Shown: positions 1-64,000 of the stretch, piece after piece
Layout of the letters: every line of letters begins with the position of its first letter
Position numbering within the stretch: position 1 is the first letter of the stretch
DNA from: Lysobacterales bacterium
GTDB taxonomy: Bacteria; Pseudomonadota; Gammaproteobacteria; Xanthomonadales; SZUA-36
Reading direction: 5' to 3'
Assembly (NCBI GenBank): GCA_013001885.1
Contig: JABDLD010000023.1
Coordinates: 1-64,000, forward strand
Length of the DNA stretch: 64,000 nucleotides
Notes under the pieces: generated by a model
Seen by the model: the letters and a program-made list of their open reading frames with translations, nothing else
The model's database searches: none
What the model was told of the DNA's origin: nothing
Position numbers and translations under genes: made by a program

Positions 1-980
1 CCGGGCAGTCTATCCGCCGACGCGCGCAGCCAGAGCGAAGCAAAATCAGGCGGGTTTTCGGTAACCGGTTGCGTGTAGAACAGGTCCTCGAAAGTTGAAT
101 GGAAGTCCAGCATCAGCTGCAGCTTCCGGCCCTGCGCTTCCTGTTGCTCAACCCACCGAATGATCGATTGTGTCTCGGGCTCGGTAAAGGGCCCCCAGTC
201 CCGGTTCACGTCTTTACCGCCTTGATTGTGGCGCCAGTGTCCCGCTGCGACTCCGTCCGGATTCATCAGTGGAACGATCGCCAGCTTGAAGCGTGCGCGA
301 AACTCTCGAGCCAGGCCGGTATCGGCCAGCACCGTGTCGATGAAGGAGCGCATGGCGATGGCCCCGGTGACTTCCGGCGGGTGCTGCCGGCCAATCATGA
401 GGATGAATTCGGGCTGGTCAGCAGATTCGGCCAGGTACAGGGGCCGGCCTTCGATGCTTCTGCCGGCCAGCGTTGTCACCAGCGCCGGGTGGGCTTCCAG
501 TTCATTGATCCATTGCCGGTAAAAATCCTGCGCCAGTATTTCCTGGCCCGCAATCCATACCCTGGCCTGCTCGAGCGTCAGGGACAGTTGCACGCCTGCA
601 GAATCCGGCAGAACGGTCACCGAATCTTCGGGAGCCGCTCGCCAGGAGATACCGTCGTAGCTGATTTTTGGCCAGTATCGCGCATAACCGTAAGCGTCAT
701 GAAACTGCATTCGGACGGTCACTTCGTCACCGGGTTGTCCGCTGACCCGGAAAGCAAACCAGGGTGATTTGTTGATGGGCGGATAGTCTTCCGGGAACAG
801 GGTCAGGTCAAAACGGCCAGTGTCGGAAATCCGGCAGTTACCGATTTGGCCGCCGTCGAAGTGCGCATCGATCAGGACCGAACCGGCATGACAGGATTGG
901 TGGTGATCCGGGTACCGTGGCGTTGCGCAGCCTACCGTAAGGATGGTTGCAGCGAGGATACAAAGAATTGTTTTGTTCAT
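1..980 (-). CDS. M14-family zinc carboxypeptidase lipoprotein (C-terminus cut by window edge)
   Basis: This open frame starts at 980 and runs off the left edge after about 326 residues. The N-terminus is a lipoprotein signal with lipobox ILTVGC. A beta-rich region follows (about residues 30-140, like the N-terminal domain of cytosolic-carboxypeptidase-type M14 enzymes), then the M14 catalytic fold. Visible motifs are GRQHPPEVTG with zinc ligands His and Glu, NPDGV, HWRHNQGGKDVNRDW, and LDFHSTF with the third zinc ligand His. The catalytic Glu would lie in the missing part. M14 enzymes remove C-terminal residues from peptides; the lipobox suggests an envelope location. The ATG overlaps the stop of the upstream gene in TAATG, so translation is probably coupled. 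Family is confident, substrate unknown. Confidence 0.88.
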   Translation of the reverse strand, partial: MNKTILCILAATILTVGCATPRYPDHHQSCHAGSVLIDAHFDGGQIGNCRISDTGRFDLTLFPEDYPPINKSPWFAFRVSGQPGDEVTVRMQFHDAYGYARYWPKISYDGISWRAAPEDSVTVLPDSAGVQLSLTLEQARVWIAGQEILAQDFYRQWINELEAHPALVTTLAGRSIEGRPLYLAESADQPEFILMIGRQHPPEVTGAIAMRSFIDTVLADTGLAREFRARFKLAIVPLMNPDGVAAGHWRHNQGGKDVNRDWGPFTEPETQSIIRWVEQQEAQGRKLQLMLDFHSTFEDLFYTQPVTENPPDFASLWLRASADRLP

Positions 981-2119
981 TATCCTTCCACTTCATTCGT
1001 CTGTCCGATGGTCCCGGGTGGCCACGGCTGGCAGTCCTCGATAATTTGTCGTTCTCTGAGATCATCGGATTCAAGGATGTCAAAAAACGCGTCCAGATAA
1101 CGCAGCGCAGACCGGAGGTTTTTCTTTTCCAGTCCCGGCACGGATTTTACCACCGATACCAGCTGACTCTGCTTTTCGAGGTAGTGCGTCGTCAGCAACC
1201 CCATGCCTGTGGCGGACAGGCAATATCCCAGGTAATAACGGTCCCGGACATCATCGATCGGCAGGTCAGGCGCCGGCCCCGCATACTCGGCGTCCACCAG
1301 CCCACTCATGTCGAAATCATAGGGCAGTGGAAATTGTGCTCCAGTGGAATCCTGCAACAGAACGATATTCCGCTCCCTCAGAATGGAAAAGTCCGTGTTG
1401 CCGATCATGAACTCGAAAAGGGCCACGATGACGGCCGCGTCCCGGTCCAATTTTTCGGGGTCGAAACTGCCGCGCTCGAGCAGGGTGAATCCGTTTCTTG
1501 CGGCAACGGATTCAAAGTGTTCCGAGAAAAAAGCGTAGTTTTCAATCTTTCGGCTGGGTTTGTCCGGGTTGGGGTACGTGATGCGCACCAATCTTGCGTT
1601 CAGGCTGACCGGCGTAATCACGTTGTACAGGCGGTGCGCCAGGTATTCCCTCAACAGGTATCGCTCCCAGACAGAGGGCAGTTGCCGGTCTCTAGACGCG
1701 GTCAAGGAAAGGCCCCGTCCGCAATGCGTTGTCAGCGGCAGCAGCGATTGGCCTGCAAACGGCGTGCCCTCTGTAGTTTGCTCATCGAACTGGATAAACA
1801 GCAACGGCGCGGAACAGTTTTTTGTCAGCGAACGCCATCCGCCCCGAATCCTAATTTCGATGGGAAGCGACTGTTGGTCGCCGTGCTCATCTACGAATTC
1901 GAGCACCGTTGGCGTGTAGTCGCAGTCGTCCGATTCCCGCGGCCGGCAAAGCGTGGCGAAATCCAGCGGTATGGCGATTTTCAGGATATTGTGGCTTTCG
2001 AACAGCGGTGTGTCCGCGCGTACATCGCTGATCGCCATTGCAGCGAGCAAGCTCAGCAGCGCCAGTATCCTGACAACAGCTTGTTCAGATTTGCGCTGCA
2101 GGGCGGGGCCCTTATTCAA
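980..2119 (-). CDS. Secreted CotH-like conserved protein, paralogue of the protein at 50120-51151
   Basis: A 379-residue protein with an N-terminal signal segment (about residues 15-36). It shares a colinear set of motifs with the protein at 50120-51151: RIRGGWR near residue 85, [10 protein letters not shown], a [12 protein letters not shown] strand, MIGNTDFS, and [16 protein letters not shown] followed by DRYYLGYC. A positive RG strand, the REYLAYRL helix and a late DFD motif resemble the layout of CotH-type atypical protein kinases; that link is my inference. The best start is TTG, with TTGA joining it to the end of glcB, and its own stop overlaps the peptidase start. It therefore sits in an operon between malate synthase and a metallopeptidase. 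Function unknown. Confidence 0.75.
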
Positions 2120-4299
2120 GTTGAAAACCGGGCTTTTGCCTCGATCCGCCGGAGGTGCAGCAACGGCTCAGTGTAACCGCTGGGTTGTTCACGCCCCATG
2201 AACACCAGGTCGCAGGCCGCCAGGAAGGCGACGCTCTCCTCGAACGCCGGCGCCATGTTACGGTACAGCGGATCTCCGGCGTTTTGCTCATCCACAATTT
2301 TCGCCATCCGCTTCATCGTTTCCATGACCTGCTCACTCGAACAAATGCCGTGGTGAAGCCAGTTGCAGATATGCTGGCTGGAAATTCTCAGCGTGGCGCG
2401 GTCTTCCATCAGCCCGACATGGCTGATGTCCGGTACTTTCGAGCAACCCACGCCCTGGTCAACCCAGCGCACCACGTAACCCAGGATGCCCTGCGCGTTG
2501 TTATCCAGTTCGGCCTGTATTTCCTCGGCCGAGAGCTTTCGGTCACCCAACAGCGGCGGTGTCAGGATGTCGTCGAGGCTGGCTCGCTCGCGTGACATCA
2601 ACTCTTCCTGGCGGTTGCTGACGTTGTAGCTCAGGTAGTGCGTCGCATGCAAAGTGGCTGCGGTGGGCGAAGGCACCCATGCACAACTCGCGCCTGCTTC
2701 CAGGTGCGCCATCTTGCTGTCTATCATGGCCTTCATTTCGTCCGGCATGGCCCACATGCCCTTGCCGATCTGCGCCTTGCCGTGAAAGCCGCAAGCGAGC
2801 CCAATGTCCACGTTCCAGTCTTCATAGGCCAGGATCCATGGCTGTACCTTGATGTCGTCTTTAGGCAGGAACGGTCCGGCTTCCATGCTGGTATGTATTT
2901 CATCCCCGGTGCGGTCGAGGAAGCCGGTATTGATGAAAACGATTCTGCCGCGAACGGCCCGGATGCATTCCTTCAGGTTCACGGTCGTGCGGCGTTCTTC
3001 ATCCATCACGCCGACCTTGATCGTATGCCGGTCCAGTCCGAGGCAGTCCTCAATGCGATCGAACAGTTCATTGGTGAACGCGACCTCCTCAGGCCCATGC
3101 ATCTTCGGTTTGACGATATAGATGCTGCCGGTCCGGCTGTTCGGCATCGTGGTATTGCCGCGGATGTTGTTGACCGCACAAAGCGTCGTGATTATACCGT
3201 CGAGCATACCTTCCGGGATTTCCCGCCCTTTGCTGTCGAGCACCGCACTGGTTGTCATCAGGTGGCCGACATTGCGCACCAGCATCATGCTGCGGCCATG
3301 CAGGGTGAGGGCCGATCCGTCGGGAGCCGTGTAGAAACGGTCCGGATTCAGTCGCCGGGTAATGGGGTTGCCGCCCTTGTCAAAGGTATCGACCAGGTTG
3401 CCTTTCATCAGTCCCAGCCAATTGCGGTAAACGTTGACCTTGTCCGCCGCGTCTACGGCGGCAACGGAATCTTCGCAGTCCTGGATCGTGGTCAGTGCAG
3501 CTTCGAGACACACGTCTTTCAGTCCGGATGCTGACATCTCCCCCACCGGGTGGTCGCGATCGATTTGTAATTCAATATGCAGGCCATTGTTCTCCAGCAG
3601 CACCAAGTCTGTTCCGCCGCTCTCGGCATAGCCGGCGAACTGTTCCGGTCTGGCCAGGGAAGTCGTGCTCTCATCTTTCAACGTGATTTGAAGCCGTATC
3701 GGCCGGGAGGAGTCATCGATGGCATACTCGCTCACATCAATATGACTGCCCCGCGCCAGCGGCACGATTTTATCGAGCAGCGCAGCCGCATATTCAATGA
3801 CCTTGTGTCCCCGCCTGGGATTGAAGCGCCCGCCTTTCTCGCAGCCGTCTTCCTCGGAGATCACATCCGTTCCGTACAGGGCATCGTAAAGACTTCCCCA
3901 GCGGGCATTGGCGGCGTTCAAAGCATATCGCGCATTGCCGACCGGAACGACCAGTTGAGGCCCCGCTATGGTGGCGATTTCAGGATCGACATCTTCTGTT
4001 GTGATCTCGAAGTCGTCGCCTTCGGGCACCAGGTAACCAATGTCCGACAGGAATTGCTTGTAGGCCGGAAAGTCGATTGCGCCAGGGTGGGTGTCGTGCC
4101 ATTCATTGACCTGCGCTCTGATCAGGTTCCGCTTTTCAAGCAAAGCCCTGTTTTTTGGCCCGAGATCGTTGACCAGCGTGGCGAGGCCGGCCCAGAATTC
4201 TGCCGGCTTGACGCGGGTGCCGGGGATGATTTCATTGTCGACCAGATCGTATAATTCCCGTGCAACGGACAAACCGCTGCAGTCAATCCTGGAGATCAT
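2116..4299 (-). CDS. glcB: Malate synthase G
   Basis: A 727-residue protein, the usual length of the G isoform. It condenses glyoxylate and acetyl-CoA to malate in the cytoplasm. The sequence is recognisable throughout, including [20 protein letters not shown] near residue 75, [50 protein letters not shown] and [26 protein letters not shown] sits six bases before the ATG. Thirty-three bases separate it from the cytochrome c gene upstream, and TTGA joins it to the CotH-like gene. No isocitrate lyase or glycolate oxidase gene is in the window, so the glyoxylate source is not shown here. Confidence 0.97.
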
Positions 4300-4332
4300 T
4301 TTTACCTTCCTAAAGCGATTTTCGCTAATACA

Positions 4333-4941
4333 TCAGTTCTGCTGGCTGGCATAAAAACTCATCAGTGCTTCGATATCTTCGGCACTGAAACTGGCCACGG
4401 TTTTTTCCATCATCGGCGGCACCAGGTGCTCGCCCGTCGGGACAAATTTCAGCGCGGATTTCATGTACGCAACCCACTGCCCCGCGATCACGGGGCCGCG
4501 CCCTGCGGTCTTGCCGCCCTCTTCATGGCAGGATTCACAGTGTTTCTCATGCAACAGGGCGCCTGCCGCCGCTGTTGCCGAATCAAATTCCTGATTGGCT
4601 GCAACAAACGGGAGGTTGCTGTAGTGATCGGCGAGCGCCGAAATATCCTCGTCGGAAAGCCCGCCCGCTATTTTGCACATATCTGTTCTGGGCCGCGAGG
4701 TGTCGCCGTGCCGGTAGGCGCTCTTGATGCAGGGCCGGCCCCATACCTGGTAGTTTCTCAGGCTGTCGGCTATATAGTCTGCGGATTGGCCCCCGATTGT
4801 CGGCATATCGCTGTGCATTGACACGCCCTGGGGGCCGTGACAGCTATCGCACTTTGACGTCAGCTCCGCGAATTCATCTGCCAGGGCAGCAGTTACGGGC
4901 GCGAGCAACAGCGCAACCAGAGAGGTCAATAGAAATTTCAT
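4333..4941 (-). CDS. Periplasmic diheme cytochrome c, c4-like
   Basis: A 202-residue protein with a signal peptide ending near ALA-DE and two haem-binding motifs, CDSCH in the N-terminal half and CESCH in the C-terminal half. Each half looks like a class I cytochrome c domain, the arrangement of cytochrome c4 and of FccA-type subunits. Likely Met ligands lie in the RTDMCK and PPMMEK regions. The role is periplasmic electron transfer; the partner is not evident. The ATG at 4941 is preferred over an upstream in-frame start because GGAGGA lies six bases before it and the protein then begins with a clean signal peptide. It appears to head the run with glcB and two secreted-protein genes. Confidence 0.9.
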   Translation of the reverse strand: MKFLLTSLVALLLAPVTAALADEFAELTSKCDSCHGPQGVSMHSDMPTIGGQSADYIADSLRNYQVWGRPCIKSAYRHGDTSRPRTDMCKIAGGLSDEDISALADHYSNLPFVAANQEFDSATAAAGALLHEKHCESCHEEGGKTAGRGPVIAGQWVAYMKSALKFVPTGEHLVPPMMEKTVASFSAEDIEALMSFYASQQN

Positions 4942-5360
4942 ATAGGCTCCTCCACGTATTCCTGCAATTTTGAATATAGGCTGACCGCGCGGCGGCCACA
5001 CTGACCCATATCACCGATGGAAGAACCTGGAAATTTGCCGCCGAAGCGTCTTGAAACAGCCGCTGTGTGAAAGCCGGTTCATCCTCCAGCCATTATCAGG
5101 GAAAATTGCCGGAGAATGAAATGCTGCCCTCGGCTGCAATTCGGCTGCTGGTTGTGATATCCGGCCCAGAGGCGTCCCCGACGCTGATGGTTAATCGACG
5201 TTCAAAAGCGGCCAGATGGAAAATTGACCTGTCCCTGGCACATGATCTCAACGTAGTTGTCCCGTCAATTGAAGTGAATAAAACCCCGATAACTGCCCCG
5301 CGGGCTAGTAAAGACGACAGGTGGTGCCGATAATGAACTTTTGAGCATCGGGAAGTCCGC
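4942..5360. other. Intergenic region between divergent cytochrome c and avtA
   Basis: About 420 bases separate the divergent starts of the cytochrome c and avtA genes, so promoters for both should be here. I could not assign a convincing -35/-10 pair. An 88-codon open frame at 5067-5333 has no recognisable domain or ribosome-binding site and I do not call it a gene. Confidence 0.5.
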
Positions 5361-6620
5361 ATGCAGCTGTCTGTGTTTGGAACCAAATTTGCCGGAGATT
5401 CCGGTATCGTCGAACTGATGGACGACCTGGGAACCGCCCTGGTGGAGAATCCCGGAATGATCATGATGGGGGGAGGGAATCCGGGCCGTCTGCCTGAGGC
5501 GGAGGCGCTATTCCAAAAACGTCTGGAAGCGGTGCTCAGCGATCCCGAAAAACGCCACAGCCTGTTTGGGCTTTATCAATCGACTCAGGGCGACCTGGAT
5601 TTTCGGAAGGAATTGGCATCCTACCTGAGGAAGCAGTTCGGCTGGCGGCTTTCAGAACGGAATATTGCCATTTCCAACGGCAGCCAGCCGGCGTTCTTCG
5701 TGCTGCTGAACATGTTCGCGGGCGAGATGCCTGATGGCGGCCGGAGGTCTATCCACCTGCCGCTGACGCCCGAATATCTTGGCTATGCCGACAGCGGATT
5801 AAGCGAAGACTTTTTCACCGCGACCCGTCCCGAAATTGAGTTACTGGACGGCCATTTGTTCAAGTACCACGTGGACTTTTCCAGGCTGGATGTGGGAACC
5901 GGAGCCGGCGCGCTCTGTGTCTCACGGCCCACTAACCCTACGGGCAATGTATTGACCGATGAAGAGGTTGCCCACCTGGATGCATTGGCAAAAGAATGTG
6001 AAATTCCGTTTATTCTCGACGGCGCCTACGGTCTGCCGTTCCCGGGGATTATTTTTACTCGCGCAACGCCACATTGGAACGAGAACACCATACTGGTTCT
6101 GAGTCTTTCAAAGCTGGGCCTGCCGGGTGTGCGCACGGGTATCATCGTCGCACGGGAAGAAATCATTCGTGCCTATGCCAATGCAAACGGTATCGTCAAC
6201 CTGGCTTGCGGCAACATCGGGCCGGCAATCGCAACGGAATTATTCAGAAGTGGTGAAATCGGGGCGCTGACACGAAGCCATGTCGCGCCGTTCTATCATG
6301 ACCGGGCGACGAAGACGGTGGCCGCATTCCGGCAAGCCCTGGGCGATTTGCCGTATCGAATTCATAAACCGGAGGGCGCATTTTTTCTCTGGCTCTGGTT
6401 CGAAGGGTTGCCCATCAGCAGTCAGCGACTCTATCAGCGCCTGAAACGGCGCGGTGTCCTGGTCGTCCCGGGACACCATTGTTTTTTTGGTCTGCAGGAG
6501 GAGTGGCCGCATCGGCACGAGTGCCTGCGCATTTCCTACGTTCAATCCGAGGATCAGGTTCGGCGGGGTATCGCCATCATCGCTGACGAGGTCAGCAAAG
6601 CCTACGCGGGAGGTGCGTGA
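5361..6620 (+). CDS. avtA: Valine-pyruvate aminotransferase
   Basis: A 419-residue fold-type I PLP aminotransferase that converts 2-oxoisovalerate and alanine to valine and pyruvate. Typical AvtA features are the N-terminal LSVFGTKFAGDSGIVELMDD and MMGGGNPGRLPEAE, the GNV loop in SRPTNPTGNVLTDEE, FILDGAYGLPFPGI, and LSLSKLGLPGVRTGI with the PLP-binding lysine. GGGAAG lies five bases before the ATG. It ends only five bases before the convergent aldo/keto reductase gene. The symbol rests on strong whole-length resemblance. Confidence 0.93.
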   Translation: MQLSVFGTKFAGDSGIVELMDDLGTALVENPGMIMMGGGNPGRLPEAEALFQKRLEAVLSDPEKRHSLFGLYQSTQGDLDFRKELASYLRKQFGWRLSERNIAISNGSQPAFFVLLNMFAGEMPDGGRRSIHLPLTPEYLGYADSGLSEDFFTATRPEIELLDGHLFKYHVDFSRLDVGTGAGALCVSRPTNPTGNVLTDEEVAHLDALAKECEIPFILDGAYGLPFPGIIFTRATPHWNENTILVLSLSKLGLPGVRTGIIVAREEIIRAYANANGIVNLACGNIGPAIATELFRSGEIGALTRSHVAPFYHDRATKTVAAFRQALGDLPYRIHKPEGAFFLWLWFEGLPISSQRLYQRLKRRGVLVVPGHHCFFGLQEEWPHRHECLRISYVQSEDQVRRGIAIIADEVSKAYAGGA

Positions 6621-6625
6621 AGCGG

Positions 6626-7600
6626 TCAGTGAAAGTCGTTTGAAAACGAAGCCGGCAGGATGATCTCGTCGATCCGCGCCAGCTGGTCCTGGCTGATTTC
6701 GATTCCACTGGCGCCGCAGTTTTCCTCGATCTGTGCGGTACGTGTAGCCCCGGTTATGCAGGAAGTGACGTCCTCCTTGTGTAGAATCCACGCCAGCGCC
6801 AACTGCGCAATGCTGCACCCGACTTCCGAAGCGACGCTTTGTAACCGGGCAATGTGTTCCAGCACTTTTTCATTGGCCGCCAGTTCCTTGATCCACTGAT
6901 TCTGCCGCTCATCCGCCGCACGGCTGGTCGCCGGCAGGGGCCGGCCCGGTTGATATTTTCCGGTCAGCAGGCCCTGCTCCAGCGGTGAAAAAACGACCTG
7001 GCCGACGCCGTGCTGTCGGCAAACCGGGAGGACTTCAACCTCCAGGTCGCGCATCAGCATGTTGTAGTGCGGCTGGCTTGAAACGGGCGGGTACAGGCGC
7101 TCTCCGCAGATGTTGAAGGTCTTCTGGATTTTATCCGCCGGCCAGCAGGAAAATCCCCAGTAGAGGATTTTCCCCTGGTGCACGAGGTCGTCCATTGCGC
7201 GCAGGGTTTCCTCCAGCGGGGTTTCATCGTCGTATCGGTGACACTGGTACAAATCTATGTACTCGGTATCCAGGCGGCGCAGGCTGGCATCGCATTGCTC
7301 CATGATGTGTTTGCGCGACAAGCCGCGGTCGTTCGGGCCATCGCCCATCGGGAAATACACCTTGGTGGCCAGCACGTAAGAGGGGCGGCTGTAGCTGCCC
7401 AGCAACCGGCCCCACATTTTTTCGCAGGCGCCGGCCGCATAAACGTTGGACGTGTCGTAGAAATTGATGCCGCACTCGAAGGCTTTGTCGATCAGCTCCC
7501 GGCCAGTCTTTTCATTGGATACATGGCCAAAGGTAAGCCAGCCGCCCAGGCCGATTTCCGACAGCTTTACACCCGAATTTCCCAAACGCCGGTATTTCAT
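6626..7600 (-). CDS. Aldo/keto reductase, Kv-beta/YghZ type
   Basis: A 324-residue TIM-barrel NADPH-dependent oxidoreductase. Motifs follow the family order: MKYRRLGNSGVKLSEIGLGG, YDTSNVYAAG with the catalytic Tyr, ATKVYFP with the Lys, and LYQCHRYD with the His. The C-terminal cofactor-binding end has the SCITGATRTAQIEEN pattern. An in-frame ATG at 7618 would add six residues (MRAGKR); I prefer 7600 because family members start at MKYR. It converges on avtA. The substrate cannot be read from the sequence. Confidence 0.9.
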   Translation of the reverse strand: MKYRRLGNSGVKLSEIGLGGWLTFGHVSNEKTGRELIDKAFECGINFYDTSNVYAAGACEKMWGRLLGSYSRPSYVLATKVYFPMGDGPNDRGLSRKHIMEQCDASLRRLDTEYIDLYQCHRYDDETPLEETLRAMDDLVHQGKILYWGFSCWPADKIQKTFNICGERLYPPVSSQPHYNMLMRDLEVEVLPVCRQHGVGQVVFSPLEQGLLTGKYQPGRPLPATSRAADERQNQWIKELAANEKVLEHIARLQSVASEVGCSIAQLALAWILHKEDVTSCITGATRTAQIEENCGASGIEISQDQLARIDEIILPASFSNDFH

Positions 7601-7688
7601 CCGTTTTCCCGCCCGCATTGATGTTTGATTAAATCAGGATACCAAATGTGCTAGCGTGGGCGGATGGCTAATTGCGTGGAGATTGACT

Positions 7689-8084
7689 ATGCACCGTTCA
7701 ACATTGGCTATTGCCTTGTGTCTGCTCTGTGCCTCGCTGGTGGCAACCCTCAGCGGTTGCCGGAATGGACAGGAAAACGTGGCGCCTGAGAACCGATCAA
7801 GCGGTGATGAGAGCCTGGCCGCATTGGCAGTCAAGGACCTGGCGGGCCGGCTGAATATATCCGCCAAAGAGATAAGCGTATTGCGCGAAGTGAACGTGAC
7901 CTGGCGGGACGGCAGCCTTGGCTGTCCGCGAGAGGGCATGATGTATACACAGGCGCTGGTTGAGGGTTCGCTGATCGTTCTGCGTGCGGGAAATGATCAA
8001 TATCAATACCATTCGGGAAAAGGGCGCCCGCCGTTTTATTGCGAGAATCCGGTCAAGCCGATGTCTAAGTCTTCCGCGGAATAA
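7689..8084 (+). CDS. Small lipoprotein with a conserved SLGCP/YTQ domain
   Basis: A 131-residue protein with a lipobox (TLSGC) after a short hydrophobic signal. The mature part carries a compact pattern, TWRDGSLGCPREGMMYTQ, then GSLIVLRAG, YQYHSGKG and FYCENP. I recognise this pattern from small uncharacterised secreted proteins in several bacterial groups but know no function. The conserved Cys in SLGCP and the late Cys in FYCEN could pair. The start at 7689 is chosen because the signal peptide then begins normally. Its last 20 bases overlap the 3' end of the convergent DUF349 gene. Confidence 0.72.
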   Translation: MHRSTLAIALCLLCASLVATLSGCRNGQENVAPENRSSGDESLAALAVKDLAGRLNISAKEISVLREVNVTWRDGSLGCPREGMMYTQALVEGSLIVLRAGNDQYQYHSGKGRPPFYCENPVKPMSKSSAE

Positions 8085-10704
8085 TCTTTCCTTCGCAAAA
8101 AAAACGTTCCAGCCAAGGGGCCTCCGGGCGCATGGCGACGAACGCATTGATCTGCTCAATCAGCAGTTGTTCGGTGTCGCCGTGCTGGCTTCCGATACCT
8201 TCCAGGAGCCGCTCCATCTGATAGGCCATTCGGGCTTCCTTGTCCTGGGGCGGGGAATCTGCGCCAACCAGCACCTCCATCGCGATACAGGCTTTCCTGG
8301 CGTCTTCCTCCGGCAGATTTTCATCCGGACCATTCTCCCAGTAGGCCAGCACCGCTTCTTTCTCGACCCCCTTCGGAACATCGCCTTCCTTTTGCCATAG
8401 CGCGGTGGCTTTTTCTTCATCCTCGGCCCGGGTTGCACAGGCCCGGAGCCGGTCCAGCAGATCGGGCCAGCGTTGCTGCTCTTTCAGCGCCCGCTCGCGG
8501 ACTTGCTCAGCACGGGCCTTTGCCGCGGCGGTCCGCTCGTTCCTCGCGACATCCTGCTGTTTACGCTCCTCATCCAACCTGGCGAAAACGGCGTCACAGG
8601 CGCCCCGGAATGCTTTCCACAGCTTCCGATCGACCTGCCTGGGCGTCATACCGACGTTCTTCCATTCACGCTGGATGCCTTTTGCACGGTCGATCGCATC
8701 TCTCAGGTTCTCCAGTTCAACCAGTTCCTGTGCCTGGCGCACGAGTTCCTTTTTCAGCGCAATGTTGCGTTCATATTCATCCTTGATGTGGTCGTATATC
8801 TTGTTGCAAACGGCTTGCAGCGCTTTGCGGCTCTTGTGCTCCCCTTTTCCGCTCACCGGCTGGATTTCGTTGAAGGCGGCCCGGGCGGTGTCCAGCGTTT
8901 TCTGGACCATTTTCCAGTCCGGCGCCGCGGTGTCCGGGTCGGTGCCGGCCCGGTCCGGCCAGGCCATGCGCTGATCGTAGTCGATTAGCTGGGAAACCAG
9001 CTCCATCCGCCGCTTGAGGTTTTCTTTGCGGACTACAGCCTGTTGTTTGAACGCTTCTTTGCATGGCGCATAGGCCTGTTCCGCGGCCGCATGGAATTTC
9101 TTCCAGAGCTCCTGGTCCTTTCGCGGAGAGAGCGGCCCTAGTGCTTTCCACTCCTCCTGCAGGGACTTTATTCTTTTCGCCAGAACATCGGGCGGCTCCG
9201 GGCTGTCAATCAACGCGGCCATGCGCTCGCACAGCTCTATTTTTTTCGGTTCGATGGCGAAGCCCTGCCAGTCGTGAACCTCTCTCAGCCTGGCCGTCAG
9301 GGGTCTCAGTTCGTGATGAAAATGGTCCTGCTGTTTGACACTCAAATGCCTGAGCAGGTTTCTCACCCGGTTGTGCGCCTTGTCAGCGTTTCTAAAATGG
9401 TTGTCTTCCAGTTCCCGGCGCAAATCGGTAAACGCGGTTTCCAGTTTTTCAAGAGTCTTCTTCTCTGCCTTTTTAAGCTCCGAGAGTGTTTGCTGCAATT
9501 GATGCTGCAGGTCCACCAGCTTGAGGATCGGGGCCGGGGTTGCTTCACTGACGGTTTCGGGCCACGGCGTCTTTACGATCTGCTTATCGACTCTGGCGAG
9601 TAGTTTGCTGACGGCGATGTAATCCGATTTGTCCAATCGCGGGAGGTCTTCGTGCAATTTTTCGAAAGCTGCGCTCTTGTCCAATACGCGCTTTGACGCT
9701 TGTGCGATGGTCCGCCAGTGGTTGAGCTGATGCTTGCAGGTTTGAGTCTGATCCGCAGTTGGCCGGGCGTGGTGCATTGCAGCCAGCCAGCGATCCTCAA
9801 TTCCATCCAGGTTTTTTGCGAACTGCCGAACGGACTTCGGCTGACTCAGGTCCAGGCCGGCAAACTCGATTGACTCCAGCTCGGAAAGCAGTTCCCGGAA
9901 GGTCTGCTCTGAGGCCTCGATTTCATCTTGCCGCGCCTGTTCGGCTTCGTGCGCCCGGTCCAGCTTTTCGATGCGTTTCGAACAGATTTCGAGATCGTCA
10001 TTGATCTGTTTTTCAAATTCCGAATCGGCATGTTCCTGCAGCGCTGACCAGCGATGTTCGAGCGTCGTGAAGCGGGCCTTGAATTCCGGTGAGTCAACGC
10101 TGGTGCTCAGCTGGCGTACATCTTCAGCGAGTTGCTGGATACGCTGCTGCCGCTCGCTTTTTTTCCGCTCTGCTGCATTGTGCTGGTCGACAATTTCTTT
10201 GCAGTGGCGAAAGACCGATTTGTCCTTGTGTTTCGACAGGTGCATCAGCTCTTTAAGCAAGTCGATATCTTCAATTCCCTGGGCTGCATTCAGACGAACC
10301 CTGGCCAGCGGGTGGCTACCTGCCAACTCCATCCGGGTCTGTGTGCTCCGGACCTTCGAGATCGACGCGGAAATCAGCTCCGGGTCATTACTCAGGCTGG
10401 CGATGCGAACCAGCACCGAGTCGTCAGAAATAGACGACAGCTTGCTCTCATCAGGCAGCAGTTGTTTCAGGCGTTGGGCCCTGGCCTGGTTTTGCAGAGG
10501 GGGTGACAGACTCTCGCAAAGCTCATCGAGCAGTTTGCTGCTGGCCACGCGGGCAAGGGCTTGAGCCTGAATCTCAGCCTCCGGGTCTTCCCTAACCAGC
10601 TGCAGCAGAATACTTTCATCATCGATTTCATCGATTGCGGCCAGGCGCACCTCTGGCTTCTTGCTTTGCCATCCGGGTTTGGATAAAGAGTCGAACAATG
10701 TCAT
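8065..10704 (-). CDS. Large coiled-coil protein with DUF349 repeats
   Basis: About 879 residues, cytoplasmic, without signal or membrane segment. The first 170 residues look like degenerate HEAT-type helical repeats (IDEIDDESILLQLVRED, SDDSVLVRIASLSNDPEL). Charged coiled-coil then alternates with DUF349 units, best seen in LQEEWKALGPLSPRKDQELWKKF and IQREWKNVGMTPRQVDRKLWKAF. DUF349 proteins are common in gammaproteobacteria and poorly characterised. A GTG at 10722 gives six more residues; I prefer ATG 10704, which has AGGTAA upstream. It diverges from the thioesterase gene and its 3' end overlaps the small lipoprotein gene. Confidence 0.87.
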   Translation of the reverse strand: MTLFDSLSKPGWQSKKPEVRLAAIDEIDDESILLQLVREDPEAEIQAQALARVASSKLLDELCESLSPPLQNQARAQRLKQLLPDESKLSSISDDSVLVRIASLSNDPELISASISKVRSTQTRMELAGSHPLARVRLNAAQGIEDIDLLKELMHLSKHKDKSVFRHCKEIVDQHNAAERKKSERQQRIQQLAEDVRQLSTSVDSPEFKARFTTLEHRWSALQEHADSEFEKQINDDLEICSKRIEKLDRAHEAEQARQDEIEASEQTFRELLSELESIEFAGLDLSQPKSVRQFAKNLDGIEDRWLAAMHHARPTADQTQTCKHQLNHWRTIAQASKRVLDKSAAFEKLHEDLPRLDKSDYIAVSKLLARVDKQIVKTPWPETVSEATPAPILKLVDLQHQLQQTLSELKKAEKKTLEKLETAFTDLRRELEDNHFRNADKAHNRVRNLLRHLSVKQQDHFHHELRPLTARLREVHDWQGFAIEPKKIELCERMAALIDSPEPPDVLAKRIKSLQEEWKALGPLSPRKDQELWKKFHAAAEQAYAPCKEAFKQQAVVRKENLKRRMELVSQLIDYDQRMAWPDRAGTDPDTAAPDWKMVQKTLDTARAAFNEIQPVSGKGEHKSRKALQAVCNKIYDHIKDEYERNIALKKELVRQAQELVELENLRDAIDRAKGIQREWKNVGMTPRQVDRKLWKAFRGACDAVFARLDEERKQQDVARNERTAAAKARAEQVRERALKEQQRWPDLLDRLRACATRAEDEEKATALWQKEGDVPKGVEKEAVLAYWENGPDENLPEEDARKACIAMEVLVGADSPPQDKEARMAYQMERLLEGIGSQHGDTEQLLIEQINAFVAMRPEAPWLERFFCEGKIIPRKT

Positions 10705-10776
10705 TTTACTGATTACCTGCACTTGATGCCGGGCCCATAGTGAATTCTACTATGAGCCAGCCAGTCGGGGGTTAAT

Positions 10777-11193
10777 ATGACGATAAGCACTTTTTATGAC
10801 TTTCCGCACATCGTCGCTGCGGAAGATATCGATCAGCTCGGGCACGCGGGAAATTTCCACTACATAAAGTGGATGCAGCATGCGGCTATCGCGCATTCCA
10901 CGGCCAATGGCTGGCCGACGGAGCGGTACGAAACACTCGGTGCCGGCTGGGTCGTCCGTTCACACCAGATAACTTATCTGAAACCCGCATTCGAGGGTGA
11001 TGAAGTGTTGATCAGGACATGGGTGGCGAGTGCGAGGCCGGCCCTGTCGGTGCGAAAATATGAAATCAAACACGCCGACGGGACACTGCTGGCAACAGCC
11101 GAGACTGAATGGGTGTTCGTCAATTACAAGACCCAGCGGCCGGTGCGCATACCTCCCGAGGTGGCCAGTTGTTTCAAGCTGCTGGAAGAATAG
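10777..11193 (+). CDS. Acyl-CoA/acyl-ACP thioesterase, 4HBT hotdog family
   Basis: A 138-residue single hotdog-domain protein. FYDFPHIVAAEDIDQLGHAGNFHYIKWM carries the family pattern (Asp-x-x-x-His-x-Asn-x-x-Tyr), followed by VRSHQITYLKPAFEGDEVLIRTW and a late WVFVNYKTQRPVRIP strand. It hydrolyses thioesters of CoA or ACP in the cytoplasm. It converges on the lpxXL-like gene with only seven bases between them, so it borders the acyl-chain cluster on the opposite strand. A link to that cluster is possible but not shown. Confidence 0.85.
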   Translation: MTISTFYDFPHIVAAEDIDQLGHAGNFHYIKWMQHAAIAHSTANGWPTERYETLGAGWVVRSHQITYLKPAFEGDEVLIRTWVASARPALSVRKYEIKHADGTLLATAETEWVFVNYKTQRPVRIPPEVASCFKLLEE

Positions 11194-11200
11194 CCGCCCC

Positions 11201-12112
11201 CTAACCCCAGCGACGATGAATCCACAGCCATTGTTCGGGGTATTCCCTGACCCAGCCTTCAACGACCCGGGTGATCAGCTCGGTTGTGCCCCGGATGTCG
11301 ATGTCGCCCTCTCCGGTTCGAGGCAGACTGAGTTCGTCAGTCACTTCCAGCCGGAAACGGCCGTTGGGAAGGCGGATGGAGCGGGCGCCGTGAACCGGGC
11401 AATTGTATCGTCTGGCGAGTTTTGCCAGCAGGGTGTTGGTGGGCGCGCTCTGCCCGAAAAACGACACTTCGATGCCACGGCGGAACTTCTGGTCCACCAG
11501 CACACCCACGTGATCACCCTTCTCCAGCGCTCTCATCAATTGGAACGAGGCGCCCCGGCCGGATGCAACCAGGTTGCCGGAGACCTGTTTTCGCGCGGCC
11601 GCAATTCTCGCGGCTGCGTACTTGTTGTTAGGGGCACGAAACAGCGATTGAATTTCAAGCCCGAATTTCGCCGCAGCCATCGGCAATAATTCAAAATTGC
11701 CCAGGTGTCCCGTGAATATGATGGCCGGCAAGTCGTCGTCGCGCAGTTTCAGAAAGTTTTCTACCCCTTTTACTTCGATGCGTCCGGCGTCCAGGTTGTT
11801 TTCATCCAGGTCGAATACCTGGTCCAGGTAACCGTATTCCGCGATGCCGCGCGCCATTTGCGCCCAGCTGTCGAGAGCGATTTTTTCGCGTTCAGCAGTG
11901 CTTTTCTCCGGAAAGGCAATCGCCAGGTTGTCCATGGCTACCCGGTGGCGGCCCAGTTTGGGGCCAAGCCAGCGCGCCATCCGCTCAAATAGCCGGATCG
12001 ACGTATCCATCGGAACCATGCGCAGGGCCTTGAGCGACAGGAACAGGGTCTGGGCTACCAGCCAATCGCGAAGATTGAAAACAGACTGCAGAAACCGCTG
12101 GCGCCCGTTCAT
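11201..12112 (-). CDS. lpxXL: LpxL/LpxXL-type lipid A acyltransferase
   Basis: A 303-residue inner-membrane acyltransferase of the LpxL/HtrB family, which transfers an acyl chain from ACP to lipid A precursor. The catalytic block is FTGHLGNFELLP, the family His-x4-Glu motif. Later motifs are FRAPNNKYAAARI, VGVLVDQKFRRGIEVSFFGQ and WLWIHRRW at the end. One hydrophobic segment lies near the N-terminus. The ATG at 12112 comes one base after the stop of the dehydrogenase gene; a longer frame starting inside that gene is rejected. As the last gene of the cluster it occupies the lpxXL position, which in rhizobia transfers the 27-hydroxyoctacosanoate chain. The exact acyl donor is inferred from context. 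Confidence 0.85.
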   Translation of the reverse strand: MNGRQRFLQSVFNLRDWLVAQTLFLSLKALRMVPMDTSIRLFERMARWLGPKLGRHRVAMDNLAIAFPEKSTAEREKIALDSWAQMARGIAEYGYLDQVFDLDENNLDAGRIEVKGVENFLKLRDDDLPAIIFTGHLGNFELLPMAAAKFGLEIQSLFRAPNNKYAAARIAAARKQVSGNLVASGRGASFQLMRALEKGDHVGVLVDQKFRRGIEVSFFGQSAPTNTLLAKLARRYNCPVHGARSIRLPNGRFRLEVTDELSLPRTGEGDIDIRGTTELITRVVEGWVREYPEQWLWIHRRWG

Positions 12113-12113
12113 T

Positions 12114-13139
12114 CTAGAGCGTGACGATGATCTTGCCGAACACCTTTCGATTTTCCAGCCGTTCCAGCCCTTTTTCGATCTCCTCCAGCGGGATTTCAAG
12201 ATCGATAATTGGCTTCACGACACCGGCGGACAGCTTCTCTAACGAGCTTTCAATGTTCGCCATTCTGCAGCCAAAACTACCGATCAGCCTCAATTGTCGC
12301 TGAAAAAGCTGAAACAGGTTGATTTCAGCCTTGACCCCGGACGTTGAGCCGCAGGTCACCAGCCGTCCGCCGACCTTCATTGAAAAGAGGCTGCCTTCCC
12401 AGGTATCCGGTCCGACGTGTTCGAAAACGACGTCGACGCCCTCCTTTTTAGTCAGTTTGCGGATCTTTCCCTCGAACCGGTCGGTCTGGTAATTGATCGC
12501 GTGATCAGCGCCAAGCGCAAGCGCCTGCTGGGCTTTTTCATCGGTCCCCACGGTGGTGTAGACCGTGCAATCGAGCGCTTTGGCCAACTGGATGGCTGCG
12601 GTTCCAATACCGCTGCCTCCGGCGTGGACCAGGATACTTTCGCCGGGTTGAAGCTTCGCGTTGTCAAACAGCATGTGCTCCACCGTGCCGAACGTAATGG
12701 GGGTGCATGCAGCCGAAACGGGATCCAGCCCTTTGGGGGCAGGAACGAACAGGCGCGCGGGGAAGTTCATGATTTCCTGGGCGAAACCATCTATGTGAAA
12801 GCCAAAGATACCGTTTACGTTTTCACAGAAATTGTCGCGGCCTTCCAGGCAGGGCTTGCAGGTGCCGCAGGTATTCGCGCCGTAAAGCGCTCCCAGTTGG
12901 CCGACCTCGAGGTCCTTGACGTTTTTGCCGGTCGCGATGATCTCTCCTGAAGCCTCTGCACCCACGGTGATGGGCAGCTCGCGCTTGGCAAACGCCATCC
13001 CGCGCCAACCCCATACGTCGATGTGGTTCAGGGCGACAGCGCAGATTCTCACCTGTATTTCATCGTCTCCCGGGGGAGGCGGGGCGTCGACTTCAACGAT
13101 CCGCAGATCGCGCTCGGCAAAATTTCTAAGTGCACGCAT
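12114..13139 (-). CDS. Zinc-type medium-chain dehydrogenase/reductase (Adh2XL-like)
   Basis: A 341-residue MDR protein. The N-terminal catalytic domain has GAEASGEIIATG and the structural-zinc loop CGTCKPCLEGRDNFC. The Rossmann domain has VHAGGSGIGTAAIQLAKALD. It could reduce an enoyl or oxidise/reduce an oxo/hydroxy group on the growing acyl chain. In the rhizobial acpXL cluster an alcohol-dehydrogenase gene, adh2XL, occupies the same place before lpxXL. Ten bases separate it from the ketoreductase gene upstream and one base from lpxXL downstream, so co-transcription is near certain. The symbol is left blank because orthology is inferred from position. Confidence 0.87.
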   Translation of the reverse strand: MRALRNFAERDLRIVEVDAPPPPGDDEIQVRICAVALNHIDVWGWRGMAFAKRELPITVGAEASGEIIATGKNVKDLEVGQLGALYGANTCGTCKPCLEGRDNFCENVNGIFGFHIDGFAQEIMNFPARLFVPAPKGLDPVSAACTPITFGTVEHMLFDNAKLQPGESILVHAGGSGIGTAAIQLAKALDCTVYTTVGTDEKAQQALALGADHAINYQTDRFEGKIRKLTKKEGVDVVFEHVGPDTWEGSLFSMKVGGRLVTCGSTSGVKAEINLFQLFQRQLRLIGSFGCRMANIESSLEKLSAGVVKPIIDLEIPLEEIEKGLERLENRKVFGKIIVTL

Positions 13140-13149
13140 GGTTCAACCT

Positions 13150-13917
13150 TCAGACTTGTATCGACAGGCCGGCTGAAGTGCCGCCGTCAATCGGGATAAC
13201 AGCACCGGTGATATAACCCGCCAGTGGCGAAAACAGGTAGCTTACCAGGGCGCCCACTTCTTCGGGCTGGGCAAAGCGCCTTAGCGGAATCTGTTGTTCG
13301 ACTTTCTCGCGGTAAGAGGCATACGGCGCCATCAGGTCGGTGTCCACGTACCCCGGAGAAACGTAGTTTGCCGTGACCCCTTTGCGCGCGATTTCTATGG
13401 CCAGCGTCCTGATGTAACTCAGCATCGCGCCCTTGCTCGCGGCATAGATCGAGTTGCCGGACACGCCCATTTGAGCGGTGATGGAGCCGATGGCGATAAT
13501 GCGTCCCGCCCGGGCGCGCATCAGCGGCCTGGCGGCGGCGCCGGCAAGGCGGGTCAATGCCCAGAAATTAAGCTGGAAAAGGGCCTCGGCGCGATCCTGA
13601 TCCACCAGCGCGGCCAGAGTGTCGTAGGAACCGCCCGCGTTGTAAGCCAGCCCGTACAGTCCTTCGGTTTCTGCGATCTGGCCGGCAAATGTGTCCACCT
13701 GGCCGCGGTCGCTCATATCGACCTCGTGGCAATCGATGGTTTGTTCCGGGTAGTTGGCCTGCAGTTCGTCTCTTACCCGGGCGGCCTCATCACCCGATGA
13801 GCGGTAAGTGAAGGAAATATTGTAACCGTCCGCTGCCAACGCTTTGACAATGCCAAGGCCGATACCCCGGGCGCCGCCTGTGACGAAAACGGTCTTTCCT
13901 TTTGCGGCATGAGTCAC
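13150..13917 (-). CDS. Short-chain dehydrogenase, FabG-like 3-oxoacyl-ACP reductase
   Basis: A 255-residue classical SDR. VTGGARGIGLGIVKAL is the cofactor-binding loop and NAGG follows near residue 90. IIAIGSITAQMG and YAASKGAMLSYIRTLA give the catalytic Ser, Tyr and Lys, and the C-terminus has GYITGAVIPIDGG. It most likely reduces 3-oxoacyl-ACP to the 3-hydroxy form in the elongation cycle driven by the neighbouring ketosynthase. Only 9-10 bases separate it from each neighbour. I do not remember this gene from the core rhizobial acpXL-lpxXL cluster, so it appears to be an added module. Confidence 0.88.
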   Translation of the reverse strand: MTHAAKGKTVFVTGGARGIGLGIVKALAADGYNISFTYRSSGDEAARVRDELQANYPEQTIDCHEVDMSDRGQVDTFAGQIAETEGLYGLAYNAGGSYDTLAALVDQDRAEALFQLNFWALTRLAGAAARPLMRARAGRIIAIGSITAQMGVSGNSIYAASKGAMLSYIRTLAIEIARKGVTANYVSPGYVDTDLMAPYASYREKVEQQIPLRRFAQPEEVGALVSYLFSPLAGYITGAVIPIDGGTSAGLSIQV

Positions 13918-13926
13918 TGCAGGCTC

Positions 13927-15210
13927 CTAGTCCGGTTCGGCCGAAAAAATCAGGCAAACGTTCTGGCCGCCGAAACCAAAAGAATTGGACATTACCGTGC
14001 TGACCGGCTGTTCTCGCTTCACGTTCGGTACCACATCCATCAGGATATTCGGATCCTGCTCATGACAGTTGATGGTCGGTGGAATCACGCCGTTGCTGAT
14101 CGTCATCAACGATATGGCGGCTTCGATAGTCCCCGCGGCGCTCAAGGTATGGCCAATCATGGATTTGTTGGAACTGATGGGCGTGTTGTCCAGTTCACTG
14201 CCCAGTGCCGCAGACAAGGCGAGATATTCCATTTTGTCGTTCTCGGGCGTACTGGTGCCGTGCGCATTGATGCAATCAATGTCCGCTGGCGACATTCCAG
14301 CATCTGCCAGCGAGCGCGTGATCGTATCGATAATGGCCGATCCGTCCGGCTTGGATCGGGTCCGATGAAAAGTGTCGGCCCGCTCACCGGTGCCGCGCAC
14401 CACGCCCAGGATTTTCGCTCCGCGGGCCTTGGCGGAATCATAAGACTCCAGCACCAGCGTGGCAGAACCCTCGGCCATGACGAAACCGTCCCGTGTCTTG
14501 GAGAATGGCTTGGAAGCGCCTTGCGGATCGTCATTCTGGGTGGAGAGAGCGGACAGCAGCGTGAACCGCACGACCATTTCCTCACAAATCTCTCCATCGG
14601 TTCCAACACAAAGAGCGGCGTCGGTATCGCCGCGCCGAATGGCTTCAACACCCAACTGCACCGAGGTCGCTCCGGAGGCGCAGGCGGTGGTCAAGGAAAT
14701 GGGCTGGCCGCGAGTGCCGAATTCGCCGGCCAGGAATTCCGCGGTGCTGCCGTACTGAAAGAGAGAATAGTAATGATGAAAGTCGCCTTGTGAGGCATTC
14801 CGGATCAGGCGTTCATAGCCGGTGCTGTTGTCGCTGTTGTCGCTTTTATAGACATCCATGCGCTGATCCCACTTTGTTTCTGCGGGGGAAATGGCAAGGA
14901 ACAGCGGACCTGGGAAAGACCCTTGCGAACCTATTTTCGACTGTGCGATTGCCTCCGAGGCGGATTTTCGCGCCAATGTAAGCGAATGGACAGGTGAGCA
15001 ATAGGGCCCGTCGCCCTGCCAGTCGATCAGGCCGGCAATTTGCGTGCGCAGGCCTTCGGTTGAAAAGCGGTCAATTTGACGAACGCCGGAGATGCCAGCT
15101 ACCAGGTTCCGCCAATTGTCCTGCTTGCCTTCACCCAGAGACGTAACAATGCCGATACCGGTAACGACGACGACCGGGCGCCCCAGGTGGTCGCGAGTTG
15201 CATGGCTCAT
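13927..15210 (-). CDS. fabF1XL: Beta-ketoacyl-ACP synthase II, catalytically complete (FabF1XL-like)
   Basis: A 427-residue FabF-type condensing enzyme. The triad is intact: Cys177 in TTACASG, His317 in NAHGTSTPEND and His354 in NKSMIGHTLSAAG with Lys349. The C-terminal SNSFGFGGQN loop is normal. It would catalyse decarboxylative condensation of malonyl-ACP with acyl-ACP. The ATG at 15210 forms an ATGA overlap with the stop of the second ketosynthase gene, so the two are translationally coupled, as expected for a KS pair acting as a heterodimer. The name follows its place in the acpXL cluster. Confidence 0.9.
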   Translation of the reverse strand: MSHATRDHLGRPVVVVTGIGIVTSLGEGKQDNWRNLVAGISGVRQIDRFSTEGLRTQIAGLIDWQGDGPYCSPVHSLTLARKSASEAIAQSKIGSQGSFPGPLFLAISPAETKWDQRMDVYKSDNSDNSTGYERLIRNASQGDFHHYYSLFQYGSTAEFLAGEFGTRGQPISLTTACASGATSVQLGVEAIRRGDTDAALCVGTDGEICEEMVVRFTLLSALSTQNDDPQGASKPFSKTRDGFVMAEGSATLVLESYDSAKARGAKILGVVRGTGERADTFHRTRSKPDGSAIIDTITRSLADAGMSPADIDCINAHGTSTPENDKMEYLALSAALGSELDNTPISSNKSMIGHTLSAAGTIEAAISLMTISNGVIPPTINCHEQDPNILMDVVPNVKREQPVSTVMSNSFGFGGQNVCLIFSAEPD

Positions 15211-16451
15211 GAGCGTGTTCCTCCCCGCAGTGAAACGCCGGGTTTGCCAATCAGCGCCAGGCTTTCGCCTCGCCAATGGCCCCAATTACTGATCAGGACC
15301 TGATCCGGCCGATCGGCAAACACCTGCTCTGTTCCGGAACTGTCAAAAGGATCGAAAAATGCCCCTCTTGATATCGCCAGAGATGCCAGCGCAACGTTAA
15401 CCGGAAACTGGGCCTCCATCGTGTTGCCGATGACGGTAGTCACTCCGCGGATGGCCGGACTGACGCCGCGGCTTGTGAGGCTTTCCAGGAATTCATGTTC
15501 TTCACCCAGCTGGGGCTGAATGCCGCAACAGCCGGATATGACCGGCAACGGGCCCGAGGGAAGCTGGTCGGCTATTCGCTCCAGTAATTTATCTGCGGTC
15601 TTGCGGGCTGCTCCCGCGTGCCGGTTGCAACGATCCGCAACGATCCGGTCAATTCTTGCATAGGGCTTTACGCCGCGCGATTCGGCGTGTTCTCTTGACT
15701 CGAGCACCAGGAAGGCGCTCGCGCTGCCCATGATCATGCCGCCGTCGCCGCTTTCGCGCGACCAGACCGGGGAGTGCTCTCCCTGGTGGAGCGTGTTGCC
15801 CATGGCCATCAGCATGGTCATGTCCGCGCGTTCAGCAATGTAGGCTCCGCCCACCAGAAAAATCTCGCCCTGGCCGTGCTGGATTTGCGCAACCGCTGTA
15901 TCAACCGCCATAACGCCAGCCAGTTCATCACCCATGAAAGTTCTTGAAGAATCGGTGACTCCATGCACGATGGAAATATTTCCTGCCATCAGGTTCGAAA
16001 GCTGGGCCAGGAACAACGTGGGGCGCAGATTGTTCATCAGGGAATCGTTCAGCAGCGGACCCGGCTCATCGGCAGTGCTGAGCAATTCCATGATTGCCGT
16101 ATCGACCTCGATGTCCCGTTCACCACCGCCGGCGGAGACGATCATGTTGGTCGCAGCCAGCAACGCCTCGTTGTGGGCGATTCCTGCGTCATCCAGCGCC
16201 AGTCCTGCAGTATAAGTGCCCAGGTGTTGCCAGGGCCCCATCTGGCGCTGATCACTGCGTTTGGGAATCTGAGAGTCTATTTCCAGCGCGACGATTGGAT
16301 GCACCGGGTAGGGTGCCTGGCTGTCGGAATCGACCGAAGGAACAGGTGTCTTCCCGGAAGTCAGCTGCGCCCAATGCTTATCGAGGCCTTCTCCCAGCGA
16401 ACTGATCAGTCCGATCCCGGTCACCCAAACTTCTGATTGTTTTTTGGTCAA
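15207..16451 (-). CDS. fabF2XL: Second ketosynthase homologue lacking the catalytic triad (FabF2XL-like, chain-length-factor-like)
   Basis: A 414-residue protein with the ketosynthase fold (WVTGIGLISSLGEG at the start, FLVGGAYIAERAD and MGSASAFLVLESREHAESRG in the middle). The catalytic residues are absent. The TAC-x-SG nucleophile region reads SIVHGVTDSSR with no Cys, the NAHGTS region reads ISGCCGIQP with no His, and the KS-x-x-GH region reads TTVIGNTMEAQ with neither Lys nor His. This is the pattern of KS-beta/chain-length factors, which pair with an active KS. Coupling to the active ketosynthase by ATGA supports a heterodimer. It occupies the fabF2XL position. I do not recall whether rhizobial FabF2XL keeps the triad. 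Confidence 0.85.
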   Translation of the reverse strand: MTKKQSEVWVTGIGLISSLGEGLDKHWAQLTSGKTPVPSVDSDSQAPYPVHPIVALEIDSQIPKRSDQRQMGPWQHLGTYTAGLALDDAGIAHNEALLAATNMIVSAGGGERDIEVDTAIMELLSTADEPGPLLNDSLMNNLRPTLFLAQLSNLMAGNISIVHGVTDSSRTFMGDELAGVMAVDTAVAQIQHGQGEIFLVGGAYIAERADMTMLMAMGNTLHQGEHSPVWSRESGDGGMIMGSASAFLVLESREHAESRGVKPYARIDRIVADRCNRHAGAARKTADKLLERIADQLPSGPLPVISGCCGIQPQLGEEHEFLESLTSRGVSPAIRGVTTVIGNTMEAQFPVNVALASLAISRGAFFDPFDSSGTEQVFADRPDQVLISNWGHWRGESLALIGKPGVSLRGGTRS

Positions 16452-16455
16452 TTTC

Positions 16456-16917
16456 TTACTCTGCCTGTGAACGGCTTATCTGGCTGAAGCGATCCAGCAT
16501 GTTGCCCTTTAGTGTTTCATTCGGAAACGGCATGATCCGGAACATCAGCCGGCTGTCGCATATCTTTTTTCCGTCACTCACGATATGAGCGGCGGTTTTT
16601 GCAAAACCGGAGCCGTCATGTTCAAGCTCCGCTTCGACACGGAGAACGGCGCCCGGTTCAACGAAAGTCCGCATCTTGGCCAGAGTGACGTTGGCCAGAA
16701 ACGGCATTTTCTCAAATTTGAGCCGGGACAGAAGCATGAAACCGGAGGCCTGGGCCATGGTTTCGATCAGAAGCACGCCGGGAACCAGCGGAGTGCCGGG
16801 AAAATGCCCCTCGAACACCGGGCTTTCCATCGGCACTTCCGCCCGTGCGACAACGCGCCCATTTTCCGGGTCAAGCTCCTCGACACGGTCGATCATCTGG
16901 AAATACTCAAGGAGCAT
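16456..16917 (-). CDS. fabZXL: FabZ-like 3-hydroxyacyl-ACP dehydratase
   Basis: A 153-residue single hotdog dehydratase. MLLEYFQMIDRVEELDPENG matches the FabZ N-terminus. GHFPGTPLVPGVLLIETMAQ carries the catalytic His and the Glu on the central helix. It removes water from 3-hydroxyacyl-ACP. It lies 14 bases after the ACP gene and four bases before the inactive ketosynthase gene. The position equals fabZXL in the rhizobial cluster. Confidence 0.9.
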   Translation of the reverse strand: MLLEYFQMIDRVEELDPENGRVVARAEVPMESPVFEGHFPGTPLVPGVLLIETMAQASGFMLLSRLKFEKMPFLANVTLAKMRTFVEPGAVLRVEAELEHDGSGFAKTAAHIVSDGKKICDSRLMFRIMPFPNETLKGNMLDRFSQISRSQAE

Positions 16918-16931
16918 GTCTTTTCTTCAGG

Positions 16932-17213
16932 TCAGGCGTCTTTGGCGGCGATGACTTCGTCAATTCTCGCGCAGAGCTTGCTCAGAACAAAATACTCGTC
17001 GACCTGGGCCGGGTTTTCATTCAATTCTTCCGTCCACTGCTCCAACGGAATTTTTATCCCGAAATGCTTGTCGATCGCGAAAGCAATATCCAGAAAATCC
17101 AGGCTATCGATGCCAAGATCAGTGAATGCATTTTTTTCCGGCGTAATTTCCTCCAGCGGGATATCACTGGTCTCGGAGATTATTTCTGCAACAGCTTCGA
17201 AAGTCGTCGTCAT
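16932..17213 (-). CDS. acpXL: AcpXL-type specialised acyl carrier protein
   Basis: A 93-residue ACP, longer than the house-keeping form. [18 protein letters not shown] carries the phosphopantetheine attachment Ser37. The following [16 protein letters not shown] and [15 protein letters not shown] segments closely resemble, from memory, the diagnostic C-terminal half of rhizobial AcpXL, the carrier for the very-long-chain 27-hydroxy fatty acid of lipid A. It is the first gene of a seven-gene minus-strand operon ending at lpxXL. Recognition rests on remembered family sequence, not on a search. Confidence 0.92.
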
Positions 17214-17320
17214 TATTCATACCTGTGATTAAGGGATATATCCGTACCATAATAACGCGGTGGCCAGTAGCACATCAATGCCCCGGGACTGTTCACGCAG
17301 CGGTAAAGAATTAACTTAAA

Positions 17321-18028
17321 ATGATGGCAATCATGAATTTCTCGCGCAATATTCACCTGATCCCGGCCCATATTTGCACGGCATGGATGCTGCGCCTGGT
17401 TGCCGGAGAGGATTTTTTTGAAGCAGGAAATTTGCTGTCGAAAATCCAGGGACAGGCGGATTTGCTGGCGCTTGCTCTCGGAGACAAGGAGCAAAGAACA
17501 TTCGAACCGGTGCTCACCGAGGAGGCGTACACCCTGGACGAACTGCTGGCATTGCGGCACCAGTGGCGGGAAAATGAAGAGCAGAAAGTCGTTCCCACGC
17601 TGCGCATCGAGGAATTGCAAAACAAGTCCTCCCTGCTCGAGCAACGCAGAGACGATCTGTTGAGGCAGTATGAGTCAATCCCGGTAAATGCCCCTGCCCG
17701 GATCAATTTTGGCGTCGCTTACGGATCGGACAAGGAGGCTGTAAAGGAAGCTGCGCGGGAGGCAGCTTCCGGGGTCGAGTTCATCCTGTAGCATACTCCC
17801 GGCAGGGAGGCCCAGGTATGGCTGACGGATTTTGGGGACAGCAGCCTGGACTTTGAATTGCTGGCATGGGTTTCCAAGTCGGATGTGCGCAGGCCACAGC
17901 GCACCCGCTCGCAGTTCCAATGGGCGGAAAAAAAGTTGACCGAACGCGGTATCGAAATACCGTTCCCAAAATGGGACCTGCATTTACGTTTAAGATTCGT
18001 TCAGCAGGTGACCGAAGAAACTGACTGA
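17321..18028 (+). pseudogene. Decayed MscS-family mechanosensitive channel remnant with an in-frame stop
   Basis: The frame from 17321 stays in phase to a final stop at 18026-18028 but is broken by TAG at 17789-17791. The parts on either side join as one MscS C-terminal domain: RINFGVAYGSDKEAVKEA before the stop, then QVWLTDFGDSSLDFELLAWV and a final GIEIPFPKWDLHLR. A single CAG-to-TAG change would explain the stop. The preceding 115 residues are soluble and partly coiled-coil (LQNKSSLLEQRRDDLLRQYE). The channel membrane segments and beta domain are missing, so an internal deletion or fusion probably came first. It sits between acpXL and the PpiC gene. Confidence 0.75.
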
Positions 18029-18059
18029 GTTTTAGGAATCAATTGACGGAAAACGACCT

Positions 18060-18968
18060 ATGAGCAACAGATTTACCCGGTTATTTACTGAGCCGTTGAT
18101 CCAGTTTTTGCTTCTGGGTGCGCTGATCTACGGCGCCTACGCGTTGTTCGGGCCGCCAGATGAAAGTTACCGAGACAACCGGATCATGGTCGATGCCGAT
18201 CGAATCAATGGGTTAATCACTGAGTGGGAGCGTCGCTGGAACCGCCCCCCCACTCGCAAGGAAGTTGACGGCCTTTTGCAGGCCTATATCAAGGAGGAAG
18301 TGCTTTTTCGGCAGGCTGTCGCCATGGGGTTGAACCGGGACGATCCGGTCACCCGCCGCCGAATGGCGCAAAAGCTCGAATTTCTGACCAGCGACCTGGC
18401 CCGGATGCAGCAGCCCGATGAAGGTGAGCTTAAACGGTATTTTGAAGCTAATGAGTTGGCGTATCGTGAGCCGGACAGGATCAGCTTCACTCACATCTAT
18501 CTGAATCCGAAAGGGCGCGGCCAGTCAACGCTCAGTGATGCAGATAACATACTGGCGCAGCTGCAAGCGGCGGGGCCGCCCGGCGAAACAACGCTGGAGG
18601 CGGGCGATCGATTCATGCTGCAAAACCATTTTGCCGCGGCCACTGAGCTGGCTATCAGCCGTCAGCTGGGCTCCGGATTTGCCGAAGTGGTCATGGGCCT
18701 CGAGCCGGGCCGATGGCATGGTCCGGTGCTGTCGGGTTACGGTGTGCACCTGGTTTATGTGCATGAATCTGAACAAGCCCCGCCGGCGTTGTTTGAAGAT
18801 GTCCAGGCGCGCGTGCTGGAGGACTGGCACGCGGAACAGCGTGAACAATTCAACACGGAATTTCTTGAGAGTCTAAAGAGCCGTTTTGAAATTGTCGTCG
18901 ATGAAGTTCCGACAGAGCGCCTGTTGGCAGAGCCGGTGTCGGAAAATGACGAGGCCGGCTCACGGTGA
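18060..18968 (+). CDS. Membrane-anchored PpiC-type peptidyl-prolyl isomerase
   Basis: A 302-residue protein with one N-terminal membrane segment (LIQFLLLGALIYGAYALF), a helical chaperone-like region (about residues 45-130), and a parvulin domain (about residues 135-245) with RISFTHIYLNPKGRG and GRWHGPVLSGYGVHLVYV. It should face the periplasm and assist folding of exported proteins. The GTGA junction couples it to the HupE/UreJ-like gene. Such isomerases often neighbour HupE-like genes, perhaps helping metal-transporter assembly; that role is inferred. Confidence 0.85.
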   Translation: MSNRFTRLFTEPLIQFLLLGALIYGAYALFGPPDESYRDNRIMVDADRINGLITEWERRWNRPPTRKEVDGLLQAYIKEEVLFRQAVAMGLNRDDPVTRRRMAQKLEFLTSDLARMQQPDEGELKRYFEANELAYREPDRISFTHIYLNPKGRGQSTLSDADNILAQLQAAGPPGETTLEAGDRFMLQNHFAAATELAISRQLGSGFAEVVMGLEPGRWHGPVLSGYGVHLVYVHESEQAPPALFEDVQARVLEDWHAEQREQFNTEFLESLKSRFEIVVDEVPTERLLAEPVSENDEAGSR

Positions 18969-19993
18969 AGCATGGTCTCGTTTCGATAAAACGCAGCTTT
19001 CTCGCTGTATTTTGGCTGGTCATGTTGGCCGCTTCCGGGCTAATTTTCGCGGATGAATTTCGGCCGGCTCTGCTGGAAATCGCCGAACGGGAAGGCGGTT
19101 GGGTCGAAGTGAACTGGAAAGTGCCGGTGATCGGTGACGGGGTCCTGGCGCTGACGCCGGTCATGCCGGAATTTCTCGTATCCATGGGTCCCGGATCAGG
19201 CCGGAAGGTACCCGGCGCCTGGCTTGAAACGCGGTCGTACCGGGCGGGTCAGAATACTCTCAACGGTTCGATCGTGGGAGTTGACGGGCTGGTCGGCGTA
19301 CCTGTGGACGTGGTTGTGCGGGTTAAACTCCTTGACGGGTCCGAACATTCGGCTATTCTTCGCTCGGTCAATAACCGCTACACGATCCCGGAGCGCGTCA
19401 CGCGTGGGGTACTGGCCGTCTCCTACTGGCGGATGGGAACCATTCATATTTTGGAGGGGTTCGATCACCTTCTGTTCCTGTTGACTTTGCTGCTGATCGT
19501 CAATGGGATATGGCCGTTGTTGAAGACCGTCACGGCCTTTACCGTGGCGCACAGCCTGACGCTGGCGTTGGCCACGTTGGGCGTGGTGTATATACCTCCT
19601 GTCCCGACAGAGGCTGTCATCTCCCTCAGTATCATGCTGCTGGCAGTGGAGGTGGTGCATAAAAACCAGGGTCAGCTGACCCTGTCCGAGCGCTTTCCCT
19701 GGCTGGTGGCGTTCACCTTCGGCCTGGTGCACGGGCTCGGGTTTGCGGGTGCGCTTTCCGAGATCGGCGTACCCCAGAACGAAGTGCCCCTGGCCCTGCT
19801 GATGTTCAATATCGGGGTTGAAACCGGACAGGTCTTGTTCGTTGTCGCGGTGTCCATTCTGCTGGCTGGATTGCACCGTTTGCACGGTCGTTCAGCGCTC
19901 ACACTGGCGCGTGCGACACCCTACGTCATTGGCGGTGTGGCGAGCTATTGGACGATCGATCGTTTGGTCGGGACGTTAAGCTACGGGTTCTAG
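18965..19993 (+). CDS. HupE/UreJ-family membrane protein
   Basis: A 342-residue protein starting at GTG in a GTGA overlap. A signal-like segment is followed by a periplasmic beta-rich domain (about residues 30-145) and then six or seven membrane helices. The histidine-bearing motifs are characteristic: HILEGFDHLLFLLTLLLIV, FTVAHSLTLALATLG and FGLVHGLGFAGAL. HupE and UreJ relatives are associated with nickel or cobalt uptake. The long N-terminal periplasmic domain marks the UreJ_2-like branch, which is poorly characterised. No hydrogenase or urease genes are nearby, so the metal link is only by family. Confidence 0.82.
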   Translation: MKHGLVSIKRSFLAVFWLVMLAASGLIFADEFRPALLEIAEREGGWVEVNWKVPVIGDGVLALTPVMPEFLVSMGPGSGRKVPGAWLETRSYRAGQNTLNGSIVGVDGLVGVPVDVVVRVKLLDGSEHSAILRSVNNRYTIPERVTRGVLAVSYWRMGTIHILEGFDHLLFLLTLLLIVNGIWPLLKTVTAFTVAHSLTLALATLGVVYIPPVPTEAVISLSIMLLAVEVVHKNQGQLTLSERFPWLVAFTFGLVHGLGFAGALSEIGVPQNEVPLALLMFNIGVETGQVLFVVAVSILLAGLHRLHGRSALTLARATPYVIGGVASYWTIDRLVGTLSYGF

Positions 19994-20016
19994 ATTTCCG
20001 GGCCGCGGGGCATGGG

Positions 20017-21606
20017 TCAGAACGTATATTTGGCGGCAAACTGCAGCTGGTTCGCCTTACCTTTGCTGCCATCCACATTTTTTCGCTGGCCCCAGAGGTA
20101 TTCCATGCCAAAGGTAAAGTTTTTGGTCGGCAGATAAATCAGGTTGATCGAGCCGCGCAGCGTGGATTTGTAATCCTCGCCCTGCTGAAAGTCATAGGTA
20201 TCGATTCCGACCCAGCTGAAGGTGACGCTGGAGCGCAATATTCCGGGCCGGTTTTTCAGGAACCGCCACGTCATGGGCCAGCGGTGCTGGTAGGAAACAT
20301 AGCCCGAGAAAACCGGTAGCGCATACAGTTTGCCTTCCGGGTCAAACACGGCATCGCCGCCGCCGACCGAGGCGAGATCGTTGATGTAATAACCGATGCC
20401 CTTGCCGTAGGTCAGCTGCCACAAAAGGAAGTCATTTTCACCCCACCACGCGACAGGCTGACGTCCCCCGGTGGTAATTCCCCAGCCGGTTGCGCTGTCA
20501 ATGGCTGTCTCCGGATCTGTTCCATCCGGTTGACCGTCCCCGGAACTCGCCTTCAGATCCCTCAGGATGACTCCAACCCGGTAGTTCCAGTTGCCAAAAG
20601 AGCCAAGGGGCATCCGGTCCATGCTGGCCACCAGGTCAGCATTCCCCTTTTGACTCTGGCCATTGAGCACGTCCGTGTTTGGGTCCTCGAGTGCGATTTT
20701 GAGCCTGAGTTTCTCGCCGAACTGAGGGAACCAGCGGATTTGTGCGTTGCGCCGCAAAATCTGGCCATTGATGCCCTCGATATCGACTTCCTCGGGCTGG
20801 GAGTTAATATCCATCAGAGTAGACCATGTCTTGCCGGCCAATATGTGGCGAAACTGTCCGAAAGCATGGCGCAAACGAAACGTGTCATTGCCGTTCTGGT
20901 CTATTCCCTGGAAATCCCCCTCGATGAACGCGCGGATCTCACCGACCTTGGTTTGTTCGCGGTATTCAACATTCAGACGGGATTGCTTTGCAGAGACCTG
21001 CGATCCTTTAATGGCGCCTTGAGGATTCTCGCCCTTTGGCGGGATGCTACCCACGATAAACCGGTCGGGCTGTAACATGGGATCAAAACTATTGACCAGG
21101 GACAGGTTGACGTAGCCGCCCAATTTCATTGCGGCGGTGGTGCCTGGAAGATACCAGGCGCCGGGAAAGTCCCTGTCGTAAATGGTGTTGGATGGGTCTT
21201 CCTGAATCTGTGCCGTCACCGGCTCCTCTGCGATGGTAGATGCCTCCGCTTGTTCCTGCTCGGCCAGCGCCTTTAGCGCTTGCTCCTGCCCGCTTTGGGT
21301 TGGCTCCGATGCGGTGGTGGCGCTTTTTTCCACCTGGGCCGTGGTGACGGATTCTGGTTCCAGTTGAGGTGCCGGGGGGGGTGCGGGCTCGTGGCTGGCC
21401 GTCTGTTTTGCCTTCTGCAGTTCCTGGATCAGCCCCCTCTGCTCTGCCAGTTCGCGGCGCTGCGCTTCCAGCTCCTTTTGCTGTTGCTCCAGGAGTTCCT
21501 GCATTTTTTGCAGTGTGGCCTGCAGATCCGGCTCCTGAGCGTAAACCGGCTGCCAGGCGAACACGAGCCAGATTGAGATAACGATGAAGGTAAGCTTAAA
21601 GTTCAT
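20017..21606 (-). CDS. DcaP-like trimeric outer-membrane porin
   Basis: A 529-residue outer-membrane protein. A signal peptide ends near VYA-QE. A coiled coil follows (residues 25-70, LLEQQQKELEAQRRELAEQRG), then a Pro/Glu/Gln-rich linker (to about 140). The beta-barrel starts near TAAMKLGGYVNLSLVNSFDP and ends in the C-terminal Phe (QFAAKYTF) needed for barrel assembly. RHAFGQFRHILAGKTWSTLMD matches DcaP-type porins, which form channels for small organic acids or related solutes. It converges on the HupE-like gene, and its promoter should face the hydrolase gene across about 80 bases. Confidence 0.87.
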   Translation of the reverse strand: MNFKLTFIVISIWLVFAWQPVYAQEPDLQATLQKMQELLEQQQKELEAQRRELAEQRGLIQELQKAKQTASHEPAPPPAPQLEPESVTTAQVEKSATTASEPTQSGQEQALKALAEQEQAEASTIAEEPVTAQIQEDPSNTIYDRDFPGAWYLPGTTAAMKLGGYVNLSLVNSFDPMLQPDRFIVGSIPPKGENPQGAIKGSQVSAKQSRLNVEYREQTKVGEIRAFIEGDFQGIDQNGNDTFRLRHAFGQFRHILAGKTWSTLMDINSQPEEVDIEGINGQILRRNAQIRWFPQFGEKLRLKIALEDPNTDVLNGQSQKGNADLVASMDRMPLGSFGNWNYRVGVILRDLKASSGDGQPDGTDPETAIDSATGWGITTGGRQPVAWWGENDFLLWQLTYGKGIGYYINDLASVGGGDAVFDPEGKLYALPVFSGYVSYQHRWPMTWRFLKNRPGILRSSVTFSWVGIDTYDFQQGEDYKSTLRGSINLIYLPTKNFTFGMEYLWGQRKNVDGSKGKANQLQFAAKYTF

Positions 21607-21687
21607 TAGCGCCCGGATTTTGGGTTGTGGATTAGCGCGCTCATGAGCACCAATGATAGCCTATATCCATTGAATCAGGGAAAGTCC

Positions 21688-23151
21688 ATGGTTTTGCGTC
21701 TTCATCGATATCTTCGCCATTTGTTGTTGTTTGCCCTGTACGGATTTGCCGGCGTTGTGCTGACGCTGCTGGTCGTGTTTGTCCTGTACATGAACGGACG
21801 GGAAGACCTGAGCGTTTGGCATGTTGCGGAACTGGATGAAGAGTTCACTGCAAAGTCTCGTATTACATCATTCAGTGAATACCTCGTTCTGGAGGAAAAG
21901 CTATTCAGGCAACTGGACGAGGAGGTTTATGGGCAGGTTGAAGCCGAAGGACGCGGACTGATCAACCGATACAGCAGGGGCAGCCTCTCGGACCCTGGCC
22001 GCTGGCCACAAAACTGGAATCGAAGTTATGAATTGCGGCAGGGTCAGCCGCAAGCCGCCGTCCTGCTTTTGCACGGCATGTCGGACTCACCTTACAGCCT
22101 GAGAAATCTGGGTGAGCGTCTGCACCAGGCCGGCGTGTACGTAGTCGGTTTGCGGATTCCGGGACATGGAACTGCGCCTTCGGGGCTGGTCGGCGTGAGC
22201 TGGAAGGACATGGCTGCTGCCGTAGATCTGGCCATGCGGCACCTGGCGGACAAAGCAAACGGTCAACCGCTGCATATCGTGGGATATTCCAACGGAGCCG
22301 CCCTGGGGCTCAATTTCGCACTTTCGTCCGCCGCCGATCCGACGCGGCCGCAAATTACCAGCCTCGCCCTAATTTCTCCTCAAATCGGGATTGCCAAGGC
22401 GGCTGCATTGGCGGTCTGGCAAGCGCGGCTGGGTACGCTTTTGGGGCTGGACAAATTGGCCTGGAACGTCATTTTGCCTGAGTACGATCCATACAAGTAC
22501 GGATCTTTCGCGGTCAATGCGGGCGATGTTGCGTACAAACTGACCGGGGAAGTACAGCGGCAAATTACGTCTATGACAAACACGGGAAGGCTCGGCGAAA
22601 TACCGCCGATCCTGGCCTTTTCCTCGGTCGTTGACGCAACGGTCTCCGCTCCAGCCCTGGTTACCGGTTTGTTCAATCGCCTGTCTGGCGGGCAGCATGA
22701 ACTGGTTCTGTTCGACATCAACCGGGTGGCGGAGATTGAACCCGTTCTCAAATGGAGTCCCGACGCAATGCTCGAAGCATTGCAAAAAAATCCTGACCGT
22801 GCGTTCACCCTGGGTCTGGTGACCAATAAAAGCGAAGCGAGTACGGAGGTCGTGTTTACCAGGCTGAAACCCGGAGAGACAGAAACCACTGATGAAGAAC
22901 TCGGCCTTGGCTGGCCCCAGAATATTTATTCTCTGACCCACGTCGCATTGCCGTTTCCCCCGGATGATCCACTTTACGGGGTTTCCGGTGGGCCGGGCAG
23001 TCCGGGCATCAACCTGGGCGACATTGCTTTGCGGGGCGAGCGGAACGTCCTCGTGGTGCCTGCGTCGGAGTTGCTGAGATTACGCTGGAATCCTTTCTAC
23101 CCCTTTGTCGAACATAAAGTCGCGGAATTTTTTGGCCTGGAATTGCCCTGA
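21688..23151 (+). CDS. Membrane-anchored alpha/beta hydrolase
   Basis: A 487-residue protein with one N-terminal membrane helix (LLLFALYGFAGVVLTLLVVFVLYM) and a periplasmic hydrolase domain from about residue 110. The oxyanion motif is LLHGMSDSPYS, the nucleophile elbow GYSNGAA, the likely acid Asp is in FSSVVDATV and the catalytic His in YSLTHVALPFPPDD. An insertion of about 100 residues lies between the acid and the His. AGGGA lies eight bases before the ATG at 21688, so I prefer it over in-frame starts at 21625 and 21643. An esterase or lipase is likely; the substrate is unknown. Confidence 0.8.
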   Translation: MVLRLHRYLRHLLLFALYGFAGVVLTLLVVFVLYMNGREDLSVWHVAELDEEFTAKSRITSFSEYLVLEEKLFRQLDEEVYGQVEAEGRGLINRYSRGSLSDPGRWPQNWNRSYELRQGQPQAAVLLLHGMSDSPYSLRNLGERLHQAGVYVVGLRIPGHGTAPSGLVGVSWKDMAAAVDLAMRHLADKANGQPLHIVGYSNGAALGLNFALSSAADPTRPQITSLALISPQIGIAKAAALAVWQARLGTLLGLDKLAWNVILPEYDPYKYGSFAVNAGDVAYKLTGEVQRQITSMTNTGRLGEIPPILAFSSVVDATVSAPALVTGLFNRLSGGQHELVLFDINRVAEIEPVLKWSPDAMLEALQKNPDRAFTLGLVTNKSEASTEVVFTRLKPGETETTDEELGLGWPQNIYSLTHVALPFPPDDPLYGVSGGPGSPGINLGDIALRGERNVLVVPASELLRLRWNPFYPFVEHKVAEFFGLELP

Positions 23152-23307
23152 TACGGCGTTGCGCAAATGACGACGAAAGGAAATTATTGACGGTTTATTT
23201 TTACTTTTTGGCTGTGATTGTCTACTTTACGCCTTTGACCCCCGGTGATCGACACTGTCCGGGTCATCTTGTCTGATCCATTTGTCAATCTCATCAAAGG
23301 AAACTCC

Positions 23308-24540
23308 GTGCCCTCTCAAAAATTTGATCTCATTGTTTTCGGCGCCACCAGTTTTGTAGGCGAAATCCTCTGCCGTTACCTGGTCTCTGAATATGGAGTG
23401 GACGGACAGGTCCGCTGGGCGGCGGCAGGGCGCTCCCGGGAGAAACTCGAGAAATTGCGCAGTAGTCTGGGTTCAGAAGCGGACCAACTCGAATTACTGA
23501 CGGCGGATGCAGGTGATGAATCTGCTTTGAAGAAGCTGTGCGACCAGACCCGGGTCATCATTTCCACGGTCGGGCCCTATGCGCTGCACGGCGAACCGCT
23601 GGTCAGGGTGTGCGTGACTACGGGCACCGACTACTGCGACCTGGCCGGTGAGGTGCAATGGGTCAGGCGAATGATCAGCCGCTACGAAGACACGGCCAGG
23701 GAGACGGGTGCGCGTATCGTCCACTGCTGTGGCTTTGATTCCATTCCTTCGGACATGGGGGTCTGGCATTTACAGCAAGCGGCGCAATCACGCTTTGGCG
23801 AGTCCTGTGATACGGTTCGCATGCGCGTGAAAGCGATGCGCGGATCAGCCTCGGGCGGAACCATCGCAAGCATTTTGAACATCACCAAGGAAGCGGCCGG
23901 GAACCCGGAGTTGCGCAAGGAACTCTCCAATCCCTATTCCATCTGCCCTGCCGGCCATGGCTTTGATACGCGTCAGTACAATGTGACCACCCCCGAATTT
24001 GATTCCGAGTCACGGCAATGGGCTGCCCCTTTCATCATGGCCGGGATCAACACGCGAGTCGTTCATCGCAGCAATGCGCTCGGCGGCAATGCATACGGAA
24101 AAGCTTTCAGATACGACGAATCCATGCTGATGGGCAAGGGAACGAAAGGACGGCTCCGCGCCACGGGCTTAGTGTTGGGCCTCGGTGCGTTTCTGGCCGG
24201 GGCGGCGGTTAAGCCAACCCGCTGGCTGATGAAGAATTACCTGCTGCCCAAGCCGGGAGAAGGCCCAAGCCCCGAGGCTCAGAAAAACGGTTTTTACGAT
24301 ATTCGCTTTTTTGGTAAAACGGCCAGCGGCGAGCGGTTGAGGAGCAAGGTCACGGGTGATCTTGACCCGGGTTACGGTTCCACTTCCAAAATGCTGGCCC
24401 AGTCCGGGTTGAGCCTTGCGTTCGATGTTGACAAAAGCCAGAAAGGGGGAGGTTTCTGGACAACGGCCACGATTTTTGACCAGCGCCTTATCGATCGCCT
24501 GGAGAAAAACGCCGGGCTGACCTTCACGATTCTGGATTAG
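23308..24540 (+). CDS. Saccharopine dehydrogenase-like (trans-acting enoyl reductase type) protein
   Basis: A 410-residue protein. An N-terminal Rossmann domain (FDLIVFGATSFVGEIL) is followed by VIISTVGPYALHGEPLV, GTDYCDLAGE and CCGFDSIPSDMG, the signature of the group containing mycobacterial trans-acting enoyl reductases and eukaryotic saccharopine-dehydrogenase-like oxidoreductases. A hydrophobic stretch (GLVLGLGAFLAGAAV) in the C-terminal half suggests membrane association. It is not a lysine-pathway enzyme by context. GTG at 23308, preceded by AAAGGAAA, is preferred over a GTG at 23245 because the cofactor-binding strand then falls close to the N-terminus as usual. The nei gene follows after nine bases. 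Confidence 0.82.
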   Translation: MPSQKFDLIVFGATSFVGEILCRYLVSEYGVDGQVRWAAAGRSREKLEKLRSSLGSEADQLELLTADAGDESALKKLCDQTRVIISTVGPYALHGEPLVRVCVTTGTDYCDLAGEVQWVRRMISRYEDTARETGARIVHCCGFDSIPSDMGVWHLQQAAQSRFGESCDTVRMRVKAMRGSASGGTIASILNITKEAAGNPELRKELSNPYSICPAGHGFDTRQYNVTTPEFDSESRQWAAPFIMAGINTRVVHRSNALGGNAYGKAFRYDESMLMGKGTKGRLRATGLVLGLGAFLAGAAVKPTRWLMKNYLLPKPGEGPSPEAQKNGFYDIRFFGKTASGERLRSKVTGDLDPGYGSTSKMLAQSGLSLAFDVDKSQKGGGFWTTATIFDQRLIDRLEKNAGLTFTILD

Positions 24541-24549
24541 GGCCCCGTT

Positions 24550-25374
24550 TTGCCCGAGGGACCGGAAATACGGCGCGCTGCGGACCGTATCGCAAAGGTA
24601 CTGGTTAATCAGCCAATCGCTGCCGCCGAGTTCATCGTTCCATCATTGCAGCCGTTCGAAAAAAGAATCAACGGCTCTGTCGTCAATCGCATCGATACCC
24701 GCGGCAAGGCAATGCTGACGCGTTTCGACAACGGTTTGACGCTGTACAGCCACAACCAGTTGTACGGGCGCTGGTTTGTCACCAAGCGCGGTCGTTTGCC
24801 CCGGACCAACCGCAGTCTGCGCGTTGCGCTGCACACAGCCGCGCACAGCGCGCTGTTGTACAGCGCAACAGAGGTTGACGTATTGACCGAGTCCCAGTTG
24901 CAACATCACCCGTTCCTGCGGCGCATCGGTCCCGATATTCTCGATACCGAGCTCACAGCCGATCTTATCTCTGCACGCCTTGATGAGGCGCGCTTCAGGC
25001 GCCGGTCGGTTGGCGGCCTGTACCTGGACCAGTCTTTCCTCGCCGGTCTTGGCAACTACCTCCGGACTGAAATCCTGTATCGGGCCCGCGTGAATCCACG
25101 GTCCAGACCGGTCGATCTGGATAAGGCGGCACACCGAAGACTGGCGCGTGAGACGCTGGCTATCAGCAAACGCTCGTACCGGACCGGCGGCGTCACGCTG
25201 TCCCGCGAACGGGCCCGTATACTGAAATCTTCCGGTGCCTCATTCGAAAATTATCGTTTCTGGGCATTCGGCCGCCGGGGCCTGCCCTGCTATGTTTGCG
25301 GAGACAGGATCACCCGGTTGAATATTGCGGGCCGGCGGCTCTACCTGTGCCCCGGCTGCCAGCCTCCTGCTTGA
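24550..25374 (+). CDS. nei: Endonuclease VIII-type DNA glycosylase
   Basis: A 274-residue Fpg/Nei-family base-excision repair glycosylase. It starts at TTG with PEGPEIRRAADRIAKVL, giving the catalytic Pro1 and Glu2 after Met removal. The helix-two-turn-helix is QSFLAGLGNYLRTEILYRA and the C-terminal zinc finger is CYVC...CPGC. SHNQLYGRW matches Nei rather than Fpg. It removes oxidised pyrimidines and cleaves the strand by beta/delta elimination. It ends 35 bases from the convergent RND gene. Confidence 0.93.
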   Translation: MPEGPEIRRAADRIAKVLVNQPIAAAEFIVPSLQPFEKRINGSVVNRIDTRGKAMLTRFDNGLTLYSHNQLYGRWFVTKRGRLPRTNRSLRVALHTAAHSALLYSATEVDVLTESQLQHHPFLRRIGPDILDTELTADLISARLDEARFRRRSVGGLYLDQSFLAGLGNYLRTEILYRARVNPRSRPVDLDKAAHRRLARETLAISKRSYRTGGVTLSRERARILKSSGASFENYRFWAFGRRGLPCYVCGDRITRLNIAGRRLYLCPGCQPPA

Positions 25375-25409
25375 AGGCCGGAATTCCTGATCAGAGCGTC
25401 GCGCCCGGT

Positions 25410-28400
25410 TCAGCCTTCCTTCGCCCGGTATTCGTAAGCGTAGTAAACGACCGGAATGACGACCAGGGTCAGTATCGTGGAAACCAGGATACCGAAGATC
25501 AGGCTGACCGCCAGTCCGCTGAAAATCGGATCGTCGAGGATGAAAAAGGCGCCAGCCATGGCGGCCAGTGCGGTCAGCGCAATGGGCCGGGTCCTTACAG
25601 CGCCCGCCTTCACTACAGCATCAGCCAGCGGCACACCCCGACCCAGTTCCTCGTGAATGAAATCCACCAGCAGGATCGAATTCCGCACGATGATTCCGGC
25701 CAAAGCGATCATTCCAATCATTGAGGTTGCGGTGAACTGCCGGTCAAGCAAGGCGTGCCCGGGCAGGATACCAATAAGGGTGAGCGGGATAGGCGCCATG
25801 ATGATCAGCGGTATACGGTAGGATCGGAACTGGGCGACCACCAGCAGGTAAATCAGGATCAGTCCGACGGCATAAGCCAGGCCCATGTCGCGAAACGTTT
25901 CGTAAGTCACCTGCCATTCGCCGTCCCATTTGAGGCTAGGTACATAAGGGTCAGCCGGTTGCCGGATCAGGTATTGGTTGATTCCGCCCTCTGGCGATTC
26001 CGCATCAGGCAAGTCGCCGGCGATCTCAGCCATGCCGTACAGGGGACTGTCGAGTTTTCCGCTCAGGTCCCCGGTCACCAGCACCATCGGCAGCAGGTTC
26101 TTGTGGTAAATCGCCTGTTCCCGGGTCGTCTGCGTGAAATGGGCTACTTCTGATAACGGCACGAGGCGCCCGGATGAGCCGCGCACTCTCAGGTTGGCGA
26201 TGGCGTTCGGATCGGCCTTCATGCCTTCCCCGAGTTCCAGCCGGATCGGAACCGGCCGGCGGCTGCTGTCGTCATGCAGGTAGGATGCATCCTCGCCGCG
26301 GATGGCGGTGGCAATGGCCGCAACGATGCTGGACTGGGAAACACCCAGCCGTGCGGCACGTTGACGGTCCACCGAGACCAGTAACCGTTCCTGTGCCGCT
26401 TCCAGCGTATCGTCGACATCCACGATGTCAGGCGTGTTTTCAAACACCGCGCGCACCGCCCGGGCGGTCGCCTCCCTTTGCTCGGCGGTTGACCCGTACA
26501 CCTCGGCCACCAGCGGCGCGATAACCGGCGGGCCCGGAGGGACTTCCACCACTTTCACGTTCGCGCCAAACGGCTCGCCGATTGCCTGCAGCGGTTGACG
26601 CACCGCCAGCGCAATCTCGTGGCTCTGCCTTGAGCGTTCGGTGCGGTCTACCAGGTTGACTTGGATATCGCCCTGGTGCGGCTCGGCCCGCAAATAGTAC
26701 TGGCGGACCAGTCCGTTGAAATTGATGGGCGCCGAGGTGCCGGCGTAGGTCTGGTAGTTCATCACTTCCGGCACCGAGGTGAGTTCGAGCGACAGGGCGT
26801 CAAGTACGCGTTGGGTCTGCTCAACCGGTGTCCCCTCGGGCATGTCCACGACGACCTGGAATTCAGACTTGTTGTCGAACGGCAGCATCTTCAGCACCAC
26901 CCATTGCACTGCGACCAGTCCCACCGAGGCGGTAATCAGCGCCAGCACGACTCCCAGCATGGCAAGGCGCCGTTTGCGGCCGGCCCGGCCCGACAGAAAC
27001 GGGCGCAAATAGCGGTCGAAACTGCGATATAAAAATTGGTATAGCCGGTCACTTTGCTCGTCAGAATGTGATTCATCCTGCGCTGAACTGTGGTCCTGGC
27101 TGGCAAATGCCCGGTAGAACAGCCAGGGTGTGAACACGAAGGCCACGAACAGGGAAATCAGCATGCCCATGCTGGCGTTGATCGGGATAGGGGCCATGTA
27201 CGGACCCATCAGACCCGACACGAAAGCCATCGGCAGCAGCGCGGCGATCACGGTGAACGTCGCCAGGATTGTGGGGCCGCCTACTTCTTCCACCGCGATC
27301 GGTATCGATTGAAACAGCGGCAACCGGCTGATGTGCATGTGGCGGTGTGCGTTTTCCACCACCACGATCGCATCGTCCACCAGTATGCCGATCGAAAAGA
27401 TCAGCGCGAACAGCGACACCCGGTTCAGCGTAAAGCCCCAGGCCCAGGATGCAAAAAGCGTAATGGCCAGCGTGATGATCACGGCTGCGCCGACCACCAT
27501 TGCCTCGCGGCGGCCCAACGCCAAGCCCACCAGGATGATGACTGAAAGGGTCGCGAACACCAGTTTCTTGATCAGAGTTTTTGCCTTGTCGTCCGCGGTT
27601 GCTCCGTAATTCCGGGTGATCGTGGCATGCATGCCGTGCGGGAGCACCGAACCGCGCAGGTGTTCGAACCTAGCGATGACCGCATCAGCAACTTCGACCG
27701 CGTTGATGCCCGGTTTCTTGGCCACCGCCATGGTCACGGCCGGATGCTGGATGCCGGCGGGCAAGCCCAGGCTGTTCGCCGGTCCCAGACCGAAATTTAC
27801 GCGGCTTTCCGGCAGGTCCGGCCCCAGGGTGACTTCTGCCACGTCCCGAAGGTAAACGGGACGGCCGCCTTCTTTGACTCCAACCACCAGTTCAGCCACC
27901 TCATCGGGTGTCGAAAGGAATGTACCTGCCTGGACCAGTATGTCCTGGTTGCCGGAAGCATACGAACCTGCGTCAGCGGATGCATTGGCGCTGGCCAGGG
28001 CGTCACGTAACTGTTGCAGGTCAACGTCGAATCCCGACAGCCGCTCCGGATCGAGCCTGACGCTGACGACCCGGTCAGGGCCGCCGATCGTGTCGATATC
28101 CCGCGTGCCCGGGACTCGCTGCAGCTCGGTCTCGATAACGTGTGCCACCCTCCTCAGTTCGTGTGCCCCGACCTGCGGATCATCGCTCCACAGGGTGCCG
28201 GTCACGATGGGGACATCGTCAATTCCCCGCGGTTTGATCAAAGCGGGCAGAACACCGATATTCGGCGGCATCCAGTCCTGGTTGGAATAGACGGCGTTGT
28301 AAAGCCTGACGATCGCTTCATCGCGTGGCTCTCCGACCTCAAACTGCACCGTGAGGATGCTGTTGCCGGGACGAGAAACCGAATAAATGTGTTCCACCCC

Positions 28401-28667
28401 GTCGATTTCTGAAAGGATGCGCTCCATCGGCGTGCTGACCAACTGCTCGACCTCGGAAGCCGATGCGCCGGGGTAGGCAATAAAAACATTGGCGAACGTT
28501 ACGTCAATCTGGGGTTCTTCTTCCCGCGGCGTCACAGCGACGGCGAACAAGCCAAGGAGCAGGCCCATCAGGGCCAGCAAAGGCGTGATTTCAGTCCGCA
28601 GAAAACGTGCTGCGAGTGAGCCGGAGACACCCAGTTTCTGGTTGCTACCCTGCTGATTCGTATTCAT
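25410..28667 (-). CDS. RND-family efflux permease
   Basis: A 1085-residue inner-membrane proton-driven pump with about 12 membrane helices and two large periplasmic loops. FSIGILVDDAIVVVENAHRHM carries the paired Asp of the proton relay in TM4. ATPREEEPQIDV and the VSTPMERILSEIDGVE pore-domain segment follow the family. The second half begins near residue 560 and ends with the GIIVRNSILLVDFI block. ATG 28667 is preferred over a longer frame that would overlap the adaptor gene. It lies 13 bases downstream of the adaptor gene. No outer-membrane factor gene is nearby, so it probably borrows a TolC-type channel. The substrate is unknown. Confidence 0.93.
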   Translation of the reverse strand: MNTNQQGSNQKLGVSGSLAARFLRTEITPLLALMGLLLGLFAVAVTPREEEPQIDVTFANVFIAYPGASASEVEQLVSTPMERILSEIDGVEHIYSVSRPGNSILTVQFEVGEPRDEAIVRLYNAVYSNQDWMPPNIGVLPALIKPRGIDDVPIVTGTLWSDDPQVGAHELRRVAHVIETELQRVPGTRDIDTIGGPDRVVSVRLDPERLSGFDVDLQQLRDALASANASADAGSYASGNQDILVQAGTFLSTPDEVAELVVGVKEGGRPVYLRDVAEVTLGPDLPESRVNFGLGPANSLGLPAGIQHPAVTMAVAKKPGINAVEVADAVIARFEHLRGSVLPHGMHATITRNYGATADDKAKTLIKKLVFATLSVIILVGLALGRREAMVVGAAVIITLAITLFASWAWGFTLNRVSLFALIFSIGILVDDAIVVVENAHRHMHISRLPLFQSIPIAVEEVGGPTILATFTVIAALLPMAFVSGLMGPYMAPIPINASMGMLISLFVAFVFTPWLFYRAFASQDHSSAQDESHSDEQSDRLYQFLYRSFDRYLRPFLSGRAGRKRRLAMLGVVLALITASVGLVAVQWVVLKMLPFDNKSEFQVVVDMPEGTPVEQTQRVLDALSLELTSVPEVMNYQTYAGTSAPINFNGLVRQYYLRAEPHQGDIQVNLVDRTERSRQSHEIALAVRQPLQAIGEPFGANVKVVEVPPGPPVIAPLVAEVYGSTAEQREATARAVRAVFENTPDIVDVDDTLEAAQERLLVSVDRQRAARLGVSQSSIVAAIATAIRGEDASYLHDDSSRRPVPIRLELGEGMKADPNAIANLRVRGSSGRLVPLSEVAHFTQTTREQAIYHKNLLPMVLVTGDLSGKLDSPLYGMAEIAGDLPDAESPEGGINQYLIRQPADPYVPSLKWDGEWQVTYETFRDMGLAYAVGLILIYLLVVAQFRSYRIPLIIMAPIPLTLIGILPGHALLDRQFTATSMIGMIALAGIIVRNSILLVDFIHEELGRGVPLADAVVKAGAVRTRPIALTALAAMAGAFFILDDPIFSGLAVSLIFGILVSTILTLVVIPVVYYAYEYRAKEG

Positions 28668-28680
28668 TTGCTTCTGCTGC

Positions 28681-29787
28681 TTACTGCTGTCCGGCGAGCA
28701 GCGCGATGCGCGCTGCCTCTGGATCAGTGATGACTGACTCGCCCGCCTCCAGCCCTGCCAGCACAATGACCCTGTCGTCCGCCAGCGCCCGCCCGGTGCG
28801 GATCTGGCGCAGGCGCGGTGTGCCGGTCGTATCGAGCACGTAAACGGCGGTCAGTTCGCTGCGCTGAACGACCGCTGAGGCCGGTACCAGCAATGCCTCT
28901 TCCTCACCGGTCTGGAAGCGCACTTTTACCCATACGCCAGGATAAATTCCGTGCTGGCCTTCGGCCAGTTTCAGCCGTACGCGAAAGGTATGGGTCGAGG
29001 GGTCGGCATAGGGAAAAATCCTTACTTCTTCGGCCGCCAGGCTTTCACCGTTGGGCAGGTCCACCCAGGCCTGCGCATCCCGCCTCAGTGCGCCGATATC
29101 GGACTGCGGCACATCGACGACGACTCTCAGGTGCTCCAGTGATAGTCCCGTCATCAACGGCATACCTACGGTTGCCATCTCACCCAGCTCGGCATGGCGT
29201 TCAACCACGATACCGCTGAAGGGGGCCCGGACCAGCGTGTTTTCAAGTTGCTCGCGGGCGCCCAGCAGAGCGCCTTCGGCTGCGCCGACACGCGCTTCGG
29301 CAGACTGCAAATCAGCCGTGGTACGGTCCATGTCGGCCTTTGAAATCCGGTCCTGGCTGAACAGCTGCTTGATCCGGTCATAGCTGGACTTTGCCTCCTC
29401 GAGTCTCGCCTGGGCTTCTTTCGCTGCGGCTTCGGCCTGCTGCATGTCAGCGGCGGCCGTCCGGCTTCGAAATCGCACGATGATGTCCCCACGCTCGACG
29501 TAGTCGTCCACATCGAAGGGCAACTCCTCTATTCGGGCCGCTACCTGGGACGACACGGTTGAGCGAAATTGCGCTTCAACGGCGCCATCGAAACCGCGTT
29601 CTCGGATAATGGTCGTGCGTTTTACGACGAAGGACGGCAAATCGGCCGCCCATAATGCCTGGGTTGAGGACGCCAAAGCAGCTCCCAGAGTCATCAATGC
29701 AAACAGCAGCTTAGTCACGGGGGTACCGCCGCGAGGGTTTTCGCGTTTGTTTCTGGTAATCATTTCAGTAATGGCCCGGTTGAACAT
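28681..29787 (-). CDS. RND efflux periplasmic adaptor (membrane fusion protein)
   Basis: Up to 368 residues. After a signal segment (LLFALMTLGAALASSTQALWA) come the half-barrel-sandwich strands (GAVEAQFRSTVSSQVAARI, VERGDIIVRF), an alpha-helical hairpin (about residues 110-175) and the returning lipoyl strand (NTLVRAPFSGIVVERHAELGE). It bridges the RND pump to an outer-membrane channel. Two upstream Met codons and a GTG at 29718 compete as start; GTG 29718 gives the cleanest signal peptide. The permease gene follows after 13 bases in one operon. Confidence 0.9.
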   Translation of the reverse strand: MFNRAITEMITRNKRENPRGGTPVTKLLFALMTLGAALASSTQALWAADLPSFVVKRTTIIRERGFDGAVEAQFRSTVSSQVAARIEELPFDVDDYVERGDIIVRFRSRTAAADMQQAEAAAKEAQARLEEAKSSYDRIKQLFSQDRISKADMDRTTADLQSAEARVGAAEGALLGAREQLENTLVRAPFSGIVVERHAELGEMATVGMPLMTGLSLEHLRVVVDVPQSDIGALRRDAQAWVDLPNGESLAAEEVRIFPYADPSTHTFRVRLKLAEGQHGIYPGVWVKVRFQTGEEEALLVPASAVVQRSELTAVYVLDTTGTPRLRQIRTGRALADDRVIVLAGLEAGESVITDPEAARIALLAGQQ

Positions 29788-30071
29788 CGAAGTATCATAT
29801 CAGAGAATACTAATATGCAAATGGGTAAATTAGGAAAACCTACTATTGTTTTGAAGCCTCTGAGCCTCCCGTGCTTCACAGAATATTCACAGCTTGTTTT
29901 TATGATAAAGCGGTACAAACTTAATTTGTCGGGGCAAAAATTGAAAGGTCTCAACCGGTTCGACGGTCATATGGGACTTGAGTCTCTGAGCTGGCGTGCT
30001 TTCCGAACCAGACTTAGGTACGATTCTCGATCGCCTCTTAAGAATTTGACTGACTGCACAAGAAGGATTAC

Positions 30072-31298
30072 ATGATGCATTTCTATGTTAAACGCATAAG
30101 CACCCTGATGAGCACGGGCTTGCTACTGGCCTTAGTGTCCGCCCAGGTCTCAGCGCAGCTGTACTTCAGCGACAATTTCGAAGACCGGGTCAGGGACCAG
30201 CCGCTGATCGGCAATAACTGGACCTGGTATAACCAGACTTTTGATGGAGACACGTGCGATGCACCATACGTGTCCGGGTTTGGACCTTTTGACGACGGTG
30301 ACCCCAGTGATTATGAGCAGGAAAACCGCAATTACTGGACGGCCAGCGCCGACGTCGGGCAGGGCGACTCCTACTTCCGGGCGGGGCTCGAAGTCCCGGC
30401 ATGGGCGAACGACCTGGGTGGAGCGGTCAACCTGACCAACATGCTCCGGATATATGGCGATCAGTACTACTCGGCCGGGGAAACGCGCTGTCGTCGCACG
30501 CTGGTTTTCCAGGAAATGGACATTGAGGAGGCCGGCACCTTCAAATTTACCTTTGACGTTGCCCAGGACCGTGTCGGCGCACCTGCGAACGGAGAAGTCA
30601 CCGGAGCCTTCGTCAAGGTGCTGGAGCAAAGCAACTTCAGTTATGAGGAATTGATTTTCGAGAGACTGATCACCAATCCCCCGGCCGCTACTACGCCCGA
30701 AGACGTAACGACCGAGTCCCTGGAAATCGTTTTCACGATCCCCGAAGAATATGTCGGTGAACTGCTGCAGTTCGGTTTCTACAACGATCACGCCACCAAC
30801 GCCGGCCAGTCCTGGGAGACGACCGCTGCGCTCTACGATAACATCGTGGTTCAATCTGCCGATGGCGGTGGGGTTCCTATCGGTCCGGCCCATTCCGGAT
30901 CCTGGTACAACGCGGGCCAGGACGGCCATGGGTTTTCGGTCGAATTCGGCACCCAGACGGACGGCGCGCCGCTGGCGGTGATTTACTGGTATACCTACGA
31001 CAGCCTGGGCAACCCCATTTTCATGGTGGGCGCGGGAGTCCCGGACGGTCAGCGTGTTGAAATCCCGTTCGCTTCACCGGTCGGCATGAAGTTTGGCGAA
31101 TTCGATCCCACCACCGTGGAACGCCCGGGCGGCGGCACCGCGGTGTTCGTTTTCACCGACAGCAAAAACGCGACATTCAGTTACACGCCTTCTTCGTTCT
31201 CAACCACTGAATGGGGACACGTGGAAGGAATAGAGAACCTCGCCCTGACCCAGCTGTTCCAGGTCCCGGCGGATGAAACTTACAACCCGGCCCAGTAA
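30072..31298 (+). CDS. Secreted two-module protein, probable carbohydrate-associated, no enzyme domain recognised
   Basis: A 408-residue exported protein (signal peptide ends near VSA-QL). Residues about 30-262 form a beta-rich module (FSDNFEDRVRDQPLIGNNW, NYWTASADVGQGDSYFRAGL, FGFYNDHATNAGQSWETTAA) nearly duplicated in the protein at 59533-60744. Residues about 275-400 form a second module (SGSWYNAGQDGHGFSVEFG, VIYWYTYDSLGNPIFMVG) shared with the adjacent GH16 enzyme. AAGGA precedes tandem ATGs at 30072 and 30075; the second has better spacing. Twenty-three bases separate it from the GH16 gene. I infer a glycan-binding or adhesion role; no catalytic motif is visible. Confidence 0.78.
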   Translation: MMHFYVKRISTLMSTGLLLALVSAQVSAQLYFSDNFEDRVRDQPLIGNNWTWYNQTFDGDTCDAPYVSGFGPFDDGDPSDYEQENRNYWTASADVGQGDSYFRAGLEVPAWANDLGGAVNLTNMLRIYGDQYYSAGETRCRRTLVFQEMDIEEAGTFKFTFDVAQDRVGAPANGEVTGAFVKVLEQSNFSYEELIFERLITNPPAATTPEDVTTESLEIVFTIPEEYVGELLQFGFYNDHATNAGQSWETTAALYDNIVVQSADGGGVPIGPAHSGSWYNAGQDGHGFSVEFGTQTDGAPLAVIYWYTYDSLGNPIFMVGAGVPDGQRVEIPFASPVGMKFGEFDPTTVERPGGGTAVFVFTDSKNATFSYTPSSFSTTEWGHVEGIENLALTQLFQVPADETYNPAQ

Positions 31299-31321
31299 GG
31301 GCGAACACAGGGATAGACAAG

Positions 31322-32596
31322 ATGATTAAGATGTTCAGATATTTTGTACTGACCGGGCTGCTCGCGTTTACTGGCAGCTCTGTTTATGCGCAGCAGTTGA
31401 TGTGGAGCGATGAATTCGATTCGGGAACCGTGCCGAACCCGGAAAACTGGTCTTACGACCTGGGCGGGGGCGGTTGGGGCAACAACGAGCTGCAGACCTA
31501 CACAGATGAAACGGAAAACGTCCGGATCGGAAACGGCAACCTCGTTATCAACGTGGAGGAAAAACCTCTCGTGAACGGACGCGCCTTCACTTCGGGCCGG
31601 GTCAAGACCGAGAACAAGCTGGTTTTCAGGTACGGCACGATCGAAGCGCGCATCAAAATTCCTAACCTGGCCGATGGTTTATGGCCGGCGTTCTGGACGC
31701 TTGGGAACAATATTGGCGAAGTAGGCTGGCCTTCCTGCGGGGAACTCGATGTCATGGAAATGGGTAGCGCCGCGGGAATTTCCGCCGGTACCGTAAACCG
31801 TTACGTCACCTCGACTGCGCACTGGGAAAACGACGGAACACACGCCGAATACGGTTTACCTTACACCGCCCCGGCCGACCTGGATGATGGGTACCACTTG
31901 TACCGGATGGAATGGACTCCGGAATTCGTGGCCACCTACCTTGACGGGGAGCGTGTCTTCGCGATCAATATCGAGCCGGAATCATGCTCCGACTGCACGG
32001 AATTTCACGAGCCGCATTTCATCATCCTCAATGTAGCTGTTGGCGGTAACTACACCGGTTTGGTGAACGCCGACCAGATCACCGCCAACCTGCCGGCTGA
32101 AATGATGGTCGATTACATACGGATCTACAATAACGGCTTCACCGAGGTAAACGGCGAAACGGCTCCGGAAGATGTAGTCGTCGGACTGCAATACTCCGGT
32201 TCCTGGTACAACGCCGATCAGGACGGTCACGGTTTCTCCGTGGAGTTCGGAGAACTGCCGGATGGATCCCCGCTCGCGGTTATTTACTGGTATACCTACG
32301 ACAGCCTTGGGAACCCGATATTCATGGTTGGCAGCGGAACTCCGACAGAAGACAGGGTGGAAATCGATTTCAAGTCACCGGTGGGTATGCAATACGGTGT
32401 TTTCGACCCGGCCAGCGTGATGCGCGAAGATGGCGGCACGGCCGTATTCGAATTTTCTGACGCGGACAACGGAACTTTTAGCTACACACCCTCCGACTTC
32501 TCTGTCGGGGCCTGGGGCCATTCGTCGATAGAGGCGCTGCCGATCACGAAACTGTTCGCGATTCCCGTTTCAGATTCCGGGGGTTCGGCGCAATAA
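31322..32596 (+). CDS. Secreted GH16 beta-glucanase (laminarinase-like) with C-terminal accessory module
   Basis: A 424-residue exported glycoside hydrolase. A signal peptide (to about residue 23) precedes a GH16 jelly roll (about residues 26-275) with WSDEFDSGTVPNPENW, GWGNNELQTYTDE, LWPAFWTLG and the catalytic ELDVMEM (Glu141 nucleophile, Asp143, Glu146 acid/base). The extra Met between Asp and Glu marks the beta-bulge active site usual in laminarinases. It should cut internal beta-1,3 (or mixed) glucan bonds. Residues about 293-415 are the module shared with the upstream protein. Together with the GH3 enzyme at 57433-59283 it could degrade laminarin to glucose. Confidence 0.92.
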   Translation: MIKMFRYFVLTGLLAFTGSSVYAQQLMWSDEFDSGTVPNPENWSYDLGGGGWGNNELQTYTDETENVRIGNGNLVINVEEKPLVNGRAFTSGRVKTENKLVFRYGTIEARIKIPNLADGLWPAFWTLGNNIGEVGWPSCGELDVMEMGSAAGISAGTVNRYVTSTAHWENDGTHAEYGLPYTAPADLDDGYHLYRMEWTPEFVATYLDGERVFAINIEPESCSDCTEFHEPHFIILNVAVGGNYTGLVNADQITANLPAEMMVDYIRIYNNGFTEVNGETAPEDVVVGLQYSGSWYNADQDGHGFSVEFGELPDGSPLAVIYWYTYDSLGNPIFMVGSGTPTEDRVEIDFKSPVGMQYGVFDPASVMREDGGTAVFEFSDADNGTFSYTPSDFSVGAWGHSSIEALPITKLFAIPVSDSGGSAQ

Positions 32597-32606
32597 CGCG
32601 TTGCCC

Positions 32607-32996
32607 TCAATACGGGTTTTGCGGCAGTCCGTCGTCGATCTCGTAGTAGTCGCCTTTTTCAGCGACGAAAATATGTAGCGCCATCTTTGTCTGGGTCGGT
32701 GTATCGATTGCTCCCATCGATACACCGACCCAATCATGCTTCTCCTGGTCGATGGGATCGAAGAACAACGACGCCCCGCAAACGGAGCAAAACCCCCGCC
32801 GCACTTTTTCCGAAGAATGAAACCAGGACAAGCTGTCCGAGCCCGTAACGGTCAGGTCAGACCGCTTAACCTCCGTGCTGGCGAGAAAGTGGCTGGTCCA
32901 CTTGCGGCATTGCTCACAGTGACACGCTTCAACAGGGGACAAGTCGTCCGCAACCTCGAAATTCACGGCCCCGCAAAGACAGGCTCCTTTATGCAT
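32607..32996 (-). CDS. GFA-family (Mss4-like) zinc-binding protein
   Basis: A 129-residue protein with the GFA pattern: GACLCGAVNFEV, ACHCEQCRKW and GFCSVCGASLFF supply cysteines for zinc binding. The family is named for a glutathione-dependent formaldehyde-activating enzyme, but most members have no proven activity. It converges on the GH16 gene with a ten-base gap. Its coding sequence contains a perfect 17-base inverted repeat, listed separately. Confidence 0.87.
   Translation of the reverse strand: MHKGACLCGAVNFEVADDLSPVEACHCEQCRKWTSHFLASTEVKRSDLTVTGSDSLSWFHSSEKVRRGFCSVCGASLFFDPIDQEKHDWVGVSMGAIDTPTQTKMALHIFVAEKGDYYEIDDGLPQNPY
32692..32732. repeat. Perfect 17-bp inverted repeat inside the GFA gene
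   Basis: The arms TGGGTCGGTGTATCGAT (32692-32708) and ATCGATACACCGACCCA (32716-32732) are exact reverse complements around a seven-base loop. The repeat is entirely within coding sequence and encodes the WVGVSMGAIDTPTQ stretch. There is no T-tract after either arm. An exact dyad this long in coding DNA is unexpected by chance. Confidence 0.85.
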
Positions 32997-33107
32997 GACT
33001 GCTTACTCCTGGCACGCGCAATTAGGTGAATGATAAGACAAAAGAGGGAGTAAGTTATTTCGGGTGCATCTGATAATATGGCGAAAAGGCCGAGGATTAC
33101 CGAACTG

Positions 33108-33881
33108 ATGATCGATGTAGCTGTTTCCGGAGCAATGGGGAGACTGGGAAAAGCCATAACCGGCGGCGTCGTCGCGGCCGCCGATATGCGGCTGAGTGGA
33201 ATCCATGCACCTGGCCATGAGGGGGAAGCTGTTTACGACGTGAATGTCACGGGCGACGCTGATCAGTTGTCAGCGCAGGTCGTTGTTGAGTGCGCCCCGT
33301 CGGACGCCGTGATGGAGAACCTGAGAACCTGGCACGAACAGGGTCTGTTCGTGGTGGTTGGCACATCCGGTTTCACTGAACAGCGGCTCACGCAGCTGAA
33401 GGCCTTCTGGGGCGCCGATGAACCGGGCTGCCTGGTCGTACCGAACTTCTCGATTGGCGCCGTGTTGATGATGAAATTTGCGGAGCTGGCCTCACCCTGG
33501 TTTGATTCAGCCGAGATCATTGAGCGGCATGAGCAGAGGAAACCCGATGCGCCCTCCGGCACGGCTCTGGCGACCGCGATGCGGGTAGGCAAGCGCAGGA
33601 ATGACCAGGCGACAGCGGAAAGCAAGGAACTCGTTGAAGGCGCGCGTGGCGGCCTGGCCAGCGGGGTGCGGGTGCATTCCCTGCGAATGAAGGGGTTGCT
33701 GTCGGACCAGGAGGTGGCCTTCAGTAACGCCGGCGAGACTTTTTCGCTGCTGCACCGCAGCACGTCTTACGAATCGTTCGTCAACGGCGCATTGCTGGCT
33801 ATTCGGCACGTGGTTAAAACCAAGGGAGTTTCCATGGGGCTGGATGGTGTACTGGGTCTCCAGCAGGAGCATTCAGACTAG
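33108..33881 (+). CDS. dapB: 4-hydroxy-tetrahydrodipicolinate reductase, actinobacterial-like type
   Basis: A 257-residue NAD(P)H-dependent reductase of lysine/diaminopimelate synthesis. VAVSGAMGRLG is the cofactor loop. VVVGTSGFT, VPNFSIGAVLMMKFAE and ERHEQRKPDAPSGTA follow, with catalytic His141 and Lys145 kept; the second His of the E. coli HHRHK motif is Glu here. GVRVHSLRMKGLLSDQEVAF and the short length resemble mycobacterial DapB more than the E. coli enzyme. ATG 33108 is preferred over ATG 33078 because family members start just before the cofactor strand. It is not beside carA or dnaJ, its usual setting in gammaproteobacteria. Confidence 0.87.
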   Translation: MIDVAVSGAMGRLGKAITGGVVAAADMRLSGIHAPGHEGEAVYDVNVTGDADQLSAQVVVECAPSDAVMENLRTWHEQGLFVVVGTSGFTEQRLTQLKAFWGADEPGCLVVPNFSIGAVLMMKFAELASPWFDSAEIIERHEQRKPDAPSGTALATAMRVGKRRNDQATAESKELVEGARGGLASGVRVHSLRMKGLLSDQEVAFSNAGETFSLLHRSTSYESFVNGALLAIRHVVKTKGVSMGLDGVLGLQQEHSD

Positions 33882-33994
33882 ATACGCAGAGGCCCCAAGC
33901 CGAAATAGCGCGGTTTCGTTCGTCTGTGGGTTGCAACCTGGACTATTCTTCCTATATTGTTTTTTCTTTCCGTTTTCCTACGAGCAAACATTTA

Positions 33995-34573
33995 ATGACC
34001 CGCATTCGCCCCGAAAGATTCGTTCACGTTGTGTACAGGACAAGGCAATTCGAGAAAATGCTGGAATGGTACCAGCTCGTTTTCGATGCCAAAGTCCAGT
34101 TACAGAATCCTGCCTTGGCATTCCTGACCTATGACGATGAGCATCACCGATTCGCATTGGCGAACCTGGATGTGCTGCAGCCCGAAATTACAGAGCCGGA
34201 AGAGAAAGGGCTGATCGGCGTGGATCACGTGGCCTACACCTACGCGTCGCTGGAGGATTTACTCGAGAACTACGTTCAGCTCAAGGCCGAAGGCATTAAG
34301 CCTTACTGGTGCGTGCACCACGGTTTGACGGTCTCCATGTACTACGCGGATCCTGACGGTAACCAGATGGAATTCCAGGTGGACGTCTTCGACTCGGGTG
34401 ATGAAGCCACCGACTTTATGAAGGGCGAGATCAATGCCGCCAATCCCGTCGGTGTCGAATACGATCCCGAGGACTGGCTGGCGCAGATACGGTCAGGTAA
34501 ATCCGTTTCTGACTTCCTGACGCGGAAGGTTCACGAGCCGGTATCGCCGATTCGCGGTGTGCTGGGCGGGTAG
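33995..34573 (+). CDS. VOC-family protein, extradiol-dioxygenase/glyoxalase fold
   Basis: A 192-residue protein with two VOC halves. RFVHVVYRTRQFEKMLEWYQ begins the first (metal His), and GVDHVAYTYASLEDLLENYVQL begins the second. YYADPDGNQMEFQVD ends with the conserved metal Glu. Such proteins are often named biphenyl-2,3-diol dioxygenase-like, but no aromatic pathway is nearby. The ATG at 33995 is chosen because the fold starts directly after it. A strong stem-loop lies about 22 bases past the stop. Confidence 0.78.
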   Translation: MTRIRPERFVHVVYRTRQFEKMLEWYQLVFDAKVQLQNPALAFLTYDDEHHRFALANLDVLQPEITEPEEKGLIGVDHVAYTYASLEDLLENYVQLKAEGIKPYWCVHHGLTVSMYYADPDGNQMEFQVDVFDSGDEATDFMKGEINAANPVGVEYDPEDWLAQIRSGKSVSDFLTRKVHEPVSPIRGVLGG

Positions 34574-34595
34574 CTAAGCGGAATTCGTTAGTCCA

Positions 34596-34640
34596 CGGCC
34601 CACAAGGAACCCCGCTCCTGGCGAAGTTTCTTATGGGCCG
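34596..34640. terminator. Stem-loop between convergent VOC and fieF genes
   Basis: Arms CGGCCCACAAGGAAC (34596-34610) and GTTTCTTATGGGCCG (34626-34640) pair over 15 positions with two non-Watson-Crick positions and a 15-base loop. It lies between two converging genes, where a shared terminator is expected. No T-tract follows, so it may be an RNA-protecting hairpin instead. Confidence 0.4.
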
Positions 34641-34664
34641 CTGCTTTATGAACGCGCCGGATTT

Positions 34665-35600
34665 CTAGTTTTGGGCCGGCTTTCTCATCGAGGGCCGTTC
34701 ACCCTCGTTATTTACCGGGTCCAGGTGAATGATGACTTCTGCTCCGGGTAAAATGGATTTGATCTTTTCTTCTACCTCGTCGCCAACGGTATGGGCCTGC
34801 TCGAGACTCAGGTCCTGGTCCAGTTCAACGTGCGCCTGCACAAAGTTCATTTGTCCCGACTGGCGCGTACGCAGGTCATGAACGCCGAGCACCGATTGAT
34901 GAGCGTTGGCGGCAGAGAGAATCTGATCGAGCACCTCCTTTGGTAATTGACGGTCCATCAGGTGCTGGAACGACTCGTGACCAATGCGAAAGGCGCTGTA
35001 AAAGATGTACAGCGCGATGCCGATGGCGAATACCGGGTCGGCCCAACTAACGCCGAGTGACGAGAGGTACAGCGCCAGGAGAATACTCGAATTGGTCAAG
35101 ACATCAGAGGCGTAATGCAGTGCGTCCGCCCTTATTGCCGTAGAACCCGTGCGACGGATGACGAAATGCTGCAGAACCAGCAATCCCAGAGTCAGCAGGA
35201 TAGCGAAAACCATCACCCCGATCCCTACCGCAACGGCCTCCAGTTCACGCGGATAACGCAAGCGGTCAACGGCGTGAAAAATCAGAAAGACGGCGGAACC
35301 GCTGATAAATGCAGCCTGTGCAAGCCCGGCCAGGGGTTCAGCCTTACCGTGGCCAAAACGATGATGCTCATCGGCAGGCTGCAGTGAGTACCTGATGGCC
35401 AGCAGGTTTATCAGTGAAGCCAGGCTGTCCATGATCGAATCGACCAGAGAAGCGAGTAGACTGACTGAACCGGTAAGAAGCCAGGCGGCGAGCTTCACGA
35501 CGATCAACGTAACCGCGACCAATACCGAACCCAGGCTTGCCAGCTTCAAAAGGCCGCCGTTGTCCATCTTCGCCGTGTACTTGGTCATTTTACCGGCCAT
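34665..35600 (-). CDS. fieF: Cation diffusion facilitator, FieF-like divalent metal exporter
   Basis: A 311-residue CDF transporter. Six membrane helices occupy about residues 15-215. The metal site is formed by SLVDSIMDSLASLINLLAIRY in TM2 (Asp-x3-Asp) and ADALHYASDVLTN in TM5 (His-x3-Asp), the DD-HD site of FieF/YiiP. HHRFGHGKAEPLAGL is the family loop. The C-terminal cytoplasmic domain (about residues 220-300) has QAHVELDQDLSLEQAHTVGDEVE. It exports Zn(II) or Fe(II) by proton antiport. It diverges from the ArsR gene across about 96 bases, so the regulator could affect it too. Confidence 0.92.
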   Translation of the reverse strand: MAGKMTKYTAKMDNGGLLKLASLGSVLVAVTLIVVKLAAWLLTGSVSLLASLVDSIMDSLASLINLLAIRYSLQPADEHHRFGHGKAEPLAGLAQAAFISGSAVFLIFHAVDRLRYPRELEAVAVGIGVMVFAILLTLGLLVLQHFVIRRTGSTAIRADALHYASDVLTNSSILLALYLSSLGVSWADPVFAIGIALYIFYSAFRIGHESFQHLMDRQLPKEVLDQILSAANAHQSVLGVHDLRTRQSGQMNFVQAHVELDQDLSLEQAHTVGDEVEEKIKSILPGAEVIIHLDPVNNEGERPSMRKPAQN

Positions 35601-35661
35601 CGTCTAACCTGCCTTGCGTCGGATACCAGACATTATCTCTTTTTGTTGATGATATAACTAC

Positions 35662-35690
35662 TTGACGATCGTTAATCGTCGATATACGAT
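35662..35690 (+). promoter_or_regulatory. Promoter with overlapping dyads, likely ArsR operator
   Basis: TTGACG (35662-35667) and TACGAT (35685-35690) are separated by 17 bases and resemble a sigma-70 promoter. The spacer holds GACGAT-CGTTA-ATCGTC (35664-35680), a perfect six-base dyad, and the overlapping ATCGT-CGATAT-ACGAT (35675-35690). A dyad over the -35/-10 region just before an arsR-type gene is the usual operator position, implying autorepression released by metal or metalloid. Confidence 0.65.
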
Positions 35691-35696
35691 AAAATA

Positions 35697-36008
35697 ATGA
35701 AGACCGAGCCAGACATGGTGAACCTGGAATCCCTTGCCGTCGCATGCAAAGCACTCTCGCACCCCGCCAGGCTGGCGATATTGCGGACGCTGGCGCAGCG
35801 CGGCGCGTGTGTCTGCGGTGAAATCGTCGATACCATGCCGTTGTCCCAGGCCACGGTGTCACAACATCTCAAAATCCTGAAAAACGCCGGCCTCATAACC
35901 GGAGAAATCGACGGACCCAGGTCCTGCTACTGCATCAATGTGGAGCAAGTGCGCACATTGGGTAAGGAGATTGAGCAACTGTTCGGTTCACTCGATAATT
36001 GTTGTTGA
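35697..36008 (+). CDS. ArsR/SmtB-family metalloregulator
   Basis: A 103-residue winged-helix repressor. LSHPARLAILRTLAQRG leads into CVCGEIVDTM, the Cys-containing segment at the position of the arsenic-sensing CVC motif of ArsR. LSQATVSQHLKILKNAGLI is the recognition helix. Two more Cys end the protein (DNCC). It probably senses arsenite or a soft metal and represses itself and arsM, whose start lies 13 bases downstream. The operator is visible immediately upstream. Confidence 0.88.
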   Translation: MKTEPDMVNLESLAVACKALSHPARLAILRTLAQRGACVCGEIVDTMPLSQATVSQHLKILKNAGLITGEIDGPRSCYCINVEQVRTLGKEIEQLFGSLDNCC

Positions 36009-36021
36009 ATCGGAGAAATTG

Positions 36022-36840
36022 ATGAGCGAGACAAACGATAAATTAAGGGAGGCGGTTCGGCAAAAGTATGCTGAACTCGCGGACGGCCGTGATACTGACT
36101 GTTGCCGCCCGAATTGTGGTGAGCGGAAAAGTGAAGACAATAACTTCAACATGATCGGCGATACATACGCAGGCGTCAGCGGTTACATGGCTGACGCCGA
36201 TCTGGGGCTCAGCTGCGGCGTTCCGGTCGAGTACGCCGGAATTCAGCCGGGGCATACCGTGCTGGATCTGGGTTCCGGAGCAGGGCTCGACGTGTTCGTG
36301 GCTCGCAAGGCAGTGGGCGAGGGTGGGCTGGTTATCGGAGTCGATATGACTCCCGAGATGATCGCAAAGGCGAGGCAAAACGCATCGGCTTCGGGCTTTG
36401 ACAACGTTCAGTTCCGGTTGGGTGAAATCGAGCATTTGCCGATTGAGACCGCCAGTATAGACGTGGTGATCTCAAACTGTGTTCTGAACCTGGTTCCCGA
36501 CAAGCTATCCGCTTTCAAAGAGATCTTCAGGGTGCTGAAACCGGGAGGACACTTTTGCATATCCGATATTGTTTCCTCGCAGGAACTTCCTGATTGGGTC
36601 GAAGGAATTGTTGAAGCATACGCCGGTTGTATATCAGGCGCCGTTCCCAGAGAAATTTACTTGAAATTGATCAGGGAAGCGGGTTTTTTCGATACTTCAA
36701 TCGAGAGTGAAAGGCGAATTGAAGTCCCTGCTGAGCTGGTCGCCCGTTCACTCACTGCGGAGCAGCAAATAGAGGCCAGGGACAAGAATCTTCATGTCCT
36801 GTCAGTGACGGTTACGGCGGTCAAGCCCGGCGTGCCCTGA
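36022..36840 (+). CDS. arsM: Arsenite S-adenosylmethionine methyltransferase
   Basis: A 272-residue class I methyltransferase. VLDLGSGAGLDVFVARKAVG is the SAM site and VIGVDMTPEM follows. Cysteines at residues 65 (LSCGVPVE), 153 (ISNCVLNL) and 203 (YAGCISGAVP) correspond to the three As(III)-binding cysteines of characterised ArsM enzymes, and CCRPNC near residue 30 adds an N-terminal cluster. It methylates arsenite to less retained methylarsenicals. It forms a two-gene unit with the ArsR regulator. No arsB, acr3 or arsC gene is in the window. Confidence 0.93.
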   Translation: MSETNDKLREAVRQKYAELADGRDTDCCRPNCGERKSEDNNFNMIGDTYAGVSGYMADADLGLSCGVPVEYAGIQPGHTVLDLGSGAGLDVFVARKAVGEGGLVIGVDMTPEMIAKARQNASASGFDNVQFRLGEIEHLPIETASIDVVISNCVLNLVPDKLSAFKEIFRVLKPGGHFCISDIVSSQELPDWVEGIVEAYAGCISGAVPREIYLKLIREAGFFDTSIESERRIEVPAELVARSLTAEQQIEARDKNLHVLSVTVTAVKPGVP

Positions 36841-36895
36841 CGATGCCGGATCGAGACCGTATTCAGACAATTGAGTGTTCAGGATTCTGCATGAC

Positions 36896-38794
36896 ATGAA
36901 AAAGTCCGACCGCCAGTTGGGTATGGACCGGGACATCACCCGGCGGGATTTCATTCACGACCTCTCCCTGGCTTCCCTGGGACTGGCTATGCCGATGGGC
37001 GCCATGGCCGGTGCGAACGGGGGAGAGCCGCAGCCAGCCGGCGCGGATTATCCGCCGGTCCGCACCGGCATGCGCGGCTCCCATCCCGGCGCATTCGAGA
37101 CCGCACACGCACTGGCGCGGAACGGAAAGAAATTTTCGGATCTCGTTGACCTGGAAGAAACCTATGATCTGGTTGTCGTTGGCGCCGGCATCAGTGGACT
37201 GGCCGCGGCGTATTACTACCGTAAACAGTTTGGCGCGGATTCCCGCATCCTGATTCTCGAAAATCACGATGATTTTGGCGGTCATGCCAGGCGTAACGAA
37301 TTCCACCAGGGAGGGCAGATGCGGCTTTCCTGGGGCGGAACCATGAACCTGGAGTTTCCCATGTTCAGCGACACCGCAAATGCGCTGCTCGATGAACTGG
37401 GGGTTGATATCGACGAGCTCCTGGAAGGATATGAATTCGAGTACGGCAGCGGTCCAAAAGGCAGTCCATCGGTTTATTTTGACGCTGAAACCTATGGCCG
37501 CAGCGAACTGGTCCATGGATTCAGTTTTCGAGAAGGGGGTGGTGGTGACGTCGGCTCGATGATTGGGCGGTTCCCGATCAGCGCGGATTCCCGCGAGTCG
37601 CTGGCCAGTTTTTATACGAGGCGTGAAAACGTGTTCGAGGGAAAATCCGCAGCCGAAGTAAAAGAAATTCTCAGTGGAATCAGTTACACCGGCTTCCTCA
37701 AACAATACGGCGGCCTCACGGACGAAGCAGCGGACCTGTTCATCAAGACCACGCACGGATACTGGGGCCTGGGCGCTGACAGCCTGTCGGCCCGCGAATG
37801 TATCAATGCCGGTCTGCCGATCATGCATCTGCTCGGCTACCCCTATTTGAGCGGCAGCGGCGATGACGATGCCGGGGGCGAAGTCGCCATGTTCCCGGAC
37901 GGCAATGCCTCGATCGCACGGTTGCTGGTGCACGCCCTGATCCCTGACGTTTCGCCGGGCAGTAACGCCCGCAATATCGCATTGGCCAGGTTTGACTATT
38001 CGCGTCTCGATCAAGCCGCCAGTCCGGTCCGATTGCGTCTCGAGTCAACCGTCGTGAATGTCCAGAACAACGGGCCGGGCACCCGGGTGACCTACGCAAA
38101 CCACGGGCAGTTAGTGCGGGTGGAATCCCGGCACACGGTGCTCGCCTGTTACCATCGCATCATCCCCTACCTGTGCCCGGATATGCCGCGGGAACAGAAA
38201 GAAGCCCAGCAGTACCAGGTAAAACGCCCGCTGATCCTGACCAATGTGCTGCTGCGTGACAGCAAGGCGTTCGACCGGTTGGATATTTCGGGCACCTATT
38301 GCCCCGGCCGTCTTCACGGCGCCGTCTGGCAGGTTAAAGGTGTAAATACGGCGGGCTACCGCCACGACTGGGAAGATGCAGGCCCCGTGCCGGTCATGTT
38401 CTGGGGCTCAGTGGCGCCGCCCGACTCCCGTGTTCCCCCCAAAGAGCAGCACCGCGCTTCGCGCGCCCGGCTGCTTGCCATGAGTTTTGAGGACTTCGAA
38501 CGCGAAGTACGAACGGTGCTCGACGGCATGCTCGGTCCGGCCGGCTTCGATGTTCAACAGGATATCCTGGCCATTACGGTGAACCGCTGGCCGCACGGCT
38601 ATGCTTACGATTACCTTGACCTCTGGGATCCCGACTGGCCCCCAGGCCAGGCACCCCATGAAATAGCACGCCGGCCCTTAGGCAACATCACGATAGCCAA
38701 TGCCGACGCAGGCGCAGACGCCTATACGCATATCGCGATTGACCAGGCGTGGAGGGCCGTGACGGATTTGCCTGCCGGTCAAATCCCGAGTTAG
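36896..38794 (+). CDS. Tat-exported FAD-dependent oxidoreductase, spermidine-dehydrogenase-like
   Basis: About 633 residues. The N-terminus has a twin-arginine signal, ITRRDFIHDLSLASLGLAM. A flavin-binding Rossmann motif follows: YDLVVVGAGISGLAAAYYYRK, then ILILENHDDFGGHARRNEF. Later segments (GYWGLGADSLSARECINAG, FPDGNASIARLLVHALIP, RWPHGYAYDYLDLWDP) and overall size resemble periplasmic spermidine dehydrogenase-like flavoproteins; this assignment is from general resemblance. Starts at 36875, 36896 and 36923 are all possible; the Tat motif is kept in each. It follows arsM after about 55 bases, perhaps unrelated in function. Confidence 0.75.
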   Translation: MKKSDRQLGMDRDITRRDFIHDLSLASLGLAMPMGAMAGANGGEPQPAGADYPPVRTGMRGSHPGAFETAHALARNGKKFSDLVDLEETYDLVVVGAGISGLAAAYYYRKQFGADSRILILENHDDFGGHARRNEFHQGGQMRLSWGGTMNLEFPMFSDTANALLDELGVDIDELLEGYEFEYGSGPKGSPSVYFDAETYGRSELVHGFSFREGGGGDVGSMIGRFPISADSRESLASFYTRRENVFEGKSAAEVKEILSGISYTGFLKQYGGLTDEAADLFIKTTHGYWGLGADSLSARECINAGLPIMHLLGYPYLSGSGDDDAGGEVAMFPDGNASIARLLVHALIPDVSPGSNARNIALARFDYSRLDQAASPVRLRLESTVVNVQNNGPGTRVTYANHGQLVRVESRHTVLACYHRIIPYLCPDMPREQKEAQQYQVKRPLILTNVLLRDSKAFDRLDISGTYCPGRLHGAVWQVKGVNTAGYRHDWEDAGPVPVMFWGSVAPPDSRVPPKEQHRASRARLLAMSFEDFEREVRTVLDGMLGPAGFDVQQDILAITVNRWPHGYAYDYLDLWDPDWPPGQAPHEIARRPLGNITIANADAGADAYTHIAIDQAWRAVTDLPAGQIPS

Positions 38795-38839
38795 TCCGCA
38801 GCCCAAAAACCAGACGAAGGGCTCAACCGGCAGAGCGGT

Positions 38840-39571
38840 TCAGGGCGAATCTTCGATATTGAGCAAGGACTGGATTTCATCCGCATCCAGGTGCCTGACA
38901 TCGTGGGCCGTGGCCAGGAAGATCACGTGGCCGGCAATGTTTTTGGCGTGGCCGCCAAATCGCTCCAGTGCCCTGATACCCAACACGATATCGACGAAAT
39001 GACCGACATTGCGGGAGTCCTGCATGACGAACGTGCTCAGGTGGCGCAAAGTGGCGTCGAACTGTTCTTCAAGCTCTTCGTCCATGAGCAGCACCCCGAA
39101 CGCCTGCTGCACGTTCAGGTTCGAAAAGGCGTCCATGGCCAGTTTCAACATCTGGTTGACGTATTTCGACATCGAGTAGATATCCCGCAGGATATGCTCG
39201 CTCGGGATATGGTGGTCGGACTCGTATATGCGAACGCACAATTTGGCTATTTTCCGCGCCTCGTCCCCGGTTCGCTCCAGGTCCGTTACTACTTTGCCAA
39301 GCGTAATGATCTGGCGCAGGTCGCTCGCCATTGGAGCGCGCTTTGCGATTAGTTGAATGATTTTCTCATCGGCCTCCACGTCCAGGTCATTCAGTTTTCG
39401 GTCCCGGTTAATGACTTTGTGGGCGCGGGTGGGATCTTCTTTTTTCAGGGACTTGACGGCGCGGCGCAATTGCTCGACTGCCAGGGCGCCCATTTTGTCT
39501 ACGAGCTTCGCAATTTCATTGAGTTCATAATCGAAGCGATGAACGGTATGGCTTGTTCCTATGGTTTCCAT
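38840..39571 (-). CDS. phoU: Phosphate transport system regulatory protein
   Basis: A 243-residue all-helical protein with two PhoU repeats: FDYELNEIAKLVDKMGALAVEQL in the first, YSMSKYVNQMLKLAMDAF opening the second. It contacts PstB and the PhoR sensor to keep the phosphate regulon off when phosphate is plentiful. It is the last gene of the minus-strand pst operon, 24 bases after pstB. No phoB or phoR gene is in the window. Confidence 0.95.
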   Translation of the reverse strand: METIGTSHTVHRFDYELNEIAKLVDKMGALAVEQLRRAVKSLKKEDPTRAHKVINRDRKLNDLDVEADEKIIQLIAKRAPMASDLRQIITLGKVVTDLERTGDEARKIAKLCVRIYESDHHIPSEHILRDIYSMSKYVNQMLKLAMDAFSNLNVQQAFGVLLMDEELEEQFDATLRHLSTFVMQDSRNVGHFVDIVLGIRALERFGGHAKNIAGHVIFLATAHDVRHLDADEIQSLLNIEDSP

Positions 39572-39595
39572 GGTCGCAATTTCTCCTGGACGTGA

Positions 39596-40480
39596 TCAGC
39601 CGAACCGCCCGGTGATGTAGGCCTCAGTTAAATGATGCTGGGGGTTCGTAAACACTTTGTCTGTAGTGTTGACTTCCACCAGGTGGCCGAGGTGGAAATA
39701 GGCCGTTCTCTGAGACACACGGGCCGCCTGCTGCATCGAGTGCGTGACGATCGCGATGGTGTACTGCTGACGCAGCTCATCAATCAACTCCTCCACTTTT
39801 GCAGTGGCGATCGGATCCAGCGCTGAACAGGGTTCATCCATCAGGATCACCTCGGGGGAAACGGCGATTGCGCGCGCAATGCACAACCGCTGCTGTTGCC
39901 CTCCGGACAGGCCAGTGCCGGGCTGTCCGAGCCGGTCCTTGACCTCTTCCCACAGAGCTGCGCGCTCCAGGCTGGTCTGCACGATCTCATCCAGGTCCGT
40001 CTTGTCTTTTGCCAGCCCGTGAATCTTCGGGCCGTAGGCCACATTGTCATAAATTGACTTGGGGAAAGGATTCGGCTTCTGAAACACCATGCCGATCTGG
40101 GCGCGGAGCAGCACCACATCGAGATTCTTGTCGTATATGTCCAGTTCATCAAGTCGAATCGAACCACTGACCTGGCAGCCGTCGATGCTGTCGTTCATTC
40201 GATTCAGGCAGCGCAGTATCGTTGATTTTCCGCAGCCAGACGGGCCGATCATGGCCAGCACTTCTCCGGTCCCGATGTCCAGCGTCACGTTCTTGATGGC
40301 GTGCACTGCTCCATGGTCGTAATAGACATCGACCTCACGGCAGGAGATGCGGGGATTGGGGTGGGTGACATCGCCCACAGTATCCTCGAACTGCTGTTCC
40401 CGGAAAGCGCCTTCGTTTTCTTGAGGCACGATCAGGTTGGCGTCGGGGCCAGTTTCAATTGTCTCGGAAAGTGTGTTCAT
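39596..40480 (-). CDS. pstB: Phosphate ABC transporter ATP-binding protein
   Basis: A 294-residue ABC ATPase. Walker A is GPSGCGKST, the signature is [17 protein letters not shown] and Walker B is [32 protein letters not shown] is the typical PstB start of the nucleotide-binding domain, here after an extra 45-residue acidic N-terminus. It powers phosphate import through PstCA. Confidence 0.97.
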
Positions 40481-40500
40481 TCAGACCTCAAAATGCCATT

Positions 40501-41790
40501 TTACCAGCGGCGCTCGAATCGTTTGCGTAGTAACACCGCGGTCAGGTTCATCGTGATCAGGAAAGCCAGCAATACCATGATAGCGGCCGATGTGCGCTCG
40601 ACAAAAGCCCGTTCCGGGCTGTCCGCCCATAGAAAAATCTGTACTGGAAGGACTGTCGCGGGGTCGGTAAAACCCTGGGGCACGTCGACGATGAAAGCGA
40701 TCATCCCGATCATCAGCAAAGGTGCGGTTTCACCCAGGGCCTGCGCCATGCCGATGATGGTCCCGGTGAGCATTCCGGGCATAGCCAGGGGCAGGACGTG
40801 GTGAAACTGGGTTTGCAACGGCGAGGCGCCGATGCCCATGGCGGCCTCCCGAATGGATGGCGGAACGGACTTCAGCGCGGACCGGCTGGCGATGATGATG
40901 GTCGGCAGGGTCATCAGCGTCAATACCAGCGCGCCTACCAGCGGCGTGGAACGCGGTACACCGAAGAAATTGATGAATACCGCCAGGCCCAGCAGGCCGA
41001 ATATGATGGAGGGAACGGCTGCCAGGTTATTGATATTGATCTCAATCAGGTCCGTCCACTTGTTTTTTGGAGCAAACTCCTCGAGAAAAATCGCCGATCC
41101 GACGGCGAGCGGAAACGAAAACAGCAGCGTCAGGAGTAACGTGTAGAACGACCCCATCAACGCGCCGGCGATACCGGCCTGTTCGGGCTGGCGGGAGTCA
41201 CCGGAACTGAAAAAGGTGATGTTGAAGCGCTTTTCAATTGCATCCTGATCAACCAGGCGGTCGAACCAGGCCAGGCTCCGGTCATCCAGGCGGCGGTTAG
41301 ACTCGGGCAGGTCACGATCGATATGGCCTTTCACCAGCATATCGATGTCGTCGTTCGCCAGCACCCACACCTCTTCAGTCGTGCCAACAATTTCGGGATT
41401 GGCCAGCACCCTGTCCCTTAGCACCTGGCCGGCGCCCGGGCTTACCAGTTGGTACAGGTCACGTTTTGCACGGCGGTCGGTCACCTCGGGGAACACCTCG
41501 CGCAAGCTTTGTTTTAACAGCGCCATGTAGTCGGCGAATGCCAGCGTATCCGGATTTTCTGTACCGGCCGGATCAATCACCGAACCATCGTAGTGAACCT
41601 GGATTCGAACATAGGTCTGCTGAAAAGCGGTGTAACCCTTGCTAAAAATGTCCAGGAACAGGATGGCGACAAAAACCAGCCCGAGTCCGATCGCCAGCAT
41701 CCCCATAAGGCGAAACCGCCGTTCGCGGGCATAGCGTTTGGGCAGGCCGGCCCTGACAATGTCGACGGTGCTGTTCGCGGGACTAGTCAT
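40501..41790 (-). CDS. pstA: Phosphate ABC transporter permease PstA, extended form
   Basis: A 429-residue permease, longer than the roughly 300-residue E. coli protein. After the first membrane helix (GMLAIGLGLVFVAILFLDIFS) comes a periplasmic insertion of about 150 residues (DUF3333-type region). The usual permease core starts near GIAGALMGSFYTLLLTLLF, and the coupling loop is SIREAAMGIGASPLQTQF. The start overlaps pstC by eight bases. Confidence 0.95.
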   Translation of the reverse strand: MTSPANSTVDIVRAGLPKRYARERRFRLMGMLAIGLGLVFVAILFLDIFSKGYTAFQQTYVRIQVHYDGSVIDPAGTENPDTLAFADYMALLKQSLREVFPEVTDRRAKRDLYQLVSPGAGQVLRDRVLANPEIVGTTEEVWVLANDDIDMLVKGHIDRDLPESNRRLDDRSLAWFDRLVDQDAIEKRFNITFFSSGDSRQPEQAGIAGALMGSFYTLLLTLLFSFPLAVGSAIFLEEFAPKNKWTDLIEININNLAAVPSIIFGLLGLAVFINFFGVPRSTPLVGALVLTLMTLPTIIIASRSALKSVPPSIREAAMGIGASPLQTQFHHVLPLAMPGMLTGTIIGMAQALGETAPLLMIGMIAFIVDVPQGFTDPATVLPVQIFLWADSPERAFVERTSAAIMVLLAFLITMNLTAVLLRKRFERRW

Positions 41791-43171
41791 ATTGTTCCCG
41801 GTACTTACGCACGGTGCGCAGCGCGATCACGTTCATGACGAGCGTGACGGCGAAAAGGGCCATCCCCAGTGCGAACGCAGCAAGGGTCTTGGGGCTGTCA
41901 AACTCCTGGTCGCCGGTCAGCAGCGTAACGATTTGTACGGTCACCGTAGTTACGCTTTCCAGCGGATTCGCCGTCAGGTTTGCCGACAATCCGGCGGCCA
42001 TCACGACGATCATCGTCTCGCCGATCGCGCGGGACATGGCCAGCAGGACGCCGCCGACGATGCCGGGAAGCGCGGCCGGAAAGACGACCTTTTTGATCGT
42101 TTCTGACCGGGTCGCGCCGAGTGCATTGGATCCGTCCCGCAGACTTTGCGGAACCGCGTTGATCACGTCATCCGACAGCGATGAAACAAAGGGAATGATC
42201 ATGACACCCATAACCAGCCCGGCCGCCAGTGCGCTTTCCGACGCGACCTCCATGCCCAGGCGCTCGCCGAGATTCCGGATGAAAGGCGCCATCGTCAGTG
42301 CGGCAAAGAAGCCGTAAACCACCGTGGGAATTCCGGCGAGGATTTCCAGCAGCGGTTTGGTCAGCGCGCGAAAACGGGCGCTCGCGTAATCCGACAGATA
42401 GATTGCGGACATTAAGCCGATTGGAACGGCGACAAGCATTGCGATTACGGAGATCAGCAGGGTGCCCGCAAACAGCGGGATTGAACCGAAGCTGCCTGAT
42501 GCCCCTACCTGGTCTGCCCTCAAGGCGATCTGCGGACTCCACTCGGTGCCGAAGATAAACTCGGTTACCGGAACTTTTCGAAAGAACTGCAGGGACTCGT
42601 AAAGAACCGAAAATATCACGCCAAGCGTCGTCAGGATCGCAATCGATGAGAACACCATCATGATGACGATCACGATCCGCTCTACCCGGTTGCGGGCGCG
42701 CAGGGTGGGTGAGATACGCGCCCTGACCATGATGATGCCAAGGACTGATATGCAGGTGACCAGTATCCAGGTCGCCGTACTGTACAAATCACGCAAGCGG
42801 ACATAATGGTCCGCAGCAAGCTGGATTGCCGGCGTGATTTCAGTTGAAACGATATTCCCGGTCGCCATGTTGCGGATGTCGTTCATCACCAGCCCGAGCT
42901 GTTCTGGCGGCAATGTGCGCAAAGTTTCCGGCAAGTCCGCAACGACCAGCTTCGTGATGATCCAATCCTGGAAAAAGACGCCGGTAGCCAGAAGGAAAAG
43001 GGCGGGAATACCCGCCCAAAGAGCCGCGTAGAAACCGTAATAGGCCGGTAGCGAATGCAGCCTGTCCGGCCCCCTGGACATTCGGGCGACCGCGAGCGAA
43101 CGGCGGCGCCCGGCCAGGTAGCCCAATATCATCAGGGTGAAAATGACGAATAACAGGAATGACGACTGCAT
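41783..43171 (-). CDS. pstC: Phosphate ABC transporter permease PstC, extended form
   Basis: A 462-residue permease with additional N-terminal helices and a periplasmic segment (about residues 80-140) before the core. RIVIVIMMVFSSIAILTTLGVIFSVLYESLQFF and FIFGTEWSP start the normal PstC part, and the coupling loop is SLRDGSNALGATRSETIKK. It pairs with the extended PstA; both enlarged forms occurring together is typical of this Pst subtype. Confidence 0.95.
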   Translation of the reverse strand: MQSSFLLFVIFTLMILGYLAGRRRSLAVARMSRGPDRLHSLPAYYGFYAALWAGIPALFLLATGVFFQDWIITKLVVADLPETLRTLPPEQLGLVMNDIRNMATGNIVSTEITPAIQLAADHYVRLRDLYSTATWILVTCISVLGIIMVRARISPTLRARNRVERIVIVIMMVFSSIAILTTLGVIFSVLYESLQFFRKVPVTEFIFGTEWSPQIALRADQVGASGSFGSIPLFAGTLLISVIAMLVAVPIGLMSAIYLSDYASARFRALTKPLLEILAGIPTVVYGFFAALTMAPFIRNLGERLGMEVASESALAAGLVMGVMIIPFVSSLSDDVINAVPQSLRDGSNALGATRSETIKKVVFPAALPGIVGGVLLAMSRAIGETMIVVMAAGLSANLTANPLESVTTVTVQIVTLLTGDQEFDSPKTLAAFALGMALFAVTLVMNVIALRTVRKYREQYD

Positions 43172-43202
43172 ATCAGGGGGCTATCCCGGTGGAAGCGGGC
43201 TG

Positions 43203-44246
43203 TCAGTCCAGCCCGGTCAGAACCTGCACGCCGGTTACCGCTTGCTGGAATTCTGAGCGCTCCGCCCGCGGCATCGGGATCAGTCCCTTGTCCGTCAGGT
43301 AGCCTTCATCTCCAATGGCTTTTTCGCTCATGAACTCGCGGTTGTATTCCTGCAACCCCGGAATGCTTCCCACGTGGGCCTTTTTCACGTAGTAATACAG
43401 TGAGCGTGACACCGGATATGAACCATCGGCAATGGATTCGAATTCCGGCGGAATACCGTCAATTTTCGAGCCCTGTACGACATCGGTGTTCTGATCGAGA
43501 AAACTGAAGCCGAATATTCCCAGCGCTCTCGGATTGGCCTGGAGTTTCTGTACGATAAGATTGTCGTTTTCACCCGCCTCGATGTAGGCGCCGTCTTCAC
43601 GTACGCCGTGGCATACGGCCTTGTACTTGCTTTTGTCCTGTTTTTTCATTGCGCTGATGAATTCAAATTTCTTGCAGCCGCCCTCCATCGCCAGTTCGGC
43701 GAAGGCGTCGCGCGTGCCCGAGGTCGGTGGCGGGCCCAGCACCTCGATCCGGTCCGCGGGAAGCGCCGGGTTCACGTCCTGCCAGGTCTTGTAGGGGTTA
43801 TCTATCAGGGTTTCACCGCCAGCGGGGTCCGGAACCATCTTGGCGAGCGCCAGAAATATGTCCCGCAGAGTAAATTCGTAGGTGGTCCCGTTGCGGGAGT
43901 TGGCGATCGCGATACCGTCATAGCCGATCTTCGCCTCGACGATTTCGCTCACTCCATTCGCTGCGCAATTCTCGATTTCAGACGCCTTGATGCGGCGTGA
44001 GGAATTGGTGATGTCGGGGTGCTCCACGCCGACGCCTGCGCAGAACAGCTTCAGTCCACCGCCGGATCCGGTCGATTCAATTTTAGGTGTTTTGAACGGG
44101 GTGCTCTTGCCGAAGTTCTCGGCCACAACAGTGGCAAAAGGATAAACCGTCGACGAGCCGACGATGCTGATGTAATCTCGGGCCAGGACGTTTCCGCTGA
44201 ATCCGAGCAATCCGGCAGCGGTTGCTGCAAAAATAAGCTTGCGCAC
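43203..44246 (-). CDS. pstS: Periplasmic phosphate-binding protein
   Basis: A 347-residue binding protein. GTG at 44246 is preceded by AGAGGAG and gives a clean signal peptide ending at VLA-RD. IVGSSTVYPFATVVAENFG and GSGGGLKLFCAG bind phosphate in this branch, and PTSGTRDAFAELAM is the family hinge motif. It is the first gene of pstSCAB-phoU. A Pho-box-like repeat lies upstream. Confidence 0.95.
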   Translation of the reverse strand: MRKLIFAATAAGLLGFSGNVLARDYISIVGSSTVYPFATVVAENFGKSTPFKTPKIESTGSGGGLKLFCAGVGVEHPDITNSSRRIKASEIENCAANGVSEIVEAKIGYDGIAIANSRNGTTYEFTLRDIFLALAKMVPDPAGGETLIDNPYKTWQDVNPALPADRIEVLGPPPTSGTRDAFAELAMEGGCKKFEFISAMKKQDKSKYKAVCHGVREDGAYIEAGENDNLIVQKLQANPRALGIFGFSFLDQNTDVVQGSKIDGIPPEFESIADGSYPVSRSLYYYVKKAHVGSIPGLQEYNREFMSEKAIGDEGYLTDKGLIPMPRAERSEFQQAVTGVQVLTGLD

Positions 44247-44328
44247 TTCTGTTTCTCCTCTGATGAACAGGTTTTGGTTCCGCCAGGGCATGCCCCTTTG
44301 GATCAGTCGGAGAAATAATAGAAGTCCG

Positions 44329-44348
44329 ATGTTACAAATTGATTACGA
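44329..44348 (-). promoter_or_regulatory. Possible Pho box upstream of pstS
   Basis: On the minus strand the two heptamers TCGTAAT and TTGTAAC are spaced by four bases, the 7-4-7 layout of a PhoB half-site pair (consensus CTGTCAT). The match is partial. The position, about 80-100 bases before the pstS start, suits PhoB activation under phosphate starvation. Confidence 0.4.
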
Positions 44349-44373
44349 TTAGTGATCCGTTAAAGTTTTACCT

Positions 44374-45882
44374 TCAAGTCTGAGTGTTGCCGTGATGGGT
44401 TCGCGACAATCGATTCATCAGCGGCAGCACGGCAATGGCGATCACCGTGCAGACGAGTGCGGCAACGCCCAGCTTGTTGAACAGGCTGGTATAGATCGGC
44501 AGCGACTCGAGCGGGTCAGTAATATTTCGCGGCACGCTGGCAAAGGTGGCAACGACGCCGCCGAGATACTGTGAAACACCGGAAGCAACGAAATAAGCAC
44601 CCATCATGAACCCGCCCATGCGGGCCGGCACGTAGCGTGCCACCATCGCCAGGCCCAGGCCGCTGACCAGCAGTTCCCCCAGCGAGATAGCGCCGTATCC
44701 CCATACCATCAACCACGAGGAAACCAGGCCGCGTTCATCAGCCAGGTGACTCGAAGCGCCGTAAATGAAAAAACCGGCGGCCACGATCACGAATCCGATG
44801 GCAAATTTGGCGGCGATGGAAATATCCTTGCCGGCCTTTCCCGCATGCGTGTAGGCCCAGGCAAGGATCGGGCTGAGGATGAATATCCAGATGGGATTGA
44901 ACGCCTGGAACTGCGCCGGCGACCAGTCCCACAAGTGGACGCCGAAAACGACGAAAGCCGGATCGACGTTGCGCAGAGCGAACAGGGCCAGCGATGTCGA
45001 CATCTGCTGGTAAAAAATGAAATAAAAGACCGTTTGCACCGTCAACACCAGGGCTGCAATCAGTCCCGCGCGCTCATGGCGCTCGCCGGTGCTGATCAGG
45101 TAGGCGAAAATGCCGATCACCACGACTCCGGCCAGGTAGACGAAGGCGCGTGCAACGCCCTCGTGCTCCAGGATATACGCAGACAGGAACACAAATGCGA
45201 CGCTTCCGGCCAGAACGGCGCCCAGCTTGCTCCAATTCAGCGGCAGGTCGTCCGGTTCTGAGCCGATGTGATCCATGGTGCGGCGCATCAGCCAGTAATT
45301 GACCAGGCCCAGCACCAGGCCGATAGCGCAGACGGCGAAAGCCACGTGCCAGCCCAGCTCGTTGCCGTAGTTTTCGTTGACGTAGTCCTTCAGCCAGGGC
45401 GTCAGCAACTGCGAGATCATCGCCCCCAGGTTGACCGCCATGTAATAAATGGTGAAGGCGCTGTCGATCTTGGAGTCATCACCTTCGTAGATCTTGCGCA
45501 CCAGGTTGCCGGCATTGGCCTTGAACAGGCCATTGCCCACCACGATTACGCTCAGTGCGAAAAACAGGAACCAGACACTCTGGCCCGGCACCACCATCAG
45601 GCTGTAGCCGACGGACAGGACCACGGCGCCTAGCAACATCGTGCGGCGGGTTCCCAGCACCTTGTCGCCAATCCAGCCACCGATGGCCGGTGCGACGTAG
45701 ATCAAGGCCGCGGCTGCACCCCATACAAGAGTGGCGCGTTCGTCGGGAAAGCCCAGCCGCTGCACCATGTAGTACACGATGAGCGCCTGCATACCGTAAA
45801 AGCCAAAGCGTTCCCACATCTCGATCAGGAAGATCGTCGTGAAAGAGCGGGTCTGGGATTGAGGTGCGGGCATCGTGTTCAT
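44374..45882 (-). CDS. POT-family proton-dependent oligopeptide transporter
   Basis: A 502-residue major-facilitator protein of the PTR2/POT family with about 14 membrane helices. EMWERFGFYGMQALIVYYM holds the ExxER proton-coupling motif and the conserved FYGM. GNGLFKANAGNLVRKIYEG and the long FTIYYMAVNLGA segment are also family-typical. It imports di- and tripeptides. The ATG at 45882 places the ExxER helix at the usual distance from the start. It lies behind pstS on the same strand, separated by the likely Pho promoter region. Confidence 0.92.
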   Translation of the reverse strand: MNTMPAPQSQTRSFTTIFLIEMWERFGFYGMQALIVYYMVQRLGFPDERATLVWGAAAALIYVAPAIGGWIGDKVLGTRRTMLLGAVVLSVGYSLMVVPGQSVWFLFFALSVIVVGNGLFKANAGNLVRKIYEGDDSKIDSAFTIYYMAVNLGAMISQLLTPWLKDYVNENYGNELGWHVAFAVCAIGLVLGLVNYWLMRRTMDHIGSEPDDLPLNWSKLGAVLAGSVAFVFLSAYILEHEGVARAFVYLAGVVVIGIFAYLISTGERHERAGLIAALVLTVQTVFYFIFYQQMSTSLALFALRNVDPAFVVFGVHLWDWSPAQFQAFNPIWIFILSPILAWAYTHAGKAGKDISIAAKFAIGFVIVAAGFFIYGASSHLADERGLVSSWLMVWGYGAISLGELLVSGLGLAMVARYVPARMGGFMMGAYFVASGVSQYLGGVVATFASVPRNITDPLESLPIYTSLFNKLGVAALVCTVIAIAVLPLMNRLSRTHHGNTQT

Positions 45883-46098
45883 GTGGCTTCCAGTACTAAA
45901 AATCGGACCGGCTAAGGATACCGCAATCAAACCAGGCGGTCAGACCAAATGTGAACGAACCTGGATGACGCACAACCGCGACCTGGTAAGGCTCAACTGC
46001 ACCCCATTCAAGAGTGGCCGTTCCGTAGCGTCGCCCCGTGCCTGCTCGCGTTGTATCATGCACCGGTGCAGTGACTGGAAACACAAAAGGATTCGTTT

Positions 46099-47025
46099 GT
46101 GACCATTTCAAAGGCAAAGCTGGATGCGGTCGTCGCATCCATCAGTTCGGTACTGATCGGCAAAGAACAGGAGGTCAGGATCGCACTGGCCTGTCTGCTG
46201 GCCCGGGGTCACCTGTTGATCGAGGATTTGCCCGGGATGGGCAAGACCACGCTGGCCAATGCGATGGCGCGGGTCCTGGGGCTGGAATTCAATCGCGTCC
46301 AGTTCACCAGCGATCTGCTGCCTGCCGACATTGTCGGGGTCTCTGTGTATGAGCGTTCCGAGGGCGCATTCCGGTTCCATCCCGGGCCGGTGTTTTGCCA
46401 GCTGCTGTTGGCGGACGAGATCAACCGTACGACGCCCAAGACCCAGAGCGCGTTGCTGGAGGCGATGGCCGAGGGCCAGGTCACGGTCGAGGGGCAGACC
46501 CGGGACTTGCCGAAGCCGTTTTTCGTGGTCGCAACGCAAAATCCAGTTCACCATTCGGGCACGTTTCCGCTCCCGGAGTCGCAACTTGACCGTTTTCTGA
46601 TGAGGTTATCCCTGGGCTACCCGGACCTTGCATCGGAAAAATTCATCCTGACCGGCGGTGACCCGCGTGCCCGTCTGGGCGGGTTGGTACCCCTGCTTTC
46701 CGTTGCAGAGCTCCTGGCCCTGCAGGACGAGGTCGACGCGGTCAGCGTGGCGGAACCCGTGGTGGACTATCTGCAGCGGCTGATCCAGTTTACCCGCACC
46801 AGCGAAATCTTCGAGTACGGCCTGTCACCCCGGGCGGCCTTGGCAATCCTGCAATCGGCCAAGGCCATCAGCCTGCTCTCAGGCCGGGCGTTTGTCATTC
46901 CGGAAGACGTCCAGGCCGTGTTTCCGGCGGTCGCTGATCACCGGCTGCAGGGCGCCGGCCGGGGCCATGACAGCGGCAGCCGCGTTCTCATCGACAAGGT
47001 GCTGGACGCGGTTGACGTCATCTGA
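46099..47025 (+). CDS. MoxR-family AAA+ ATPase
   Basis: A 308-residue AAA+ chaperone-type ATPase starting at GTG. Walker A is DLPGMGKTTLA, Walker B is LLLADEINRTTPKTQSALLEAM, and VVATQNPVHHSGTFPLPESQLDRF holds sensor 1 and the arginine finger. The C-terminal lid has SPRAALAILQSAKAISLLSGR. MoxR proteins remodel or activate partner proteins, usually DUF58 and VWA proteins. It starts a three-gene operon with DUF58 and TgpA-like genes. Confidence 0.93.
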   Translation: MTISKAKLDAVVASISSVLIGKEQEVRIALACLLARGHLLIEDLPGMGKTTLANAMARVLGLEFNRVQFTSDLLPADIVGVSVYERSEGAFRFHPGPVFCQLLLADEINRTTPKTQSALLEAMAEGQVTVEGQTRDLPKPFFVVATQNPVHHSGTFPLPESQLDRFLMRLSLGYPDLASEKFILTGGDPRARLGGLVPLLSVAELLALQDEVDAVSVAEPVVDYLQRLIQFTRTSEIFEYGLSPRAALAILQSAKAISLLSGRAFVIPEDVQAVFPAVADHRLQGAGRGHDSGSRVLIDKVLDAVDVI

Positions 47026-47044
47026 GGGCGTCGTCAAACCGGTT

Positions 47045-48043
47045 ATGAATCCGCTGTCACGCATCCGGAACGCATTCCGCCGCCGCTTTCGGCTGTGGAT
47101 CGACCGCCGCACCGTGATAGAAAGCGAGTGCCGCCTCAACCACCGTCGCCTTTATATATTTCCGTCCCGAGCAGGCTTTGGCTTCATCGCCCTGGTGGCC
47201 GCGCTTTGGTTGTTGGCAACAAATTTTGAAAACAACCTGGTCTTTATTCTCTGTTTTCTGCTGTTGGCTCTATTCGTCGTCAGCATTCACTTCACGCACG
47301 GCACGCTTTCCGGATTGCGGGTCAAGCCGGTTCGCGCAGAGTCCGTATTCAAAGGCGACGCAGCCGCTGTCGAGCTTTGCTTGAGCCAGGGCAAGGCACG
47401 GCGACGCGAACAGATTTCATTGCGTTTCGCCGGTGCTGAGCCCCTGATGGTCTCCCTCGAGAAAGCCGGTGACACGCTGGTAACCGTGCTGGCGCCAACC
47501 ACCCGGCGAGGCTTTCTCGATCCCGGCCTGTTGACGATCGACAGCGTGTACCCGCTGGGTCTTCTGCGCGTGTGGAGCTACGTTCATTTTCGCTTCGACG
47601 CAGCCGTTTACCCGGCCCCCGTGACGGACCAGGCGCGCACTGCCGCCCGGCGCGGATCCGGTGATAGCCACTACTCGGGGACGTCCGGCTCGGAAGACTA
47701 TGTCGGCTTGAAAACCTACGAAGTCGGCGAGTCCCTCCGGCATGTTGCATGGAAACAATACGCGCGCGAGCAGGGGCTGTGGTCCAAGCAGTACGGCGAT
47801 CCCGCCGACAGCCGGGTATGGGTGGATTGGGACGACTATACCGGCATGGACACCGAGCAGCGCCTGGCGCGGATGAGCTGGCAGGTCTGCGAATGCGATT
47901 CCCATCGCAAGGTATACGGACTGCGATTGCCTGGCATCGAGTTGGCGCCCGACCGGGGAATGGCGCATCGGCAGGCGGCTCTCCGACGGCTGGCGCTGCA
48001 CGGTATTGAGGATGTTGTTGGGGAGATAAATGAAACGGCCTGA
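47045..48043 (+). CDS. DUF58 domain membrane protein
   Basis: A 332-residue protein with two N-terminal membrane helices (AGFGFIALVAALWLLATNF, LVFILCFLLLALFVV), then a soluble beta-rich region and the DUF58 core (GSEDYVGLKTYEVGESLRHVAWKQYARE). ATG 47045 is chosen because the frame before it overlaps the moxR gene. Its 3' end overlaps the transglutaminase gene by 14 bases. DUF58 proteins act with MoxR; the process is unknown. Confidence 0.9.
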   Translation: MNPLSRIRNAFRRRFRLWIDRRTVIESECRLNHRRLYIFPSRAGFGFIALVAALWLLATNFENNLVFILCFLLLALFVVSIHFTHGTLSGLRVKPVRAESVFKGDAAAVELCLSQGKARRREQISLRFAGAEPLMVSLEKAGDTLVTVLAPTTRRGFLDPGLLTIDSVYPLGLLRVWSYVHFRFDAAVYPAPVTDQARTAARRGSGDSHYSGTSGSEDYVGLKTYEVGESLRHVAWKQYAREQGLWSKQYGDPADSRVWVDWDDYTGMDTEQRLARMSWQVCECDSHRKVYGLRLPGIELAPDRGMAHRQAALRRLALHGIEDVVGEINETA

Positions 48044-50039
48044 CTGGCAACTTTCGCGCAACGGTCTGTTCTGGGTCCTGCTGGCTTTTTCCGCCGTTGT
48101 CGTGCTGCACCTCGAGCACTTGCCGCCCTGGGTCACCGCCCTGGCGGGCTTGTGTGTGCTGTGGCGTATCCTGGAGTACCGCGGCGTGGTTCCGTTTCCG
48201 CCCTGGCCGCTCAAGGCTGCTCTGGTCGCCGGGTGCATGGTCGGGCTGACACTGGTTTATCCGTCCCTGCTTGGGCTGGAGCCCATGCTCTCTATGCTGG
48301 TGGCGGGTTTCGGGCTGAAGTTGCTGGAAATGCATCACAAGCGGGATGCCGTCGTGCTTGTTTACCTGGCTTTTTTTGCGACGGCCGTCGATTGCGTGTT
48401 CTCCGTGGAAATCACTACCTTCATCCTGGTGCTGCTGACTTTCATGATTGCCACGACCGCACTGATCAGTATCAACCAATCTAATACACGCAGCTTTTCC
48501 ATGCGCCCCTTGATGATCGCACTCAGGATACTGGCAACCGCGCTACCGCTGATGCTGGCATTATTCCTGGTCGTGCCGAGGCTGGGCGCTCTGTGGTCCA
48601 TTCCGATGCCCAAAAACCAGGCCCGGACCGGTGTGGGGGACACGCTTTCACCGGGCGGGATCTCGCAGCTTGTTGGATCCGACGAACTGGCATTTCGTGC
48701 CCGTTTTGACGGCGAGATTCCCGGTCGTGAGCGTCTTTATTGGCGAGGGCTCGTGTTCTCACAATTTGATGGAAGGGAGTGGAAGCAGGCGGATTTTTTA
48801 CGGCCCGGCTTGTCGATCTTTCGGGGTCGTGGAGACGAGAACGTTGAAAGACTTGGCGATGCGATCCGCTATACCGTGACCATGGAGCCCACCAACAGGC
48901 ATTGGCTGTTCGCTCTTGCGACGCCGGCGACCTTGGAGCGAGGCATCCGCCTGATGCGGGATTCACGACTGGTCAGCGCCAACGAGATCAGCCTGAGGCG
49001 CAGTTACAATGTGCGTTCCTGGCTGGATTACCGCCTGGAGCCGGAGGAACTGGACCCGCGCAGCGCGGAGTTGGAGCGTTTCATACCGACCGGCTCAAAT
49101 CCTGAAACCACGCGGGTGGCCCGGGAATGGGCGCAGGAAACGCCGGATGCTGAGAACCTGATCATGCGCGTGCTGCAACTCTACAACCAGTCCTTTATCT
49201 ATACGCTGGAACCTCCGTTGCTTGGTGAACAAGCCGTCGATGAGTTCCTGTGGGGGACGCGGCGCGGTTTCTGCGAGCATTTTGCGTCGAGTTTTGCATT
49301 TTTTATGCGCGCGGCCGGTTACCCGGCGCGCGTGGTGGTCGGCTATCTCGGCGGCGAGATCCACCCCACCGAAAACTTTGTCACGGTTCGGCAATACGAC
49401 GCCCATGCCTGGGCCGAGGTCTGGATCAGGGGCCGAGGCTGGATACGTGTTGACCCGACGGCGGCGGTTGCCCCGGAGCGGGTTGAAATGAGCCTGGCCG
49501 ACCTGTTCAGCAATGAGGAGGGTTTTCTCGCGGGCAGCCCGTTGAGCCTGCTTCGGTTTCGCGATTTTGGACTGGTTAACTGGATCATCCTGCAGCGCGA
49601 TTACCTCGACTACGCCTGGGCGACCTGGGTGCTGGGTTACGACCGTCGCCAACTCGAGGTGCTTGAACGCCTTCTGGGCCAAGTCAATGCGTTTCGGCTG
49701 GGCCTGCTGTTCATGGTGGCTGCCGGCATTTCGCTGCTGCCGTACCTGGTCATCCGGCTGATGCACCGCCGGCGGAACAGGCCGGATCCGCGGGACGCCC
49801 TGATCAGCCAGTTTTGCGCAAAAATGGCCCGGGCCGGTTTACCGCGCAGGACCGGCGAAGGTGTTCTCGGCTATGCCCGCCGGATCTCGGAGGAAGAGCC
49901 GCGAGTTGAACATGAGGCGATGGAGATCGCCAGGTCGTATGTTTCGCAGCGGTATGACGAACGCGCCCCTCAACGGCTCGACGAACTGCGCAAAATGGTT
50001 CGGCGTTTTAACCCGACGACGGTGAAGTCAGCTGGGTAA
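48030..50039 (+). CDS. tgpA: TgpA-like membrane transglutaminase-domain protein (DUF3488)
   Basis: A 669-residue protein. Five or six N-terminal membrane helices (about residues 10-195, DUF3488) are followed by a periplasmic transglutaminase domain (about residues 340-490) with Cys415 in RRGFCEHFASSF, His459 in YDAHAWAEVW and Asp475 in IRVDPTAAV, a complete papain-like triad. Another helix (GLLFMVAAGISLLPYLVIRL) precedes a cytoplasmic tail resembling DUF4129. Pseudomonas TgpA is essential for growth; its substrate is not settled. It completes the MoxR-DUF58-TgpA operon. Confidence 0.92.
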   Translation: MKRPDWQLSRNGLFWVLLAFSAVVVLHLEHLPPWVTALAGLCVLWRILEYRGVVPFPPWPLKAALVAGCMVGLTLVYPSLLGLEPMLSMLVAGFGLKLLEMHHKRDAVVLVYLAFFATAVDCVFSVEITTFILVLLTFMIATTALISINQSNTRSFSMRPLMIALRILATALPLMLALFLVVPRLGALWSIPMPKNQARTGVGDTLSPGGISQLVGSDELAFRARFDGEIPGRERLYWRGLVFSQFDGREWKQADFLRPGLSIFRGRGDENVERLGDAIRYTVTMEPTNRHWLFALATPATLERGIRLMRDSRLVSANEISLRRSYNVRSWLDYRLEPEELDPRSAELERFIPTGSNPETTRVAREWAQETPDAENLIMRVLQLYNQSFIYTLEPPLLGEQAVDEFLWGTRRGFCEHFASSFAFFMRAAGYPARVVVGYLGGEIHPTENFVTVRQYDAHAWAEVWIRGRGWIRVDPTAAVAPERVEMSLADLFSNEEGFLAGSPLSLLRFRDFGLVNWIILQRDYLDYAWATWVLGYDRRQLEVLERLLGQVNAFRLGLLFMVAAGISLLPYLVIRLMHRRRNRPDPRDALISQFCAKMARAGLPRRTGEGVLGYARRISEEEPRVEHEAMEIARSYVSQRYDERAPQRLDELRKMVRRFNPTTVKSAG

Positions 50040-50119
50040 GCGTTTCAGGTAGCCGGGCAGTAACGCCCCGACCGTTCTTTGCGGTCCAAAGGACGCGATT
50101 GAGAGAGAGCCAGGTTCCC

Positions 50120-51151
50120 TCACTGGCATTTACCGGTGATCTTCTGTTCCACCGCCCCGGGAATATTGATTATTTCGTAGAACTCATCCATGTAAGCAGC
50201 GATGTTCTGGCGCACGTTCGGCTCCAATTCAGTCTGGTCGGCGACCAGAGCGTATAGTGCGCCCCGGGATTCCTGAAAGTCTGCAATGGAATCTTTGACA
50301 AGGCCATTGTTCGCGCAATAGCCAAGGTAAACGCGCTGACCCACCCGTTCGACCCCCACATCGGTATCGGGTATCGCGTTCGGCGCATTGACAAGACCGG
50401 AAAAGTCGAAGTCATAGGGAATTGCCACCAGCGAGTCGACGTCATATCCGAACATCTCATAGTTGTGGCAACACTCGCCCCTCGACCCGGCAATCGGTGA
50501 AAAATCGAAATTACCGATCAGGTACTGGAACATTGATGTAAGGTTCAGGTGTTTCGGCTCGATGGCGCTGACCTCGGCCTGCTCGATTTCCTGTTCCTCC
50601 CGGCCTATCCGGTCCGCGAGGCGATTCTTGTGCTCGATCAGAAACGCGCTGCGCACCATGCGCCCCCTGCGTTCATCACTGTCCACCCAGGTGACTTCCA
50701 GCAGGCGCACTCTGAAACTCAGGTCGGTCATCAGATTGAGTAACCGATAAGCAAGATACTCTCTTACCACGGACTGCTCGTAGCGCCGGGTGATCTTGCA
50801 ATGAGGGACCATTTTCAGCTTGTTCTGCTGGTCAAACAGCGTGCCCTCTACTTGGGATCGCCTGAAATTCAATGTCACCGGAGGGAAATCACAGTGCTTG
50901 TGCCGGAACCTGCCGCGCGCACGCACCTGAACGTCCAGGTCAACCGTCGTGCCGTCGGCGTCCCTGAAAGAAAAAACACCGGGCAAGTCTTCGGATTCCG
51001 ACCGCTCACGGACCAGCGTGCTCAACGGCGCGGTGATCTCCACCTTCAGCGTGCCCTGAGACTGGAATAGCGGGTCGGCAGAGGCGGCCCCGGCGGCCGG
51101 TATGGCCAGGACCCCAAGCAGGATCATGATCATGCACTGTATGGCTTTCAT
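50120..51151 (-). CDS. Secreted CotH-like conserved protein, paralogue of the protein at 980-2119
   Basis: A 343-residue exported protein (signal peptide ending near ASA-DP). Motifs in order match the paralogue: DPLFQSQGTLKVEI, ARGRFRHKHCDFPPVTLNF, KMVPHC, VREYLAYRLLNLMTDLSFRVRLLEVTW, FLIEHKNRLADRIG, YLIGNFDFS, PYDFDFSGLVNAPNAIPDTD and QRVYLGYC. The RG strand, long REYLAYRL helix and PYDFD near the end resemble CotH-type atypical kinases, but I see no proof of nucleotide binding. Six or more Cys suggest periplasmic disulphides. It stands alone, converging on TgpA. Confidence 0.77.
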   Translation of the reverse strand: MKAIQCMIMILLGVLAIPAAGAASADPLFQSQGTLKVEITAPLSTLVRERSESEDLPGVFSFRDADGTTVDLDVQVRARGRFRHKHCDFPPVTLNFRRSQVEGTLFDQQNKLKMVPHCKITRRYEQSVVREYLAYRLLNLMTDLSFRVRLLEVTWVDSDERRGRMVRSAFLIEHKNRLADRIGREEQEIEQAEVSAIEPKHLNLTSMFQYLIGNFDFSPIAGSRGECCHNYEMFGYDVDSLVAIPYDFDFSGLVNAPNAIPDTDVGVERVGQRVYLGYCANNGLVKDSIADFQESRGALYALVADQTELEPNVRQNIAAYMDEFYEIINIPGAVEQKITGKCQ

Positions 51152-51470
51152 CGTTTTCCTCTAACACCTGATCATTGCAACGGTTTCCATTCTACGCTGC
51201 CGGCGCCGAAAGCAGCAGTGCCCGACATGTTGTCATAAAAATGGGTTCCATTTACGAATTCTGATGCCGAGCCATCATTTATTCCAGCTACGCCCTTTTG
51301 CGTATACAAACCCGTCGTGCTCTCCTACAGTAAGAGCACGGACAGAGCACCGGAACGCCGAGTGCGGCCTTCTACGCGGCCCAATTAACCATGAGCGGCA
51401 TGAATTTGTGGTACCAGGCGTGTCCGGTCTACTGCCGTTAAATTATTCAACGATAGCAAGGAGGGAGATT
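51152..51470. other. Intergenic region with inverted repeat between divergent genes
   Basis: About 320 bases between the starts of the CotH-like gene and the secreted-protein gene at 51471. It holds a perfect seven-base inverted repeat, CGTGCTC (51316-51322) and GAGCACG (51334-51340), with a further GAGCAC shortly after, which may be regulatory. AAGGAGGGAG lies just before the ATG at 51471. No gene is evident. Confidence 0.5.
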
Positions 51471-52253
51471 ATGAAGAAAGTTTTGATGGTGCTTGCCACG
51501 GGCGGGCTGATTTGCACATTTGCGACAAGTACGGCGCTTGCCGATTCGCATGAGGAGGGCGGACTGGATCACGCATCGCCGATCGAGTTGTTTGCCTGTA
51601 GCTATAACGAAGGCAAAGGCCCTGCGGATCTTGACAAAGCGGTAGATGGCTGGAACCAATGGGCGGACAAGCACAACCAGACTCATTATTCCGCCTGGAC
51701 GCTGGTGCCGTACTATTCCAGCCCGGAGCAGGAATTCGATGTGCTGTGGCTGGGCGGTGCGCCAAACGCGGCGAGCCTTGGCCGCGGGCAGGACCTCTGG
51801 TTGGCAACGGGCGGCAATGAGGCCCAAGGCTTCAATGAAGCCCTGAACTGCACGGCTCATTCAAATTTCGCCACTCTGCAGTTCAAGAAGCCGCCAGAAC
51901 GGGAAAATCCGAACAATATCGTGGTCTCGTTCTCCGACTGCAATATGGCGGACGGCGTTGTTTTCGATGACCTGGTACCCAGCCTGATGGAATGGGCTAA
52001 ATACCGCGAAAGCGAAGGTTCGAAGTCCGGCATGTGGGTTCTGTTCCCGGCCTATGGCGGCGGCGGAGAAGATTTTGACTTCAAATTCGTCGCATCCTGG
52101 CAGAATCTCGAGGAGCAGGGCGTAGACTACGATCAATACAACCAGAGCGGCTGGAAAAAGGGCAATGAGCTCTTTCAGGGTAAGCTCGATTGTGATTCCT
52201 CACGCGTTTACCTCGGAACCAACCGTCGTATGGGAGCCCCCGACAGCGGCTGA
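51471..52253 (+). CDS. Secreted protein of unknown function
   Basis: A 260-residue exported protein (signal peptide ends near ALA-DS). The mature part has a twofold look: NQTHYSAWTLVPYYSSPEQEFDVLWLGGAPNA in the first half and SKSGMWVLFPAYGGGGEDFDFKFVASWQN in the second share a WxLxPxYxxxxxxFDxxxxxxxxN pattern. That suggests an internal duplication of a small alpha/beta (possibly ferredoxin-like) unit. A near-ideal Shine-Dalgarno sequence, AAGGAGG, predicts strong translation. I do not recognise a named family. A 14-bp hairpin follows the stop. Confidence 0.75.
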   Translation: MKKVLMVLATGGLICTFATSTALADSHEEGGLDHASPIELFACSYNEGKGPADLDKAVDGWNQWADKHNQTHYSAWTLVPYYSSPEQEFDVLWLGGAPNAASLGRGQDLWLATGGNEAQGFNEALNCTAHSNFATLQFKKPPERENPNNIVVSFSDCNMADGVVFDDLVPSLMEWAKYRESEGSKSGMWVLFPAYGGGGEDFDFKFVASWQNLEEQGVDYDQYNQSGWKKGNELFQGKLDCDSSRVYLGTNRRMGAPDSG

Positions 52254-52277
52254 ATCTTATCGTTACAAATGTAAATC

Positions 52278-52312
52278 AACGATCAGGCACCCGGGCAAGG
52301 TGCCTGATCGTT
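52278..52312 (+). terminator. Strong intergenic hairpin without T-tract
   Basis: AACGATCAGGCACC (52278-52291) and GGTGCCTGATCGTT (52299-52312) form a perfect 14-bp stem with a seven-base loop. It lies 24 bases after the stop of the secreted-protein gene and 15 bases before the ATG of the next lipoprotein. No run of T follows, so it may stabilise the upstream mRNA or limit read-through rather than act as a classic terminator. Confidence 0.6.
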
Positions 52313-52327
52313 ATGGGGTCATTAAAA

Positions 52328-52990
52328 ATGCGGCTTCTTTCTATCAAGTTAATGTTTCTGGTTGCGATTTTGCTTAGTGCTTGTGATTTCTGGCCAAAGG
52401 ATCTAAAGCTATTGGCGGAGTCGATCGCCCAGCAAGTTTCCGGCGAGACGACGGCCTGGCTGGTTGGCAGAAACGTCGTGGTTATCGATGTGGCAAGCTC
52501 ACCGCTTTATCGCGCAGATCCACTGGAATTGGAAACCATGGCAACTGATATTGCCAAGCAAACCATCGCCTTCTCCACAGCGCCGCTGGAAAGCATCGCG
52601 ATCACTTTTCATGAAGGCGCAGTCTCTGCAGACCCGGGGAAAACGCGTGAGTATATTTTTCTGGTAATGGAGAACCGCCCGGTTCTGCAGCCTTACCTGG
52701 ACTACGATGCCACGGGGCCACTGACTCATTATGAGGTGCAGGCTGCTTTTGACCGCCTGGGCGAGTCCTTGCCTGAGGAACAAAGGGGATGCGTCCTGAA
52801 AGAAATGGAGATGCGCGCTGGGGCTGCCGGGGACCCGGAGACGCTGGACCCAATGAGCCTGGAGTTTCTGTCCGCCGAGAGCTGGGATGACCTGGGCGCT
52901 TTCAACAGACGCATTATCCTGGCGCAGGCGATAACGGCGAGGGCCTTGTTCGTTTGCGCCAGCAAACGAAAGGCTGAGGTTACCCCCTGA
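52328..52990 (+). CDS. Lipoprotein of unknown function
   Basis: A 220-residue lipoprotein with signal LLSIKLMFLVAILLSAC (lipobox LLSAC). The mature region has no motif I recognise; YIFLVMENRPVLQPYLDYD and two late Cys (GCVLKEM and FVCASK) stand out. ATG 52328 is preferred over ATG 52313, which abuts the hairpin and leaves no room for a ribosome-binding site. It follows the secreted-protein gene and may be read through the hairpin. Confidence 0.7.
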   Translation: MRLLSIKLMFLVAILLSACDFWPKDLKLLAESIAQQVSGETTAWLVGRNVVVIDVASSPLYRADPLELETMATDIAKQTIAFSTAPLESIAITFHEGAVSADPGKTREYIFLVMENRPVLQPYLDYDATGPLTHYEVQAAFDRLGESLPEEQRGCVLKEMEMRAGAAGDPETLDPMSLEFLSAESWDDLGAFNRRIILAQAITARALFVCASKRKAEVTP

Positions 52991-53019
52991 TTAGTGGCCA
53001 GTGCTGGCCCGTCTGCCTT

Positions 53020-53400
53020 TTAAACGTAGCAGAAGACGTCCAGTTTGTTGCCATCCAGGTCACGGAAGTAGGCTGCGTAAAAACCTTCGCCACCCTCTGC
53101 GCGCAAACCCGGAGCACCTTCATCAGCACCGCCGAGTTCCAGCGCCTTCTCGTGTAATCGATCAACCAAATCGCGCGATTCGACCGAGATGCCAACCATC
53201 ACACCATTTCCCACAGTAGCCGGCTTGCAGTCGTAGGGTGTCATTATGCAAAGCATCGGTTTGTCCATGGCTGCGCCCCACGCATGGCCGCGTTCACCAA
53301 ATTCCATCATGCGGGTGACGCCCATTTCAGCGAGCAAGGTATCGTAGAAAGAAGTAGCACGGGGTATGTCATTGGTGCCAAGAACCACATATCCAATCAT
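53020..53400 (-). CDS. VOC-family (glyoxalase-fold) small protein
   Basis: A 126-residue single VOC domain. MIGYVVLGTNDIPRATSFYDTLLAEMG starts the fold, GNGVMVGISVESRDLVDRLHEKALELGG the second half, and YAAYFRDLDGNKLDVFCYV ends it. The terminal Glu metal ligand of glyoxalase I is Asp-like here (NKLDVF), so metal catalysis is uncertain. AGAGGAAA precedes the ATG at 53400. It follows the CNNM/CBS gene on the same strand. Confidence 0.85.
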   Translation of the reverse strand: MIGYVVLGTNDIPRATSFYDTLLAEMGVTRMMEFGERGHAWGAAMDKPMLCIMTPYDCKPATVGNGVMVGISVESRDLVDRLHEKALELGGADEGAPGLRAEGGEGFYAAYFRDLDGNKLDVFCYV

Positions 53401-53450
53401 TGTAATTTCCTCTTGGGTTGAAATGATACTTTGAGCCTTTGTCGACTGGC

Positions 53451-54515
53451 TCATTCTCGGTCTTTTAGCCTGCTAAAATCCAGCCAGTCGTCCCGCGCCC
53501 GGCGTCTCCACAAGCGGCGGGCCTGATCCTGCATGTTCACAAATTCATCCCCCTCGTCTACGATTTCCAGGCCCAGAAGGGTCTCAATAATGTCCTCCAG
53601 GGTCAGTATTCCCACGGGACTGCCAAATTCGTCCACGACCTGCGCAATATGAGCACGCACACGAAGCACATGGTTAAATGCCTCAGCGAGTGTCAACGAT
53701 TTGGGAAGAATGGGAATCTCACGCATGAAGAGCGCAAGGCTCTCATTTGATTGGCCGCTGGCCTGTGCCAACAGCAGGTCACCACGCAAAACGAAGCCTT
53801 CCACGTGGTCAGGGTCGTCACTGTAGACCGGTATCCTGGAAAACCTTACTTGCTCGTGGTGGTGAAAATAATCTACGACCAACATATTTCTAGGCAGAGA
53901 AAAAACAACCGTTCGTGGTGTCATTGCATCTTTCACTCGGATTTCGCGCAGTAACAACAGGTTTCGAAGGACATCCGACTCCCGTTCAGCGAGTTGGCCC
54001 TCCCGCGCGCTGAGTTCAGCCATGACAGCAAATTCCTCGCGGTCAAACCCGCTGACTGTTTGGCCCTCTGCAAGACCCCTTGTCATTTTCTCCACGAGCA
54101 TTACGATCGGATACAACGAGGCGACAAGAAATTTCAGGCCGTAGGCTGTTGCCGGCGCTAATGCTCGCCAGTGATGAGCACCCAGAGTTTTTGGAATTAT
54201 TTCGGATAAAAACAGAATCAGCAAAGTGAGGATTGCCGAGGCAACACCCAGGTAGGCGCTGCCAAAAACAACCGTTACCTGCGCTCCTGCGCCCGCAGCA
54301 CCGATCGTGTGCGCGATCGTATTGAGCGTCAGGATGGCGGCCAGTGGTTTGTTGATATTGGACTTGAGTTGACGCAGAAGCGCACCGGATGGTTTTTGTT
54401 GTTTTTCCAGCAACGCCACGTAAGGTGCTGTCACGCTGAGCAGTACCGCCTCAGCAATGGAACACAAAAATGAAAAAACAAGTGCAATAAGAACAAACGT
54501 GATCAGTAACGCCAT
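53451..54515 (-). CDS. CNNM/CorC-type membrane protein with CBS pair
   Basis: A 354-residue protein with an N-terminal four-helix membrane domain (DUF21, about residues 1-170: LLITFVLIALVFSFLCSIAEAVLLS, LFLSEIIPKTLGA), then a CBS pair (about residues 195-320: RVKDAMTPRTVVFSL, AQVVDEFGSPVGILTLEDIIETLLG). The usual C-terminal CorC/HlyC transporter-associated domain is missing, so this is the short form. Relatives are linked to Mg2+ or Co2+ transport and were once called hemolysins. ATG 54515 keeps the first helix at the N-terminus. Confidence 0.88.
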   Translation of the reverse strand: MALLITFVLIALVFSFLCSIAEAVLLSVTAPYVALLEKQQKPSGALLRQLKSNINKPLAAILTLNTIAHTIGAAGAGAQVTVVFGSAYLGVASAILTLLILFLSEIIPKTLGAHHWRALAPATAYGLKFLVASLYPIVMLVEKMTRGLAEGQTVSGFDREEFAVMAELSAREGQLAERESDVLRNLLLLREIRVKDAMTPRTVVFSLPRNMLVVDYFHHHEQVRFSRIPVYSDDPDHVEGFVLRGDLLLAQASGQSNESLALFMREIPILPKSLTLAEAFNHVLRVRAHIAQVVDEFGSPVGILTLEDIIETLLGLEIVDEGDEFVNMQDQARRLWRRRARDDWLDFSRLKDRE

Positions 54516-54660
54516 CGCCGCTCCATACCAGGCTGATACGACTCGCAATACGAATCATGACAACGTCAGCAATACCCGGGGATTGCTGGGCTTGCGAGTG
54601 GGAACTCTAAAACTAATTATATACCCGGAGGCTACAAAACCTGATGGAGTTGCACTCAGT

Positions 54661-57258
54661 TCACTCGAAACCGTCTTTGAGCAAAACTTCCTGCATCTCG
54701 GCTGAAGTTTTGAAGCTCCAGGTACAGCCGCGCACGCTACCCTCGGCGTTCACTTCATCGACCCGCCAGTAGTAGGTCGTATTCGCCACAAGGGGGCCGG
54801 GATTGAGCGAAGTGCCGGTCTGGTTGCCGTGGAGATCACCCGGACCCAGCGGATTGGCGGTGCCGAAATAGACATTATGAGAATCCGATTGTGAACCGGC
54901 AGTCCACTGTAGTTCGATGCTCAGGCCCACATCTGAGGCGCCATCGGGCGGGCTGGGTTCGATGGCCGGCGCCGGCAGGCTTTCCGGGGCAGGCAAGGCT
55001 TCAAAGATCTCCAGTTCGATGTCATCGACCTGCCAGAAATCGCCAGACAAACCGCCATTGCTGTCGAAGCGAAATCGCAGCCGCGCATTCGCTTCGCCCG
55101 ATATGGTCGAGAGGTCAACGACATAACGGCTTGGCAGCGGATTAAAACCCTGAAAAATCCAGACATTGCTCCAGTTCTCACCGCCGTCATTGCTTACATC
55201 GACGTTAATGGACTCTGCTTCGTCGTAGCCATATCCACTGCTGAAACGCAGCACTGCGTCATCGATCGCCGACAGATCGAGAACTGGCGATACGAGGGAC
55301 GTTTCCGTCTGGTTGGAAAAGTTATTGTTGACCATCGCAAAGTTACCGGCGCCACCTGTCAGGTTATCCAGGCGCGGGTCGTCCTCTACCGGCGAATTAA
55401 CCGTCCAACTCACTCCCTCCGTGGTGTCCACACTCCATCCGGCAGGCATTCCGCCGGTAAAGTCTTCTTCGATGAGAAAGACGCCCGCTGGCGGTGGCGC
55501 TTCCACGCTGATGATCAGTGAATATTCCTGCTTCTGGCTGTTCAGCAAAGTCCCTTTATGAGCCACCCGTACGGTGTAAGCGCAGGTGTCCGCGCTGTTG
55601 ACCTTCACTTGTTCCACGTTGTCGCGGATGTTGTCCCCCGTCGTGGCGGCCGCGGCGGGATTCGCTGGATCAAGCACCCACGGCAACCACTCGTTGCCCC
55701 CTCGAGAAATACGCAGGTCCAGGTCATTGACCAACATCAGGTCAGCAGGATCCAGTGCGGGCGCCGGTGGAGAACCCGGGGGATCTGCCCATACGAGCGT
55801 GGCTTTGAGTACTGCGTCCGGTGACGTCACGCTGACGGACCGTGCATCCGTTTCGCTGTTGGCCAGGCTGTTTTCTATAATCTGTTGCTCTGTGCCGTCA
55901 CCGCTGATCACGTTGGCCGCGGACAGAGTATTCAGCAAACCCCAGCCGAAAGCGTAATCCGGGCCTGGCGCAGCACCGGCTTCATCGGCAGAGTGGATAG
56001 CCAGCGCCTTGAGCGTAGCCGCGCGAAGAAAATTGCCCGGGCCGTTCAGCTGCTGATAATGCTGCTGCAGCAGGAGTAGCGAACCGCTGACATTGGGCGC
56101 GGCCATCGAAGTTCCCGCTGCCGCAGCGAAATACGGAGGATCCGGCCAGGCGGAAAAAAGGAAAACACCATTGCCCACCAGGTCCGGCTTGATGCGGCCA
56201 TCATCGGTCGGCCCCCAACCGCTGAAGTCGGCCATGACGACTTGCTGGGGACCCCCTAGCGGTAGATACCCACCCGGCAGATCGTCTACGGCCCCGATGG
56301 TCAGGATGTTTTTGGCCACGCTGTTAGTAGGCAGGCAATCATAACCACCCGGCCAGCAATCCGGATTCCTCGCTGCCGTGGATGTCGAAACAAATTCGCC
56401 TTCCTGGTCAACGATCGTGTATTCCTCGCCCTCGGCGGGTCCGATATCCGTTCGGTCATTTCCGGCGGCCTTGACGATCAGGTAGTAAGGCGCATCGAAC
56501 GCAATCTGGTCCCACAACTGGCTTTCGCTGTCGTAGTAACCGAAATTCGGATCTTCCTGAATAGCGGGATCGGCGCCACCGAACCACCACCAGGTGTCCG
56601 GTGGAGTTGTCGCGCCGGTATAAACCCAGCCGGCGGCGATGCCGTAAGAATGGTTGGATACCAGTTGCCCGTTTGCGGCGGCCCCCGCCATTTCAGCCGT
56701 GTCGGAATTCCAGTCGTAGGCATCCAGTTCCGCGCTGTAAGCCATGCCACGCAGGTCAAGATACAGCAAGCCTGCACCGATCAGCGTCCCCGCGACGTGG
56801 GTGGAATGCTTCCTGATATTGGTTGCAACGTCCGCCTGGGTGACACGGCCGGTGAACTCGACGTGTTCGGAATCGACCGCCCCGAAATCCCATTGAGCCA
56901 TGGTCATTCCGCTGCCATCCAGCGACAGTCCGGCCGGCCCACCAGGCCAGACCTTGTCCGTAGAAACCGTCTGCGCGGCAAGAATGTTGTTGGTCACGTA
57001 AAAAACCGGGCCGATTCCGGGCGCAATGCGCTGCAGTTCGAGCGCTCCGCCGTTTGGCAACTCCCGGCGTTTCGAAATACCGGCACTTCGGGCAAATGCC
57101 TCGACTGCCTTGAGATCCGTAGCATCACGCTGCTGCAGAGTCGCTGCCAGCGCGCGCAATTTTGTTTGGCGAGTCTCGATAGCGACGGAATTTTGAGCGA
57201 ACACCTGGCCGGCCAGGCCAAGTGTGATGAAAAATATCCACGTTTTCTGCAGTTTCAT
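54661..57258 (-). CDS. Secreted subtilisin-like (S8) serine protease, multidomain
   Basis: An 865-residue exported protease. After a signal peptide (to about residue 21) and a short pro-region comes the S8 domain (about residues 115-460). The triad is Asp124 in MAQWDFGAVDSEH, His154 in HSTHVAGTLIG and Ser384 in GTSMAAPNVSG, with oxyanion Asn267 in AAGNDRTD. The C-terminal part has a proprotein-convertase-like beta domain (CAYTVRVAHKGTLLNSQKQEYSLII), a jelly roll (NFAMVNNNFSNQTETSLVSPVLDLSAI) and a fibronectin-like domain (TTYYWRVDEVNAEGS). It ends with KDGFE. It should degrade extracellular protein. It lies behind the GH3 gene on the same strand. Confidence 0.92.
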   Translation of the reverse strand: MKLQKTWIFFITLGLAGQVFAQNSVAIETRQTKLRALAATLQQRDATDLKAVEAFARSAGISKRRELPNGGALELQRIAPGIGPVFYVTNNILAAQTVSTDKVWPGGPAGLSLDGSGMTMAQWDFGAVDSEHVEFTGRVTQADVATNIRKHSTHVAGTLIGAGLLYLDLRGMAYSAELDAYDWNSDTAEMAGAAANGQLVSNHSYGIAAGWVYTGATTPPDTWWWFGGADPAIQEDPNFGYYDSESQLWDQIAFDAPYYLIVKAAGNDRTDIGPAEGEEYTIVDQEGEFVSTSTAARNPDCWPGGYDCLPTNSVAKNILTIGAVDDLPGGYLPLGGPQQVVMADFSGWGPTDDGRIKPDLVGNGVFLFSAWPDPPYFAAAAGTSMAAPNVSGSLLLLQQHYQQLNGPGNFLRAATLKALAIHSADEAGAAPGPDYAFGWGLLNTLSAANVISGDGTEQQIIENSLANSETDARSVSVTSPDAVLKATLVWADPPGSPPAPALDPADLMLVNDLDLRISRGGNEWLPWVLDPANPAAAATTGDNIRDNVEQVKVNSADTCAYTVRVAHKGTLLNSQKQEYSLIISVEAPPPAGVFLIEEDFTGGMPAGWSVDTTEGVSWTVNSPVEDDPRLDNLTGGAGNFAMVNNNFSNQTETSLVSPVLDLSAIDDAVLRFSSGYGYDEAESINVDVSNDGGENWSNVWIFQGFNPLPSRYVVDLSTISGEANARLRFRFDSNGGLSGDFWQVDDIELEIFEALPAPESLPAPAIEPSPPDGASDVGLSIELQWTAGSQSDSHNVYFGTANPLGPGDLHGNQTGTSLNPGPLVANTTYYWRVDEVNAEGSVRGCTWSFKTSAEMQEVLLKDGFE

Positions 57259-57432
57259 GTTCCAAATCCCTTCAACGTCTCCACCTGCGGTGGCGCCGCG
57301 TTAATCCGTTTTGCGGCTGCAGACACCCGCATTATATCCACGAAACCTGCATTACAGTGAATGAATCGCAGCTACCGCATTGAATTCAAGGTATTTCAAA
57401 CAGAATTCGGCCCCGTCAAAAAGCCACGATGA

Positions 57433-59283
57433 TCAAAAGGATTGGAGGCCAGAGCCGAACTTGAAAAGGGCCCGGTCGTCCTGCTGGGTCAGCGGCAGAT
57501 CTTCAACCCCCCGGGGCCAGGCGTAAGGTGATTTACCGGTCGGCCGAAAGCCGTCGGTCGCGAACAGGAAGTCCGCGACACCGGCGCCCTCGGATCCCGG
57601 CAGCCAGGCCGCGATAAAAGCATCGCTCAAGTTCAATTCCGGTTCAATGGCGAGCACCCGCCCGGAAATCAGGACGACCGCCACCTGTTTGCCCAGCGCC
57701 TTGCAGTGCTGCACGATCTGGCTCTGCGCCTCGTTCAGAAACAGCTGGTCGGTGTCACCCTTGAATTCGGCGTAGGGTTCCTCCCCGACCACGGCTACGA
57801 CCTTTTCCGCTGCCATGCCTTCGTAACAACCCGCCTCGGCATATTCAGTCTGTGGCGCGACCGCCCGGATACCGTCAACTATGGTGGTTGCACCCCGGTA
57901 GTTGTCCTTCTGGCCCTGCCAGTGGATGGTCCATCCACCGCTCTGCAGGCCGCTGTTGTTGCCGTGCGTTCCCACCACGGCAATGCGGTCCTCCGGCTTC
58001 AACGGCAACATGCTATTTTCGCTTTTAAGCAACACCAGCGATTCACGCACGGCCTGCCGCGCCACGGCGCGGTGATCATGCGAGCCGACCAGGGCGCTGA
58101 ACTCGGTTTTGGCGAAAGGATCGGCGAACAGGCCCAGCTTGAATTTGAGCCGCAGAATTCTCCGGACGGCGTCGTCGATCCGGCTGATAGCTACGGTTTT
58201 GTCGAGCACCGAGGATTTCAGGTCCGCCATGAACTCCTCGTGATTTCCGGGCTGCATGGCCATGTCGATGCCGGCATTGATGACCGTGTGCGCAGGCCCG
58301 AACCGCAAACCGCCGTTCCAGTCGGTCAGCACCACGCCCTGAAAGCCCAGTTCGCCCTTGAGCACTTCATTCACCAGGTAGCCGTTCTGATGCATGTTTA
58401 CGCCGTTGTAGGAGTTGAACCCCGCCATGATGGCGGCTACTCCGTCCTCGACCGCCCGGGCGTAGGGGGGCAGATACAACTCGCGCATGGTCTGATCGCT
58501 CATTACCGCATCACCGCCTTCAATCCCGCCCTGCGTCGCGCCGTCCGCGATGTAATGCTTGGCGGTCGCGGCTACGGTGTGGCGTGCCGCCAGGCTTTCT
58601 CCCTGGTGGCCCCGGACCGAAGCGCTGACCGCGGCAATCGTCAAATCCCGGTCTTCGGTGAACCCTTCGTACACCCGCCCCCAATGCTCGTGTTGCGGCA
58701 TTGCGATGCATGGCGAAAAGGTCCAGTTGAATCCCGTGCCCGCCGTTTCGATGGCGGTGATTTCGGCAGCTCGCTGAATCAGGCTCAGGTTGCGGGTTGC
58801 AGCCATCCCGATGTTGTGCGGAAAGATGACTGCGCCTTCAAAGGTGTTCTGTCCGTGGATGGCATCCACACCGATCAACAGCGGTATACCCAGGCGCGTC
58901 TGCAGGGCCTGCCATTGGAACTCCTCGAACTTGCGCACCCAGTCGTCTGCCAGGTCACCGGGCACCGGTCCTTCGGTATGAATGATGGCGCCGATTGCCT
59001 CCTGCCGAATAACTTCCGGAGACACGCCGTTGTGCCATACGGACTGGGTCATCTGGCCGATTTTCTCATCCAGAGTCATCTCGGCCAGAAGCGCCTCCAC
59101 CATCTTCTCGTGGGAGTCGTACTTACAGAGATTGAATTTTTGCTCGCCCCACAGGCAGACGACATCGGTCTGCTTCGGGTCCGAACTTAACGGCGTGATG
59201 GAACAGGTGAGCAGGCCGCAGCCTGTAAACAGTATCAGGAGAATTCTTAACGCTTGATTCAATTTTGGCCTCGCTTGATGCAT
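57433..59283 (-). CDS. GH3 beta-glucosidase lipoprotein
   Basis: A 616-residue family 3 glycoside hydrolase. ATG 59283 gives a lipoprotein-like signal (ILLILFTGCGLLTCS). Family blocks are MTLDEKIGQMTQ, LLIGVDAIHGQ, the catalytic nucleophile Asp in GFQGVVLTDWNGGL, and in the second domain ESLVLLKSENSMLPLKPEDRIAVVG. LPGSEGAGVADFLF is the common late motif. It should release glucose from beta-1,3 or beta-1,4 oligosaccharides in the periplasm or at the surface, finishing the work of the GH16 enzyme at 31322-32596. A frame extending to 59517 lacks a signal and is not used. Confidence 0.93.
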   Translation of the reverse strand: MHQARPKLNQALRILLILFTGCGLLTCSITPLSSDPKQTDVVCLWGEQKFNLCKYDSHEKMVEALLAEMTLDEKIGQMTQSVWHNGVSPEVIRQEAIGAIIHTEGPVPGDLADDWVRKFEEFQWQALQTRLGIPLLIGVDAIHGQNTFEGAVIFPHNIGMAATRNLSLIQRAAEITAIETAGTGFNWTFSPCIAMPQHEHWGRVYEGFTEDRDLTIAAVSASVRGHQGESLAARHTVAATAKHYIADGATQGGIEGGDAVMSDQTMRELYLPPYARAVEDGVAAIMAGFNSYNGVNMHQNGYLVNEVLKGELGFQGVVLTDWNGGLRFGPAHTVINAGIDMAMQPGNHEEFMADLKSSVLDKTVAISRIDDAVRRILRLKFKLGLFADPFAKTEFSALVGSHDHRAVARQAVRESLVLLKSENSMLPLKPEDRIAVVGTHGNNSGLQSGGWTIHWQGQKDNYRGATTIVDGIRAVAPQTEYAEAGCYEGMAAEKVVAVVGEEPYAEFKGDTDQLFLNEAQSQIVQHCKALGKQVAVVLISGRVLAIEPELNLSDAFIAAWLPGSEGAGVADFLFATDGFRPTGKSPYAWPRGVEDLPLTQQDDRALFKFGSGLQSF

Positions 59284-59471
59284 GAAAACGGTTACTTTGC
59301 CCCAGCCTGCTTCGCCAGCGCCGCGTCCAGCATCTTGATCAATGCCTCGCGATCGTAAGGAAGCGAAACATGAGGGGCTCCGGAGTGTTTTGATGAGGCG
59401 GACTATAGCATCCGGGTAAATATGCCGCATAGCGTCTGGACCATTGCGTGTACTTACTGAAATCAGAGAAA

Positions 59472-59506
59472 AAAAATCTCGCGGCGATGAGCGCCGCGAG
59501 ATTTTT
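59472..59506 (-). terminator. Rho-independent terminator downstream of the IPTL-CTERM gene
   Basis: AAAAATCTCGCGGCG (59472-59486) and CGCCGCGAGATTTTT (59492-59506) form a perfect 15-bp GC-rich stem with a five-base loop and T-runs on both strands. It lies 27 bases past the stop of the minus-strand IPTL-CTERM gene and ahead of the GH3 gene, so the two are likely separate transcripts. Confidence 0.88.
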
Positions 59507-59532
59507 AATAAACCCAATCTATTTACAGAGGT

Positions 59533-60744
59533 TTATACAAAACGCCTGAAACCTGCCAGGCCCAGACCCAACATCAACAAGGCCAGGATGGCTGTGCCTG
59601 CTCTGCCGAGCGTCGGAACGCCCTCAAAGAACAGGGTGTTGTCAAAAGTGCAGGTGGCCGATTCATCGTCCAACAAAATCTGGCCATTGCAAGCCGCACT
59701 CGCGGACTTTTCGGCACCGGACTGAGGCACGTTTTGCGCGGCGCTGCATTGGGTGGCGCCGTTCACGGTTTCCACATCGACCGTTACGGAATCTCCATCA
59801 TTCAGTAGGACCACGATCTCGTAGTCTGATACCGACACCGGATCAGTGCCGTTATCCAGGCTGAAACCGGTGATTGGCGTCGCGCAGCTGACGGTGGCCT
59901 CGATTGTCAGGTCTTCGCCCAACAGTTCGGGTTCTGCCACGAACCAGTCAGTGGTCACTATATATTCAGCGGCTCCGGTCTCGCTCGCAGCCAGTTTAAC
60001 GTTGTCGTAGAGCGCAGCTGAAGTCGCCCAGGATTGGCCGAGGTTTTCCGCCAGGTCGTTATAAAATCCGAACTGAAGCAGTTCGCCGACCCACTCCGGG
60101 GGAACGTCGAATTCAATATACTGGAACCGCGTGCTGACGTTACTGGGGGAGGTGGCCGGCGGGGGAGCGGTCAAAACGGTCTCGAAAGACAGGGTCGCAA
60201 AGCTGTTGTTACTGGATCTGAGTACCTTCACGAATGCGGCGGTAATTTCCCCGTTCGCCGGGGCGCCGAATTGGTCTTTTGCCACTTCGAACGAAAACGT
60301 GTGCGGGCCGGAAGCGCCGATGGTTTCTTCCTTGAACACCAGGACCCGCTCGCAGCTTGTCGCCCCATTGTATTGATTTCCATAAACGCGCAGCATATTG
60401 CCGAGGGCACCGTCCCATGCCGGAACTTCCAGGCCAGCCCGATAATAGCTATCGCCAGCACCGACATCGGCGCTTGCGGTCCAGTAATTGCGATTATCAG
60501 CCGGGTAATCACTGGGGTCCCCATCGGAAAAAGGGCCGAATTCGCCGGTTGGAGAACCGGTACACGTGTTGCCGCCATAAGTCTGGTCGAACCAGGTCCA
60601 GTTGTTGCCGATCAGCGGCTGGTCCTTGACGCGGTCTTCGAAATCATCGAAAAAAATCGTTTGCGCCTCTAACCGGGCCTGATACCCCCCAGCGACCAAC
60701 AGCGCGAAAATGAGCAACATGGAACGGCTCACAGAAATCTTCAT
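59533..60744 (-). CDS. Secreted protein with IPTL-CTERM-like sorting signal and module shared with the protein at 30072
   Basis: A 403-residue exported protein (signal peptide ends near LEA-QT). Residues about 30-260 (FFDDFEDRVKDQPLIGNNW, NYWTASADVGAGDSYYRAGL, FGFYNDLAENLGQSWATSAA) closely match the N-terminal module at 30072-31298. A Cys-containing linker (CNGQILLDDESATCTFDNT) leads to FEGVPTLGRAGTAIL, a hydrophobic helix and terminal GFRRFV, the layout of IPTL-CTERM signals handled by exosortase-type enzymes. GAGGAG six bases before the ATG at 60744 fixes the start. No exosortase gene is in the window. The role is probably surface-linked glycan binding. Confidence 0.83.
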   Translation of the reverse strand: MKISVSRSMLLIFALLVAGGYQARLEAQTIFFDDFEDRVKDQPLIGNNWTWFDQTYGGNTCTGSPTGEFGPFSDGDPSDYPADNRNYWTASADVGAGDSYYRAGLEVPAWDGALGNMLRVYGNQYNGATSCERVLVFKEETIGASGPHTFSFEVAKDQFGAPANGEITAAFVKVLRSSNNSFATLSFETVLTAPPPATSPSNVSTRFQYIEFDVPPEWVGELLQFGFYNDLAENLGQSWATSAALYDNVKLAASETGAAEYIVTTDWFVAEPELLGEDLTIEATVSCATPITGFSLDNGTDPVSVSDYEIVVLLNDGDSVTVDVETVNGATQCSAAQNVPQSGAEKSASAACNGQILLDDESATCTFDNTLFFEGVPTLGRAGTAILALLMLGLGLAGFRRFV

Positions 60745-60879
60745 AACGAACTCCTCATAGGCAGCGAGACTTGCATAATTGTCAGATAGTACACTAGTAA
60801 CTCGCTTTTTAAACCGCAGGATGACCCCCGCGGACCATTTTATTTTCAAACTGTTGTCCTGGGTCAATTGGCGCAAAAG

Positions 60880-60906
60880 TGAAAAAGGGGTCAGAATTTT
60901 TTTCTT
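60880..60906. repeat. Possible remnant of a GGGGTCAGA-type dispersed repeat
   Basis: GTGAAAAAGGGGTCAGAATT is followed by a T-run. The core AAAAAGGGGTCAGA is one I associate with termini of dispersed palindromic elements near REP-associated transposases in proteobacteria. Only one half is present and no transposase is nearby. Confidence 0.3.
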
Positions 60907-61012
60907 GAGCTCTTGTTTTTTCAGGTTACCGTGCATGACCATTTCGAGCCCGGCCATTTTTCGATCTATACTGAGCATTGGTTTTTTCCGGCAGGTAAAC
61001 GACAGGTTTGAA

Positions 61013-62032
61013 ATGCCGACGAACGTTACAGCGGATTACAAGAAAGCCGAGGACGCCTTCCGCAAGGCCCGCGACCCAAGCGAGCGGCTCGAATGCCTGC
61101 GCGAGATGATGCGCACCATTCCCAGGCACAAAGGCACCGAGCACCTCCAGGCCGACATCAAGAGCCGCATCAAGCATCTCACGGCGGAATTGAGCGCCCC
61201 GAAAAAAGGCGGCAAACGCAGCGGCCCATCGCATGTCGTGCGCCCGGACGGCGCCGCCCAGCTGTGCCTCCTGGGACCGCCGAATGCCGGCAAATCGAGT
61301 CTGCACAGCCGCCTGACCGGTTCACGCACGGAAATTGGCCCGTACCCTCACACCACCCATCTACCTGTGCCCGGAATGCATGCGCACGAGGATATCCATT
61401 TCCAGCTGGTGGACCTGCCGCCGGTTTCCGGCGATTTCATGGAACCGTGGCTGGTGGCCACTCTGAATCCGGCCGACGGTGCGCTGCTGGTGATCGATGT
61501 GAGTGATCCTGAATGCCTCGAGCAGATACCGGCCATCATGACGAAGCTGGCGGAGAAAAAGATATTTCTGCACGGGCACTGGCCGGGCCTCGCGGCTGAA
61601 GCGGAAGCCCCACCCGGTGCGGATGATCCGTTCCGTCTCGACCTGCCTGCACTGCTGATCGCCAACAAGAGCGACCTCGACCCGGATCCGGAGGAAGTCG
61701 AGGTCCTGGAAGAGTTGCTTGGTTTAGATTTTCCGGCGCTGACCGTGTCCGCGCAGACCGGCGAAGGGCTGGAGGCGTTGGGGCCCTTTCTCTTTCGGGC
61801 GCTCGAGATCGTGCGGGTCTATACCAAGTCGCCGGGCAAACCGCCCGATAGTGATAAACCGTTTACGGTGCGCCGCGGCGACACGGTGCTGGACGTCGCC
61901 CGGCTGGTGCACCGGGACCTCGCCCGTGATCTGAAATTCGCCCGCATGTGGGGTAAGAACGTGTTCGACGGCCAGCAGACCGGACCGGAGCACGAGGTTG
62001 AAGACGGCGATGTCGTGGAGTTGCACCTGTAG
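61013..62032 (+). CDS. DRG-like GTPase with C-terminal TGS domain
   Basis: A 339-residue GTPase of the OBG superfamily. Residues about 1-60 form a charged helical region (SRIKHLTAELSAPKKGGKR). G1 is LGPPNAGKSSL, G2 lies in IGPYPHTTHLPVPG, G3 is VDLPP and G4 is ANKSDLD. The C-terminal TGS domain is PFTVRRGDTVLDVARLVHRDL, ending FDGQQTGPEHEVEDGDVVELHL. This architecture is that of eukaryotic and archaeal DRG proteins, which act on translating ribosomes; bacterial versions are little studied. G3 has Pro-Pro where DRG normally has Pro-Gly. ATG 61013 starts the domain; the frame before it is non-coding. Confidence 0.85.
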   Translation: MPTNVTADYKKAEDAFRKARDPSERLECLREMMRTIPRHKGTEHLQADIKSRIKHLTAELSAPKKGGKRSGPSHVVRPDGAAQLCLLGPPNAGKSSLHSRLTGSRTEIGPYPHTTHLPVPGMHAHEDIHFQLVDLPPVSGDFMEPWLVATLNPADGALLVIDVSDPECLEQIPAIMTKLAEKKIFLHGHWPGLAAEAEAPPGADDPFRLDLPALLIANKSDLDPDPEEVEVLEELLGLDFPALTVSAQTGEGLEALGPFLFRALEIVRVYTKSPGKPPDSDKPFTVRRGDTVLDVARLVHRDLARDLKFARMWGKNVFDGQQTGPEHEVEDGDVVELHL

Positions 62033-62154
62033 GCCGGGTTGTGTTCACAGCTTGAGTCGCATTCCGATCCCGGAGATTAACTTGAAAGGATGGGATGAAC
62101 CGGTGTATATCTCTGCGAACTGATTTTCATGCTTACGCCCTTAGAGAGATCAAT

Positions 62155-63702
62155 ATGAAGTCGAACATCGGTCTGTTCCTGACCAAACGCGCGCAGCTGA
62201 ATGCAAGGTCGGAAGCCCTTGTGGAAGTCGAACGCAAGCGGCGTTTTACCTTCGCTGAACTCAACGAGCGCTGCAATCGAATCGCGAATGCATTGATTGC
62301 AAAAGGGGTAGGTAAGGGAGATCGGGTCGCACTGCTGATGATGAACGGTGTCGAATACGTCGAGAGTTTCTATGCTTGCGCAAAGATTGGCGCCGTCACC
62401 GTGCCTCTGAACTGGAGGCTCGTTCCCAGTGAACTCGAGTTCCTGGTCAATGATTCGGGATCGGTGGCGCTGTTGTATGACAACGAGTTCGATGAAGCGG
62501 TAGCGGAACTGCACAGCCAAAAAACCTGCGCCAAACACTGGATTCGTGTTGGAGATAACGGTTGCTGTCCGGGCTGGTCCGACAACTACGATGAGATAAC
62601 CAAATCAACGCACGGCGATGAGCCAGCCACTGTCGCCGAGGGTGACGATCGGTTGTTCATCATGTACACATCCGGCACGACCGGACTTCCGAAGGGCGTG
62701 GTTCACACCCACAACACCACGATGTGGGGGTCGCTGACGCTCAACATGACCTGCGACATGCGGCCGGGCGACAACTACCTGCAGGTCATGCCGTTGTTTC
62801 ACGTAGGCGCACTAACGCCCGCAATTGCGATAATTCATAATGGCGGCAAGCTGGTGATCATGCGGGCGTTCGACCCGAACAGAGTCTTCGATGTCATCAG
62901 CGGTGAGAAGTGCGAAACCAGCCTATTGGTGCCGGCCATGCTGCAGATGATGTGGGCTTCTCCCAGACGCGAAGAACTCAGTGCATCGAGCATACGCTGG
63001 GTTCTGAGCGGCGCAGCGCCAGTCCCGGTCTCGGTCATCATGGATTACGAGAGAATCGGGATCGAGGTGCACCAGGTTTACGGGCTGACCGAAAGCTGTG
63101 GCCCGGCCTGCGTGATCGGGGCGGCCGACGCCGTCTCCAAGGCGGGGTCCGCGGGCCCGGCGTTCTTTCACACCGAGGTTCGGGTTGTCGACGAGAGCGG
63201 TGAGGATGTTGAGGTTGGCGGGGTAGGTGAGGTCATCGTCCGCGGCCCGCACATCATGACCGAGTACTGGAACCGGCCGGACGCCACCGCCGAGGCGCTC
63301 AGGAACGGTTGGCTGCATACAGGTGATCTTGCGACAATCGATGCGGAGGGTTTCGTTTATATTCAGGACCGCATGAAGGACATGATCATCTCGGGTGGCG
63401 AGAACATTTACCCTGCTGAAATCGAGAACGTCCTGACCGGCCATCCCGCCATACTCGAGTGCGCCGTCATCGGCCTGCCCTCGGAGAAATGGGGCGAGAC
63501 GCCGCTGGCGATCGTGTCGCTGAAAGAAGGCGAGACTGCCACGCCGGAGGATATCATCGCCTACTGCGCTGACAAGCTCGCCGGCTACAAGATTCCGAGG
63601 GCCTTCGAGTTCAGCAGCGATATTCCGCGCAACCCTTCGGGTAAGATCCTGAAGCGGATCCTGCGCGAGCGCTACGCGGGGCAGGCTGCGGAACAGGGTT
63701 GA
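62155..63702 (+). CDS. AMP-forming acyl-CoA synthetase
   Basis: A 515-residue ANL-superfamily ligase. MYTSGTTGLPKGVVHTH is the P-loop, VYGLTESCGPACV the A5 motif, NGWLHTGDLATIDAEGFVYIQDR the hinge, and NPSGKILKRILRERY ends with the catalytic lysine. FDPNRVFDVISGEKCETSLLVPAML fits fatty-acyl or aryl-acyl ligases. It activates a carboxylic acid to acyl-CoA through an acyl-AMP. ATG 62155 is preferred over 62095, since the family starts near IGLFLTKRAQLN. Substrate unknown. Confidence 0.93.
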   Translation: MKSNIGLFLTKRAQLNARSEALVEVERKRRFTFAELNERCNRIANALIAKGVGKGDRVALLMMNGVEYVESFYACAKIGAVTVPLNWRLVPSELEFLVNDSGSVALLYDNEFDEAVAELHSQKTCAKHWIRVGDNGCCPGWSDNYDEITKSTHGDEPATVAEGDDRLFIMYTSGTTGLPKGVVHTHNTTMWGSLTLNMTCDMRPGDNYLQVMPLFHVGALTPAIAIIHNGGKLVIMRAFDPNRVFDVISGEKCETSLLVPAMLQMMWASPRREELSASSIRWVLSGAAPVPVSVIMDYERIGIEVHQVYGLTESCGPACVIGAADAVSKAGSAGPAFFHTEVRVVDESGEDVEVGGVGEVIVRGPHIMTEYWNRPDATAEALRNGWLHTGDLATIDAEGFVYIQDRMKDMIISGGENIYPAEIENVLTGHPAILECAVIGLPSEKWGETPLAIVSLKEGETATPEDIIAYCADKLAGYKIPRAFEFSSDIPRNPSGKILKRILRERYAGQAAEQG

Positions 63703-63794
63703 TGCTCAAGCCGAACTCAGGATGATTCCCGGAGCAGGGCCGCCACGCACATCGAATCGAGGGCGGAACGTGTCGACTGCATGCCCGGATTCAT

Positions 63795-64000
63795 TCAGCG
63801 CCCGAAAAAATCCTTCGTCGCGGTTTCCCAACCGGCATAGTCCAGCTTTTCAATCACGCCGATGAAAAAAGACTCACGATCGGAAACCTCGTCACCGAGA
63901 GCTTTCTGCACGAATGCTTTGAAGCGATCCAGATCCTCCTGAATAAAATTGACGGCAGACTTGCCGATCTTTAATTGGGGCAGTTCTGCATCCAGGTTGT
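63795..64000 (-). CDS. C-terminal fragment of an unidentified gene cut by the window edge
   Basis: An open minus-strand frame enters from the right edge and stops with TGA at 63795-63797, leaving about 67 residues. It is charged and helical (FIQEDLDRFKAFVQKALGDE, FIGVIEKLDYAGWETATKDF). No family is recognised. Coding is supported by an uninterrupted frame and plausible composition only. Confidence 0.5.
   Translation of the reverse strand, partial: NLDAELPQLKIGKSAVNFIQEDLDRFKAFVQKALGDEVSDRESFFIGVIEKLDYAGWETATKDFFGR

Follow-up and report, generated by a model that had tools for sequence, protein, structure and literature searches.

The locus described here raises the question of whether a gammaproteobacterium carries a complete acpXL-lpxXL cluster and, if so, what the cluster would make and from where it was obtained. 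The window analysed was a stretch of 64,000 nt from Lysobacterales bacterium GCA_013001885.1 (contig JABDLD010000023.1, positions 1-64,000, forward strand). The host is an uncultured gammaproteobacterium of Lysobacterales type, in keeping with the gammaproteobacterial lineage proposed in an earlier note on this DNA. In gene content, family membership and gene order, the locus is a complete acpXL-lpxXL cluster; very probably, it encodes a dedicated type II synthase for lipid A and was obtained from an alphaproteobacterium by transfer.

Seven packed minus-strand open reading frames, all of them open, run from position 17213 to 11201, with acpXL first and lpxXL last (Table 1). The coordinates give gaps of 14 bases between the ACP and FabZ genes, 4 between FabZ and FabF2XL, 9 between FabF1XL and the SDR, 10 between the SDR and the dehydrogenase, and 1 before lpxXL, while the two ketosynthase-type genes overlap by 4 bases (15207-15210); this agrees with the earlier description of seven minus-strand genes that overlap or are separated by 1-14 bases. 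RNA genes were searched for in the window and none was found.

Table 1. Genes of the acpXL-lpxXL cluster and its flank in the window (NCBIfam matches are given in bits as score/curated cut-off)
Gene	Product	Position	Strand	Basis
acpXL	AcpXL-type acyl carrier protein, 93 aa, DSLDF site	16932..17213	-	NF005079 142.5/83; 2kw2; motif
fabZXL	3-hydroxyacyl-ACP dehydratase, 153 aa	16456..16917	-	PF07977; S. meliloti homology; position
fabF2XL	ketosynthase homologue, 414 aa, without catalytic Cys/His/Lys	15207..16451	-	NF005084 519.6/320
fabF1XL	catalytic ketosynthase, 427 aa	13927..15210	-	NF005076 663/629; C/H/K/H kept
SDR	FabG-like SDR, 255 aa, proposed dedicated ketoreductase	13150..13917	-	PF13561; YxxxK motif; position
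adh2XL	MDR-family dehydrogenase, 341 aa, proposed enoyl reductase	12114..13139	-	PF00107/PF08240; S. meliloti homology
lpxXL	lipid A acyltransferase, 303 aa from ATG, HX4E motif	11201..12112	-	NF005120 422.9/273
thioesterase	flanking 4HBT-type thioesterase, convergent; pathway membership only a possibility	10777..11193	+	PF13279
DUF349	flanking DUF349 protein; marks host side of junction	8065..10722	-	PF03993

The gene order cannot be put down to chance, because the same families occur in the same order, without the SDR, on pSymB of S. meliloti, and the order including the SDR (52% identical) recurs in Methylobacterium bullatum (NZ_LR743510); the rhizobial order recognised earlier is thus colinear with both. 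Identities to the S. meliloti Ak57 pSymB proteins were 66% for the ACP, 69% for FabZ (over 131 aa), 46% for FabF2XL, 55% for FabF1XL, 64% for the dehydrogenase and 52% for LpxXL. Compared with the clusters of S. meliloti and Agrobacterium fabrum, which make 28:0-27OH lipid A, the window has the SDR between FabF1XL and the dehydrogenase, its gaps are shorter, the second active-site His is missing too from its FabF2XL, and its host is gammaproteobacterial. The SDR had been regarded as an extra reductase, but it occupies the same place in 12 of the 23 alphaproteobacterial loci gathered; it is a regular member of many such clusters and is ruled out as a peculiarity of the host organism. We propose for it the role of a dedicated ketoreductase, although S. 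meliloti and A. fabrum manage without it.

Four of the seven proteins (the ACP, FabF2XL, FabF1XL and LpxXL) exceeded NCBIfam curated cut-offs for rhizobial families, and AcpXL, the FabF1XL/FabF2XL pair and LpxXL were assigned at that level. The FabZ, SDR and dehydrogenase matched general families only, under their NCBIfam cut-offs, and reached no pathway-specific model; FabZXL and Adh2XL were assigned by the S. meliloti homology and position only. Against PDB, the ACP aligned over residues 1-93, its full length, with 2kw2, a solved 'specialized acyl carrier protein' (E 5e-37); the 2kw2 variant 8f5i followed (E 5.7e-31), with the next ACPs at 3.1e-9 or weaker. This match and the NF005079 cut-off bear out the AcpXL typing of the earlier note, which had proposed such a profile and homology comparison, and rule out an aryl-polyene ACP or an ordinary AcpP. 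Features of an aryl-polyene cluster (APE-type ACPs and a half-size ApeC-type chain-length factor, CLF) did not emerge at the locus, its ACP being AcpXL by cut-off. The last gene, an LpxL-family acyltransferase in the earlier note, is a lipid A acyltransferase both by family score and by the HX4E motif.

The two ketosynthase-type proteins differ in their active sites. The C/H/K/H residues of FabF1XL were kept in all 30 homologues scored, whereas in FabF2XL the catalytic Cys was replaced by Glu in 30/30; FabF2XL is therefore probably not a working ketosynthase. A Ketoacyl-synt_C domain match was not found in FabF2XL, and its single-chain model, built from a four-row alignment, was set aside at a mean pLDDT of 37.9. 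A catalytic ketosynthase adjacent to a homologue without the catalytic Cys is the arrangement of KS-CLF heterodimers, in type II PKS as in the aryl-polyene ApeO-ApeC. On balance, we lean towards FabF2XL being a chain-length factor, which would pair with FabF1XL in a heterodimer whose tunnel sets a C26-C30 length. The likeness has its limits: the CLFs of type II PKS have Gln at the Cys position, where FabF2XL has Glu. ApeC retains just one thiolase-fold domain (PMC8358021), whereas FabF2XL is full length at 414 aa.

We infer each reaction, the KS-CLF pairing, chain length, hydroxylation, attachment site and expression; the pathway would be a type II fatty-acid synthase devoted to lipid A, onto which its product is loaded. 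The growing chain would sit on AcpXL and be extended by C2 units through FabF1XL together with the presumably inactive FabF2XL; the SDR would reduce the ketone, FabZXL would dehydrate, the MDR dehydrogenase would reduce the enoyl group, and LpxXL would hand the finished chain, of the C26-C30 class, from AcpXL over to the precursor of lipid A. The host makes lipid A, since its genome contains LpxC and a second LpxL-like acyltransferase. Mutants described in two papers fit these roles: lipid A of A. fabrum fabF2XL and adhA2XL mutants is without very-long-chain acids (PMC11901934), and an S. meliloti acpXL mutant is missing all of them (PMC5539429). A bolder idea is that, because the core cluster is without a hydroxylase, a 3-hydroxybutyryl primer and not late oxidation may be the source of the (omega-1)-hydroxyl. 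In G004 and G006, genes for a fatty-acid hydroxylase, a desaturase and a GNAT protein are found within the cluster or next to it, and a hydroxylase homologue is present in the window's genome at 48% identity (G000 C24). This hydroxylase may be linked to the pathway, but as a dedicated enzyme of it was set aside: it has homologues in 6 of 41 relatives, including G001 and G019, where no acpXL was found, and none was found in the cluster-bearing G003 (G035 lay outside that search).

Among the readings that compete with this pathway, one takes FabF2XL for another ketosynthase acting on its own, or for a KSQ-like malonyl decarboxylase, and not for a chain-length factor. Papers annotate it as a 3-oxoacyl-ACP synthase, the second His is retained in 23 of 30 homologues, and decarboxylating KSQ domains have Gln or Glu at the Cys position; against this, the Cys, the first His and the Lys are each retained in 0/30, and all six copies of the host family have lost the second His as well, so that we hold this reading to be unlikely, though a real contender. 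The same enzymes could also make another product: a specialised long acyl or polyketide chain not destined for lipid A, or one of normal length. Both the SDR and the divergence of FabF2XL might shift the outcome, and the neighbourhood varies between relatives, some copies lying next to genes for a phosphopantetheinyl transferase, a desaturase or a hydroxylase. Nevertheless, no known partner is missing from the cluster, and its last gene belongs to the curated family of very-long-chain acyltransferases acting on lipid A, which makes a different product rather improbable and the loading of a very long chain onto lipid A the preferred reading.

As to origin, the earlier note had left open transfer or an old, under-reported distribution. 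The cluster occurs in 6 of 37 genomes of the host family, and in the cluster tree the six gammaproteobacterial copies form one clade (100/100) among alphaproteobacterial copies, with alphaproteobacterial G1313 as sister (100/100) and Rhizobiaceae-type copies joining next; the Methylobacterium cluster is not the nearest kin. The nesting recurs in a FabF1XL tree with FabF as root, in which one long row (G1295) stands beside the outgroup. For the cluster tree, 12 clusters were fetched from the 34 non-own genomes with a match (22 left out); from a second set of 14 genomes 8 were added, 2 were already in and 4 were left out, as were 4 of 7 named plasmid records and the ADH and LpxXL of G053. The G1313 copy lies on a 6.5-kb contig of a draft MAG, for which mis-binning is possible. 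With the copies of the family in a single clade inside the alphaproteobacterial ones, horizontal transfer from an alphaproteobacterium is the apparent source of the cluster, which would have been kept since; of the two origins, gene phylogeny thus lends transfer the better support and disfavours old distribution. A vertically inherited gammaproteobacterial trait, lost almost everywhere, would suit the presence of the cluster in three genera of one family (FabF2XL 72-74% identical between genera) and its fully adapted composition, in which no sign of transfer was seen (GC 0.575 for the cluster and 0.574 for the window; the ACP gene alone is lower, 0.479). Yet the AcpXL cut-off was passed by just 1 of 369 genomes class-wide, the host itself, and FabF2XL is carried by 7 of 398 genomes of the order; with the strongly supported nesting, this leaves vertical descent very improbable.

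An alphaproteobacterial fragment misassembled or misbinned into a gammaproteobacterial MAG is a thought prompted by the draft MAG status of all family members with the cluster and by G053, another genome of the order, whose copy has alpha-like surroundings. It is extremely improbable for the window: the cluster is found in six independent family genomes as a clade of its own, matches the host contig in GC, and runs into a block (DUF349 gene and thioesterase) common to the window, G002, G003 and G004, while in G003 the cluster lies elsewhere; flanking genes common within the genus argue against contamination. The thioesterase also occurs, without this block, in G018 and G020, and both it and the cluster are missing from G001, a member of the genus. 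G053 was not counted as a second gammaproteobacterial acquisition: its copy falls inside a Rhizobiaceae-type branch, its ADH and LpxXL are split, and the neighbouring HemN stands nearer to alphaproteobacterial proteins (55, 47 and 46% identity to three, with no match in a fourth) than to gammaproteobacterial ones (37-42% for the best copies). A tree holding all seven gammaproteobacterial rows together was rejected (AU p 2.5e-52).

The apparent acquisition from an alphaproteobacterium places the cluster in a class where very-long-chain lipid A is not new in itself. Legionella lipid A carries 28:0(27-oxo) and 28:0(27-OH) acids, in passages that name no biosynthetic genes (PMC7867332); apart from the host, the class sample held no AcpXL above cut-off. 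Very-long-chain lipid A may thus contribute to the stability of the envelope in general and not to a life within host cells, and the absence of an intact FabF2XL active site from each of the 30 copies examined offers a testable answer to how a chain of about 28 carbons is measured.

The cluster comprises seven minus-strand genes lying 1-14 bases apart or overlapping by 4 bases, in agreement with the tight packing that the earlier note had described. Four products exceeded the curated NCBIfam cut-offs for families of the rhizobial acpXL-lpxXL cluster: the acyl carrier protein (ACP, NF005079), the two ketosynthase homologues FabF2XL (NF005084) and FabF1XL (NF005076), and the acyltransferase LpxXL (NF005120). 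FabZ, the FabG-like reductase (SDR) and the Adh2XL-like dehydrogenase were recognised at the general-family level only. The ACP, which carries a DSLDF site, aligns along its entire length with the solved structure 2kw2, a "specialized acyl carrier protein", so that its assignment to the AcpXL type held, as did that of the last gene to the LpxL family.

The proposed rhizobial gene order was borne out by comparison with Sinorhizobium meliloti Ak57 pSymB (ACP, dehydratase, two ketosynthases, dehydrogenase, acyltransferase), which is colinear apart from the SDR; identities were 66% (ACP), 69% (FabZ, over 131 residues), 46% (FabF2XL), 55% (FabF1XL), 64% (dehydrogenase) and 52% (LpxXL). Thirty clusters were compared, namely that of the window, six others from the host's class and 23 from alphaproteobacteria. 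The SDR was extracted from 18 of them: the window, five others of the host's class (not G053, from another family of the order) and 12 of the 23 alphaproteobacterial clusters. Methylobacterium bullatum has the window's order with the SDR between FabF1XL and the dehydrogenase. The "extra reductase" is thus present, but it is not unusual. In SDR-less rhizobia, ketoreduction is presumably performed by the housekeeping FabG. LpxXL lies upstream of the ACP, not at the cluster end, in G1296, G1141, G1192 and G1295, and was not found in four alphaproteobacterial stretches (G785, G1171, G1242, G1341). The window cluster is a genuine and complete example of an already known system; what is unexpected is the lineage. 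The surprise is limited by the precedent of Legionella, a gammaproteobacterium for which very-long-chain lipid A is described in the accessible text of PMC7867332; a review, in the portion available, states after Ardissone 2011 that the cluster is present in all bacteria making such lipid A (PMC5613085).

The host draft genome (3.3 Mb) is 97.9% complete, and the window forms the initial 64,000 bases of its contig C65. Related clusters occur in three Lysobacterales MAGs, which match G002, G004 and G006. AcpXL passed its cut-off in 6 of 61 genomes of a search among relatives and in 1 of 369 genomes drawn class-wide, the host itself. FabF2XL (E 1e-30) was detected in 7/398 genomes of the host's order, in 35/398 of a phylum sample (the other 34 all outside the host's class) and in 14/289 of the class of G785, taken as Alphaproteobacteria because it includes G782, whose cluster adjoins that of M. 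bullatum (branch lengths ~0.02). Within the host family (37 genomes, G000-G036) AcpXL passed in five; a sixth, G006, whose contig begins within the FabF2XL gene, was detected via FabF2XL. Neither protein was found in the congeneric G001 (82% complete). In families f52 and f40 of the Gammaproteobacteria (L012, L013, L014) the best-scoring ACPs, under the AcpXL cut-off, each have both a ketosynthase-like ORF and a protein of ~300 aa as neighbours, possibly another long-chain pathway.

Contamination as the source of the cluster was rejected, since the window's flanking genes recur in G002 (aldo/keto-reductase-like, lipoprotein, DUF349, thioesterase), in the congeneric G003 (transaminase, lipoprotein, DUF349 and thioesterase, adjacent to one another) and in G004 (DUF349 and thioesterase, then lpxXL two genes on); the flank is therefore native to the lineage. 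The G003 contig with this block has no acpXL cluster, which lies on a different contig, and G018 and G020 of the host family have the thioesterase without the block. The position of the cluster varies within the genus.

Transfer, one option of the earlier note, gained support from the trees. In the concatenated tree (six proteins, 30 rows, 1713 columns, midpoint root) the six host-family copies form one clade (100/100), with an alphaproteobacterial draft MAG, G1313 (6.5-kb contig), as sister (100/100); both stand beside Rhizobiaceae-type copies (99/99), the remaining alphaproteobacterial copies lying further out. With four FabF-type sequences as outgroup, the FabF1XL tree gives a concordant picture (host-family clade plus G1313, 99/92), with one long row, G1295, adjoining the outgroup. 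As the GC content of the cluster equals that of the window, transfer into the main clade was probably not recent. G053 is counted as a separate or doubtful case because its cluster is placed next to S. meliloti, the adjoining HemN is closer to alphaproteobacterial HemNs, and its dehydrogenase and acyltransferase each read as two pieces; the region is either a large transfer or a chimeric assembly.

Coordinates of the window cluster and of related loci
Feature	Stretch	Positions	Remark
acpXL-lpxXL cluster	window	17213-11201 (-)	seven genes
G053 acpXL region	L070	1-19901	rhizobial type, hemN upstream; 4.3-Mb contig placed in host's order
Hydroxylase, desaturase, GNAT genes, G004	L073	5354-9082	within or beside cluster
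Hydroxylase, desaturase, GNAT genes, G006	L075	5114-9159	within or beside cluster
Phosphopantetheinyl transferase, G035	L071	5739-6497	PF01648
Phosphopantetheinyl transferase, G006	L075	4300-5082	PF01648
Third ACP and serine palmitoyltransferase, host	L117 (G000 C33)	6473-7939	NF047599
fabF2XL-fabF1XL pair, Bradyrhizobium plasmid	L091	8001-10513	adjacent genes

Together the seven genes would provide a carrier and the enzymes of a full elongation cycle, from condensation through ketoreduction and dehydration to enoyl reduction, as well as the transfer to lipid A; LpxC and an additional LpxL-like acyltransferase of the ordinary type are also encoded in the host genome. The core cluster holds no hydroxylase, and hypothetically an (omega-1)-hydroxyl could derive from a 3-hydroxybutyryl primer, which would need none. 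At the G004 and G006 loci the hydroxylase and desaturase are fatty-acid enzymes, and G004 has a cyclopropane-synthase-like gene as well. The phosphopantetheinyl transferase adjoining the cluster in G035 and G006, perhaps a dedicated AcpXL activator, has no counterpart beside the window cluster. Elsewhere in the host, a third ACP directly precedes a serine palmitoyltransferase (597.5 vs 500 bits); a 607-aa ORF lying upstream is a candidate acyl-ACP synthetase gene, and this is likely a sphingolipid locus.

All 30 FabF2XL homologues, S. meliloti included, have Glu in place of the catalytic Cys and lack both the first His and the Lys; the second His is kept in 23/30 and is Asn or Ser in the six host-family copies. 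The domain search gave no match of FabF2XL to the C-terminal ketosynthase model. FabF1XL retains all four catalytic residues in 30/30. According to the accessible text of PMC11901934, fabF2XL mutants of Agrobacterium fabrum make lipid A without very-long-chain acids. Since FabF2XL appears dead yet indispensable beside a live FabF1XL, the two would fit a ketosynthase paired with a chain-length factor. A conjugative-type Bradyrhizobium plasmid carries the pair, and the 8 kb to each side of it gave no match to any of the five remaining window proteins, an isolation that fits both acting as a unit. Literature using the name fabF2XL calls its product a 3-oxoacyl- or beta-ketoacyl-ACP synthase, and "chain length factor" occurs nowhere in the accessible literature naming fabF2XL or fabF1XL, in which older work is little covered. 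Reading FabF2XL as a putative chain-length factor would offer a new, testable view of one part of a known system.
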